A stretch of DNA of 46,232 nucleotides, from positions 1 through 46,232 of the forward strand of contig JAHWGJ010000014.1 in assembly GCA_020054475.1 (NCBI GenBank). The letters are read 5' to 3'. Shown piece by piece: positions 1 to 46,232 of the stretch. The notes beneath the pieces are model-generated. The model ran no database searches. It was given only the letters and a program-made list of their open reading frames with translations, and was not told the DNA's origin. Source of the stretch: Thermoplasmata archaeon. Its GTDB lineage: Archaea > Thermoplasmatota > E2 > DHVEG-1. Numbering within the stretch: position 1 is the stretch's first letter; each line of letters starts with the position of its first letter. The translations under genes were made by a program, and so were the position numbers.

Positions 1-95
1 GTGCTTATGATGATTGGGGAATCAGTTATGTAATGTTGGTGGGCGGTATGAATTCATAATTTTTTGGTACACCCAGGGATAATAAGAATATCGGA

Positions 96-1181
96 GTGTC
101 TGGTTGGCATTTCCCAGTACGATATACTAATGTCTGGGAATCCCGTAATCCAAATTATTTAAATCCTGGATTCATTAGTGATCTTAACTATGCTGACATT
201 TATGATTCTGAGGGTAAATTCTCAAGTTGGGATTCAAATGGAAATGATGTTTTTGCTGAATGGGATATGAGAAACCCATTTAAAAGTAAGGATATCATTG
301 ATTTTTATCCAGATGTTTTTCTTGGACGACTGGCATGTAGAACAACAAAGGAATTGGAAATTGTTGTAAATAAAATTATAACATATGAATCCTCTGCATA
401 TGGTGAAGATTGGTTTAATAAAATTCTTCTTATTGGTGGAGATGATCAGTTGAATTCTGATTATTACGATGGTCAAGTCGCATGTGAGCATATTTATGAG
501 AATTATATGAATAATTTTAATGCTGCTAAACTCTATGCATCTTATGCTGAAACAAACCCAGATTATACTCCAACTCCAAAAAATATTATGAGGGAATTAT
601 CAGAAGGTTGCGGATTTGTCCTCATACAAACCCATGGTTCACCAAGTAAATGTATGACTTTTTGGCCTAATGAAACAAATAGCATAGATGCATTTAAAGT
701 GTTTAATATACCATTCTTGAAAAATAATGAAAAATTACCAATTTTTGTAAATGGAGGTTGCCATTGCAGTCAATTCAATGTATCAATCACTCCAAACTTA
801 AATGCAATACAATCAGGTGAATGTACTCCAAAATCTATAGGTTGGTGGTTTGTAAGTAAACAAAATGGTGGAGCAATTGCAACACTTAGCTACACATCAG
901 CAGGATATGTGGAACCATATGAAAATGGTGATATTGATGGAAACGGCATAAATGACCCTGATTATGTTGAAGCAAGATCCGGATATTTATATTCATGCTT
1001 CTTTAAAGCCATAGATTCTGAAGTTGAAACTGTTGGGAAAGCTTGGGGTAATTCTATAGATTCATTTTTAGAATCATGGCCAATATCTGAAGACGAATAT
1101 GAAGATTGGCGTGATGTTACAAATATTGAAGCTTGGACGATTCTTGGAGATCCTAGTCTTAAAATTGGGGGATACAATTAA
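96..1181 (+). CDS. C25 (gingipain-like) cysteine peptidase, 5' part broken by an in-frame stop
   Basis: Secreted-type cysteine peptidase of family C25. In the frame starting at the GTG at 96, the segment PDVFLGRLACRTTKE matches the family's conserved 'GR-P-R' strand. H180 (QTHGSPS) and C222 (NGGCHCS) are the likely catalytic dyad, and the end WTILGDPSLKIGG is the usual close of the catalytic domain. The same frame is open back to base 3 and encodes the family-like AYDDWGISYVMLVGG, but a TAA at 57-59 interrupts it. The GTG at 96 has no visible ribosome binding site, so it is probably not a true start. I therefore read this as the C-terminal part of a larger gene that is either inactivated or carries a sequence error; the 5' end lies outside the window. 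The family usually has an N-terminal signal and propeptide, which cannot be seen here. Such peptidases fit a protein-degrading archaeon. Confidence 0.75.
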   Translation: MSGWHFPVRYTNVWESRNPNYLNPGFISDLNYADIYDSEGKFSSWDSNGNDVFAEWDMRNPFKSKDIIDFYPDVFLGRLACRTTKELEIVVNKIITYESSAYGEDWFNKILLIGGDDQLNSDYYDGQVACEHIYENYMNNFNAAKLYASYAETNPDYTPTPKNIMRELSEGCGFVLIQTHGSPSKCMTFWPNETNSIDAFKVFNIPFLKNNEKLPIFVNGGCHCSQFNVSITPNLNAIQSGECTPKSIGWWFVSKQNGGAIATLSYTSAGYVEPYENGDIDGNGINDPDYVEARSGYLYSCFFKAIDSEVETVGKAWGNSIDSFLESWPISEDEYEDWRDVTNIEAWTILGDPSLKIGGYN

Positions 1182-1313
1182 TTTTGTAGCACTATTACTT
1201 GCTGATTATGGTGGAAATGGATACTTATCTATTGTAGGTTTTTTGACTATATTATAAAACTGCTAGTCATTGCTCCAAAAATAATTAAATCAAAGAAGAT
1301 ATACCCTAATTGT

Positions 1314-1781
1314 ATGTCTAATGATAAAATTGAATCAGAAAGAAAATACGAGTGTCACCGCTGTTGGTTAGAAATGAAGAAAGAAGAAGTGGAAACTTTT
1401 GGACCAAATATAATAATTGATGTATGTCCAAAATGTAAAGGTATATGGCTTGATAAGGGCGAACTTGGTAAACTTCTTAAAGATAAAAAATTAACAAATT
1501 ATTTAACCAAACATATTGGAACTAAAAGTAGAAGCCCGATGATTTGTCCACGATGTGGCAATACAATGGATATCGAAAAGGCAGAAGACATCGAAGTTGA
1601 CGTATGTTTAACATGTAATGGTGTATGGTTGGATGAAGGTGAACTTGAGAAACTAAAGGAAACCTCGAAAGAAGGGTTCGAACCAGATGAATTAGCAAAA
1701 TTCGAAGAAAAGGAGGAAGAAAGACTCTATAAAAAAAGAAATTCTTCATTAAATAAATTCTTTAAAAAATTCACCAAATAA
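1314..1781 (+). CDS. Tandem zf-TFIIB-type zinc-ribbon protein
   Basis: A 155-residue protein with two copies of the zf-TFIIB-like ribbon. The first copy has C14, C17, C38 and C41 followed by KGIWLDKGEL. The second has C78, C81, C98 and C101 followed by NGVWLDEGEL. Each copy therefore has two CxxC pairs and the WLD-GEL signature of this small family, which probably binds one zinc per copy. The C-terminal 40 residues are highly charged and likely helical. There is no signal peptide or membrane segment, so it should be cytoplasmic. The role of these proteins is unknown; a nucleic-acid or protein-binding adaptor is possible but not shown. It stands alone, with a terminator-like hairpin and T-rich tract downstream. 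Confidence 0.8.
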   Translation: MSNDKIESERKYECHRCWLEMKKEEVETFGPNIIIDVCPKCKGIWLDKGELGKLLKDKKLTNYLTKHIGTKSRSPMICPRCGNTMDIEKAEDIEVDVCLTCNGVWLDEGELEKLKETSKEGFEPDELAKFEEKEEERLYKKRNSSLNKFFKKFTK

Positions 1782-1859
1782 TTTTATTACTTGCTGGTTA
1801 TGATGTAATCCACCATATAACAAAGTAATTACCTTTGCTTTTTTGTAAAAAATAGTGCC

Positions 1860-1920
1860 GAAAAATTCGTCGAAACATTAAACGATTTTTCTAAAAATCC
1901 TCTTTTTCCTTTTTTTTCCT
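1860..1920 (+). terminator. Hairpin plus pyrimidine-rich tract after the zinc-ribbon gene
   Basis: An imperfect inverted repeat (1860-1870 with 1882-1891, one bulged T) is followed by a long C/T tract at 1899-1920 that includes a run of eight T. It lies about 80 bases after the zinc-ribbon stop codon. T-rich tracts are the usual archaeal terminator; the hairpin may be incidental. Confidence 0.45.
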
Positions 1921-1993
1921 ATTAAAAGGTTTTAAATAGAACAAATAATCTTACCTATTCTCTTATTAAAAAATGAGGGGGCAATAGTCCAAG

Positions 1994-2107
1994 ATGTACA
2001 AGAAAATAGTTGTAATGGGAATCATAAGCATATTTTTGCTGACAAGTTTGACAACTTTATCTGCAACAGAAATAAAAACCTCTACCGAAAAAAAAGTTAC
2101 ATATTAA
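1994..2107 (+). other. Signal-peptide open frame cut off from the downstream protein by a frameshift at an A-run
   Basis: An ATG at 1994, with a GAGGGGG purine run upstream and a TATA-like TTTTAAATAG near 1929-1938, opens a 37-residue frame. It begins MYKKIVVMGIIS, continues with a hydrophobic stretch and TLSATE, and stops at 2105-2107. This is a classic secretory signal peptide. The downstream papain-like/PKD frame is open back to 2076 in the +1-shifted phase, and the two frames overlap across a run of eight A at about 2088-2095. Deleting one A would join them into a single secreted protein of about 343 residues. It could be a sequencing error, a recent pseudogene, phase variation or programmed slippage; the sequence alone cannot decide. 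Confidence 0.65.
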
Positions 2108-2132
2108 TAGAGATTACTTTGATTCAGAATCT

Positions 2133-3023
2133 TTGAATGTGGGGGATCTCCTCTTTTGTGATATAAATACAGAGGTTCTAAGCTATATGAGGGAGTTGTC
2201 TTCTGGTTATTCCAATGACCACTGTGCAATGTACATTGGAAATGATAGATTTATTCATGCAATACCCTCAATACCATTAGTACCACTATCTAGTGGTGTC
2301 TGTATCTGGTCGTTATCAGAAATTGAAACATATTTTACTAATATAGTATTTGCACATGTAACAACTGCTTCTGAAAGCGACAGATTAGCTGCTGTAGAAT
2401 GGGTAAAGGACAGATTAGGTAGACCTTATCAATATAAACAGGGGCGGCAGAGTGCTAATTATGATCCTTATGATCCAGATGATGATTATTCAGATCGCTG
2501 GTATTGCTCTGAGTTAATATGGGCTGCATATTATAATCAAAACAATCAACGTATAGATTTATGTAAAGATAATTGGACATCTGGTGGACGCGTATATGTA
2601 AACCATATACTTGGAGATGATGAATGTGAAACTCATAGCAATATACCGCCTAATGTAAATATATACGTCCGTCTTTACACTGATCCAGATAACTACAAAA
2701 TAGTCCATTTTAGTACATTTGGTAGTAGAAACCCAGATGGAAAACCACCAGTTTTCAGATGGGATTTTGAAAATGATGGAACATGGGATACTGATTGGAT
2801 AACCTATAACCGGAGTGGGCAAGATTATGAATATGAATCATTTGCAAATTATACAGTTAAAGTTCAAGTAAAAGATGATATGGATGCTATTGATGAGACT
2901 ACTGAAACATTTACAATTGATGAGGAGCCAGTATCTAAAAAACCATTAAACAAGCCTCTCACATTTTTTTTAAAGATTTTCCCAAATCTTATGCAACTAC
3001 TTAAGATCTTACTAAGATTTTAG
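2133..3023 (+). CDS. Permuted papain-like (YiiX/C92-type) hydrolase with PKD domain
   Basis: The first about 170 residues match the permuted NlpC/P60-papain family (YiiX, peptidase C92). GDLLFCD is followed by the catalytic histidine H30 in DHCAMYIG, then by RFIHA, and the nucleophile C125 lies in WYCSELIWAAY. The order His before Cys is the hallmark of the permuted fold. Residues about 205-262 form a PKD-type immunoglobulin-like domain (FRWDFENDG, TVKVQVKDD). The TTG at 2133 is only the first permitted start in this phase. The natural N terminus is almost certainly the signal peptide at 1994, separated by a one-base slip in an A-run. Family members act as amidases or peptidases on cell-envelope or acyl substrates; the substrate here is unknown. 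It is probably secreted if the frames are joined. Confidence 0.7.
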   Translation: MNVGDLLFCDINTEVLSYMRELSSGYSNDHCAMYIGNDRFIHAIPSIPLVPLSSGVCIWSLSEIETYFTNIVFAHVTTASESDRLAAVEWVKDRLGRPYQYKQGRQSANYDPYDPDDDYSDRWYCSELIWAAYYNQNNQRIDLCKDNWTSGGRVYVNHILGDDECETHSNIPPNVNIYVRLYTDPDNYKIVHFSTFGSRNPDGKPPVFRWDFENDGTWDTDWITYNRSGQDYEYESFANYTVKVQVKDDMDAIDETTETFTIDEEPVSKKPLNKPLTFFLKIFPNLMQLLKILLRF

Positions 3024-3203
3024 AACATCAACTACATACGTTTTCAATACTCTGAAAACTAATTGGAGCATAAGTCTGATAAAATCTTTTTTCTTTTTTT
3101 TTGAAATCAGTATGAGAAAAACATTTTATAGATGGAAAAACCGATTGTATCATTATTACTTACTGATAATAAAAAGTAGAAGGAAACACATAAGTTAATT
3201 TAT

Positions 3204-4193
3204 ATGTATCACATAAAGTTTTTTAATAAAATGATTGAAAAAATAAAAAATATATTATCGTCCCAGGAAATTTTAGATAGATCTTTTAAAAAAGCAAAAA
3301 AAAAACAAATTAATGACAGAAATGCTCTCTATAAAAAAAAGAAAACAATAATTGCACAAACAGAATCTTTTTCAATGTCTGTTTGTTCGATTTTAGATAG
3401 TTATACGAAAAATTTTCCATCAATTAACAATCTTTCAGTTTTTTATCAGGAATTAATAGATATAAAAATAGATGTAAATAAATTACGAAAATCCCTTGGA
3501 GCGATTAATTGGGCTTCAAACACCTGTAAGAAAATATACGCTAAACAAAGCTATTTTTTAAAAAAATCAGGTAAGATAGAATTTTTAAAACAAAAGCAAA
3601 ATGAGATATATGGCAGAATCTCAAGTGTTGTAAATCAAATTGAAAAAGATTTAATTTTTCTGATTCAAGCTCAAAAAATTATCAATAAATTTCCTGACAT
3701 AGTTGATATTCCTACTGTTGTAATATCAGGTTTTCCAAATGTTGGAAAATCCTCATTATTAAAATCATTATCAAAATCTAAACCAAAAACTGCACAATAT
3801 CCTTTTACAACAAAAGAAGTATCTGTGGGGCATATAGAAAAAAAACAAAATTTTATAAATAAACGTATCCAACTAATTGATACCCCTGGTTTATTAGATA
3901 GTCCAATATCTGAAAAAAATGAAATTGAGAAGCAAGCAATTGCAGCTCTAAGTCATCTTGCTGATTTGATTATATATATATTTGATTTATCAGAAACTTG
4001 TGGTTATTTAATTGAAGATCAAAAAAAATTATTAATAATGATTGAAAATCTCTTTGATGAATCAAAAATAATTCCAATTGAAAATAAAGCAGATATATTT
4101 AAATCAAAATCCAAACATTTGAAAATATCAAACAAAACTGGAGAAGGCATTGAAAATTTAAAAAAAGAAATATTAGAATTTTTTAACTTTTAG
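3204..4193 (+). CDS. NOG1-family ribosome-assembly GTPase
   Basis: A 329-residue TRAFAC GTPase of the NOG1 family. An N-terminal helical domain (about residues 15-165, with ILDRSFKKAKKK matching the NOG1_N start) is followed by the G domain. G1 is GFPNVGKSS at 176-184, G2 is FTTK at 201-204, G3 is DTPG at 226-229, and G4 is NKAD near 284-287. The helical domain packs on large-subunit rRNA in known homologues, and the family acts in late 50S/60S assembly. Length and domain order match archaeal NOG1, with no eukaryotic C-terminal extension. Start uncertainty: an internal ATG at 3231 (MIEKIKN) is also possible. It converges with the long secreted-protein gene on the other strand, only 13 bases apart. 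Confidence 0.88.
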   Translation: MYHIKFFNKMIEKIKNILSSQEILDRSFKKAKKKQINDRNALYKKKKTIIAQTESFSMSVCSILDSYTKNFPSINNLSVFYQELIDIKIDVNKLRKSLGAINWASNTCKKIYAKQSYFLKKSGKIEFLKQKQNEIYGRISSVVNQIEKDLIFLIQAQKIINKFPDIVDIPTVVISGFPNVGKSSLLKSLSKSKPKTAQYPFTTKEVSVGHIEKKQNFINKRIQLIDTPGLLDSPISEKNEIEKQAIAALSHLADLIIYIFDLSETCGYLIEDQKKLLIMIENLFDESKIIPIENKADIFKSKSKHLKISNKTGEGIENLKKEILEFFNF

Positions 4194-4206
4194 AATTTTT
4201 CCTTTT

Positions 4207-7200
4207 TTATCTATTTTTTAACCTTTTGAATATTATAGCAGTAACAATCAATAAAAATATTATTGATATAACCATAGCAATAATTAGGTATGTTGGAAAT
4301 AATATCAAATTAACGGATTGAATTTCAGATTCGTAATACTTACCAGAAGAATTAAATACTGCTGTTTTAAATTCATAAAATCCACTTCCATTATCAACAC
4401 TGAATTCCCATTCAAATGGTGAGGTATTTTTTAATTCTCCATATTGGATAAAATCACTCCAGTTTTCATTATTTTGAGAATATCTATATAATAATTTTAT
4501 TTCTGAAATTTCATTTTCACTAATATTTACAAATATTTTATAGATATTATTCCAATTCAATGATTTTAAATCTGTTATATCTGGGTCATATGGTGTTTTT
4601 ATAACATTTATCTGTATATTTTTTATGATTTTTACTGCATCTTGATTTGAAGTGGTTTCATAAATATTATCAAGAGAATCTGTAATTCTAAAGTAGATAT
4701 AATATTCGATATCCTCAACCATATAATCCCAGTCATCTTTACTTAGATTCCATGATGGCGTATAACTATTAGTATCAATATTATTTTCATTAATTTGAAT
4801 CCATTTATTTTGATCATAGAACTCTAATCTATATTCTACATTTTTCAACTTATAATCGTCAGTAAACTGAATGTCATCAAAAGATGGAATCAAATCGTTT
4901 TCGAATATATATTTACTTTTATAACTCTTTATTTCAGGTTTAATTGGGTCATAAATAAATGATATATCTCCAATTTGTGGTAAATCTTCAACATTGTTTG
5001 CTAAATCAGTTGCAATAGTACATAATTCAAATTCACCACCTCGGATTGTTTTTGTAATTGAAAAATTCCAAGTATACGGGGAGATATAATCATCAGAACC
5101 AAATTTTATCCAATTACCTTCGATTTTTGAATAATATAGATCAACATAATTGATACCGCTAATATTATCCTCAGCCATTGCATCTATTTTGACTGATTTT
5201 ATATTTGTTTTTGAAGGTATTTCATCAGTGTTAATTAGCCATGAACTAGGTTTTTCATTATCTGTTTCTAATTCATAATAATTAGAATATTTTATGTTAC
5301 CTGCCATATCTTCAATAAAAAATCTTATTTGACGAAAATCAACTACTTCATCAATAAATTCTAACTGTGAAAGATCGGCAATCAGTGTTATTGTCTCGAT
5401 AGTACCATTTATTCCATCTGATGTAGCCTTTCCTGTATAAGAACGAGATGAACTTGAATCTTTATATTGGAAATTATATCTTGCAGTATCCGTATTTAAA
5501 CCTGTTATATTACCTTTTGTGCCCTCATCTTTTACATTTATTGAACATATTGGATTGTTAATTGATATCCAACCTTCATCTGGCATAAAAGTTTCTTCAA
5601 AAAATATTGGTGATTCAATATCAGGAGTATCATATTCAATATCATACCAATCAGATTTTGTTTCATTATTATCATTACCAGCATCATTTATTTTAAATTG
5701 AATTTCTAAAAAAATTGTATCATTATTTGTAATGTCTGCTTCAGATAAATCTGCTGTTAATGTCACCCTATTTAAAGTACCATCAACACCACTAAAAACA
5801 GCATTATACCACTCTGAAGTGAATTCTTCTGATTGTTGTTCATATTTGAATCTAAATTTTGCAGAATCTAATAATCCAATATATTGATTTTGAACATCAA
5901 TTCTACATATTGGAGGAATACCTGAAGAGTAAAAGCTATTATCATAAAAAACGGTCTCAGAAGAAACAACATCATCGCCAAATGTTACCATCCAATCCTT
6001 TAAAATAGCTTCACCACTTACATTTGAACTATAATTGGCACTAAAATCTGCCCGTAATCTTATGGTATCTTTGTTATTGACATTTGATTTTGAAATATTT
6101 GATCCGTCAAAAATATCATCAAGTAATATGTTTCCATATTTATCAAGAATAAAGAATTCTATTTTTCCATCATTTGTCATATGTTCCGCATAAAATTTAT
6201 TCCAATCGTAATTTGGATTTGGAAGATTGATTGGAGAAGATATAATTGAACCTGTTATCACTTCACCTTCAATTACCTTAAACTCTCCTCTACTATAAAG
6301 CATTCCATTTTCAGAACCATAATAAATTATTCCATCTACAATTATGGGGGAATTTTGAATTGGAGAATTATCATACGTATTTTCCTGCCAAATAATTGAT
6401 CCATTTGTCTTATCTAAAGCATATAAAATTCCATCAGGTGTGCCAGCATATAATATATCTCTAGTACAAGCAAGAGATGATACCAAATAGTATGGGGAAG
6501 TTAAAGCTTTAGTATAAATTTTCTCTGACCATATCTCTTCACCATCATCTATATCCAAAGCATATATAGTTCCATCAGCTGAGACTGTATATAAATAATC
6601 ATCATAAACTGTAGATGATGATCCAGCAATTTTCTCATAATTATCTGCAATATCGTCTCCAATTGAGAAATTCCATAATTCACTTCCATCACTGAAATCA
6701 AGAGCAATAACACGTTCATAACCGGTAAATGGCATAAATCCTCTCTCTTTTATTGTAACAAATATTTTATCATCATAAATTAATGGGCTACTCCTACCAA
6801 TAGATCCAACATTATTGTCCCAAATTTTTTCCCCGTTATTTACATCTATTGCAAATATGCTTTTACCATCATTATTTTCACATCCAACTATTACAATATC
6901 ATTATATACTGCAGGGTTTGAAAAACTACCTGCAGGTAAATCATATAACCATTTGAAATTCCCATCAAAATCAAGAGCAATTAGTTTATTATTACCTGAA
7001 GAAAAATTGAAATAATTCCATAAAGAGTCCCAAATTGAATCTTTTCCACTCCACGAACTAATTAAAATTTTATCTTCATAAATAGTTGGAGACGCTGAAT
7101 AACATATATATGCATTATCTTCATCAATTTCACTATAATTGAATTCCCAAACAGTATTATCAGATAAAATGTTATCAGTACTATATGCAAATATCTTATT

Positions 7201-8712
7201 ATCAATATCTCCTTCACTAGATCTTGTACCTGAAACAACAATTAATTTTCCATCACTAGTTAAAGCTGGTGAACTTTCAATTGTGTTTACTGGAATTTCA
7301 ACTTGTTTTGATGGTATTATTGTTGAACCTTCATCACCTTGCGGTATTGTTGCATTAAATGAATATAATATATCCCCATCAATAGATGCAATATATAATA
7401 TATTATTCTTAATTACAGGATTTCTATATTCCCCTCCAGATAATGTTGTTGTATACCAGTATAAACTATGATTATTACTGTCAGGTCCATAACCATCTGA
7501 GGATCTTGTATTTTTTGAATTTTTTCCAAACATTAACCAATCATTAACTGATAAAATTAATTTCGCTTCATCATTTGAAATTATAATATTATCATTTTGA
7601 TCGATTCTAAATGGTGAAGAAAAACGGTCTCTCCAAATATTATTATTTGTTTGCCATAATATACTTAAACTATCAATTTCTGGAGAAATTGATGGATTAT
7701 TTGTTGATAAATTTGCTAGTATTTTTATATCATATAACGGAAGATCTTCTAGATTAATTGGAGGTGAAGTAAATCCATTTTCATTTCCTGACAAATAATA
7801 ATCATCTATTAGATTAAAATCTCCTGTATCATTTTTATATAATATGTGATATTTTATTGATGTTCCAATTCTTTCATAATCTTGCCATGATAAAAATTCC
7901 CATCTATCTAAATTATCTGGAGAAATCTCAGAGGAAATTGCATGTCCATAATACGATGATCCTTGACCATAAGTATTTATCTTAACATAATCAGTAAAAA
8001 CAGAGCATGACTCTTTAAAATTGGGAGTTGCAACTAGACAAAAATCAATAAAATTATCTTTATCAATAAATAAATCTCCAGTAAAATTTTGTTGAATTTC
8101 AATAACAGATGAATTTGATATTCCTGTTGCAGCTACTTCCCATTTACCTATTGGATCAGCTGGTTGCCAATAATAAAGAGAAATTTTTTTATCATTTTCA
8201 GCTTTTCCACACCAGTAAATATTTAATTTATTTGTGAAATTAATATTTTCATTTATTTTTAATCTAAAATGATGTATTTTTTTCATTGGCAATAATAGTA
8301 ATGGTTCATTGACTTCATTTAATGGATAAAAAATATTATTTTTACTTTCAATTAAGTTATAATCAACGTCTCCATCAAATTCGTTTTCGAAATAATTTAT
8401 ACCAAATTTTGGAGAAAGTGGCATTAAGAAAGAATAACTATATGCTCTATCTTCTGATTCTATATTCCAATCTGAATAATCATATATTCTTGTACTTGAG
8501 CTATATGGGTCTAAAATAATTTTTCCATTTTCTTTTGAAGTAGTGCAATTTATCAATTCGACATTATCTCCTTCTTCGAAAATATCGATAAAGTATACGC
8601 CATCAGATTCATTTATATCTGATGATAATGAAGCACTATTATAAGCTGATAATATCATAATTATTGTTAATATTAAAATCAATATTTTACTATATGAATT
8701 ATTTTTATTCAT
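4207..8712 (-). CDS. Giant cell-surface protein with PQQ-type beta-propeller and Ig-like domains
   Basis: 1501 residues with an N-terminal signal peptide (hydrophobic ILILILTIIMILSAY) and a C-terminal membrane anchor (residues about 1473-1495, basic tail KRLKNR). It should be exported and held at the membrane with nearly all mass outside. Residues about 391-807 contain repeated PQQ/Trp-docking blades. Examples are IFAIDVNNGEKIWDNN, VIALDFSDGSELWNFS, IYALDIDDGEEIWSE and LYALDKTNGSIIWQE, each a [A-L-D-x-x-(D/N)-G-x-x-(I/L)-W] unit. The propeller opens with WLMFGKNSKNTRSS. After it come three or four Ig-like modules with repeated 'P-IC-I-V' and 'ADLS' elements. There is no catalytic motif; such propellers usually mediate protein or carbohydrate binding. 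A good RBS (AGGAGAAAAGTAT before ATG) supports the start. Its exact role is unknown. Confidence 0.8.
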   Translation of the reverse strand: MNKNNSYSKILILILTIIMILSAYNSASLSSDINESDGVYFIDIFEEGDNVELINCTTSKENGKIILDPYSSSTRIYDYSDWNIESEDRAYSYSFLMPLSPKFGINYFENEFDGDVDYNLIESKNNIFYPLNEVNEPLLLLPMKKIHHFRLKINENINFTNKLNIYWCGKAENDKKISLYYWQPADPIGKWEVAATGISNSSVIEIQQNFTGDLFIDKDNFIDFCLVATPNFKESCSVFTDYVKINTYGQGSSYYGHAISSEISPDNLDRWEFLSWQDYERIGTSIKYHILYKNDTGDFNLIDDYYLSGNENGFTSPPINLEDLPLYDIKILANLSTNNPSISPEIDSLSILWQTNNNIWRDRFSSPFRIDQNDNIIISNDEAKLILSVNDWLMFGKNSKNTRSSDGYGPDSNNHSLYWYTTTLSGGEYRNPVIKNNILYIASIDGDILYSFNATIPQGDEGSTIIPSKQVEIPVNTIESSPALTSDGKLIVVSGTRSSEGDIDNKIFAYSTDNILSDNTVWEFNYSEIDEDNAYICYSASPTIYEDKILISSWSGKDSIWDSLWNYFNFSSGNNKLIALDFDGNFKWLYDLPAGSFSNPAVYNDIVIVGCENNDGKSIFAIDVNNGEKIWDNNVGSIGRSSPLIYDDKIFVTIKERGFMPFTGYERVIALDFSDGSELWNFSIGDDIADNYEKIAGSSSTVYDDYLYTVSADGTIYALDIDDGEEIWSEKIYTKALTSPYYLVSSLACTRDILYAGTPDGILYALDKTNGSIIWQENTYDNSPIQNSPIIVDGIIYYGSENGMLYSRGEFKVIEGEVITGSIISSPINLPNPNYDWNKFYAEHMTNDGKIEFFILDKYGNILLDDIFDGSNISKSNVNNKDTIRLRADFSANYSSNVSGEAILKDWMVTFGDDVVSSETVFYDNSFYSSGIPPICRIDVQNQYIGLLDSAKFRFKYEQQSEEFTSEWYNAVFSGVDGTLNRVTLTADLSEADITNNDTIFLEIQFKINDAGNDNNETKSDWYDIEYDTPDIESPIFFEETFMPDEGWISINNPICSINVKDEGTKGNITGLNTDTARYNFQYKDSSSSRSYTGKATSDGINGTIETITLIADLSQLEFIDEVVDFRQIRFFIEDMAGNIKYSNYYELETDNEKPSSWLINTDEIPSKTNIKSVKIDAMAEDNISGINYVDLYYSKIEGNWIKFGSDDYISPYTWNFSITKTIRGGEFELCTIATDLANNVEDLPQIGDISFIYDPIKPEIKSYKSKYIFENDLIPSFDDIQFTDDYKLKNVEYRLEFYDQNKWIQINENNIDTNSYTPSWNLSKDDWDYMVEDIEYYIYFRITDSLDNIYETTSNQDAVKIIKNIQINVIKTPYDPDITDLKSLNWNNIYKIFVNISENEISEIKLLYRYSQNNENWSDFIQYGELKNTSPFEWEFSVDNGSGFYEFKTAVFNSSGKYYESEIQSVNLILFPTYLIIAMVISIIFLLIVTAIIFKRLKNR

Positions 8713-8892
8713 ATACTTTTCTCCTTTTATATTTCCCTCTTCAATCTATACTCTTGCTGTTTAAATAATTTTGGTATTATTTCTCTTATATAAAATTATG
8801 AAGAATTTTGAAATTATTTTAAATATAATTTATTTTTTGCTTTGATTTATAATAATGTATTATTTAATTATTTCAATTTAATTTTTTATTAC

Positions 8893-10224
8893 TTAACGAA
8901 GGATAAGTTGTATATCCATTAGATTTGTACCAGTAGGTCCTGTTTTAATTAAATCTTCTAGAACTTTAAAAAATTCATATGAATTGTTATTTTTTAAGAA
9001 ATAATTTGGATCAAATTTTTTTTGTAAAGCTCTTTTTAATGAGTAACTATCCGCTATAGCACCTGCAGCGTCACTATACCCATCGATTCCATCTGTTGCA
9101 AATGAAGCAAAAACAATATTTTTATCCTTAAGAGACTTTATACTCCCTAAGACCATCTCTTGATTTCTTCCACCTTTACCTTTTCCGATGACATTTACTG
9201 TTGTTTCTCCTCCAGATATATATAATTTTTTAGTTTCATTCTTTTCATTAATTTTTTCGATAAGGATTTTACCTACATTTTTTGCTTCTCCAGTTAAACA
9301 AGTTGATAATATCTCTGTTTTGTATCCCTTTTTTTTCGCATATTTTTCAACTGTAAGACATAATGACCTATTATTTCCAATAATATAATTATGTACTGTA
9401 TTAAAAATTGGATTATCTTTTTTTAGTGTTTCTGGAATTAATCCTAATATTCCATTATTAATCGATTTTCTAACAATATTTGGAATTTTTTTCCAAATGT
9501 CATGTTTTATAAGTATATTCTTTGCATCATTAAAAGTAGTTGAATCAGGATAAGTTGGGCCTGATGCAATAAATTCAATTGGATCATTTACAATATCTGA
9601 TATTATTAAACTAATAACTTCGCAATTTACATTTTTTAAAAGTTGACCCCCTTTAACAAATGATAAATGTTTTCTAATTGTATTAATCTCACTAATTTCC
9701 ATATTTGTTTTTAATAATAATTCTGTCGTTTTTTTTAGAGCATCCAATCCAATTCTAGGATTGCAAAGTAATGTTGATCCTCCTCCAGATATTAGAATTA
9801 TTATAAGATCTTGTTTTCTACTTTCTTGGATTATTTTTAAAATATGCTTTGTACCTTTTATACTATTTTGATTTGGAATTGGGTGACCTGCTACATATGT
9901 TGTAATTATTTTATCATTAATTTTTATTTTTTGATTATTTGTAATTAATATAGCTTTTGAGATATTTATTGAATCTAAAACAGCCTTGCCCATTTTTATA
10001 CTAGCTTTTCCAAATCCTATTAAATAAATATTATCGAATTTTGTAGTATCTATATTTTTCTTATCAATTAGAATTTTTCCTTCTTTAATAATTCCTTTTA
10101 CAGTTTTATATGGGTCAACTTCGCTAAATGCTAGATTTAAAATATCAAGAATATCTTTTCTTTGTCTTTTAATTTCGCAATTCATTCCATTGCTTATTAG
10201 CTCATGATAGTTTTTAAATAACAT
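8893..10224 (-). CDS. Glycerate 2-kinase (MOFRL family)
   Basis: 443 residues matching archaeal glycerate kinases of the GckA/MOFRL type, which phosphorylate D-glycerate to 2-phosphoglycerate. Visible signatures are IGFGKAS near residue 70, ISGGGSTLLCNPR in the N-terminal domain, SDIVNDPIEFIASGPTYPD, and GKGGRNQE followed by ASFATDGIDGYSDAAGA in the MOFRL domain. In the semi- or non-phosphorylative Entner-Doudoroff pathway this links glyceraldehyde oxidation to glycolysis; here it may also serve glycerate from serine. It begins 15 bases after the SRP54 stop on the same strand, so co-transcription is likely although no functional link is known. It is of usual length with no missing motif. Confidence 0.88.
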   Translation of the reverse strand: MLFKNYHELISNGMNCEIKRQRKDILDILNLAFSEVDPYKTVKGIIKEGKILIDKKNIDTTKFDNIYLIGFGKASIKMGKAVLDSINISKAILITNNQKIKINDKIITTYVAGHPIPNQNSIKGTKHILKIIQESRKQDLIIILISGGGSTLLCNPRIGLDALKKTTELLLKTNMEISEINTIRKHLSFVKGGQLLKNVNCEVISLIISDIVNDPIEFIASGPTYPDSTTFNDAKNILIKHDIWKKIPNIVRKSINNGILGLIPETLKKDNPIFNTVHNYIIGNNRSLCLTVEKYAKKKGYKTEILSTCLTGEAKNVGKILIEKINEKNETKKLYISGGETTVNVIGKGKGGRNQEMVLGSIKSLKDKNIVFASFATDGIDGYSDAAGAIADSYSLKRALQKKFDPNYFLKNNNSYEFFKVLEDLIKTGPTGTNLMDIQLILR

Positions 10225-10239
10225 TTGAATATTTAATTA

Positions 10240-11571
10240 TTAATTTCCAAATTGTAATTGTTTCATAAGATTTTTTCTCATTTTACGATTACCCGAAAGC
10301 CCTTTCATCATACGTTTTGTCATATTATAATATTTTATTAACTCTTTAACATCCTTATTTTCTACACCTGATCCTCTTGCTATTCGTTTGATTCTTGAAG
10401 CTCGAACAATATTTGGATTTTCCATTTCCTCGTTAGTCATTGAATCCATGATAATTCGAAATTTCTGTAATTTATTTTCAGTGCTGCCCATATCAACATT
10501 TTTTATTCGACCTGAAAAGTTACCGGGGAGCATATCAGCAATTTTATTTAATGGTCCCATACCAGATAACATGTCCATCTGATCATACATGTCATGTAAA
10601 GTGAATTTGCCCGACATCATACGTTTTGCTGTTTTTTCAACATCTTTACCCTTCATGCTTAATTCTGCTTTTTCGAGTAATGATTTAATATCCCCCATTC
10701 CAAGTATTCTGGAAATGAAACTAGCTGGATCAAAGGTTTCAAAATCATTAGAATGTTCACCAGTACCTATAAATAAAATTGGTGCACCTACCTCGGCAGC
10801 TGCACTAATAGCGCCACCACCCTTTGCGGTACCATCCAGTTTCGTTAATATAATTCCTGTAATATCTACAGTATCATTGAATGCTTTAGCTTGAGATCCT
10901 GCTTGTTGACCTATTGCAGCGTCAATTACTAAAAGTTTTTCATTTGGTTTGGCAGTTTGAAAAATATCTTTCATTTCTTGAATTAAATCATCTTCAAGTT
11001 TATGCCTACCTGATGTATCAACTATAATAACATCACTAGTTCTTTTAAATTTATTTATGCCATCATTTACAACTTTAACTGCATTTTTTTCTTTTTTATC
11101 CCCATAAAATGGAACTTCCGCTTTCTCCGATATTTGTTTTAATTGCTCGAAAGCTGCAGGTCTATGAACATCTCCTGCAATTAAAGCAGGTCTTAATCCT
11201 CTATTTTTAAAATAAGTGGCTAGTTTTCCACAACTTGTAGTTTTTCCTTGACCATAAAGTCCAGTCATCATTATAATTTGTTTTTTAATTGGCAATTCTC
11301 TAGATTTTCCTAATATATTCACTAGTTCATCATATACAATATGAATAACATGCTCTCTATTACTCATTCCTGCAGGAGGTTTCTCCTGCAAAGCTCTTTT
11401 TTCAATCTTTTTAGACAGGCTTAAAACTAATTTAACATTAACATCAGACTGCAACAAAGCTCTTTGTATGTCTCTTACTACTTCTTTAATCAGTTTTGAA
11501 TCAATATAAACAGCATTTGCAATTTTTTTTAATGTACCTTTAAGAGAATCACTTAAATCGTTTAAAACCAT
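10240..11571 (-). CDS. srp54: Signal recognition particle protein SRP54
   Basis: 443-residue SRP GTPase. It has an N-terminal helical bundle, then the G domain with G1 GLYGQGKTTS at 104-113, DTSGRH (G3), TKLDGTAKGGG (G4 and closing loop) and GDVHRPAAFEQL. The methionine-rich M domain at about 320-443 (FTLHDMYDQMDMLSGMGPL) binds signal sequences and 7S RNA. It acts with SRP19, 7S RNA and FtsY in co-translational targeting, which the many exported proteins in this window would need. It has standard archaeal length and domain order. About 250 AT-rich bases separate it from the divergent transketolase gene, enough for two promoters. The glycerate kinase gene follows closely downstream. Confidence 0.96.
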   Translation of the reverse strand: MVLNDLSDSLKGTLKKIANAVYIDSKLIKEVVRDIQRALLQSDVNVKLVLSLSKKIEKRALQEKPPAGMSNREHVIHIVYDELVNILGKSRELPIKKQIIMMTGLYGQGKTTSCGKLATYFKNRGLRPALIAGDVHRPAAFEQLKQISEKAEVPFYGDKKEKNAVKVVNDGINKFKRTSDVIIVDTSGRHKLEDDLIQEMKDIFQTAKPNEKLLVIDAAIGQQAGSQAKAFNDTVDITGIILTKLDGTAKGGGAISAAAEVGAPILFIGTGEHSNDFETFDPASFISRILGMGDIKSLLEKAELSMKGKDVEKTAKRMMSGKFTLHDMYDQMDMLSGMGPLNKIADMLPGNFSGRIKNVDMGSTENKLQKFRIIMDSMTNEEMENPNIVRASRIKRIARGSGVENKDVKELIKYYNMTKRMMKGLSGNRKMRKNLMKQLQFGN

Positions 11572-11825
11572 TTTATTCCTACTGAAGGAAATATATAAAG
11601 TTACATTAATAACTATCGTTTCTTTATGCTACTAAAAAATATAGTTTATGACATCAATATTTAAAAAACCACAATGTTTTTCATAGGAATTTAACAATCA
11701 ATATAATCTTCAAATAACCAAATTTTCATTAATATTTTTTTTAATAAAAATTACAAAAGTTATTTAGCTAAATACAATATTCAGTGTAAAAGTGGGGTTA
11801 ATTTTTTCTAAGAAAGGGAAATATC

Positions 11826-12683
11826 ATGAACAATTATGATGAACAAATTATCAGAAATCTTGAAATTATTGCTGTAAAAATAAGAAAAAATATAATTAAA
11901 ATGCTATTTAAAGCAGCCTCAGGTCATCCAGGGGGATCATTATCGGCTGTTGAGGGATTAGTATCCTTATATTTTTTACATATGAATCATAATCCAAAAA
12001 AACCAGATGATGAAAACCGAGATCGATTTATTTTAAGTAAAGGACATGCAGCACCCGCTCTTTATGCAACTCTAGCTGAATCGGGATATTTTTCATATGA
12101 TGAATTAAATAATCTTAGAAATATGAATTGTATGTTACAAGGACATCCTGCATGCTTATGCACACCAGGAATCGAAGCTTCAACTGGATCATTAGGTCAT
12201 GGTCTTTCATTTGCTAATGGAGTTGCATTAGCAGCAAAACTAGATAATAAGGACTATAAAACGTATGTTATGCTAGGTGACGGTGAAACAAATGAAGGGC
12301 AAATATGGGAAGCCGCTGCTGCAGCATCACATTATAAATTAGATAATCTCACTGCTTTTATTGATAGAAATTTTTTACAAATTGATGGCAATACAGAAAA
12401 AATAATGCGGTTAGAATCTATTAGAGATAGATGGAATTCATTTGGATGGAAGGTAATTGAAATTGATGGCCATGACATAAAAAAAATATTAGAAGCTTTA
12501 GATGAAGCAGATGGTAATTCAAATTCTCCCACGATTATTATATTAAATACAATCAAAGGAAAAGGTGTTTCTTTCATGGAAAATAATGTTGATTTTCATG
12601 GAGTACCTCCAAATGAAATGGAATATAATTTAGCAATTGAAGAATTAGATACATTACAGAAAAAATTGGAGGCTATGAATTGA
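11826..12683 (+). CDS. Transketolase, N-terminal (thiamine diphosphate-binding) subunit
   Basis: 285 residues forming the pyrophosphate-binding half of a split transketolase. Key motifs are SGHPGGSLSAVE, the conserved KGHAAP segment and the ThDP/metal motif GDGETNEGQ near residues 157-165. The second half is encoded immediately downstream with a four-base overlap, so the two subunits are translationally coupled. Split transketolases are normal in Archaea and in some bacteria, so this is not a broken gene. The enzyme moves two-carbon units between sugar phosphates; in archaea that lack the oxidative pentose pathway it mainly makes pentose and erythrose phosphates. The start has an AAGGGA Shine-Dalgarno-like element eight bases upstream. 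Confidence 0.92.
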   Translation: MNNYDEQIIRNLEIIAVKIRKNIIKMLFKAASGHPGGSLSAVEGLVSLYFLHMNHNPKKPDDENRDRFILSKGHAAPALYATLAESGYFSYDELNNLRNMNCMLQGHPACLCTPGIEASTGSLGHGLSFANGVALAAKLDNKDYKTYVMLGDGETNEGQIWEAAAAASHYKLDNLTAFIDRNFLQIDGNTEKIMRLESIRDRWNSFGWKVIEIDGHDIKKILEALDEADGNSNSPTIIILNTIKGKGVSFMENNVDFHGVPPNEMEYNLAIEELDTLQKKLEAMN

Positions 12684-13633
12684 ACAAAAAGACCATGGTA
12701 AATCCAAGAAATGCATATGGTCAAAAATTAGTTGAACTTGGTAAAAAATATGCTAATTTAGTTGTATTAGATGCAGATCTTTCTAAATCGACAAAAACAA
12801 TTCTATTTGCAAAAGAATATCCAGAAAGATTTTTTGAGATGGGAATAGCTGAAGCTAATATGATATCTACAGCTGCAGGCTTGGCCTCATGTGGAAAAAT
12901 TGCTTTTGCAAGTACTTTTGCAGTATTTGCGACAGGAAGGGTATATGATCAAATAAGAATGGATGTTGCATATTCAAAATCAAATGTTAAAATATTTGCA
13001 ACTCATGGTGGAATAAGTGTAGGAAAAGATGGAGCTAGTCACCAAATGATAGAAGATATTGCACTGATGAGAGTTTTACCAAACATGACAGTTATCGCTC
13101 CAAGTGATGCTCCTCAAACAGGAAAAATTGTTGAATTAATGGTTGAAAATAATGGCCCTATGTATGCAAGAATTGGTAGAGCCAATGCACCGGTTATTTA
13201 CAAAGAAAAAAATTTAATAAACTTAAAATTAGGAAAGGGTCTAATTGTTGAGGAAGGTAATGATGTTACAATTATTGCATGTGGAACAATGGTAGACCCT
13301 GCTCTTGATGCAAAAAAAATACTGAAAAATAACGGTATAGATACACGGGTTGTTGATATGCACACAATTAAACCTATTGATAAAGAATTAATCATTAAAT
13401 GTGCAAAAGAAACAGGAGCCATTGTAACTGCAGAAGAACATTCAATAATTGGCGGCCTTGGAAGTGCAGTTGCCGAAACTTTGATGGATAATAATATTTC
13501 TACTAAATTTTATAGAATGGGTATAAAAGATAGATTCTGTGAAAGTGGAGACCCAAAAGATCTTTTAGAAAAATATGGTTTAAATCAAAAACATATGGTA
13601 AAAAATATTATAAATTTGGTAAAAAAAAATTAA
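12680..13633 (+). CDS. Transketolase, C-terminal (pyrimidine-binding) subunit
   Basis: 317 residues. They contain the pyrimidine-binding domain with the catalytic-glutamate segment MGIAEANMISTAAGLA and the substrate-loop region TFAVFATGRVYDQIR, THGGISVGKDGASHQ, and then the transketolase C-terminal domain (VTIIACGTMVDPAL, VVDMHTIKPID). The start is TTG at 12680, overlapping the TGA of the first subunit, with a strong GGAGG at 12668-12672 inside the upstream gene. The coupling should give equal amounts of both halves. The gene ends four bases into the convergent DRG gene. All expected motifs are present. Confidence 0.92.
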   Translation: MNKKTMVNPRNAYGQKLVELGKKYANLVVLDADLSKSTKTILFAKEYPERFFEMGIAEANMISTAAGLASCGKIAFASTFAVFATGRVYDQIRMDVAYSKSNVKIFATHGGISVGKDGASHQMIEDIALMRVLPNMTVIAPSDAPQTGKIVELMVENNGPMYARIGRANAPVIYKEKNLINLKLGKGLIVEEGNDVTIIACGTMVDPALDAKKILKNNGIDTRVVDMHTIKPIDKELIIKCAKETGAIVTAEEHSIIGGLGSAVAETLMDNNISTKFYRMGIKDRFCESGDPKDLLEKYGLNQKHMVKNIINLVKKN

Positions 13634-14742
13634 CGAGAAATTACTATTGTCATTAAATCATTATCTGATAGAATATGTTCTAAACCAACTTTTTGTCCAG
13701 AGTATTTTGCTGATTTTCCCCAAATCTGCGCATATCTAAATTTTTTTATAAAATCTCTATGTAATTTTTTACACGCATCTTCAACGTTTTGACCTTTTTT
13801 TAGTATCAATGGCTCATCATAATCTGGATCTTTTCCTATAGGTTTCATAAAAATTCTCATAATATTAAGTTCTGATATAAACAAGTTTTTTAATTGATTT
13901 AATTCAAGATTTTTAGCTGCTGAAATTGCTATAACATTCCACTTTTTATTTTTGATTTTTTTTATATTTATACTTAATTTATTATTTGAAACCAGATCTT
14001 TTTTATTTATTACTACAATCGAAGGTACATATATTCTATTATTCATGAATACGTCAATTAATTGATCCTCATCAATGTCTTCTCTAATTAGTATTTCACC
14101 ATTAGTGATATATTCTGATGAAATTGATTTTATTGTTATTTCACTTAATCTAGTTAGTTTAATAGTTGATTTTACGTTAATTCCACCTTGTCCTGTTTTT
14201 TTAATAGTTACATCTGGTTTTTTTTGATTTAATCTTATTCCAGATCTATATAACTCTTTGGTCATTAACTCAAGCTGATCAATATTCCGTGAATCAATCA
14301 TAAAAAGTATTAGATCTACATTTCTAATAGCGGATATTATCTCTCTACCTCTACCTTTGCCTTTATATGCCCCAGTTATTAATCCAGGTAAATCAAGAAT
14401 CTGAATTTTTGCTCCATTATATAACATCATTCCAGGAATAACATCTAATGTTGTAAACTCATATTCTCCAACTCTACTATTAGCATCGGTTAATCTATTT
14501 AATAAAGTACTTTTACCAACACTTGGAAAACCAATGAGTCCAATTGTTGCATCACCTGATTTTTTTATTGCAAAACCTTTTCCTTTGGTGATAGTACTTT
14601 TTCTTATATCGGATAAATCTCTTAATCTAGCGATTTTTGCTTTTAATTTTCCAATATGATGTTCTGTAGCCTTATTTTTTTGAGTATTAAAAATTTCTTC
14701 CTCGATTTTATTAATTTGTTCATCAATTGTTGAGTCTTTCAT
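13630..14742 (-). CDS. DRG-family GTPase with C-terminal TGS domain
   Basis: 370 residues. Coiled N-terminal helices (1-60) are followed by the Obg/DRG G domain with G1 GFPSVGKST at 71-79, FTTL (G2), DLPG at 117-120 (G3) and NKKD (G4). The DRG signature GAYKGKGRGREIISAIRN is intact. The C-terminal about 75 residues (from KPIGKDPDYDEP to the end) are a TGS domain. Archaeal and eukaryotic DRG proteins associate with ribosomes and translation, and their partner DFRP is not seen here. The length matches archaeal DRG. The stop codon overlaps the convergent transketolase gene by four bases. Confidence 0.93.
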   Translation of the reverse strand: MKDSTIDEQINKIEEEIFNTQKNKATEHHIGKLKAKIARLRDLSDIRKSTITKGKGFAIKKSGDATIGLIGFPSVGKSTLLNRLTDANSRVGEYEFTTLDVIPGMMLYNGAKIQILDLPGLITGAYKGKGRGREIISAIRNVDLILFMIDSRNIDQLELMTKELYRSGIRLNQKKPDVTIKKTGQGGINVKSTIKLTRLSEITIKSISSEYITNGEILIREDIDEDQLIDVFMNNRIYVPSIVVINKKDLVSNNKLSINIKKIKNKKWNVIAISAAKNLELNQLKNLFISELNIMRIFMKPIGKDPDYDEPLILKKGQNVEDACKKLHRDFIKKFRYAQIWGKSAKYSGQKVGLEHILSDNDLMTIVISR

Positions 14743-14785
14743 ACTTTATTATATGAAATATGTTTCAGTTTAATAAAAACAGTGA

Positions 14786-15721
14786 TTAGTTTTTTGTAAT
14801 ATGAGTGCCAATATTTCCCTTTATTGATTCCCATGCTTTATCAACATTTGATATTATTACCTTCTCTCCGCCATATTCTAAAAATCTAATCGCAGCAAGT
14901 ATTTTTGGCCCCATGCTACCCTCAGGAAAATGACCCTCCTTGTAATATTTTTTTATTTGACTTAAACTTATTAGATTAATACCTTTTTGATTTGATTTAT
15001 TATAATTAATATAAACTTGATCTACATTAGTTAAAATCATTAATATATCAGCTTTAATCGATTCAGCAAGACATTCGGATGCTAAATCTTTATCTACAAC
15101 CGCTTCAATCCCATCTAATTTTGAAAAATTATCAATAACAGGCATCCCTCCTCCTCCAGCTGCAATAATAATAATATCTTCATCAATCAATTTTTTTATT
15201 ATTTTCCCCTCAATAATTTTTTTTGGATCTGGTGAAGGAACAACGATACGCCATCCATTAGAAAATTCTTTTACTTTGTATCCATCTTCTATCAATTCAC
15301 GTGCTTCAACTTTGTTAAAAAAAGGACCAATTGGTTTTGTTAGATCTAAAAAAGAAGAATCATTTTCATCAACTAAAACTTGTGTAATTAATGTAACTAC
15401 ATCTTTTTGAATTTTTAATCTTTTTAATTCATTATATATACATTGTTGAATCATATATCCAATATAACCCTCACTTTCAGCAACACAGATGCCAAGAGGC
15501 ATTGGCGGTATTTTAGCTCTAGCAGCATTATTTTGTAATAAAATCGAACCTACCTGGGGCCCATTACCATGAGTAATAACGACTCTATAATTTTCTTTAA
15601 TCATTTTTACTATTGATTCCGAAATTTTTCTCGTGTTTGCGAATTGTTCATAAATATTCCCTTTTTGATTTTTCTTGATAAGTGCGTTTCCACCAAGCGC
15701 TATTATTACTTTTTTATTCAT
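14786..15721 (-). CDS. arcC: Carbamate kinase
   Basis: 311 residues of the amino-acid kinase fold. Evidence is ALGGNAL at the N terminus, THGNGPQVG, the carbamate-kinase-specific CVAESEGYIGYMIQQ, PSPDPKKI, AAGGGGMPVI and DKDLASECLAE, and the C-terminal EGSMGPKILAAIRFLE. The enzyme interconverts carbamoyl phosphate plus ADP with carbamate plus ATP. In fermentative archaea it gives substrate-level ATP from arginine, agmatine or purine breakdown. No arginine deiminase or ornithine transcarbamylase gene lies nearby, so the source of carbamoyl phosphate is unknown. The gene is divergent from pcm, with about 110 bases between starts. Confidence 0.94.
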   Translation of the reverse strand: MNKKVIIALGGNALIKKNQKGNIYEQFANTRKISESIVKMIKENYRVVITHGNGPQVGSILLQNNAARAKIPPMPLGICVAESEGYIGYMIQQCIYNELKRLKIQKDVVTLITQVLVDENDSSFLDLTKPIGPFFNKVEARELIEDGYKVKEFSNGWRIVVPSPDPKKIIEGKIIKKLIDEDIIIIAAGGGGMPVIDNFSKLDGIEAVVDKDLASECLAESIKADILMILTNVDQVYINYNKSNQKGINLISLSQIKKYYKEGHFPEGSMGPKILAAIRFLEYGGEKVIISNVDKAWESIKGNIGTHITKN

Positions 15722-15832
15722 TATGCTTGAAAGAAATATTTAACTATATAATAAATTTATACATTGAGAGAAGATTAATCTTTTTTCCCTCTAGTTTTTT
15801 ATATGATTAAAAACTAATATATTTGATATTAT

Positions 15833-16474
15833 ATGGATTTCAATAATAAAAGAATAGAATTAATATGCAAATTAAAAAAAGAAGGTTACATTAAATCAGG
15901 GCATATTGAACAGGCTTTTTTAAAAATTCCTAGGGAAAATTTTATTTCTGAAAATTTTCATAATTTTGCTTACGCTGATAATCCACTTGAAATTGGGTAT
16001 GGTCAAACTATATCAGCTCCTCATATGATTGCAATTATGTGTGAAGAATTAAATCTAAAAAAAGGACAAAAAATCCTAGAAATTGGTTCAGGTTCTGGCT
16101 ATCATGCAGCCATTGTTTCAAAGATAATTGGAAAAGATGGTCATGTATTTTCAATTGAAAGGATTTCTTCTTTAGCGAATTTTGCAAAAAAAAATTTAAT
16201 TAAAAGTGGAGTTAAAAATGTAGATATAATTGTTGGTGATGGTTCTATAGGATTTAATGAAAAAGCACCTTATGACCGAATTTATATAACTTGTGCTTCA
16301 CCCAGAATTCCCCTGATTCTTATTAAACAATTAAAAGACCCTGGAAAGATGATAGTACCAGTTGGTAATGTTATCTGTTCATTAACTTCATTAGAAAAAA
16401 TTGAGGGTAAAGTAATTCTTAATAACTTATGTGGTTGTGCTTTTGTTCCTATGATCGGAAAAAATGGATATTAA
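15833..16474 (+). CDS. pcm: Protein-L-isoaspartate O-methyltransferase
   Basis: 213 residues. The PIMT-specific segment GYGQTISAPHM (55-65) is followed by the SAM-binding motif I LEIGSGSGYHAA (82-93), VFSIER and the GDGSIGFNEKAPYDRIYITCA block. It methylates isoaspartyl residues so that damaged proteins can be repaired. Length and motif order are typical of archaeal Pcm. The ATG at 15833 is preceded by AT-rich sequence (CTAATATATTTGATATTAT) with no Shine-Dalgarno, so a leaderless transcript is likely. It is divergent from carbamate kinase. Confidence 0.93.
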   Translation: MDFNNKRIELICKLKKEGYIKSGHIEQAFLKIPRENFISENFHNFAYADNPLEIGYGQTISAPHMIAIMCEELNLKKGQKILEIGSGSGYHAAIVSKIIGKDGHVFSIERISSLANFAKKNLIKSGVKNVDIIVGDGSIGFNEKAPYDRIYITCASPRIPLILIKQLKDPGKMIVPVGNVICSLTSLEKIEGKVILNNLCGCAFVPMIGKNGY

Positions 16475-16570
16475 AGTTTATTAAGAATACCCAAAATGTT
16501 ACTATGTAAAATATAATTAAAAATAAATAATCAATTAAATTTATTTATTTTAAACCATTATTATCTTTGA

Positions 16571-17203
16571 TTGAAATTAGATTTAATAGACCCAAATGAA
16601 CTTATGCCTGATTTTTATGATTGCTCAATTTGTGGACTCTGTTGTAAAGATAAGGATATTCTAATTATTGGTGAAGATTTGAAGAAAATATCAAAATATC
16701 TGGATATCTCCTATCAAGATTTTTTTAATAATTATACTATAAAAACATCCAAAAAAGATATTTTAGAGACATACTATGGTATAAAAAACTCTTCAGAATT
16801 AAGAGATAATATAAAATTTGGATTTATAAAAAAGTTGTTCACATCAAACCGAATGATTAGAGTTCCATGTAAGTTTTTACAAAATAATAGATGTAAAATA
16901 TATGATGTAAGACCAACTGCTTGTATGATTTTTCCAGTATATATTTATAAGAAGGATAATACATTTGAAATAGGTTCAGTATATAAATGCCCTTTAGCCA
17001 CTCATTTTTTTGAAGGATTGATGGAATTCACTAAAATATATTTTCCAGTTGAATATAAAAAAGACATTGAATCATTAAAAAAAACGAATGAAATAGAATT
17101 AAACATCATGCTTAAACTTGAATATTATAAGATGTTTAGTTGGTATATAAAAGACAAAAAGGTTTTTGAAAAATATTATAAAATAAATTATTCAAAGGAT
17201 TAA
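16571..17203 (+). CDS. YkgJ-family cysteine-cluster protein
   Basis: 210 residues with the zinc- or iron-sulfur-binding cysteine cluster of the YkgJ/CxxCxxCC family. CSICGLCC lies at residues 18-25, followed later by CKFLQNNRCKIYDVRPTAC and CPLATHF. The predicted start is TTG at 16571; the first in-frame ATG is at residue 12 and would still keep the cluster. The metal is not known with certainty for most members and the function is unassigned. The C-terminal part is helical and charged with no membrane segment. It is monocistronic, followed by two copies of a 33-base repeat. Confidence 0.75.
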   Translation: MKLDLIDPNELMPDFYDCSICGLCCKDKDILIIGEDLKKISKYLDISYQDFFNNYTIKTSKKDILETYYGIKNSSELRDNIKFGFIKKLFTSNRMIRVPCKFLQNNRCKIYDVRPTACMIFPVYIYKKDNTFEIGSVYKCPLATHFFEGLMEFTKIYFPVEYKKDIESLKKTNEIELNIMLKLEYYKMFSWYIKDKKVFEKYYKINYSKD

Positions 17204-17282
17204 AACCCATATAAAATCTTGTATTAAAGTTTAGTAGATATATTAGGGTTAAAACCAATATAATCTCCTGTATTAAAGTTTA
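17201..17282. repeat. Two direct copies of a 33-base sequence, 49-base period
   Basis: 17201-17233 and 17250-17282 share 29 of 33 bases, both starting TAAAACC and ending TGTATTAAAGTTTA. The first copy begins two bases before the end of the YkgJ-type gene's stop region. The second covers the stop codon of the convergent adenosine-kinase-like gene. They may be a tandem duplication with a role in bidirectional termination, but no strong hairpin is visible. Confidence 0.7.
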
Positions 17283-17776
17283 TATCCAATATTTCTAAGA
17301 AATTCTTTTCTCCATTTTATATCTTCTTTATTTTCAATTCCCTTTGGTATAAAACCATCAATTATACCTAAAATTCCACGACCAATTTCCTTTCCTTGTG
17401 ATGATTCTGCAATAATAACTTTTGTTGGATTTGCAGTTGCACAAAATATTGTACATACTTCATAAACATTTTTAATTTTATTTAAAATATTTATTGGAAA
17501 ACAATTTTTCATAAAAATTATAAAAGAATGCCCCGCTCCAATTTTAGAAGCATTTTTTATAGCAAGTTTTTCTAACTCTGCATCGTTTCCTAAACATCTA
17601 ATTTTGCATGCCCCACTAGCTTCACAAAATGCTATTCCAAATTTGGAATTTGGAACCGAATTTATAATAGCTTCATATAAATCTTCAATTGATTTAATAA
17701 AATGAGTTTGACCTAAAATAAAATTCATTTCATCAGGTTTTTTAATTTCAACAACATTTAATTGAATATCTTTCAT
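17273..17776 (-). CDS. Adenosine-specific kinase family protein
   Basis: 167 residues matching the small archaeal/bacterial family named 'adenosine specific kinase' (PF04008). Family-typical blocks are QTHFIKSIEDLYEAI, FGIAFCEASGACKIRC, GNDAELEKLAIKNA, GAGHSFIIFM, VCTIFCATANPTKVI and the glycine-rich GRGILGIIDGFIPKGIE. Length fits the family. The family name comes from structural work showing nucleoside or nucleotide binding; the physiological reaction is poorly established, so the functional label is tentative. It lies upstream and alone between the convergent YkgJ-type gene and the ribosomal-protein operon. Confidence 0.8.
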   Translation of the reverse strand: MKDIQLNVVEIKKPDEMNFILGQTHFIKSIEDLYEAIINSVPNSKFGIAFCEASGACKIRCLGNDAELEKLAIKNASKIGAGHSFIIFMKNCFPINILNKIKNVYEVCTIFCATANPTKVIIAESSQGKEIGRGILGIIDGFIPKGIENKEDIKWRKEFLRNIGYKL

Positions 17777-17873
17777 ATAGACACTCCGATAATCTAATTC
17801 TTGATATAAGATAAAGAGTTTTCTATTAATATTAAAATTTCAATATAGCAAAAAATGAACATTAATAATTAAA

Positions 17874-18056
17874 CTATTTTTTAGCGTAAAATTTACTCCA
17901 TCTAACCCTTCTTGGAATTCTTTTTAATTTTAACATGTTTTTCTGACATTTATTTTTACAAAAATTAAATACAGTACCATCTTTTTTAGCATATAATTTA
18001 CCCGTACCCGGTTCAATTTCATTACCACAAAATGAACAAGTTCTTCTCTCGACCAT
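17874..18056 (-). CDS. rpl24e: Ribosomal protein L24e
   Basis: 60 residues starting MVERRTCSFCGNEIEPGTG, the full conserved L24e zinc-binding ribbon: C-x2-C near residues 7-10 and, further on, FCKNKCQKN. The frame extends upstream to 18080, but the ATG at 18056 has an AGAGG ribosome binding site and matches the family start, so I prefer it. The gene lies 10 bases after the S28e stop. L24e is a zinc-bearing large-subunit protein of the archaeal and eukaryotic ribosome. Confidence 0.95.
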   Translation of the reverse strand: MVERRTCSFCGNEIEPGTGKLYAKKDGTVFNFCKNKCQKNMLKLKRIPRRVRWSKFYAKK

Positions 18057-18066
18057 AAAAATTCCT

Positions 18067-18276
18067 CTACCGTGGTCCACCTATACTTTTTGCTTCTCTT
18101 TGTGTTTCACTAAGCATTAATATATCTCCAAGTTGGATGGGCCCCATAACATTTCTAGTAATTATTTTTCCTTTATCGACACCTTCTAAAACTCTAACCT
18201 TAACCTGACATGCTTCTCCAGCCATACCAGTCCTACTTATTATTTCAACTATTTCACAAGGTGTTCCTTCTACCAT
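18067..18276 (-). CDS. rps28e: Ribosomal protein S28e
   Basis: 69 residues with the family core [23 protein letters not shown] followed by GDILML and the C-terminal motif [10 protein letters not shown]. It is a small-subunit protein of the OB fold near the mRNA exit channel, found only in Archaea and Eukarya. It sits in the classical archaeal L7Ae-S28e-L24e operon, nine bases after the L7Ae stop codon. Confidence 0.97.
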
Positions 18277-18285
18277 TTTCTTACC

Positions 18286-18651
18286 CTATTTCTTTAATTC
18301 GTCTAATTTTTTTGTAATGTTTTCAATTCCTGCTTTATTTTTCCCGGAATCAATAATTGCTACAGCTGAAGTACCTACTAACAAACCAGCGGAATTACCT
18401 AATTCTTGTTTACTTGGAACATAGGCATAAGGTATATTTTTTTCTTCACACAGTATTGGCATATGTGCAAGGACTTCTTCAGGGGTGACATCCTCGGCCA
18501 TTACTACAAGTTTAGCTTGTCCTCTCTCAACTTGTTTTGTAACTTCATTTGCACCTTTGCTTATTTTTCCATTATCTCTAGCTTTTTCAACAATATCATA
18601 GGCTAAATCTTGAGTTTCTTTATTTGTTTGAAATTTGACATATATTGGCAT
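18286..18651 (-). CDS. rpl7ae: Ribosomal protein L7Ae
   Basis: 121-residue kink-turn-binding protein. It shows [28 protein letters not shown] as in all archaeal L7Ae, followed by [16 protein letters not shown] and LG-SAGL. Besides being ribosomal it is the core protein of C/D and H/ACA guide RNPs and of archaeal RNase P. It is the first gene of the operon, with a strong GGAGG at 18659-18663 seven bases before the ATG and a TATA box near 18722-18731. Confidence 0.97.
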
Positions 18652-18721
18652 TTTTTAGCCTCCTTTTGGAGCTTTCATTGATACATTCCCTTTAGAAAAT
18701 GTAAAGGTTGGAATGTGGGGG

Positions 18722-18731
18722 TGATATAAAA
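18722..18731 (-). promoter_or_regulatory. TATA box of the L7Ae-S28e-L24e operon
   Basis: On the minus strand TTTTTATATC is preceded by the purine-rich GAAAAAGG, which resembles a BRE. It lies about 75 bases upstream of the L7Ae start, leaving a 45-50 base leader that contains the AAAAGGAGG ribosome binding site. Confidence 0.6.
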
Positions 18732-18774
18732 ACCTTTTTCAGTGTTTAATGAGTTCAGTAAAAACAATTTAATA

Positions 18775-19893
18775 TTATATAGGTAATGGAATTTTTTCTA
18801 CCTCAATTCCATTTGCAGTTGGATATTCTTCTATTAAGAATGAAAAAATTCCTTGATCTGCAAGTTTAGATGCTATTTTATTTAACTCTAAAATTTTCAT
18901 CTCAATCCTATTTTTATTAATATTTACAAAAATTTTTTTATTATTAATTTTATAATCATTTAATAATTTTTTATATATAATTTTCAGAGTAAACTCATTC
19001 TGAGGGTAAATAATACCTTTAATTAAAGTTCCTTCTTTACTAATAACCTCATGGTTTTTAACAATACTTTTTGCTCTTCTAATAATCCTATTAGTTAATT
19101 GAATACCATCTTTAAAAGAACATGAACAATAATGTACACCAATTTCATAATCGTTTTCAGACGTTTTTGATATAACTTCCAATGCAGTAGTCTCACTACC
19201 TAAAATTGATGATGAGAAATCATCTTTAGCAACATATTTTTTTAATGAAAATTTTTCAGCATTACGCTCAGAAAACTCAAGTTCATTAATATTGACCCAA
19301 TTAATTCTATTAGAAGCACTCCATTTTATTAAAGATAATATTTCATTTTTCATATCAGGAATTACAGGTATTTCAATTGCTACATCAATATCTTTATTTA
19401 TTACATCTATAATAATTTTTGATAATGGATTTTTATCCATGTTATCCCAGTAATTGATTGAGGGATGAAATCTAATCTCATCCAAACCAGCATATATTAA
19501 ATCATCAATATATTGATAATTTTTTATAGCTTTAGTATATAAATGAATATGAAAATCTGAACCAAATTCATCTTTTAAAAGTGATATATATTTCTTAGTT
19601 CTTTTCCAAACAAGTAAAGGATCCCCGCCAGTTATACCAGCACCTGTTGCTTTTATATATCTTGCTTCTTGAATTATTTTTTCAGTGTCATTTTCATCAG
19701 ATAATTCCCATTCGTCTGCAAAAATCCGATCCTTACCACCTTTCTCAAAACTTAATGGGCAATAAAAACAATCAAAATAACAAACCCCTGTTACAAATAA
19801 AACCACTTTGGAACCTTTTGAACACATGCTACATGCAGGGGATAAAGGTTTGATAAATTTACTATCATTTAACCAATCATAAATTTCTAACAT
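18775..19893 (-). CDS. Radical SAM protein of the archaeal COG2108 type
   Basis: 372 residues with the radical SAM cluster motif CYFDCFYCP (CxxxCxxC) and an upstream CSMCSKGS pair that is typical of this archaeal family. GITGGDPLL is the glycine-rich SAM-binding 'GGEP' equivalent, and HIHLYTKA and DEIRFHP lie on later barrel strands. A second cysteine group (YCSCSF) near residue 260 could hold another metal. The family is annotated as related to pyruvate formate-lyase activating enzyme, but its substrate is unknown. The gene starts four bases after the RadB stop, so the two are probably co-transcribed; no functional link is established. Confidence 0.8.
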   Translation of the reverse strand: MLEIYDWLNDSKFIKPLSPACSMCSKGSKVVLFVTGVCYFDCFYCPLSFEKGGKDRIFADEWELSDENDTEKIIQEARYIKATGAGITGGDPLLVWKRTKKYISLLKDEFGSDFHIHLYTKAIKNYQYIDDLIYAGLDEIRFHPSINYWDNMDKNPLSKIIIDVINKDIDVAIEIPVIPDMKNEILSLIKWSASNRINWVNINELEFSERNAEKFSLKKYVAKDDFSSSILGSETTALEVISKTSENDYEIGVHYCSCSFKDGIQLTNRIIRRAKSIVKNHEVISKEGTLIKGIIYPQNEFTLKIIYKKLLNDYKINNKKIFVNINKNRIEMKILELNKIASKLADQGIFSFLIEEYPTANGIEVEKIPLPI

Positions 19894-19897
19894 TAAG

Positions 19898-20551
19898 TTA
19901 TTCCAATCCTTTTTGTGTAATCTTGAAAATAACCTTTTTTTCTTCTGGTTCTGATCGATGTTTTACTATTGTTGCTTGCCTAAGTCCAACATCTACTTTT
20001 TCAAGTTTAATAGTTGTTTTAACCATATGTTCAGTATCTCTATTTGTAAATGGTTTAATATTACCATTTTTATCTGTAAATACTTGTTCAACAATAATTG
20101 TATAAATTTTTTTTTCTCTAGATGCTATTTGTAGATTTGCCATTTGTCTCGTAAAAGAACGCATAGTCCCCTCTTTATTATCTTCAAGATTAATTCGATA
20201 AAAAAGATTTATCGTATCCACTATTATTAAACCAAGATTTTTTATTTTTAAAGCTTCTTCTAACATTAACTCTTGCTCCTCAATAGAGGATGGATTAAAA
20301 AAAATAATTCTTGAAAGAATATCTTTATAATTATAATCTGTACATATCTGAATCAATCGCTCCAAAGAAACACCTTCACTATCAATATATGCTACTTTTT
20401 TCCCATTGTTTGTACATTCCCTGGAAGCTTGTAAACATAAATTTGTTTTACCACTACCTGCTTCTCCAAATATCTTTGTAATAATACTGTTTTCAATTCC
20501 CCCATTTAAAAGAAAATCAAAAGATTTACATTTTATTTCCAAATGCTTCAT
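19898..20551 (-). CDS. radB: RadB recombinase paralogue
   Basis: 217 residues of the RecA fold without the N-terminal helix-hairpin-helix domain of RadA, as expected for RadB. Walker A is GEAGSGKT at 29-36, Walker B lies in LGLIIVDTIN, and the Q/N-rich loop region follows. The C terminus LRQATIVKHRSEPEEKKVIF is typical of RadB. RadB assists RadA in homologous recombination and is confined to euryarchaea, which helps to place the organism. It also provides an internal contrast with the degenerate RadA-like protein at 42.1-42.9 kb. Confidence 0.9.
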   Translation of the reverse strand: MKHLEIKCKSFDFLLNGGIENSIITKIFGEAGSGKTNLCLQASRECTNNGKKVAYIDSEGVSLERLIQICTDYNYKDILSRIIFFNPSSIEEQELMLEEALKIKNLGLIIVDTINLFYRINLEDNKEGTMRSFTRQMANLQIASREKKIYTIIVEQVFTDKNGNIKPFTNRDTEHMVKTTIKLEKVDVGLRQATIVKHRSEPEEKKVIFKITQKGLE

Positions 20552-20690
20552 TTTAATCCAGTGAGTAATATTAAGAATAAATACCCAACTACTCCTTTTT
20601 AGTAACTTCTTATATTATGTTCAATACGATAATTAAAAATTTGATTTATAAACATTTAGGATGGACTTTTTGATATATCAAAATATTGGA

Positions 20691-23141
20691 TTAAAAATAT
20701 TTTAACACATAAACCCTATCAAAATATTTGTCACCATTTTCATCATAACCAATGGCTTTAATGATATGTCTATGTCTAATAATCGATTTCTTAGCCCAAT
20801 TCCAAGAAAAAAAATGCTTATCATCCGTATATTTCAATATCCCATCAATATACAACTCAACTCTACTTATATCTTCAGATGAAAACACATAAATGTCAAT
20901 ATCTCCAATTAGTATAGGTTTAAATAATAGTTGAATAATTTTTCTACTGTTTATATAAAGAGCTTTATCAGGTCTAGATATTTCAACAAAAGATGGTTTT
21001 TCATCAAGATAAAAATCTATGCGTAATTCATTGTTTTCATCGATAGTAAATTCATCTGTATAATCTGAAATATACCCACCAATTCTGCAATTTAAAGATA
21101 TTACGCCACTAGCTACATTTATACTATAATTGCCATTAGAATCTGATAGAGACTGATTCCAATCCTCATTACCATATTTATCTTTCCAAAATAAACTTAT
21201 AAGTGCACCCTCAATTGGTAACCCTGTCCTATTATCCTTGACATAACCATATATCCGTGAGTTTTCTGGTTGAATTGGAAATAAAAGAAAATTCATTTGT
21301 ATAGTTTCATAAGATGATATGTTAAAATTATTGATTACTATGGCGTGATAACCAATTTTAGAGGCATATATACGGGTCTTCCCCTCTGCAACATTCATAT
21401 GATAATAACCTGTTGAATCTGTTAAAGACATATTAAACAAATTATTTCCTTTAGTATCCCACCAATAACTTTGAACAACTGCATTTTCAATCTGAATCCC
21501 TGTTTTTTTATCAATTATATACCCAAAAATCGTAGAGCTTTCATCTGGCCTCTTATTTAGATAGAAATCATATTGTATTATCTCAAAATCACTTATATTG
21601 AAATAATCAGAATATGACCTGAAATAATCCTCATTTTCAGCATTTAATAAAACAGTACCATTCGCTACGTTTATACTATAAAAACCGGATTCATTAGATT
21701 TTGTACTATTAGAATAGTAATAATTATCATTATTCCAACTGATGCCTATATCAACATTGTTTATTGGTAAGCCCGTATCATTATCATATATATGACCCTT
21801 AATTACTGATTTTTCAGTTGGATATGGATTGAGGTATACATCAAGCTGTAATGTTTCATATTCAGAGATATTTATATTTGAACTACCCTCATAAAAATAT
21901 TTTGATTTCCTTACAGTTACACTAATTGTACCATTTGCAATATTTGCAATATAGTAACCATCTGCATTTGAATAAGTATAATTTGAATACCTGTTACCAT
22001 TATCATTCCGCCAGATAATATGGATTGATGCTTCATTTATTGGGAATCCCGTTTTATTATCATATATAAAACCATTTATTATTGAATTTTCAGGTGGTTT
22101 TTTAACAAGTGTTTGGTTATACCAAACAACTGCATCTTCATCCGCCATAAAAATATCTGAACTTGAGGAAAAATAGCCATTTTTATTAAATGAGATAATA
22201 TTTTCCCCTGAAACAATATTCATCTCATAATATCCAAATATATCTGTATAAGTACGATTTATATACATATGTTCAATATCTAGATGATAGGATACAGATG
22301 CAGATACATTACTCATCCTATTTTGTGTTTCTTTCTCTAACACATATCCTTTAATAATTGAGTTTTCAGGTGGCAATGGCTCTATTGAAATATTTACATA
22401 AGTAATATCTCCAGTAATATTTTGAGTACTACTCCCACTATAATATCCATATGCATATACATTTATCGAATTAACCCCCTGAGATGTCATTAGTGAAAAG
22501 AACCCCTCCTCATTAGTAAATGTTTGATTAAAAGTATTATTATCTTCATTATACTTCCAGAAGTTTAAAATCATTGCATTTTTCACAGGCTCATTATCAA
22601 AACCTTTTACCCATCCTTGGATAATAGAAGTTTCAGAGGGTCTACCATGTTTTAAGCTAAAGTTTGACCATATAAGATTTTGATTTTCTCTTGAGATACT
22701 TGAATAATCACCGTAATAATCATTTGCATGAACGAATAGAAGAACTCTTTCAATATTTATTTCAAACTTATAGTTACCAGTTGAGTTTGTTATTGTTTCT
22801 TGCATACTATATGAAGTTGGATATCTACTACTTTCAGGCCATATCATGAAAACTTTTACATTTGGAATAGGATTACTTGTTCCATTATCTAATATTATAC
22901 CTTTTATTGTATAATTTGAATCAAAGGTTTTTTCATATGTTTCTGAAAAATTAAAATATTTTTTAAATAAATCAATATGTTCTGTCTTATCTAAACACTC
23001 TTCATCTATATCCTCTGATTTACATTGATTTATTTCATTATTAATTTTTGAAATAATTATGTTATTACTATTTGACATTGGTATTAATGAGGTTATTAGT
23101 AATAGTAGAATAAATCCAATTGCATAGGATTTTTTATTCAT
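20691..23141 (-). CDS. Secreted protein with seven carboxypeptidase-regulatory-like repeats
   Basis: About 816 residues. I place the start at the ATG at 23141 because GAGAGGT lies just upstream and a clear signal peptide follows (MNKKSYAIGFILLLLITSL). The frame extends to 23189 without support. Seven tandem repeats of about 85-100 residues each open with 'ENS-I-GYV-D-KTG-PI-NA-V-W' and contain a 'G-Y-INVA-G' strand. This is the CarboxypepD_reg/CnaB-like beta-sandwich. A last Ig-like domain has ISRVELYIDGILKYTDD. There is no catalytic domain and no obvious C-terminal anchor. It may be an extracellular adhesive or structural protein; the repeat similarity suggests internal duplication. Function unknown. 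Confidence 0.75.
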   Translation of the reverse strand: MNKKSYAIGFILLLLITSLIPMSNSNNIIISKINNEINQCKSEDIDEECLDKTEHIDLFKKYFNFSETYEKTFDSNYTIKGIILDNGTSNPIPNVKVFMIWPESSRYPTSYSMQETITNSTGNYKFEINIERVLLFVHANDYYGDYSSISRENQNLIWSNFSLKHGRPSETSIIQGWVKGFDNEPVKNAMILNFWKYNEDNNTFNQTFTNEEGFFSLMTSQGVNSINVYAYGYYSGSSTQNITGDITYVNISIEPLPPENSIIKGYVLEKETQNRMSNVSASVSYHLDIEHMYINRTYTDIFGYYEMNIVSGENIISFNKNGYFSSSSDIFMADEDAVVWYNQTLVKKPPENSIINGFIYDNKTGFPINEASIHIIWRNDNGNRYSNYTYSNADGYYIANIANGTISVTVRKSKYFYEGSSNINISEYETLQLDVYLNPYPTEKSVIKGHIYDNDTGLPINNVDIGISWNNDNYYYSNSTKSNESGFYSINVANGTVLLNAENEDYFRSYSDYFNISDFEIIQYDFYLNKRPDESSTIFGYIIDKKTGIQIENAVVQSYWWDTKGNNLFNMSLTDSTGYYHMNVAEGKTRIYASKIGYHAIVINNFNISSYETIQMNFLLFPIQPENSRIYGYVKDNRTGLPIEGALISLFWKDKYGNEDWNQSLSDSNGNYSINVASGVISLNCRIGGYISDYTDEFTIDENNELRIDFYLDEKPSFVEISRPDKALYINSRKIIQLLFKPILIGDIDIYVFSSEDISRVELYIDGILKYTDDKHFFSWNWAKKSIIRHRHIIKAIGYDENGDKYFDRVYVLKYF

Positions 23142-23217
23142 TTGTACCTCTCCCGGGTAAATTTCTATAATAAGAATTGATTGATTCAATTTATATTTTG
23201 GGGTATTGATAAATATA

Positions 23218-23319
23218 CTAATTTTTTATTTTTGTATCTAACCTAATCAATTCTTTTAATGTAGCTCTTCTATTAATAATTGTTTGAGTTAATTCATCAA
23301 CTACCTTTTCTTTATTCAT
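23218..23319 (-). CDS. Possible 33-residue peptide
   Basis: The frame MNKEKVVDELTQTI...LIRLDTKIKN is charged and probably helical. It lies between the secreted repeat protein and the RQC-like orphan. Only a weak purine stretch precedes the ATG. It may be a remnant of a longer gene or chance; no family is recognised. Confidence 0.2.
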   Translation of the reverse strand: MNKEKVVDELTQTIINRRATLKELIRLDTKIKN

Positions 23320-23367
23320 TCTCAATATTGAATAATTTATAGGTGTGATATAGGTTTTTACCAGAAT

Positions 23368-23892
23368 TTAATGGTTTTTGGTTATCTTAATTAAATTATG
23401 ATTTAACAAAATTTTATCATTTGAATTGATTGAATTATATCCTTTAGATGTTAATTCAACTAATGAATACATCGCATTATTAATATTTATTTTAATGTAA
23501 GATTCAGAAATTAAAAAATCAATAATACCTAAAACTTGTCTTTTGGTATATCCATTTAAATATCCAAAGTAAAAGTTTTTATCATAATTTGAATTTAGAA
23601 TTTTATTACTTTTTGAACCAACTAATATACTCGATAATGTAGTTCTACCGATTTTTTTGGTTATGCTATTTAAACATTTTAAAATGTTATTTCCTATTTC
23701 ACCATCAATTTCCTTCAATTTAATTGAAGATTTTTCTATTTTTTCAGGTTGTTCAGCAATACTATCTGGTTCAACAAATTCAATATAATTAAATTTGGAA
23801 TCTTCTTCCTTTTTCATTTCATTATTTGTAAAACCTTTTCCACAATATGGACAATATTGATAATCATTCTGTAATTTCTTATTACATATCAA
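23368..23892 (-). CDS. Zinc-ribbon protein with RQC-like winged-helix domain, 5' end unclear
   Basis: 174 residues from the first permitted start (TTG at 23892). A zinc ribbon ends in CPYCG at 14-18, and its first CxxC (CLIC) straddles the chosen start. After a linker, about residues 70-160 resemble the RQC winged-helix domain of RecQ helicases: GRTTLSSILVGSKSNKI, then FYFGYLNGYTKRQVLGIIDFLISESYIKI and YSLVELTSKG. No helicase domain is present. The frame stays open upstream to about 24081 and reads like protein, but it has no ATG, GTG or TTG there, so the true gene may be 5'-degraded or use another start. The most likely role is DNA binding; this is an inference from the domain only. Confidence 0.55.
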   Translation of the reverse strand: MICNKKLQNDYQYCPYCGKGFTNNEMKKEEDSKFNYIEFVEPDSIAEQPEKIEKSSIKLKEIDGEIGNNILKCLNSITKKIGRTTLSSILVGSKSNKILNSNYDKNFYFGYLNGYTKRQVLGIIDFLISESYIKININNAMYSLVELTSKGYNSINSNDKILLNHNLIKITKNH

Positions 23893-24123
23893 GCATAATT
23901 GTGAATAATTATTTTTAAAATTAAGGATAAGAAAATTTGTTCTATCGACAAACTTATCAGGTATTTTTTCAAAAATTTGTTTTGTTAATTTTTTAGTTCC
24001 ATCAGGTACAAGTTTGCTATTAATAACAAAATCATTAAAATCTGTATAATAAAGTTTTGGTAAAAATGAGTAGTTCCAAGTTTATTAAGAATAAAAATGT
24101 TTTTGATATCAAATATTTTTAAT

Positions 24124-25044
24124 CTATAATATCTTTAGATTTGTTTTTAATTTACAGACTTTACAAATCTCCTGAGAGGTAGGTTCATTACAAATATTGC
24201 ATTTATTTAATTCAATAGGAGGAAATTTTTTTATTAATATATCTTTAATGTTATCATAACTCTTTATAATGCTATGTCTAGTGCCAGGATTTTTATATTC
24301 AAGATCATCAACAATGTCTCTAAAAATACCTCTATATGCATTAATTGCATATGGACACTCTCCATCATGGTATGAAATATTTTTTAATAATGCATATAGC
24401 GTAATCTCTTTTTCAGGAATAACTCTTAAAGGCATCATTCTGGGAACTAGTCCAGGTTGAATCTTCATATGAGGCCCTAGTCTTGCTAGTTTTTTTATAT
24501 CGCCATTAGTAAAATTCATTAATATTGATTGGGCCATATCATCAAGATTATGTCCAAATATTAGTTTCGAAATTTGCAATTTTTTTGATATATAATTTAA
24601 GCATAATCTTCTAAAAACACCACAGTAGCTACAGTAACCAATATCATGTTTCGATTTTGCAATTTCATCCATAGATTTTCCAATTATTTTTTTAAAACTT
24701 ATTATTTGACATTCAATATCAAGTATTTTCGTATTTTCAGAGACATACTTAAGACTAATATTACGATAATTTTCTATTCCTTCATCAACTGTTAAAACAA
24801 TAATTTCAAAATCTTTTCTTTTTGAAAAAAATTTATTTATTAGATGAAGGCAAACAATACTATCTTTCCCTCCAGAAACCGCAATGCCAATTTTTTTATT
24901 ATTTTCTAATTTACCTTGTTTAGTTATTTCTTTTTTAACTCTTTTTTCAAAATACTGGATGAAGTGAACTTTACAAAGATGAGTTCCATTATATCTAATA
25001 TAAGTAACTGCATCATTTTTACATTTGCTACATTTACGTTTCAT
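24124..25044 (-). CDS. tRNA 2-thiolation enzyme, TtuA/NcsA family
   Basis: 306 residues. An N-terminal zinc finger (C5, C8, C24, H27) is followed by the PP-loop ATP pyrophosphatase motif SGGKDS at 57-62. CSYCGVFRR is the central cysteine pair that, with a later cysteine in GECPYA, can hold a [4Fe-4S] cluster. A C-terminal zinc finger (CNIC...CKVC) ends the protein. The enzyme adenylates the uridine C2 and inserts sulfur from a ubiquitin-like carrier. Both s2U34 (NcsA) and s2U54 (TtuA) enzymes share this layout, so I do not assign the target position. The gene is divergent from hutH, with about 240 AT-rich bases between them. Confidence 0.88.
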   Translation of the reverse strand: MKRKCSKCKNDAVTYIRYNGTHLCKVHFIQYFEKRVKKEITKQGKLENNKKIGIAVSGGKDSIVCLHLINKFFSKRKDFEIIVLTVDEGIENYRNISLKYVSENTKILDIECQIISFKKIIGKSMDEIAKSKHDIGYCSYCGVFRRLCLNYISKKLQISKLIFGHNLDDMAQSILMNFTNGDIKKLARLGPHMKIQPGLVPRMMPLRVIPEKEITLYALLKNISYHDGECPYAINAYRGIFRDIVDDLEYKNPGTRHSIIKSYDNIKDILIKKFPPIELNKCNICNEPTSQEICKVCKLKTNLKIL

Positions 25045-25284
25045 TAAAATATCTAAAATGTTATTTGAATAATATACTTTAAGGTTAATCTTACAAATTT
25101 TTGAATATTTTTTTCAATTAATTTTTCTATAAAAAAAATTTAGAAAGTTATATTAAATCAATTTTTAATTCTGTTAAAATTAAGATAAAACTCCAATAAA
25201 CAATTATTTAAATATTCAGTATTATATATGATTAAAATATAACAAATTTATTTATAATATTCGAAGATTTATCGAGGATTAATT

Positions 25285-26808
25285 ATGACAATTATTATTG
25301 ATGGGGAAGGATTAACAATAGAAAAATTAGTCAAAGTTGCAAGATACAAGGAAAAAGTAAAACTGCATAATGATTCTATTAAGAAAATTAAAAAATGTAG
25401 ATTAATGCTTGAAAATAAAATTAATGCTAAGGAAATTATGTATGGTGTTAATACTGGAATTGGTGAATTTTCTGAAATTGTTCTTGATAATAAAAAATTA
25501 AAAGATTTTCAAAAATATCTTATTTATAATCATGCTGCAGGCATAGGTGAGGAAGCTCCATTAGAATATGTAAGAGGAGCAATTTTAGGTAGAATTAATG
25601 TACATGCTCATGGAAATTCTGGGTGTAGATTAGAAATAACAAATACTTTAATTGAAATGTTAAATAAAGATGTTACACCCTTTGTATGTCAAAAAGGTTC
25701 AGTTGGTGCCTGCGGGGATTTAGCACCAATGTCTCAAATAGCTCTTTTAATGATGGGTGAAGGAGAAGCTTTCTATAAAGATAAACTAATGAGTGGTAAA
25801 GATGCAATGAATAAAGCAAAAATAAAAATTCCGGGTATCGAAGCTCGAGATGGATTATCGATAATTAACGGATCAAATTTATTAACAGCAATGAGTGCAA
25901 TCTTTCTTTTCGATGCAAATAATTGGTTAAAACAAGCTGAAATTGCAGCAGCTATGTCTCTTGAGGCTTTAAAAGCAAATATGAATCCATATACAACAAA
26001 ATTACATGAAGCTAGAGGATTTAAAGGGGCGATAAGGAGTGCAAAATCAATAAACAAACTGGTTAATGAAGGGGATTTATTTAAAAGAAAAATAAAATGT
26101 AAAATTCAAGATGCATATTCAATGAGATCAACTCCTCAAGTTATTGGAACAGCTCATGATGCATTAAAATATGCAAGATCTCAAGTTGAGATAGAATTAA
26201 ATGGGGTAGGGGATAACCCCGTATTTTTCCCTGATGAAAATTTGCAATTATCCGGTGCTAATTTTCAAGGATCTCCAGTATCATTACCAATGGATATGGC
26301 GGGTATTGCAATTACAATGGTTAGTGTAATGTCAGAAAGAAGATTAAACAGATTAAATAATCCCGCATTAAATGTTGGCTTACCTTCCTTCCTTACAAAA
26401 GGTGCTGGAATATTTTCAGGCTTAATGTTGAGTCAATATACCGCAGATATGCAGATTGTTGAACAAAGAATATTATCAGCTCCTGCTTCAATTCAGTCAA
26501 TACCTGCAGCAGCTGATCAAGAAGATTTCGTATCAATGGGAATGAATACTGCAATAAAAAATTTTCAGATACTTGAAAATGCATATGGGATTTTAGGTAT
26601 TGAATTTATGGCTGCAGCTCAAGCTCTTGATTTTAGAGATTATAAATTTGGAAAAGGAGTAACAAAAGCAAAGGAAGTTATTCGAAAATATGTTAAATTT
26701 CTAGATGTTGATAGACCTTTATATAAAGATCATACAAAAATGAAAGAACTAGTTAAATCATGTGAAATTTTGAATGAAGTTGAAAATTATATAGGTAAAC
26801 TCGAATAA
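25285..26808 (+). CDS. hutH: Histidine ammonia-lyase with Cys in place of the MIO serine
   Basis: 507 residues of the MIO ammonia-lyase family, converting L-histidine to urocanate and ammonia. NHAAGIGEE keeps the active-site histidine typical of histidine ammonia-lyase, and QDAYSMRSTPQVIG, NPVFFPDENLQLSG and the QEDFVSM loop match the family. The cofactor tripeptide, usually Ala-Ser-Gly, reads Ala-Cys-Gly (GSVGACGDLAP). The TGC codon is at 25711-25713, residue 143, the same number as the serine in the Pseudomonas enzyme. SGANFQGSP replaces the usual NFHAEP, so another aromatic substrate cannot be fully excluded; hutU 5.4 kb away supports histidine. The start has CGAGG ten bases upstream. It is monocistronic and convergent with pheT, the stop codons being adjacent. 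Confidence 0.88.
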   Translation: MTIIIDGEGLTIEKLVKVARYKEKVKLHNDSIKKIKKCRLMLENKINAKEIMYGVNTGIGEFSEIVLDNKKLKDFQKYLIYNHAAGIGEEAPLEYVRGAILGRINVHAHGNSGCRLEITNTLIEMLNKDVTPFVCQKGSVGACGDLAPMSQIALLMMGEGEAFYKDKLMSGKDAMNKAKIKIPGIEARDGLSIINGSNLLTAMSAIFLFDANNWLKQAEIAAAMSLEALKANMNPYTTKLHEARGFKGAIRSAKSINKLVNEGDLFKRKIKCKIQDAYSMRSTPQVIGTAHDALKYARSQVEIELNGVGDNPVFFPDENLQLSGANFQGSPVSLPMDMAGIAITMVSVMSERRLNRLNNPALNVGLPSFLTKGAGIFSGLMLSQYTADMQIVEQRILSAPASIQSIPAAADQEDFVSMGMNTAIKNFQILENAYGILGIEFMAAAQALDFRDYKFGKGVTKAKEVIRKYVKFLDVDRPLYKDHTKMKELVKSCEILNEVENYIGKLE

Positions 26809-28452
26809 TTATTTTTCTATTTTAATATTTTCCGTTTGAATTTCAAAACCAATTATAGGATGTTCTAAATCAAATTGTATTATTGTCTTTGGATGTAGTT
26901 CTCCAAAATAGCCTATTTCTTTATCATTATTAATAATTGAAGCACACCTTCCTGGAATAAATGCAGGATGGTTTTTTTCATCTATCTCGTATTTTTTACC
27001 AATATCTCGCATAACGGCATCAACTATTGATTTACAATCTGAAAAATTTGATTTGGCATCCATTTTTACTGCTGCAAGATTATATTCGTTTTTATAATCT
27101 TTATTAACGACTATTCCTAATTCAAAAATTTTTTGTGGAAGTGAATGATGTCGATTTTCCTTTAATATAGTTAATAGTGAGGGAATTAAATCTGTTCTTA
27201 GACAAGTATATTCCTCAGATATAGGATTTATAATTTCAACTCTCTTACCAATTTCTTTATTCATTTTTTCAAATTCAATTTTTTCATTAGATAAAGTAAA
27301 AGTTGTTACTTCATTATAACCTAGACCAATCATTATATTCCTTAAAACATTAAAAAATTCATAATTATTTAAAAAACTACCATATGTTAATGATTTTGGA
27401 TAATCTATTTCAAATTTATCATATCCATATCCTACAGATACATCCTCAACAAGATCTATTTCATGTAAAATATCAAATCTCCAAGATGGAATAAAAATAT
27501 TAATCTGATTTTCAGAGATTATCTCTGTATTATAACCCATTTTTTGAAGAGATTCGGTAACTTCATTAACGCTCAAATTTGTACCAAGAATTTTATTAAC
27601 ATAATTGATTGATAATTCTCTTTTTTTTGGATTTAAATTTGGTGAAATATAAGATACCTCATCATATTTGATCATAGTATTATAAATAATCCCCCCTCTT
27701 TCAGCTAAAGCAGTTGTAATAATATTTAATGCATAATTAATTGAATTCAAACTATTACCAGTAACATCAATAAATAAATCTTTAGTAAATGGAGTAACTT
27801 CCGTAAGTGTACCGTTAATAATGGGGGGAAAAGATAATACATTATCTAATGAATCAACTATTAAAGGATATTTTTTAAAACCATCCAACAAATAAGAGTA
27901 GTCAATACCTTTTTCATGCTTTCTAAGAATTTCATTTAATGTCATTGATTCAATTTTTGCTAAAGGCACAAATTCAACCGAATCAGGATCTACTGCTTTA
28001 TAAGTGAAGGGGGGTTTAATAGGTTCAAAATTATGTACGCCAATAGCAACTTTTTTACGATTTCTACCAATTCCAAAATGTAATTTTTCTTGTAAATCCA
28101 TTAAAGATGAAATTAGCTCATCTGTCATAGTTATATTTTTTACAAGAGAACAACTTACATATGGGCGTATGTTTTTTACTGAATTATCAACATTAATAAC
28201 TATATCTGAATTTTCAATTTCATAGTTTTTTAATCCAAGTTCAAAACCAAAAAAGGCTCTTGAGGCTCTTGCTATACCTTCAACAGATGCTAAATCCGGT
28301 CTATTCGGGAAAAATTCGATACTTATTTTATTATCTTCGATTTTATCAAAATCTGCTCCAATCATTGGTAGTCTGCTAATTAATTCTTCTTTTGAAATTT
28401 TATAACCTAACAAATTAAGAAAATCTTCATAATCAAACGTTATAACCGGCAT
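26809..28452 (-). CDS. pheT: Phenylalanyl-tRNA synthetase beta subunit (archaeal type)
   Basis: 547 residues, the archaeal/eukaryotic short form without the bacterial tRNA-binding and FDX-ACB additions. The N terminus has the B1-like MPVITFDYEDFLNLLG and SIEFFPNRPDLASVEGIARA. A B3/B4 editing domain includes KVAIGVHN and FTKDLFIDVTG. A B5 domain (SPNLNPKKRELSINYVNKILG) and the catalytic-like core (WRFDILHEIDLVEDVSVGYGYD, NPISEEYTCLRTDLIPSLL) follow. PheS is not in the window. It pairs with PheS as an (alpha-beta)2 enzyme. The end abuts the hutH stop codon. It is divergent from the phosphoesterase gene. Confidence 0.94.
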   Translation of the reverse strand: MPVITFDYEDFLNLLGYKISKEELISRLPMIGADFDKIEDNKISIEFFPNRPDLASVEGIARASRAFFGFELGLKNYEIENSDIVINVDNSVKNIRPYVSCSLVKNITMTDELISSLMDLQEKLHFGIGRNRKKVAIGVHNFEPIKPPFTYKAVDPDSVEFVPLAKIESMTLNEILRKHEKGIDYSYLLDGFKKYPLIVDSLDNVLSFPPIINGTLTEVTPFTKDLFIDVTGNSLNSINYALNIITTALAERGGIIYNTMIKYDEVSYISPNLNPKKRELSINYVNKILGTNLSVNEVTESLQKMGYNTEIISENQINIFIPSWRFDILHEIDLVEDVSVGYGYDKFEIDYPKSLTYGSFLNNYEFFNVLRNIMIGLGYNEVTTFTLSNEKIEFEKMNKEIGKRVEIINPISEEYTCLRTDLIPSLLTILKENRHHSLPQKIFELGIVVNKDYKNEYNLAAVKMDAKSNFSDCKSIVDAVMRDIGKKYEIDEKNHPAFIPGRCASIINNDKEIGYFGELHPKTIIQFDLEHPIIGFEIQTENIKIEK

Positions 28453-28546
28453 GTAATTTGGGAATATGTTTTTAGTATATTTGATTTTGGTGGAATAAAA
28501 AAATTTATAATTTTTATTATAATTATAATATAGTACTATTAATTAC

Positions 28547-29203
28547 ATGATATATTGGTTGATGAAAATCTTGAAAATATTGTCAATAGCAGATATACAT
28601 GGATCACAATATAGATTAAACATTGCGCTGAAAAATATTGAAAAATACTCTCCAGATTTGATGGTAATATGTGGAGATATAACACAATTTGGCCCTGCTG
28701 ATACCGCAATAAATATATTAAATCAAATAAAAATAAAAACATTAGCGATTCATGGAAATATTGATTCTGATGACGTTTTGAAAGCAATTGAAACCAGTAA
28801 AGCAATAAACATTCACTTAAAAAAAGAAATTGTTGATAGTATTCCTTTTATTGGGCTAGGCGGCAATATAAATATACTATCTGATTCAAAAATAAAAATA
28901 AAAGTCAATAATACTCATAAAACATTAAACGAAATAATAGATAAATCAACAGTTCTTGTTACACATATACCCCCTTATGGATTACAAGATAAAATTTTTC
29001 TTGGATTACATTCTGGCAGTAAAGAAATTAAAAAAATTATTAATAAATATAGCCCTAGACTTGTTTTATGTGGACATATACATGAGAATCCTGGTTTTAT
29101 CAAATATAATAATACAACTATCGTAAATTGTAGTATTGGTAAAACTGGTAGTGGAGCTATAATTGAACTAAATAATAAAATTAAGGTAAAAATGTTGTAT
29201 TAA
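28547..29203 (+). CDS. Calcineurin-like metallophosphoesterase
   Basis: 218 residues. The five metal-binding blocks are all visible: ADIHG, GDITQFGP, HGNID, THIPP and GHIHENPG. It is a binuclear-metal phosphoesterase of the small YfcE/MJ0936-like archaeal type, cytoplasmic, with no signal peptide. The ATG at 28547 lies about 25 bases after an AT-rich TATA element (28515-28530), so a leaderless start is plausible; the ATG at 28562 is an alternative that fits the family N terminus better. Substrate unknown. Confidence 0.85.
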   Translation: MIYWLMKILKILSIADIHGSQYRLNIALKNIEKYSPDLMVICGDITQFGPADTAINILNQIKIKTLAIHGNIDSDDVLKAIETSKAINIHLKKEIVDSIPFIGLGGNINILSDSKIKIKVNNTHKTLNEIIDKSTVLVTHIPPYGLQDKIFLGLHSGSKEIKKIINKYSPRLVLCGHIHENPGFIKYNNTTIVNCSIGKTGSGAIIELNNKIKVKMLY

Positions 29204-29225
29204 ATTTGTTTTTTAGTTATTAAAA

Positions 29226-30911
29226 TTAAGATGGTTCTCCTTTCTTTTTTATTTTTAACCATCTATCTCTTAATTCTACTGTCTGATTTATTACAAGATT
29301 TTTATCAGTAGTATCAGGATCAATGCAAAAATAACCTTTCCTTAAAAATTGAAATCTATCAAATTTTTTAAGTTTAGATACTGCAGGTTCAATTTTACAA
29401 TTTTTTAAAATCTTCAACGAGTTGGGATTTAGAAATTCTTTATAATCTTGACCTTTTTTCCCAGAAGGATTCTCAATTGTAAACAATCTACTATATAAAC
29501 GTACATCAGCATTAATAGCATTCTTTAATGAAACCCAATGAATTGTCGATTTAACTTTTCGACCATCAGGAGAATTTCCCCCCTTTGTATCATGATCAAT
29601 AGTACATATTAATTCTTTAACTATATCATCCTCTTTAATTACGTCATTACATTTTAAAAAATATGCATTAACTAATCTAACTTCCCCACCTGGACTTAAT
29701 CTATAAAATTTCTTAATCGGATTCTCCATAAAATCATCTTGTTCTATATATATTGATTTTGAGAATGGAACCTTACGGATTCCTGAATTAGGATCTTCCG
29801 GGTTGTTAATTACATCCATATATTCAATTAAATCATTTGAATAATTTTCTATGGTTATTTTTAAGGGATTAAGAATACCCATAAATCTTGGAGCTGTTTT
29901 ATTTAAATCTTCTCGAACACAATATTCAAGGAATTCAATAGGAATATTACTATTAACTTTTGCAATTCCAATTCTCCTACAAAAATCCCTAATAGATGAT
30001 GGTGAAAAACCTCTTCTTTTCATCCCTTTAATTGTAGGTAGTCGAGGATCATCCCAACCATTCACAATATCATTGTTTACCAATTCTAATAGCATTCTTT
30101 TACTCATAACAGTATATGTAAGATTTAAACGTGCAAATTCAATTTGCTGAGGTCTATAAATATTCAATTCTTTGAGAAACCAATCATATAATGGCCTATG
30201 ATTTTCAAATTCAAGAGTGCATATGGAATGAGTAATTTTTTCAATTGAATCCTCTATACCATGAGCCCAATCATACATTGGATAGATACACCACTTATCT
30301 TTAGTACGATGATGTATAGCATGTAGAATTCTGTAAATCACCGGATCTCTCATATTCATATTAGGATGTGAATTGTCTATTTTTGCGCGAAGAACCTTTT
30401 CGCCATCTTTAAACTCGTCATTTTTCATTGATTCAAATAATTCAAGATTTTCCTCAACTGAACGATCACGATATGGACTATTTTTTCCAGGTTTGTTTAC
30501 AGTTCCACGATTATAACTTATTTCATAAGCATTTTGATCATCAACATAAGCTTTTCCAGCTTTTATTAGATCAACAGCATAAGAATACATTTTAGAAAAA
30601 TAATCTGAAGCAAAAAAAAGTCTATCTTCCCAATCAAAACCAAGCCATCTTACATCATCAATTATTGATTTGACATATTCTTCGCCTTCTTTAATAGGAT
30701 TAGTGTCATCAAATCTGAGATTACATTTTCCATTATATTCTTCTGCAATTCCAAAATTTAAACATATCGATTTTGCATGACCGATGTGTAAATATCCATT
30801 TGGTTCAGGAGGAAATCTGGTATATACACGGCCATTATACTTATTTGTTTTTAAATCTTCATTTATAATTATCCTAATAAAATCAGAGGAAATTTTTTCA
30901 ACGTTTGTCAT
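29226..30911 (-). CDS. glnS: Glutaminyl-tRNA synthetase
   Basis: 561 residues of class I. HIGH is present as PPEPNGYLHIGHAKS (34-48) and KMSKS as VMSKR (268-272), the form used by GlnRS. The diagnostic segment YPMYDWAHGIEDSIEKIT is followed by HSICTLEFENHRPLYDW, which corresponds to the bacterial/eukaryotic GlnRS 'ITHSLCTLEF' block and not to archaeal GluRS. Two C-terminal anticodon-binding barrels (from about residue 340; LSPGGEVRL, CTIDHDTKGG) are complete. Length is close to that of E. coli GlnRS. Most archaea lack GlnRS and use GluRS plus GatDE, so this gene was probably acquired by transfer. It starts 40 bases after the 3' end of a tRNA-Gln gene on the same strand. Confidence 0.93.
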   Translation of the reverse strand: MTNVEKISSDFIRIIINEDLKTNKYNGRVYTRFPPEPNGYLHIGHAKSICLNFGIAEEYNGKCNLRFDDTNPIKEGEEYVKSIIDDVRWLGFDWEDRLFFASDYFSKMYSYAVDLIKAGKAYVDDQNAYEISYNRGTVNKPGKNSPYRDRSVEENLELFESMKNDEFKDGEKVLRAKIDNSHPNMNMRDPVIYRILHAIHHRTKDKWCIYPMYDWAHGIEDSIEKITHSICTLEFENHRPLYDWFLKELNIYRPQQIEFARLNLTYTVMSKRMLLELVNNDIVNGWDDPRLPTIKGMKRRGFSPSSIRDFCRRIGIAKVNSNIPIEFLEYCVREDLNKTAPRFMGILNPLKITIENYSNDLIEYMDVINNPEDPNSGIRKVPFSKSIYIEQDDFMENPIKKFYRLSPGGEVRLVNAYFLKCNDVIKEDDIVKELICTIDHDTKGGNSPDGRKVKSTIHWVSLKNAINADVRLYSRLFTIENPSGKKGQDYKEFLNPNSLKILKNCKIEPAVSKLKKFDRFQFLRKGYFCIDPDTTDKNLVINQTVELRDRWLKIKKKGEPS

Positions 30912-30951
30912 ATTTTCTCACTTATTTTTTTAAATTGTATCATTATATATA

Positions 30952-31023
30952 CAGCCCCGGCCAGATTCGAACTGGCGCCAAGAGATCCAGAGTCTCTTAT
31001 GCTAACCGCTACACTACGGGGCC
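30952..31023 (-). tRNA. tRNA-Gln (anticodon CTG)
   Basis: Minus-strand 72-base cloverleaf. Acceptor GGCCCCG pairs with CGGGGCT, so the first pair is G1-U72, and the discriminator is G73. The D arm is GTGT/GCAT, the anticodon arm AGAGA-CTCTGGA-TCTCT, the variable loop four bases, and the T arm GCCAG-TTCGAAT-CTGGC. No CCA is encoded and no intron is present. Anticodon CUG reads CAG. A weak first pair with G73 is the known identity pattern for GlnRS, and glnS lies immediately downstream. TTTAAAAAAAAATATTT directly upstream could serve as the promoter. Confidence 0.96.
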
Positions 31024-31064
31024 AAATATTTTTTTTTAAATCATTTATCAAAATAGATTTTTTA

Positions 31065-32153
31065 TCAATTTTCTTTATTTAAAAATATAGTTTGTGTCGG
31101 AAATGCCATTTCAATACCTTCTTTTTCAAATGCTTCTTTAATTGCAAGATTTATCTCCTGTTGAACATCCATATAAACTGTATAATTTTTATTACGAATA
31201 TAATATACAACTTCAAAATTAAGACTAAAATCACCGAATTCTTTAAAATGTATTCTGTCTACCTCTAAAATTTCATTTTTCTTGATAATTTCTTTAACTA
31301 TATCTGGAATTTTTTTCAGTTTTTTTGAGGGCGTACTATAGGTTACACCAAAACTAAAAGTAGCTCTTCGTTTCTTTAATTTCTTAAAATTTCTTACATT
31401 AGCGGTTGTTAAAACTGAGTTTGCTAATACAAGTTCTTCCCCTTGAAGTAATTGTACACGTGTAGATTTCATACCAATTTTTTTAACAGTTCCAGAATAT
31501 TCACCTACAATAATAAAATCTCCTATTTCAAAAGGTTTATCAAAATATATGGAAAAAGCACTAAACATATCTCCAAGAACATTTTGCAAAGCAAATGCTA
31601 TGGCAATACCACCAACTCCTAAACCAATAACAATACCTGAAAGATCAATTTTCAATACGTATAAGATAATTAAAAAAGCAAATAAAAAAATTATAGCATT
31701 AATTATTTTTTTTAAAACGAAAAGAATATGTTCGCTCATTTTTTTCTTATTGCTTTTCTTTGAATACCAAGCAATAACTACATTTACAACTCTAGTTATT
31801 ATAAATGTTGCTAATAGTATTTCTGCTATTGAAAATATAAATGTAAAAACTTCTAAATAATCTCCAAGTATTATGAGGGTTTCAAAAGCATAATATAAAC
31901 CTATAAGAATAACAAAGAAATAAATCGGTTTTTTTATGTTTTTTAATATTTCATCATCTAAATTTGTTTTTGTTTTTTTAGCCCATCTAGTAAAATAACG
32001 TTCAAAAATATGGTAAACAATCCAACCTATTATTATGAAAAATAAAAATATACTTATTGATGCAATAACTTGTTTAATAAATGGACTCAAATTAATGCCT
32101 AATGTATTAAAAACATCATTAATAAATTCCAAAACATTTGTTCCTAAACTCAT
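31065..32153 (-). CDS. MscS-type mechanosensitive channel
   Basis: 362 residues. About four or five hydrophobic helices lie in the first 190 residues: near 26-48, 75-95, 100-127 and 145-167. They are followed by the pore-lining helix GIVIGLGVGGIAIAFALQN (MscS TM3, alternating Gly/Ala) and the beta domain PFEIGDFIIVGEYSGTVKKIGM. The C-terminal alpha/beta domain ends near MAFPTQTI. It opens under hypo-osmotic stress to release solutes. It has two or so extra N-terminal helices compared with E. coli MscS. It is transcribed toward the tRNA-Gln gene, 42 bases away. Confidence 0.9.
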   Translation of the reverse strand: MSLGTNVLEFINDVFNTLGINLSPFIKQVIASISIFLFFIIIGWIVYHIFERYFTRWAKKTKTNLDDEILKNIKKPIYFFVILIGLYYAFETLIILGDYLEVFTFIFSIAEILLATFIITRVVNVVIAWYSKKSNKKKMSEHILFVLKKIINAIIFLFAFLIILYVLKIDLSGIVIGLGVGGIAIAFALQNVLGDMFSAFSIYFDKPFEIGDFIIVGEYSGTVKKIGMKSTRVQLLQGEELVLANSVLTTANVRNFKKLKKRRATFSFGVTYSTPSKKLKKIPDIVKEIIKKNEILEVDRIHFKEFGDFSLNFEVVYYIRNKNYTVYMDVQQEINLAIKEAFEKEGIEMAFPTQTIFLNKEN

Positions 32154-32224
32154 AATACTCGATCACCCTTAAAATTAAAGCCCTACTTTAAGTTTTAGTT
32201 TGATTATTTAATAAATTCTTATAA

Positions 32225-33874
32225 TTATTTAACCATCGGAAGATTTAAATCGGAGTTCTTTACAAGTTTTATAGATTCAACGTAACCTGAATCAGCATGC
32301 CTCACAACTCCCATACCTGGATCTGTTTTAAATACTCGCTTTATTCTCTCATCAGTTTCTATAGTTCCATCACAAACGACAACCATGCCTGCATGGGTTG
32401 AAAAACCAATGCCAACACCACCGCCGTTATGAATTTGAACGCTATCTGCGCCAGCAGCACAATTTAATAATGCATTTATTAATGGCCAATCAGCTATAAT
32501 ATCACTTTTATCCTTCATATTTTCAGTTTCTCTATAAGGGGAAGCTACACTTCCACTATCTAAATGATCTCTTGTGATTGCAATTTTTCCAATTTCTCCT
32601 TCTTTAACCATTCTGTTTAGTTTAAGCGCAAATTTTTCTCTTTCACCATAACCTAACCAACACACTCTTGCAGGTAATCCTTCCCAAGGAAGATATTTTT
32701 CAGCAAGTTTGATCCAATTTAATAATATTGAATCTTTTGGAAACATTTTCACAATTTCTTTATCTGTTTTTAATATATCATTAGAATTTCCTGATAAAGC
32801 TATCCATCTGAATGGTCCTCGTCCAATACATAACATAGGTCTAATATATTCAGGTACAAAACCAGGATAATCAAAGGCATTTTTTAACCCTGCTTTTAAT
32901 GCTTGACCTCTCAGGTTATTTCCATAATCAAAAACAATTGATCCATTATTATAAAAATCAATCATAGATTTACAATGATTTTTCATGCTATCTAATGATT
33001 TTTTTATATACTCTTCAGGATTTTTTTCTCTAAGTTTATATGCTTCATTCATTCTATTTCCATAATATCCTGATGGAATATATCCATTTAATTCATCATG
33101 AGCAGATGTCTGATCAGTTACAATATCCGGAAAAAAATTTTCCTTTACCAAATTAGGTAAAACATCTGAACAATTGCCTAAAAAACCTATTGAAAGAGAA
33201 TGACAATTTTTTTTAGCAGTTTCCGCCAAATGAACCGCTTCATTAATATCATAAAGTTTTTTATCACAAAAACCAGATTTTATTCTCCTATCTATTCTTT
33301 TTTCATCACATTCAATAGCAATACAAACGCCACCTGCCATTTTTACAGCTAAAGGTTGTGCTCCACCCATCCCTCCTAAACCCCCCGTGATTACAATTTT
33401 TCCTTTAAGATCACCATTAAAATGTTTATTTGCAAGTGAAGAAAATGTTTCATAAGTGCCTTGTATAATTCCCTGGGTTCCAATATAACACCAAGATCCA
33501 GCAGTCATCTGACCATACATTATTAAACCCAATTTTTCTAATTCGTAGAAATTTTTCCAGGAACTCCAATGTGGAACAATATTTGAATTAGCCATTAGAA
33601 CTCTAGGTGAATTTTCCCATGTTTTAAAAACAGCAACAGGCTTACCTGATTGTATTATCATTGTCTCATCATTTTTCAGATTTTTAAGTGTTTCAACAAT
33701 TTTGTCATAACAATTCCAATTACGTGCAGCCTTTCCAGTCCCGCCATAAACTATCAATTTTTCCGGCATTTCTGCGTTTTCAAGATTATTCTCTAACATT
33801 CTTAAAATTGCTTCTTGTTTCCAGCCTTTACATCTAAGAACATTGCCCCTTGCAGCTGTAATATTTCTTCTCAT
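32225..33874 (-). CDS. hutU: Urocanate hydratase
   Basis: 549 residues. The N terminus NITAARGNVLRCKGWKQEA matches urocanase. The NAD-binding glycine-rich loop is GGLGGMGGAQPLA. Later blocks are DQTSAHDELNGYIP, RVCWLGYGERE with the catalytic-region cysteine, TRDHLDSGSVASPYRET and NGGGVGIGFSTHAG. The enzyme converts urocanate to imidazolonepropionate using tightly bound NAD, the second step of histidine breakdown after HutH. HutI and the later enzymes are not in the window. A TATA element TTTAAGTATAAAA ends about 25 bases before the ATG, so the mRNA is probably leaderless. Length and motifs are standard. Confidence 0.95.
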   Translation of the reverse strand: MRRNITAARGNVLRCKGWKQEAILRMLENNLENAEMPEKLIVYGGTGKAARNWNCYDKIVETLKNLKNDETMIIQSGKPVAVFKTWENSPRVLMANSNIVPHWSSWKNFYELEKLGLIMYGQMTAGSWCYIGTQGIIQGTYETFSSLANKHFNGDLKGKIVITGGLGGMGGAQPLAVKMAGGVCIAIECDEKRIDRRIKSGFCDKKLYDINEAVHLAETAKKNCHSLSIGFLGNCSDVLPNLVKENFFPDIVTDQTSAHDELNGYIPSGYYGNRMNEAYKLREKNPEEYIKKSLDSMKNHCKSMIDFYNNGSIVFDYGNNLRGQALKAGLKNAFDYPGFVPEYIRPMLCIGRGPFRWIALSGNSNDILKTDKEIVKMFPKDSILLNWIKLAEKYLPWEGLPARVCWLGYGEREKFALKLNRMVKEGEIGKIAITRDHLDSGSVASPYRETENMKDKSDIIADWPLINALLNCAAGADSVQIHNGGGVGIGFSTHAGMVVVCDGTIETDERIKRVFKTDPGMGVVRHADSGYVESIKLVKNSDLNLPMVK

Positions 33875-33939
33875 AATATCTAAATTCGTATAATAAAATT
33901 TTATACTTAAACGTTTTTTAAAAAAAATTTAATACATTA

Positions 33940-34022
33940 ATTGGGAAGGATTTGGCTGGCCTCACTAGGAGGGGATGGGATGCACTCTAACAAAAACTAC
34001 CAGCCCGATTCCTTCCACCAAT
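33940..34022 (-). ncRNA. Candidate structured small RNA upstream of hutU
   Basis: A GC-rich island in very AT-rich intergenic DNA folds as a long hairpin. The outer helix pairs 33940-33950 with 34010-34022 (ATTGG/CCAAT plus GAAGGA/TCCTTC with a two-base bulge). The inner helix pairs GGCTGG 33954-33959 with CCAGCC 34000-34005. A small apical hairpin is CCTC 33960-33963 with GAGG 33969-33972. On the minus strand a TATA-like palindrome (34033-34048) lies about 25 bases before the GGAAGG 5' end, and a run of eight T follows the 3' side (33921-33930), which favours this strand. The plus strand has weaker signals. hutU has its own TATA box further downstream, so this looks like an independent RNA rather than a leader. 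I recognise no known family. Confidence 0.5.
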
Positions 34023-34117
34023 GAATATAAATAGCATATATATATGCTTTTCGCCAATAAAACTGTAAAAAAGTAATCAATGATTCTTATTTTAATAATT
34101 ATGACTGCCAATATCAA

Positions 34118-34333
34118 TTAAATCAAGGAAATACTAACTACATTATTTCCCCTTAAAATTATTGTACCTAGACGTCTTTTTGTGTCTTCATAAGTTTCTT
34201 CAACATCATCCAAAACCATATTCATATATTCATCATAACCAGAAAGTTTACCTTCAACTAATCTACCATCTTTTAATAAAAGACATAATTTTTGATTCAC
34301 AGATTTTTCAAGTACGTCCAAAGGTAATGTCAT
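34118..34333 (-). CDS. Archaeal Sm-like (LSm) RNA-binding protein
   Basis: 71 residues from the ATG at 34333, starting MTLPLDVLEKSVNQ like other archaeal LSm proteins. Sm1 motif: LLLKDGRLVEGKLSGYDEYMNMVLDD. Sm2 motif: LGTIILRGNNVVSI. They form hexameric or heptameric rings that bind U-rich RNA. The frame extends to an ATG at 34375, adding 14 residues that do not match the family; an AAAAGGAGA motif lies between the two starts, about 19 bases before the preferred one, so the start is not fully settled. It is divergent from gap. Confidence 0.9.
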   Translation of the reverse strand: MTLPLDVLEKSVNQKLCLLLKDGRLVEGKLSGYDEYMNMVLDDVEETYEDTKRRLGTIILRGNNVVSISLI

Positions 34334-34450
34334 GGAGATGGTGAAACATATTCTCCTTTTTAAATCATTCCCCAAAATATTATTAAAAATAAAAAAAATT
34401 AAAAGCTATTGATTGATTACTGCAATACTCTTGTTTGAGAGGAAATAAAA

Positions 34451-35518
34451 ATGTCAGATAGAAATATTGTTCATGTAGTAGGTACAGGCACCATTGGTGA
34501 ACCGTTAATTGGTTTAATTTGCGACGCTAAACAGGACCTAGGAATTGACGAAATAACTTTCTATAAACATTCTGCAAACCCCTTAGATAGACCAAAAATT
34601 AAAGGTTTAATAAAAAGGGGGGCAAATTTGGCAGTTGCACATGAAAAATTAAACGATTTTCAAGAAATTGGAGTAGAGCCTGTATATAATGCTGAAGAAG
34701 CAATTAAACGTGCATCTGTAATTATAGATTGTACTCCAAAAGGAACAGGTTTAATGAACAAGGAGAAATACTATAATAAATATAAAAATCGCGTAAAAGG
34801 TTTCATGGCTCAAGGATCTGAGTTTGGTTTTGGAAAAATGTATGCATTAGGAATAAATGATGAGGCAATAAAAAAAGAAGATAAATTTATTCATATTGTA
34901 AGTTGTAATACGCATAATATGGCAGTATTGGTAAATACTTTAGCAATTAAAAATAAAAAGAATGTACTAAAAGAGGGGAAATTTCTATGTATTCGAAGGG
35001 CAAATGATATCAGTCAAGTAAAAAGTTTTATACCATCCCCTGAAGTCGGAATTCATAATGATAAACAGATGGGTACCCACCATGCAAGAGATATTTATCA
35101 TCTTTATAATACATTAGGAATAAAGCTGAATGTTTTTTCTAGCGCATTAAAATTAAATACACAATATATGCACAGCATCTGGTATGATCTTAAATTAAAT
35201 GATAAAATTAGTCTAGATGAGGTAATAACAAAATTTAAAGATAATCCAAGGGTGGCAGTTACACAAAAAAAATCTGCAAATCTTGTATTTTCATTTGGAA
35301 GAGATCATGGTCATTATGGCAGAATACTTGATCAAACAGTAATTGTTTTACCATCAATACATGTTTTAAATGAAAATGAAATTATTGGTTTTTGTTTTAC
35401 ACCACAAGATGGAAACTCGCTGCTTAGCAGTATAGCAGCAACTGAACGATTTTTATATCCAAATTCATATGAAGATAAACTAAAATGTCTTGGGGCATTT
35501 TTATTACAGGAAGTATAA
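34451..35518 (+). CDS. Type II (archaeal-type) glyceraldehyde-3-phosphate dehydrogenase-like protein
   Basis: 355 residues. Rossmann motif VGTGTIGEPL is at the N terminus and DCTPKGTG in the coenzyme domain. SCNTHNM carries the catalytic cysteine C152, and GTHHARDI corresponds to the conserved 'SHHGPD' block of archaeal GAPDH. C-terminal TPRV/NPRVAV-like and IPSIHVL segments also fit. The sequence is divergent from characterised enzymes and has a longer N terminus, so the exact substrate should be treated as probable. The expected reaction is NAD(P)-dependent oxidation of glyceraldehyde 3-phosphate, or its reverse in gluconeogenesis. GAGAGG lies nine bases before the ATG. Confidence 0.78.
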   Translation: MSDRNIVHVVGTGTIGEPLIGLICDAKQDLGIDEITFYKHSANPLDRPKIKGLIKRGANLAVAHEKLNDFQEIGVEPVYNAEEAIKRASVIIDCTPKGTGLMNKEKYYNKYKNRVKGFMAQGSEFGFGKMYALGINDEAIKKEDKFIHIVSCNTHNMAVLVNTLAIKNKKNVLKEGKFLCIRRANDISQVKSFIPSPEVGIHNDKQMGTHHARDIYHLYNTLGIKLNVFSSALKLNTQYMHSIWYDLKLNDKISLDEVITKFKDNPRVAVTQKKSANLVFSFGRDHGHYGRILDQTVIVLPSIHVLNENEIIGFCFTPQDGNSLLSSIAATERFLYPNSYEDKLKCLGAFLLQEV

Positions 35519-35591
35519 AAAATATTGGATCAATTTATTCAAATTGTAACCAAAATATCTTAAATACTTAAGTTTTCTTTAAATATTAATT

Positions 35592-36857
35592 ATGATAAAC
35601 AATATGAATAAAACAAAAATTATTAGAGATTCTATACATGGAAACATTAAAATTAAAGGATTTTTTATTGAATTATTTAATTCACCTGAACTTCAAAGAT
35701 TGTATAATATAAAACAATTAGGGTTAGCTCACTTAGTATTTCCTGGCGCGCATCACTCAAGACTTGAACATTCATTAGGAACCTATCATATTGCATCTGA
35801 ACTATCAGAAGCTATTAATTTAATAGAAGGAGAAAAAGAAATTATAAAATGTGCCGCATTATTACATGATATTGGACATGGTCCATTTTCCCATACATTA
35901 GAGATGATACTTGAAAATTCATTAAATATAAATCACGTTGAATTATCAGAAAGACTAATTTTTGGTAATTATGAAATTAGCAGTTATGAAGAGAATAAGT
36001 ATATATTTCATCCAAATATTAATGAAATTTTGGAAAAAGAAAATATCGATAAAAAATTATTATCTAATTTAATAAAAGGGAAAAAAATTAATAAAATGTA
36101 TTTAAGCCAGATTCTAAATAGTGCAATTGATGTAGATCAGCTTGATTATTTAATAAGAGATTCTTTCTATACAGGTGTTGCCTATGGGATTATTGACATT
36201 CAACGATTCATTCAAACATTAAAAATTTTTAATAAAAATTTAGCTATCGAAAAAAAGGGAGTTGGAGTTGTTGAAAATATATTAATGGCCCGGAATTTAA
36301 TGTATTCATCAGTATATTTTCATAAAACTGTTAGAATTGCTGAACTAATGTTATTAAAAGCATTTGAAATGTTATCAAATTTAGATCCTTTAGATCTCTT
36401 TAAAAAAACCGATATTGAGATATTGAATTATTTAAAAAATATTGGCCCATTTCAAAATAAAATAATAACTTACTTAAAATATAGATATTTATTCAAACAA
36501 TCATATTCAATTTCATATTTTAACTTAGATGAAGATGGGAAGAAAATTATTAAATTATTAAGTAAAAGCGATTTAAAAAAGAAAAAAGAACTTGAAATTG
36601 AAAATGCTCTAAATATACCTCCAGGTCATATTATTATTGATATACCATATAATGAAATAAATAAAACTGAACCAAGATTAAATAAAACTGATATTACTAT
36701 ATTAGATGATAATAAACAAAAAATAATAGATGATTTTACACCAGTTGCAAAAGCAATTAGATCAAAAATCATACCTGATTGGTCCCTAATGATAATAACT
36801 GATGAAAAATATCGTGATATTGTTTCAAAAAATGCTGAAAAATTATTATTCAATTAA
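35592..36857 (+). CDS. HD-domain phosphohydrolase (dNTPase/SAMHD1-like, COG1078)
   Basis: 421 residues. IRDSIHGNIKI at the N terminus, HHSRLEHSLGTYHIA with metal-binding histidine, ALLHDIGHGPFSHTLE with the HD pair at 92-93, and QLDYLIRDSFYTGVAYG form the COG1078 signature. Family members are dNTP triphosphohydrolases or related phosphohydrolases. CTTAAATACTTAAG at about 35560-35573 lies about 25 bases before the ATG, suggesting a leaderless transcript. The end is about 60 bases before the AsnRS start, with a second TATA-like element between, so the two may be transcribed separately or together. Substrate unproven. Confidence 0.85.
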   Translation: MINNMNKTKIIRDSIHGNIKIKGFFIELFNSPELQRLYNIKQLGLAHLVFPGAHHSRLEHSLGTYHIASELSEAINLIEGEKEIIKCAALLHDIGHGPFSHTLEMILENSLNINHVELSERLIFGNYEISSYEENKYIFHPNINEILEKENIDKKLLSNLIKGKKINKMYLSQILNSAIDVDQLDYLIRDSFYTGVAYGIIDIQRFIQTLKIFNKNLAIEKKGVGVVENILMARNLMYSSVYFHKTVRIAELMLLKAFEMLSNLDPLDLFKKTDIEILNYLKNIGPFQNKIITYLKYRYLFKQSYSISYFNLDEDGKKIIKLLSKSDLKKKKELEIENALNIPPGHIIIDIPYNEINKTEPRLNKTDITILDDNKQKIIDDFTPVAKAIRSKIIPDWSLMIITDEKYRDIVSKNAEKLLFN

Positions 36858-36918
36858 TTTTTTATATTACCGTAATCCATATATGCTTAAAATCCATCTT
36901 GGTAAAAGTGAAATATCA

Positions 36919-38235
36919 ATGATACAAGAAACTTTTTTAAAAATCGAAGAAATATTTAGTAATTCATTAAAAGAAAATAACAAAAAAATAAGAGTTCGAG
37001 GATGGATATATCGAACTCGTAGTAGCGGAAATATTGTATTTATAGTATTAAGAGATTCAACCGGTTATTTACAAACAACAATAAAAAAAGGAAATATTCA
37101 AGAAAATGAATTTAAAGATGCAAAAAAAGCATTAGTCGAATCTTCAGTTGAAATTGAAGGTATAATAAAAGAAGACAAACGAGCACCAGGCGGTTATGAG
37201 CTACAATCATCAAGTTTTAAAATTATTCAATTTGCAGAACCATTCCCAATAGTAGAAGATCAAAGTCCAGAATTCTTATTAGATAAAAGACATCTATGGA
37301 TCAGATCCCAAAAATTAACCTCGATAATGAAAATTAGATCGACGGTTGTATGGGCAATACATTCATTTTTTAGAGAAAGAGAATTTTTTGAATTTGACGC
37401 CCCGGTATTACAGCCAAATCAAACTGAAGGAGGATCCACCTTATTTGAAGTTCGATATTACAATAAAAAAACCTATTTAGCACAAACATGGCAACTTTAT
37501 GCTGAAGCAGCAATATTTTCACTTGAAAAGATATATAATGTGGGTCCAACATTTAGAGCTGAAAAATCAAAAACATCCAGACATCTATCCGAATTTTGGA
37601 TGGCTGAAATGGAGGCTGCCTGGATGGATTTAAATGATATAATTGAAATTGCAAAAGATGAAATTAAATATATTTTGAAGAAGGTATTAATTAATAATAA
37701 AAAAGATCTTGAAATATTAAATCAAGATTTTAATAAACTTCACAAAATATCAAATTCAAAAATTCCAACAATAACATATTCTCAAGCTATTGATATTCTA
37801 AAAAAAAAGGAACATATGAATATTGAATGGGGAAAAGATCTAAGAACAATTGAAGAAGATAAATTATTAAAACATTTCAAAACACCAATAGTTGTTACAA
37901 ACTATCCGATTGAAATAATGGCTTTTTATAAACCCGAAGACTCTAAATATCCAAAAACCGCACTTTGTTTTGATATGATTGCACCTGATGGATATGGCGA
38001 AATAATAGGAGGTTCTCAAAGAAGTATCGATAATGAATATATGAAAAAAAGACTTATAGAATCCGGGGAAAAAACAGAAAATTATGAATGGTATTTTGAT
38101 CTAAGAAAATATGGTTCAGTACCACATTCCGGATATGGGTTGGGTGTTGAAAGACTTATATCATGGATCTGTAACCTTGAAAATATCAAAGATGCAATTC
38201 CTTTTCCTAGAACCATGCTACGTTTTAACCCTTAA
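36919..38235 (+). CDS. asnS: Asparaginyl-tRNA synthetase
   Basis: About 438 residues from the ATG at 36919. The frame extends to 36802 but overlaps the HD gene and adds residues without family support; an ATG at 36883 is also possible. The N-terminal OB fold (IRVRGWIYRTRSSG) binds the anticodon. The class II core has RSQKLTSIMKIRSTV (motif 1 region), GPTFRAEKSKTSRHLSEFW (motif 2) and GYGLGVERLISW (motif 3). The insert GGSTLFEVRYYNKKTYLAQ and GYGEIIGGSQR follow the archaeal AsnRS pattern closely rather than AspRS. Together with GlnRS this would let the cell charge Asn and Gln directly. Confidence 0.9.
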   Translation: MIQETFLKIEEIFSNSLKENNKKIRVRGWIYRTRSSGNIVFIVLRDSTGYLQTTIKKGNIQENEFKDAKKALVESSVEIEGIIKEDKRAPGGYELQSSSFKIIQFAEPFPIVEDQSPEFLLDKRHLWIRSQKLTSIMKIRSTVVWAIHSFFREREFFEFDAPVLQPNQTEGGSTLFEVRYYNKKTYLAQTWQLYAEAAIFSLEKIYNVGPTFRAEKSKTSRHLSEFWMAEMEAAWMDLNDIIEIAKDEIKYILKKVLINNKKDLEILNQDFNKLHKISNSKIPTITYSQAIDILKKKEHMNIEWGKDLRTIEEDKLLKHFKTPIVVTNYPIEIMAFYKPEDSKYPKTALCFDMIAPDGYGEIIGGSQRSIDNEYMKKRLIESGEKTENYEWYFDLRKYGSVPHSGYGLGVERLISWICNLENIKDAIPFPRTMLRFNP

Positions 38236-38247
38236 GTTGTAGATTAT

Positions 38248-38523
38248 ATGAAAATTAAAGTACATGTAATTATTTCAGGCAGAGTTCAGGGCGTATGGTT
38301 TAGAGTAAATACAAAAAAGAAAGCAGATGAATTGTATTTATCTGGATGGGTAAAAAATACAGAAGATGGGAAAGTTGAAGCAGTTTTTGAAGGTGATGAA
38401 AAAAATATATATGATATGATACGATGGTGTTCAAAAGGGTCAACAAACTCAAAAGTAAGTAAAATTGAAATATTTAAAAAAAAATATATAAAAGAATATG
38501 ATAATTTTTCAATAGTATATTAA
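38248..38523 (+). CDS. acyP: Acylphosphatase
   Basis: 91 residues with the signature GRVQGVWFR (11-19, catalytic arginine and phosphate loop) and GWVKNTEDGKVEAVFEG with the catalytic asparagine. It hydrolyses acyl phosphates such as carbamoyl or acetyl phosphate. Length and ferredoxin-like layout are standard. It begins 12 bases after the asnS stop codon and is probably co-transcribed with it. Confidence 0.94.
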   Translation: MKIKVHVIISGRVQGVWFRVNTKKKADELYLSGWVKNTEDGKVEAVFEGDEKNIYDMIRWCSKGSTNSKVSKIEIFKKKYIKEYDNFSIVY

Positions 38524-38540
38524 TAACATTTTCTTGTAAA

Positions 38541-38783
38541 TTATTTTTTATTTTTTTCTTCAATATGTTTTTTTTCTTTTGTTATAATACCTTTTAAAGT
38601 TCTGATTCTTGCATCAAGAGTTCTAATATTATTTTCAATTTTTCCTTTTTTAATATTATATTTAGCTCTTGTCAATTCATTTGAATTAAGTTTATTTTTC
38701 AAACTATCTAATTTTTCATTTTCTTTTTCAATTGCTTTCTCTCTTTTTATAATATTTTTTTCCAACCGTTTAATAAAACTCAT
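38541..38783 (-). CDS. Small charged coiled-coil protein
   Basis: 80 residues, nearly all helix-forming and rich in Lys and Glu, with heptad-like spacing of Leu and Ile (SFIKRLEKNIIKREKAIEK, then RTLDARIRTLKG). There are no cysteines, signal peptide or membrane segment. It is convergent with acyP and lies 184 bases beyond the SRAP gene on the same strand. No family is recognised; it could be an accessory of the upstream cluster, but nothing in the sequence shows that. Confidence 0.6.
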   Translation of the reverse strand: MSFIKRLEKNIIKREKAIEKENEKLDSLKNKLNSNELTRAKYNIKKGKIENNIRTLDARIRTLKGIITKEKKHIEEKNKK

Positions 38784-38967
38784 TTTTTTACCTCATAACA
38801 TAAATTTAAATATATATTTGCTACAATCTACCAACATAAAATATAATGGATGAATAAATATTTATAACCTTATTTTTTATAAATAATTTAATTGATTATC
38901 CATAATATATTTAACTTAAGAATTATTATTTGATTTATACGATTTTCGAAATTTCTAAATTTTTTTT

Positions 38968-39687
38968 TTAATCAATATATCTTAATTCTGGATAGAAATA
39001 TGGTTTAATAATTTGAGCAATATTCTTCTCTCTAGTTCTACTTGTTATTAATCTTGAAATTGTATATGCTTCCATTTCTTCATCAGGATATGGGATAAGA
39101 TTTTTTTTTATTTCCTCATCCTTTAAGTCTTTTTTAAGCCATTTTTTTTCATTTCCCTTTGATAAAATAACAGGCATTCTCTTTTTTTTATTATGTATTT
39201 TACTTAAAAGTTTATTAGATTTGCATGTAATAATTGAGTAGGAATATACAATTTTTTTATCTAATGGATTTTTCCAACAATCCCAAATGCCTGCAAAAGA
39301 AAAAATATTATGATTTTTTAATCTGATATAATATGGATAATTATTCCCCTTTAACTTTCTCCATTCATAGAAACCATCAGCCGGTATTAAACATCTTTTT
39401 GATCTAATTGACTTTTTATAGCTAGGTTTATCAAAAATTGTTTCAGACCTTGCATTTATTGTCTTAATACGAATTTTTTCAGAATCTTCAAAATTTTTTA
39501 TCCAAAAAGGGATTAAACCCCAATAAAAAAATTGAAAATATTCGGGATATTTATTAGTAATAACCGGCATTTTTTTTATATCGAATGAATTTACAATAAA
39601 TTTTTTTTGAAATTCATCTCCCTTTTTTAAAACTGCGTTATAATCATCCTTTGTAGGAAATACAGTTAAACTATAATTATAACACAT
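38968..39687 (-). CDS. SRAP-domain protein (YedK/HMCES-like abasic-site DNA-protein crosslinker)
   Basis: 239 residues. I move the start to the ATG at 39687 because the family needs Cys2 exposed after Met removal, and the protein then reads MCYNYSLTVF; the frame otherwise runs to 39705. Catalytic residues line up with YedK: C2, N78 in INARSET, E108 in PADGFYEWR and H165 in the SKIH segment before RMPVIL. Proteins of this family form a thiazolidine crosslink with abasic sites in single-stranded DNA and so shield them from error-prone processing. It follows the polymerase gene by about 75 bases on the same strand and has its own TATA-like ATTTAAATATATAAATT. The context suggests a role in damage tolerance. 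Confidence 0.9.
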   Translation of the reverse strand: MCYNYSLTVFPTKDDYNAVLKKGDEFQKKFIVNSFDIKKMPVITNKYPEYFQFFYWGLIPFWIKNFEDSEKIRIKTINARSETIFDKPSYKKSIRSKRCLIPADGFYEWRKLKGNNYPYYIRLKNHNIFSFAGIWDCWKNPLDKKIVYSYSIITCKSNKLLSKIHNKKKRMPVILSKGNEKKWLKKDLKDEEIKKNLIPYPDEEMEAYTISRLITSRTREKNIAQIIKPYFYPELRYID

Positions 39688-39779
39688 AATCTTTTTCCCA
39701 AACAAATATTAAATTTTTCAATATAATTTATTGAATTTATATATTTAAATGAAATTTAAATTTATCTCAAAAAAGATAT

Positions 39780-42005
39780 TTACATTTTTTGCCTATCTTT
39801 AATCTTTTGAATCATTTGAAATATATGTTCAATTTTATAGCCAAACGGTATAAGAATACTTTCACCACATCTTGCAAGCTGTCTAAGATAAAAATCTACA
39901 TCTATCCTACTATTCATATCTAAATTCTCTATAATGCATACACGCTCATGATCATGAGATGATTTCTCATCTTTTACTATATATCGGATTGATTGCCCGG
40001 GCCGAATCTGAATTTTAGATTTTTTAAACTGAATTAATGCGGATTTAACTAAATTATTAACTTTATATTCAGTAATATCTTTTGATATTCTGGTGGTAAA
40101 AACTAAATCATTATGATCTATTTTCCCATTTATTATCTTAATTCCATAATTCAATATTACATCTAAAGCATAAGGGATATTTTTAATAAATTCTTTGTAA
40201 TTATTAGCTTTTGAAAAAATCCTGAGCATATCTTTTTGCATATTTTTCATGTATCTAGGAAAATTATTTTGACGTAACTCAATTCCACGGGCCTTTATTT
40301 CTCCACTATCAAATAACCCATAATATCGATTCAAAGCTCCGACATGTGTTAATTTACTTGGTAGAAAAACTATCCATTTATAATGATCTTCTATATCTAG
40401 TTTTATTCCTATTTGATTTTCAATTTTTTTTGAAATACTAAAAGGATACATATTTTCATTTGGAGATTTAATCCATAATGAATCAATTATTCCATGTATT
40501 ATTGTCCACCCTGCTTTTTCAAATAGTTCTATGGCAGTTAAAATTATATCTCGGCTAAATGAAGTTATACTTTCATAACATTCAATTCTACCAAAACGAG
40601 CATTACGATAACCAGTATAACCAAAACAAACCAATAAAATCCATTTCCATGCAATTTGCAGTTCCTTATACAATTCTTTGTCAATCCCCTCCTTTTTTGA
40701 TCTGGCTTTAAAACAAAAACGTCTGTAAATAATTAATTCAAGTAATTCAGGTATTATTCCTTTTTGGCGACTACATATATGATAACCTGTCTGCGGAACT
40801 TGATTATATGAGTTTTTACAACAATCACAAAGCAAAGTTTCAGGGCTTATATTATATGTAAACATTATATTTGGATATAAAGAAGCAAAATCAAGTTCAA
40901 AGACATCTTCATGTAATCCAACAATTGGATCCATGATTAAACCACCTCTGTCAGATTCCAAAAGTTTAGCAGCTGTTTTCCATGTTTCGGGCATATTTTT
41001 TCTCCATGGTATAAGGTAACCCTTTTCAATTGCTTTATTTAGTTGCATTTGACTAATTGCAGTACCTACCCCTAATCTTGATAAAAGCTGCAATGGAATA
41101 TTTGAACACCTTGAAATATCTAACAAACCCCTAAAGCCACTTTCTTTATGTAAAAATGAATTATAAGTATCAATATGTGCTCTACCATAAAAAGTGTAAA
41201 AAGCTGGACGGTATATTATTTGCCCATAGCTAAAATATGATTTTTCATTTTTTAGTGGCAAATAATTCTGTATTTTTTCTCTTCCAAAATTTACTAGTTT
41301 TTTTATATTGCAGATATCTGCTCGATGGTAAATAAAAGGAATAATAAGATTATCGCCCTTTTTTATATCAAGAATGTCAGGATCAATTCTTTTCAGATAT
41401 TTTAAAGATGATATTATAGTGTCAGATTCATTTTTCTCTTCAATAATACAATCATTAATTTTAATTGATTTTAAAGGTTTATCGAATGAAAATGTTGTTT
41501 TATTTGATTTTTGTTTAACACTAATTTCAGCTACATTGAAAAAAGGTATATCATAATCAATTGCCCATTGAGAGTCAGTTGATATGAATTTTTTCCCATC
41601 CCATTTTACATACGCATTGCAAAAGATCCCTTTTTCTTGCAAATATCTACTTGTCAAACGTATATCCACATTAAATAATTGATATTGATGAAACCTGCCC
41701 CAATAATCAATCATTTTAGAAAGTTTACCAATATATGCAATATTTTTAGGAGTTACTTCAAGAACAATTTTTTCTTTATCGCTTCCTAAAACAGTCTTAC
41801 AATTTGTAAATTTTATATTTCCTACATCTGATAAATCATTTAAAACATTTGCTAAATTGTAAAGATTTTTAGATTTAGAATAAACATAAAAACTTGGTTG
41901 AAAATCATCTTCAATCCTAATAGATTTGCCCTTATCAACTAACCAAGTAATCATCTTATTTTTATTCTTGTCCAAATATACATCAAATACGTTTCCACTC
42001 AACAT
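39780..42005 (-). CDS. Divergent family B DNA polymerase with degraded active sites (PolB2-like)
   Basis: 741 residues with the overall family B layout. Motif A is intact: ELDFASLYPNIM with D372. Motif B, usually K-x3-NS-xYG, reads KWILLVCFG (454-462), keeping Lys and Gly but losing Asn-Ser. GYTGYRNARFG is conserved. Motif C, usually YGDTDS, reads HGIIDS (504-509), losing the first Asp and keeping D508. The exonuclease Asp/Glu motifs are not recognisable in residues 150-300. A cysteine group C393, C395, C396, C411 may bind metal. The thumb (RPGQSIRYIVKDE, FYLRQL, LIPFGY) is present. This fits the known family of inactivated archaeal B polymerases (PolB2). D372 and D508 are the equivalents of the main metal ligands, so weak or altered activity is not excluded. 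TTATATAAG upstream may be its promoter. Confidence 0.88.
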   Translation of the reverse strand: MLSGNVFDVYLDKNKNKMITWLVDKGKSIRIEDDFQPSFYVYSKSKNLYNLANVLNDLSDVGNIKFTNCKTVLGSDKEKIVLEVTPKNIAYIGKLSKMIDYWGRFHQYQLFNVDIRLTSRYLQEKGIFCNAYVKWDGKKFISTDSQWAIDYDIPFFNVAEISVKQKSNKTTFSFDKPLKSIKINDCIIEEKNESDTIISSLKYLKRIDPDILDIKKGDNLIIPFIYHRADICNIKKLVNFGREKIQNYLPLKNEKSYFSYGQIIYRPAFYTFYGRAHIDTYNSFLHKESGFRGLLDISRCSNIPLQLLSRLGVGTAISQMQLNKAIEKGYLIPWRKNMPETWKTAAKLLESDRGGLIMDPIVGLHEDVFELDFASLYPNIMFTYNISPETLLCDCCKNSYNQVPQTGYHICSRQKGIIPELLELIIYRRFCFKARSKKEGIDKELYKELQIAWKWILLVCFGYTGYRNARFGRIECYESITSFSRDIILTAIELFEKAGWTIIHGIIDSLWIKSPNENMYPFSISKKIENQIGIKLDIEDHYKWIVFLPSKLTHVGALNRYYGLFDSGEIKARGIELRQNNFPRYMKNMQKDMLRIFSKANNYKEFIKNIPYALDVILNYGIKIINGKIDHNDLVFTTRISKDITEYKVNNLVKSALIQFKKSKIQIRPGQSIRYIVKDEKSSHDHERVCIIENLDMNSRIDVDFYLRQLARCGESILIPFGYKIEHIFQMIQKIKDRQKM

Positions 42006-42117
42006 AATTTTCCATTTGCCTCATCTATGATATTTAATGGAGTTCAATTATTGTAAGGCATCTTCTTTAAAATCAACCAATTTCAATAATAAATCTTATA
42101 TAATTTTTTCAGAATTT

Positions 42118-42864
42118 TTACATTGCCATTTCAAAATCATTTAAACGTGATTGGCCTTTTTCAATTATTGAAAATGAATTTCTACTGTTTTTTTTCTCAA
42201 AATTAAAACTTATAACTTGTCCAATTTTTTTTATTTTAACAATTTGATCTATATTTTCATAAAGTATTCTATTGACCTTTTTTCGTAAGGTTGTTCTTGT
42301 ATCAAAATCTGATAGTATAGTAACAAGTTCATATTTTTTTGTTATATCTTTAATTTTTCTTAAATTATTTTTCATAAGTATATCTGCTTCGCTAGATGAA
42401 ATATCGGAATCAAGATATAGATCTAAAAATTTTCCAATTATTAATATTTTTGGACTACATTCTATTATTTTTTGTTCTAATTTATATTGTAAAAGAGCAG
42501 TTAATTGGAATATAGTAAATGCTCTGCTTATATATATATGATTTAAAGCTTCTCTTTGATCAAACTCCATTTTTCTTGCATATTTGGCGATTATATAAGG
42601 ATTAAAGCTCATTCCTCCATCTATATAAATGACGTTTTTATGATGTGTTTTGTAGGTTTTTGCACATATTTGATAAGGAATATTTAATACGATTTTTTTG
42701 TAACCCTGTATAAAATTAATTTCTCCTGATTTAAAACCTCCAATAAATTTGTCTAAATCTCTTATTCCAGATTTAATTATAGTATATTTATTTTGAAATT
42801 CTTTTATGCAATGAGAATGAAAATTTAATTTTTTCATACTTGAAATTGATAAGTTATTTTTCAA
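42118..42864 (-). CDS. RadA/RecA-like ATPase paralogue lacking Walker A and B
   Basis: 248 residues with the RadA/KaiC-like opening SGIRDLDKFIGGFKSGEINFIQG, strand by strand as in RadA. Where GxxGxGKT should follow, residues 53-60 read QGYKKIVL, so the phosphate loop is gone. Walker B reads KILIIGKF (139-146) with Gly replacing Asp. YISRAFTIFQL matches RadA's 'ARAYN--H' helix. It should keep the fold but not hydrolyse ATP, so a structural or adaptor role is likely. Start: TTG at 42864 with AAGGAG eight bases upstream. It lies between a four-Cys small protein and the degenerate polymerase, all on one strand, and the paired loss of catalysis in both is notable. Confidence 0.75.
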   Translation of the reverse strand: MKNNLSISSMKKLNFHSHCIKEFQNKYTIIKSGIRDLDKFIGGFKSGEINFIQGYKKIVLNIPYQICAKTYKTHHKNVIYIDGGMSFNPYIIAKYARKMEFDQREALNHIYISRAFTIFQLTALLQYKLEQKIIECSPKILIIGKFLDLYLDSDISSSEADILMKNNLRKIKDITKKYELVTILSDFDTRTTLRKKVNRILYENIDQIVKIKKIGQVISFNFEKKNSRNSFSIIEKGQSRLNDFEMAM

Positions 42865-43022
42865 ATTTATTTTCTCCTTAAAATTTATTTTTGCAAAATT
42901 TACATGCTTTTTTTTTTAAAAAAAATAGAATAAAGATTATTGAAAGTATTAATTATTTTTAAGAAAAATAAAAAAATCGAAATGAATTTGAATTATTTGG
43001 CCATTTTTTGATTATATACTAT

Positions 43023-43196
43023 TTATTTCAGATACTTACAAATATCAGATGATAGATCCCAAAAAGAGCAATCATCTCTTTTGCATCTAGTCCCACTTAA
43101 GGGACAATAATCATCATAATAAGGACTTCCATCTGCAAATTTAATGCTGTTTTTCCATTCCTTATCTACTGTTTTTACAAATTCTAAACCAATCAT
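43023..43196 (-). CDS. 57-residue four-cysteine protein
   Basis: ATG at 43196, preceded by a strong GGGGGATC ribosome binding site. The frame reads MIGLEFVKTVDKEWKN and then has C31, C38, C43 and C53 (C-x6-C-x4-C-x9-C) with CPLSGTRCKRDDCSFW, and ends in TAA at 43023-43025. Four cysteines in 23 residues suggest one zinc ion or an iron-sulfur cluster. A TATA-like AAATATAAATATTT lies near 43232-43247. It is the first gene of the minus-strand cluster with the RadA-like protein, the degenerate polymerase and the SRAP protein, about 160 bases before the RadA-like start. No family is recognised. The good RBS and promoter make a real gene likely despite its size. Confidence 0.7.
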   Translation of the reverse strand: MIGLEFVKTVDKEWKNSIKFADGSPYYDDYCPLSGTRCKRDDCSFWDLSSDICKYLK

Positions 43197-43363
43197 TAGT
43201 GATCCCCCATTTTTTTTATTAGTAAGTCTGTTAAATATTTATATTTTGTTCGCAGGTAAATATGCAAGTATGTATTATAAAAATAATTTTAATATATAAG
43301 ATGAAAAAATGCTATTGAAAGTATGATGAACTGATTAGATTCGAAAATAAAAGTTGAGTTAAA

Positions 43364-44254
43364 GTGGGCCCGCCCGAATTTGAATCGGGGTCTCTAGCTC
43401 CCAAAGCTATCAGATGCGAAGAGATAATATCTGTTGATGATGGTATTTTTGAAGACTTTATTGGTTTTAGAGGAGTTAATGGATTAAGCGATGAATGGAT
43501 ATATCTTATTAGATACTATATTAAAAATTATTTAGTATTTGTTGATTGGAAAATTAATAGAAAGAATACATTAAGTTATTTCAATAAAATTAGAGATAAT
43601 AATTCTATAACATCATTTAGAAAACAAGTATATCAAATTAGGAAATTCCTTACTTACCTGAATATTGAATGGGCAAAAGATATTAGACCACCATCAGAAC
43701 CGTTATACATTCCAAAAAGAATAACCATTGAAAGTATTAAAGGAACATTATCATATTTTAAAGACAATCAATACAATCTACAGATTAATGCAATTATCCA
43801 ACTAGGCATATCGTCAGGTATGAGGGCGGAAGAGATGTATCAATTAACTATAGATGATATTCACATAGACGATAGAATAGTACACATTAACCATAATCCA
43901 TCTAATGGTCAGTCTACTAAGACAAAGATAAGTAGAATATCATTCTTTGATAATCAGACACAACAGATGCTATCTGAGTATATTAATCACTTCAATAGGG
44001 GTAATAGTCTAAAGATATTGTTTTCTCAGAGTCATATTACAAGATTGTTTAGAGGTGCACCTATTAAAGTTAAAGATCTAAGGAAGTTCTTCAGCCAAGA
44101 ATGGGATAGAAGGGGTGGTCCAACATCTATAAAGAAAATATTGATGGGCCACAGCATGAAAGGTGATGTTGATTTAATGCATTATAATGCTCAATCTGAA
44201 GATGATTTAAAGAAGATATATGATAAGATTATGGGGAAGGATATTTATATCTAA
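43364..44254 (+). CDS. Tyrosine-type integrase starting inside a tRNA-Pro fragment
   Basis: 296 residues. The first 16 codons (MGPPEFESGSLAPKAI) are the antisense of the 3' half of tRNA-Pro. A SAM-like core-binding domain spans about 27-108. The catalytic domain has R154 (SGMRAEE), K237-x-x-R240 (KDLRKFF), H263 (LMGHS) and nucleophile Y274 (MHYN). KxxR in place of HxxR is the pattern of archaeal SSV-type integrases. Start GTG at 43364; no clear RBS, but TTTTAATATATAAG at about 43288-43301 is a candidate promoter. The gene looks complete, although in SSV-type systems integration often splits it at the att site. Base composition is visibly richer in G than that of its neighbours. It ends before a hairpin terminator. 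Confidence 0.88.
   Translation: MGPPEFESGSLAPKAIRCEEIISVDDGIFEDFIGFRGVNGLSDEWIYLIRYYIKNYLVFVDWKINRKNTLSYFNKIRDNNSITSFRKQVYQIRKFLTYLNIEWAKDIRPPSEPLYIPKRITIESIKGTLSYFKDNQYNLQINAIIQLGISSGMRAEEMYQLTIDDIHIDDRIVHINHNPSNGQSTKTKISRISFFDNQTQQMLSEYINHFNRGNSLKILFSQSHITRLFRGAPIKVKDLRKFFSQEWDRRGGPTSIKKILMGHSMKGDVDLMHYNAQSEDDLKKIYDKIMGKDIYI
43365..43410 (-). other. Integrase attachment site: 3' half of tRNA-Pro (TGG)
   Basis: Reading the minus strand, TAGC-TTTGGGA-GCTAG is an anticodon arm with anticodon TGG, then AGAC, the T arm CCCGA-TTCAAAT-TCGGG, the acceptor 3' strand CGGGCCC and discriminator A. The D arm and the 5' acceptor strand (expected GGGCCCG) are absent; integrase sequence lies there instead. 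This is therefore a half copy of a tRNA gene, the typical att duplication left by integration into a tRNA 3' end. Confidence 0.8.
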
Positions 44255-44265
44255 GATACATTATA

Positions 44266-44313
44266 ATAATGCCTGAGGGTCGCTTGTAGTGCCCCTTAAA
44301 GGCATTATCTTTT
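44266..44313 (+). terminator. Hairpin terminator after the integrase gene
   Basis: ATAATGCCT at 44266-44274 pairs perfectly with AGGCATTAT at 44300-44308, an inner AGGG/CCCT extends the stem, and CTTTT follows. It sits 12 bases after the integrase stop codon. Such a strong stem-loop is unusual in this window. Confidence 0.65.
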
Positions 44314-44559
44314 CTAACAGGACATATACCATTAGGCATACATATAGTATTCTTAAAAGGCTTTAAAATAGATATATATATATGTATATTCTTGTTGTCT
44401 ATGAAAATGAACGGATTATAAGGAGAAAAGTGTCTTAAAAATGAACAGACATATTTCTTCTCGGAGGGAGTTTCTGGTTTTCGTATTATATATATTATAT
44501 TCTTAGATAGTAAGGTTTAAATTAATCAAAAGATATATTATAGATGTCTAGGGAGGTAA
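44314..44559. other. Gene-free spacer with promoter signals for the beta-helix gene
   Basis: No reading frame that I can support. AT-rich TATA-like stretches occur near 44360-44385 (CTTTAAAATAG, then TATATATATATG) and 44480-44502 (ATTATATATATTATATT). A GGGAGG lies just before the start of the next gene. A purine-rich TCGGAGGGAG at about 44460 looks like a ribosome binding site, but no frame follows it. Confidence 0.4.
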
Positions 44560-45792
44560 ATGATGAAGAAACAACCCATAATCTGGGGAATTATTCTATT
44601 ATTCTTACTTTCAAGTATTAATCCAATAATATCTGGTTATGATATTTCTTCTAATAATATCATCTACGTAGATGATGATGGAACTGCTGATTATACAAAG
44701 ATACAGGATGCAATAGATAATGCGAGTGATGGAGACACTGTTTTTGTCTATAATGGAACTTATTATGGTAAACTTATAATAAGTAAATCAATAAATTTAA
44801 TTGGTGAAGATAACACATACACTGTTATTAAACCAGATGACCCCGAAGAATCTGATGAACTTAATAGAATAATCACAATATATTCGAATAATGTACAGGT
44901 GAAGAACCTTTGCTTAAAACCATACAACAATGTCAAAATGTATAATACTAGACCAATTTATGCAGAAAATTCAAGGAATCTAATCATTCAAAATAATCAT
45001 ATCATTAATTGCAATGGCAGGATTATACTTAATACAAATACTTCTGCTGAAATCCTCGATAATCAAATCCACTCCTACAACGGATACCCTGCAAGATGCA
45101 TTTATTTTTTTAATCCACCTCAAAATTCAACTATAAAAATTTCCAGAAACAGCATTATTAATTATGGAACTGGAATTCATTTTAATTTTTATGAAACTGC
45201 ACCATCCCAGATTATAATTGAGCACAATCACATCGAGTTCCCATTTGGTCAAGACTCCTCTAATAGCTTTGATAGTGGTATCAGCTTTTCACATACTGTT
45301 GACACTAATTATCATCTTAATATTTCACATAACAATATCACTGGTTTTAGATTTGGATTCTATTACTCTGGAAGTGGATTTCCTCTTGATAATTCCTCTA
45401 TTAATATATTTTTAAACTCTTTTAACAATGAGAAAAGTGATTTATATCTACTTCCTAATCCGAAAAAATCCAATGAACCACTAGTGGTTAAAAACAACAA
45501 TTTCTTTGGGGAGAATAAAGAAGAATTATTCATAGAACAAATAATACTTGACCCATTAATAATTCCCTTTCTACTTAATTATTCAATGGGATTGATACAA
45601 AAAAATTCAATTCAATGGAAATCTAACTACTGGCATCATCACTACACTTTATTACCAAAAATAATACCTGGAATAATGATTATATATCTCCAATTTCCCT
45701 TTATCGGTTTTCCATTCAACATCTTTCAAATAGATACTTCACCAGTAAAAGAACCATATGACATACCAATCCAAAAGGTGAATATAGAATGA
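44560..45792 (+). CDS. Secreted parallel beta-helix protein
   Basis: 410 residues with an N-terminal signal peptide (IIWGIILLFLLSSINPIIS). The opening IIYVDDDGTADYTKIQDAI followed by DNASDGDTVFVYNGTY is the typical start of right-handed parallel beta-helix (NosD/pectate-lyase-like) surface proteins. Later rungs have repeated 'N-I-I-N-G-' turns (IIQNNHIIN, ISRNSIINYGTGIHF, ISHNNITGFRFGFYY). There is no recognisable catalytic site; a role in carbohydrate or surface binding is possible. GGGAGG lies directly before two successive ATGs; the second (44563) has the better spacing. The end overlaps the next gene's ATG (ATGA), so the two are coupled. Confidence 0.8.
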   Translation: MMKKQPIIWGIILLFLLSSINPIISGYDISSNNIIYVDDDGTADYTKIQDAIDNASDGDTVFVYNGTYYGKLIISKSINLIGEDNTYTVIKPDDPEESDELNRIITIYSNNVQVKNLCLKPYNNVKMYNTRPIYAENSRNLIIQNNHIINCNGRIILNTNTSAEILDNQIHSYNGYPARCIYFFNPPQNSTIKISRNSIINYGTGIHFNFYETAPSQIIIEHNHIEFPFGQDSSNSFDSGISFSHTVDTNYHLNISHNNITGFRFGFYYSGSGFPLDNSSINIFLNSFNNEKSDLYLLPNPKKSNEPLVVKNNNFFGENKEELFIEQIILDPLIIPFLLNYSMGLIQKNSIQWKSNYWHHHYTLLPKIIPGIMIIYLQFPFIGFPFNIFQIDTSPVKEPYDIPIQKVNIE

Positions 45793-46232
45793 AGAAGTCT
45801 ATTCTAATAGCTGGTAGTGTCTTGTCTTTGTTTATTCTAGTTTCTTTATCATATCAATCGATAATAGCAGAAACAAAAATAAAAAATAATAATTCAATAG
45901 TACCAGATAAAAATGTTAATTCTCTGGCAATAAATATTATGCATCCAAATGATAAAAGTATTTATCTTGGATGGATGAATACATATTTAGGTTTTTTATT
46001 TCCTGATATGGATTATTCTATAATTATTGGGAAAAACGCCTACAATTTAATATATGGATTTATTATCCTTTCAGATTCTAATTTAAGTTATATTGAGTTT
46101 TATGCAAATGAAGTGCTGGAAATAACCCTTGATGAGCCAACTGGTTATGATGGTATATGTCAAAGATGGGAAGTTAAATGGTGTCCAAAGGGATATAACG
46201 AGATTAGATTAATGGCAATAGATGAGTATAAT
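45789..46232 (+). CDS. Secreted protein of unknown function, 3' end outside the window
   Basis: Starts at an ATG overlapping the previous stop codon (ATGA) and stays open for 148 codons to the window edge. MKKSILIAGSVLSLFILVSL is a clear signal peptide. The mature part includes IGKNAYNLIYGFIILSDSN, IEFYANEV and WEVKWCPKGYNEIRLMAID, the last resembling Ig-like domains that describe 'viewed' surface modules in this kind of archaeon (compare VELYIDG in the repeat protein at 20.7-23.1 kb). No catalytic motif is visible. The coupling suggests that it works with the beta-helix protein outside the cell. Confidence 0.75.
   Translation, partial: MKKSILIAGSVLSLFILVSLSYQSIIAETKIKNNNSIVPDKNVNSLAINIMHPNDKSIYLGWMNTYLGFLFPDMDYSIIIGKNAYNLIYGFIILSDSNLSYIEFYANEVLEITLDEPTGYDGICQRWEVKWCPKGYNEIRLMAIDEYN

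Follow-up and report, generated by a model that had tools for sequence, protein, structure and literature searches.

A probable PolB2 translesion-synthesis mutasome with a divided operon and an SRAP neighbor in a Thermoplasmatota archaeon

What does a family B DNA polymerase with an altered catalytic motif do beside a RecA-fold protein without ATPase motifs and an SRAP protein? The genes lie in a window of 46,232 nucleotides (the whole stretch of DNA analyzed; contig JAHWGJ010000014.1), and a preliminary description had joined them to a fourth, small gene as a candidate damage-tolerance module. All four minus-strand ORFs are present where that description placed them. We compared the locus with those of related genomes, which are metagenome assemblies, and conclude that it is probably a PolB2 translesion-synthesis mutasome of Candidatus Thermoplasmatota archaeon whose operon has been split in two. 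Its features are as follows.

43023-43196, minus strand: four-Cys ORF, 57 aa with four Cys
42118-42864, minus strand: iRadA, a Rad51 fold lacking Walker A/B as well as the RadA N-terminal domain (Pfam, AF2, Foldseek, motif loss)
42133-42153, minus strand: iRadA C-terminal QSRLNDF, a PIP-like QxxLxxF and putative PCNA tether (alignment)
42006-42117, minus strand: 112-bp spacer, the PPB2 slot in relatives (locus comparison)
39780-42005, minus strand: PolB2, 741 aa, predicted proofreading-free translesion polymerase (Pfam, motifs, dN/dS)
40947-40952, minus strand: PolB2 D(K/R) loop motif, D352-R353 (alignment; role from PMC11791011)
40482-40496, minus strand: PolB2 motif C, HGIID, residues 504-508 (alignment of relatives)
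38968-39687, minus strand: SRAP, 239 aa with corrected ATG start, predicted abasic-site crosslinker (Pfam, structure match, alignment)

The polymerase matches Pfam DNA_pol_B (E 1.9e-34) and has an intact motif A (ELDFASLYP); its motif C reads HGIIDS in place of YxDTDS, and Pfam matches the exonuclease domain over half only, with no DxE within the aligned region. The preliminary description, which read motif C as broken and the exonuclease motifs as missing, was correct about the motifs but took the protein to be degraded: in that model PolB2 and the RadA-like protein make up a catalytically inactive scaffold where single-stranded DNA is damaged, the four-Cys protein contributes metal binding, and SRAP shields the abasic site. 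The absence of the first Asp of motif C, the loss of Walker A and B from iRadA and the conserved SRAP neighbor fit such a scaffold, but we consider it very improbable, as PolB2 retains, in conserved form, motif A, the Lys of motif B and the second Asp of motif C, the aligned relatives typically have an HxxxD motif C, the four-Cys gene does not track PolB2, and Sulfolobus Dpo2, with the same motif C change, equals the replicase in activity while lacking proofreading (PMC8764526). Dpo2 is an active extender, abasic sites included (PMC8764526, PMC8721586). The PolB2-type motifs are conserved as a set, with orthologues in 24 of the 80 genomes of the class; in the window's family PolB2 is present in 19 of 45. 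Against the sister genome G028, amino-acid identity is 84% for PolB2, 71% for iRadA and 81% for SRAP, and dN/dS computed by YN00 is 0.08, 0.17 and 0.12, respectively; all three genes are therefore under purifying selection and not decaying. Judging from its motifs and from the Dpo2 analogy, the window's PolB2 is most likely catalytically active.

The product of 42118-42864 matches Pfam Rad51 (E 8.7e-8), and its AF2 model (pLDDT 86) finds Rad51, Dmc1 and RadA as top PDB folds (Foldseek E ~1e-15). A RadA-like protein without Walker A or B, as first described, is borne out by the sequence: QGYKKIVLN replaces the Walker A GxGKT, the Walker B Asp is Gly (LIIGKF), and the RadA N-terminal domain is absent. 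The Q, L and F of its QxxLxxF tail are invariant across 16 iRadA sequences, and PIP motifs in iRadA have been reported (PMC11791011).

The four-Cys protein has no Pfam or NCBIfam match. Only the window and the sister genome have its gene at this locus; G012 carries it elsewhere, G009 has it but no PolB2, and the window's own genome (G000) contains weak paralogues. Given this scattered occurrence, and p=0.30 for co-occurrence with PolB2 (co-occurrence p values here and below take genomes as unrelated and are not corrected for phylogeny), we rejected it as a module member. The preliminary description named a neighborhood not conserved in relatives as its refuting condition. For PolB2, iRadA and SRAP this condition does not hold, as their neighborhood is conserved across three or more gene arrangements; the four-Cys gene fails the check. 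An 80-aa coiled-coil ORF at 38541-38783 was likewise rejected as a module part, being present in 36 of 45 family genomes regardless of PolB2.

The known PolB2 mutasome consists of PolB2, iRadA and PPB2 (PMC4104785, PMC11791011), and its third subunit, overlooked by the preliminary description, is missing from the window's cluster. Nearly all relatives with enough flank have the order iRadA-PPB2-PolB2; where they carry PPB2 the window has a 112-bp spacer, in which we detected no PPB2 remnant, and no other frame within the window gave a credible match. The 80-aa coiled-coil ORF is not PPB2, as it has no MGRT arm and coexists with PPB2 in another locus (L035). Outright loss of PPB2 is ruled out by an intact copy elsewhere in the genome (G000:C40:58988-59227; E 5.5e-38), which carries the MGRT arm (MGRTVPTF) and is separated by 5 bp from the gene of a PD-(D/E)XK nuclease, a gene that relatives have within the PolB2 operon. 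In G012 a PPB2 pseudogene still occupies the ancestral slot, and an intact PPB2 lies on another contig. From the relocated operon nuclease beside PPB2 and the G012 pseudogene we conclude that the PolB2 operon was split. It counts against this reading that a search of the sister genome (82% complete) yielded no PPB2. No convincing nuclease remnant lies between PolB2 and SRAP in the window. The PPB2 gene order is typical, not essential, so its absence here is a variant; the findings suggest that PPB2 is retained even after leaving the operon. The D(K/R) loop, modelled as the contact of the PPB2 arm (PMC11791011), is invariant in 13 aligned PolB2 proteins and reads DR in the window; we count this retained contact motif, together with the intact PPB2 in trans, in favor of a split-operon mutasome.

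Downstream of PolB2, the ORF at 38968-39705 starts at TTG, most likely wrongly: an ATG at 39687, most likely the true start, gives MCYNYS with the catalytic Cys2. The product matches Pfam SRAP (E 2.5e-55) and the HMCES and YedK structures, and alignment to HMCES and relatives places the active-site Asn, Glu and His in INARSET, GFYEW and IHNKKKRMP, the His adjoining a three-residue insertion. YedK/HMCES crosslink chemistry using these residues is established (PMC9436759), and we predict from their presence that the window's SRAP crosslinks abasic sites. Bacterial SRAP genes adjoin many mutagenic polymerases (PMC3765255), and a role as small subunits of Y-family polymerases has been put forward for SRAP-like proteins (PMC12926913); SRAP might then be a regulatory subunit of the mutasome or an autopeptidase-like switch, and not (only) a crosslinker. 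The window's SRAP also lacks the PCNA-binding-like QxxLF tail that ends SRAP in many relatives. With Cys2, the Asn-Ala-Arg motif, Glu and His all kept, we regard this regulatory role as rather unlikely.

Do SRAP and PolB2 belong together? Among the 45 genomes of the window's family, 17 have both, 2 PolB2 only, 1 SRAP only and 25 neither (p=2.6e-9, genomes taken as unrelated); the corresponding counts in 390 Thermoplasmatota genomes are 85, 97, 4 and 204 (p=5e-29, likewise). SRAP is almost never found without PolB2 across the phylum. Yet 2 PolB2-bearing genomes of the family lack it, as do 97 of the 182 in the phylum, so that SRAP is not an obligate part. The grouping of PolB2, RadA-like protein and SRAP was thus well recognized by the preliminary description, though it is not new: the PolB2-iRadA-PPB2 operon has been described (PMC4104785), and SRAP enrichment near polB2 reported (PMC11791011). 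Passive co-inheritance or co-transfer at a shared locus, with no joint function, might produce such a link, given that PolB2 occurs in a minority of the family, that an asnS-acylphosphatase-coiled-coil anchor block is conserved beside SRAP, and that a tyrosine integrase lies at 43364-44254. This we think improbable: the association persists with SRAP downstream of, upstream of or divergent from PolB2, and in genomes such as G010 that have the two genes at a distance from each other; a distant family, in which both layout and SRAP type differ, shows it again; and the integrase, rejected as a sign of a mobile island, is absent from sister loci. No whole tRNA was found at the integrase start.

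In Sulfolobus, PolB2 is known to act as an extender once a Y-family polymerase, the usual inserter, has done its part. A search for Y-family polymerases (PF00817) gave no match in the window's genome or in any of the 45 family genomes, so the known role of extender after Dpo4 cannot apply unchanged. It is conceivable, if doubtful, that in archaeal lineages without a Y-family polymerase SRAP took over the inserter's abasic-site task by capping the site in single-stranded DNA, that other blocked ends are left to the PolB2 mutasome, and that the PD-(D/E)XK nuclease, recruited to the operon, processes capped or stalled intermediates. This reading draws on a swap in the iRadA-adjacent slot between two other families, one with a Y-family polymerase there (L230, L231) and one with SRAP (L225-L229), the layout being otherwise the same. 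It also draws on a tendency to mutual exclusion of SRAP and Y-family genes in PolB2-bearing genomes once family f24 is set aside (3/41/20/41, p=0.0016; p=0.035 on further removal of the window's family). What speaks against it is that both genes occur in f24, and that with all genomes included there is no association (p=1.0).

We suggest the following mechanism for the split-operon mutasome, taking Dpo2 activity, the modelled complex and SRAP chemistry from published work. iRadA, its ATPase motifs lost, would use a Rad51-like interface to dock a PolB2 that is active and free of proofreading, and the PIP-like C-terminus of iRadA would tether the complex to PCNA. The second locus would supply PPB2 as a trimer, with one of the N-terminal MGRT arms reaching in between PolB2 and iRadA; a PolB2-iRadA-PPB2 heteropentamer has been modelled for 40 other sets (PMC11791011). 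PolB2 would extend mispaired or lesion-distorted primer ends, and the neighboring SRAP would cap abasic sites in exposed single-stranded DNA through a reversible Cys2 crosslink. We infer that this organism assembles the complex and induces it upon damage, with SRAP as a cooperating partner.

New here are the relocation of a core subunit, PPB2, within the genome and the near-constant presence of PolB2 wherever SRAP occurs across the phylum. A whole archaeal family has PolB2 mutasomes that SRAP accompanies almost constantly, and Y-family polymerases are not detectable in it. Two questions thereby become testable: whether the PolB2 complex is capable of the whole bypass, and whether abasic sites are routed to SRAP instead. 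The PD-(D/E)XK nuclease is a new candidate mutasome component.

E. coli Pol V (UmuD'2C-RecA) and ImuA-ImuB-DnaE2 combine, as here, a RecA-fold partner with an error-prone polymerase, and SRAP lies beside some bacterial operons (PMC3765255). The ImuA/ImuB parallel of the preliminary description is sound as an analogy between mutasomes; the published comparison is with Pol V, and the 45 family genomes hold no Y-family match for ImuB. The window's system is not a member of that group: its polymerase belongs to family B and is itself most likely active, and no Y-family protein was found. Sulfolobus Dpo2 shares the HxxxD motif C and the lost proofreading motifs (PMC8764526, PMC8721586, PMC7390963) but acts after Dpo4, whereas in the window's family no Y-family gene was found. 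With YedK/HMCES the window's SRAP shares the Cys2, Asn, Glu and His of the crosslinking site (PMC9436759), and differs in the insertion after His (IHNKKKRMP against the IHDRMP type); the QxxLF tail sets its relatives, not the window's protein, apart from YedK/HMCES. The nuclease beside PPB2 matches XisH and other PD-(D/E)XK folds (PDB 2inb, 2okf; Foldseek E 4e-5 to 1e-4) and shares their D...ExK core; unlike them, it reaches the cut-off of no Pfam family and is PolB2-linked in this archaeal family only. With the known PolB2 mutasome (PMC11791011, PMC4104785) the window shares PolB2, iRadA, their motif states, PPB2 in the genome and an enriched SRAP neighbor; it differs in carrying PPB2 in trans beside a PD-(D/E)XK nuclease, and its family in having no Y-family polymerase found in any member and a nearly constant SRAP.

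All four minus-strand ORFs reported in the preliminary description are present as described; the features of the locus are as follows.

38541-38783, minus strand: coiled-coil protein of 80 aa, no family name, conserved beside SRAP in 11 family loci and found in 36 of the 45 genomes of the window's family
38968-39687, minus strand: SRAP, a predicted abasic-site crosslinker (Pfam SRAP, E 2.5e-55)
39780-42005, minus strand: PolB2, a family B polymerase (Pfam DNA_pol_B, E 1.9e-34, plus half an exonuclease domain, E 2e-6)
42118-42864, minus strand: iRadA, an inactive RadA paralogue (Pfam Rad51, E 9e-8)
43023-43196, minus strand: four-Cys protein of 57 aa, no Pfam match
43358-44254, plus strand: tyrosine integrase, XerA-like (PF00589)

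The RadA-like protein has a Rad51/RadA fold (AF2 pLDDT 86; Foldseek E ~1e-15) but has neither the Walker A GKT nor the Walker B Asp; the polymerase retains motif A and has HGIIDS where YxDTDS is usual. The SRAP start should be shifted to the ATG at 39687, because SRAP chemistry requires the N-terminal MC that this start provides. PolB2, iRadA and a helical protein of ~90 aa (PPB2, arCOG07300) are a recognised operon (PMC4104785) and a modelled mutasome (PMC11791011), and SRAP and DUF72 genes are enriched near polB2 (PMC11791011); neither the module nor its link to SRAP is therefore new, and a comparison with mutasomes is in the literature too. What we add, useful to the specialist and partly surprising, is a split operon, a nuclease, a Y-family-free background and SRAP statistics.

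The proposed neighbourhood of SRAP and PolB2 is conserved, the pair staying close across differing layouts and co-occurring strongly in family and phylum. Counting genomes with both genes, PolB2 only, SRAP only and neither, we obtained 17/2/1/25 in the family (45 genomes; Fisher p=2.6e-9), 12/2/0/17 in family genomes at least 80% complete (p=6e-7), 85/97/4/204 in Thermoplasmatota (390 genomes; p=5e-29) and 68/95/3/179 in the phylum without the family (p=1e-22), all p-values ignoring relatedness. SRAP lies downstream of PolB2 in the window, its sister genome G028, G012, G042, G040, G038, G021 and G041, upstream in G011, and divergently in G046 and G043; in a distant family (L225-L229) PPB2-PolB2 faces a reversed iRadA, then SRAP. 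SRAP-like genes also adjoin PolB2 at locus L052 (G054:C10, near 195,000), where one product is probably unable to crosslink because MAGLIGLK replaces the N-terminal MC; genomes G054 and G080 have several SRAP matches each. The PolB2 gene of G041 is broken in two: the parts (L047 and L050, G041:C1) lie 65 kb from each other, one on each strand, and there is a run of N between them; this is either an assembly error or an inversion.

The four-Cys gene does not belong to this module: besides the window, G028 alone has it at this locus, and elsewhere it occurs away from PolB2. We also rejected the coiled-coil gene, which occurs irrespective of PolB2 and forms, with acylphosphatase and asnS, a conserved block adjoining SRAP. 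At the integrase start, the DNA coding for the N-terminal residues MGPPEFESGS looks like the 3' half of a tRNA read on the other strand, and may be what is left of an attachment site; no whole tRNA was detected there.

Nearly all relatives with sufficient flanking sequence have PPB2 between iRadA and PolB2; in the window a 112-bp spacer (42006-42117) fills this slot instead. A PPB2 profile search located an intact copy, MGRT arm included, elsewhere in the window's genome (G000:C40:58988-59227, E 5.5e-38); PPB2 was not found in G028, a genome 82% complete. G012 is an intermediate state of this relocation, with a PPB2 bearing three stop codons in the slot and an intact PPB2 on another contig. 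A small tree of PPB2 places the two intact trans copies together (support 0.84) and the G012 pseudogene with G038/G040/G042; by PolB2 phylogeny these three are the sister clade. The simplest reading, its support modest because PPB2 is short, is that a second copy would have made the in-operon PPB2 dispensable, which then decayed. A PPB2 paralogue without the MGRT arm, ending in a zinc-ribbon-like CPRC...CPDC, is encoded at L075 7207-7569 (minus strand, G042:C75).

Five bp after the trans PPB2 begins a gene for a 141-aa protein, which sequence and fold model mark as a nuclease candidate. Its AF2 model (pLDDT 90) has XisH proteins 2inb and 2okf as top PDB folds (Foldseek E 4e-5 to 1e-4), its Pfam matches are sub-threshold only and of restriction-nuclease/Hjc type, and D, ExK and Q residues are invariant in it and its relatives. 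Relatives directly follow PolB2 in G042, G040, G038, G021, G017, G016, G027 and G041, precede SRAP in G042, G040, G038, G021 and G041, and in G019 sit between PPB2 and PolB2. Within the family, 11/19 genomes with PolB2 have the gene, against 0/26 of those without PolB2 (p=7e-6); a weak match in G039, probably unrelated, was left out of the count. In the rest of the phylum, the gene's more remote relatives lie mostly away from PolB2. An extended layout that recurs among family genomes is iRadA-PPB2-PolB2-nuclease-SRAP; the window's lineage, with iRadA, PolB2 and SRAP at the window locus and PPB2 and the nuclease elsewhere in the genome, has a split version of it.

Motifs of the PIP-like QxxLxxF kind are already known in iRadA (PMC11791011), and at its C-terminus Q, L and F are kept in 16/16 aligned sequences, including the window's (QSRLNDF, 42133-42153). 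Many relatives' SRAPs end in a QxxLF-like, PIP-box-like tail (QSSLF, QKNLF, QQATLF, TQATLF), 11/18 in the family, QKNLL and QQRLL counted in, and seven from family f38; a Qxx[LI]F ending is expected by chance at ~2.5e-4 per protein. Such tails occur at loci L201, L202, L205, L206 and L208-L210. The window's SRAP ends ELRYID, the tail having been lost in its clade. We found no paper on this tail among the open-licence papers searched.

Y-family polymerase (PF00817) was found in 0/45 family genomes, 11/14 control genomes and 89/293 phylum genomes. A Y-family polymerase adjoins iRadA in family f24 (L230, ORF 9205-10338; L231), and SRAP takes the slot beside iRadA in family f34 (L229, ORF 8656-9297). 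Among PolB2-bearing genomes outside f24, an exclusion decided after the data had been seen, SRAP and Y-family genes tend to exclude each other (3/41/20/41, p=0.0016, assuming that the 293 phylum genomes are handles G000-G292, as the listing suggests; p=0.035 with the window's family also left out). Family f24 carries both, and all PolB2-bearing genomes including f24 give no association (p=1.0); we treat the exclusion as a lead rather than a result.

In the most likely reading, PolB2 is part of an active complex that iRadA would tether to PCNA; PPB2 would come from its second locus, and SRAP would cap abasic sites close by. This reading joins sequence states, conservation, relocation and co-occurrence observed in the window's lineage to PolB2 activity, a modelled complex and SRAP chemistry taken from papers; complex formation in the window's organism, a Candidatus Thermoplasmatota archaeon, is inferred, as are induction by damage, cooperation with SRAP and any part played by the nuclease. 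The polymerase had been called degraded, and proposed to form a non-catalytic scaffold with the RadA-like protein. Its altered motif C (HGIID, 40482-40496) is instead conserved as HxxxD in most relatives, along with motif A, the motif-B Lys and the D-R loop motif, and dN/dS against G028 is low (PolB2 0.08, iRadA 0.17, SRAP 0.12). The scaffold is unlikely given these conserved motifs, dN/dS and the published activity of HxxxD-type Dpo2: the Sulfolobus enzyme polymerises as well as replicase, without proofreading, extends mismatches and lesions (PMC8764526), including at abasic sites (PMC8721586), and likewise has an HxxxD motif C, with IID at the same position as in the window's PolB2.
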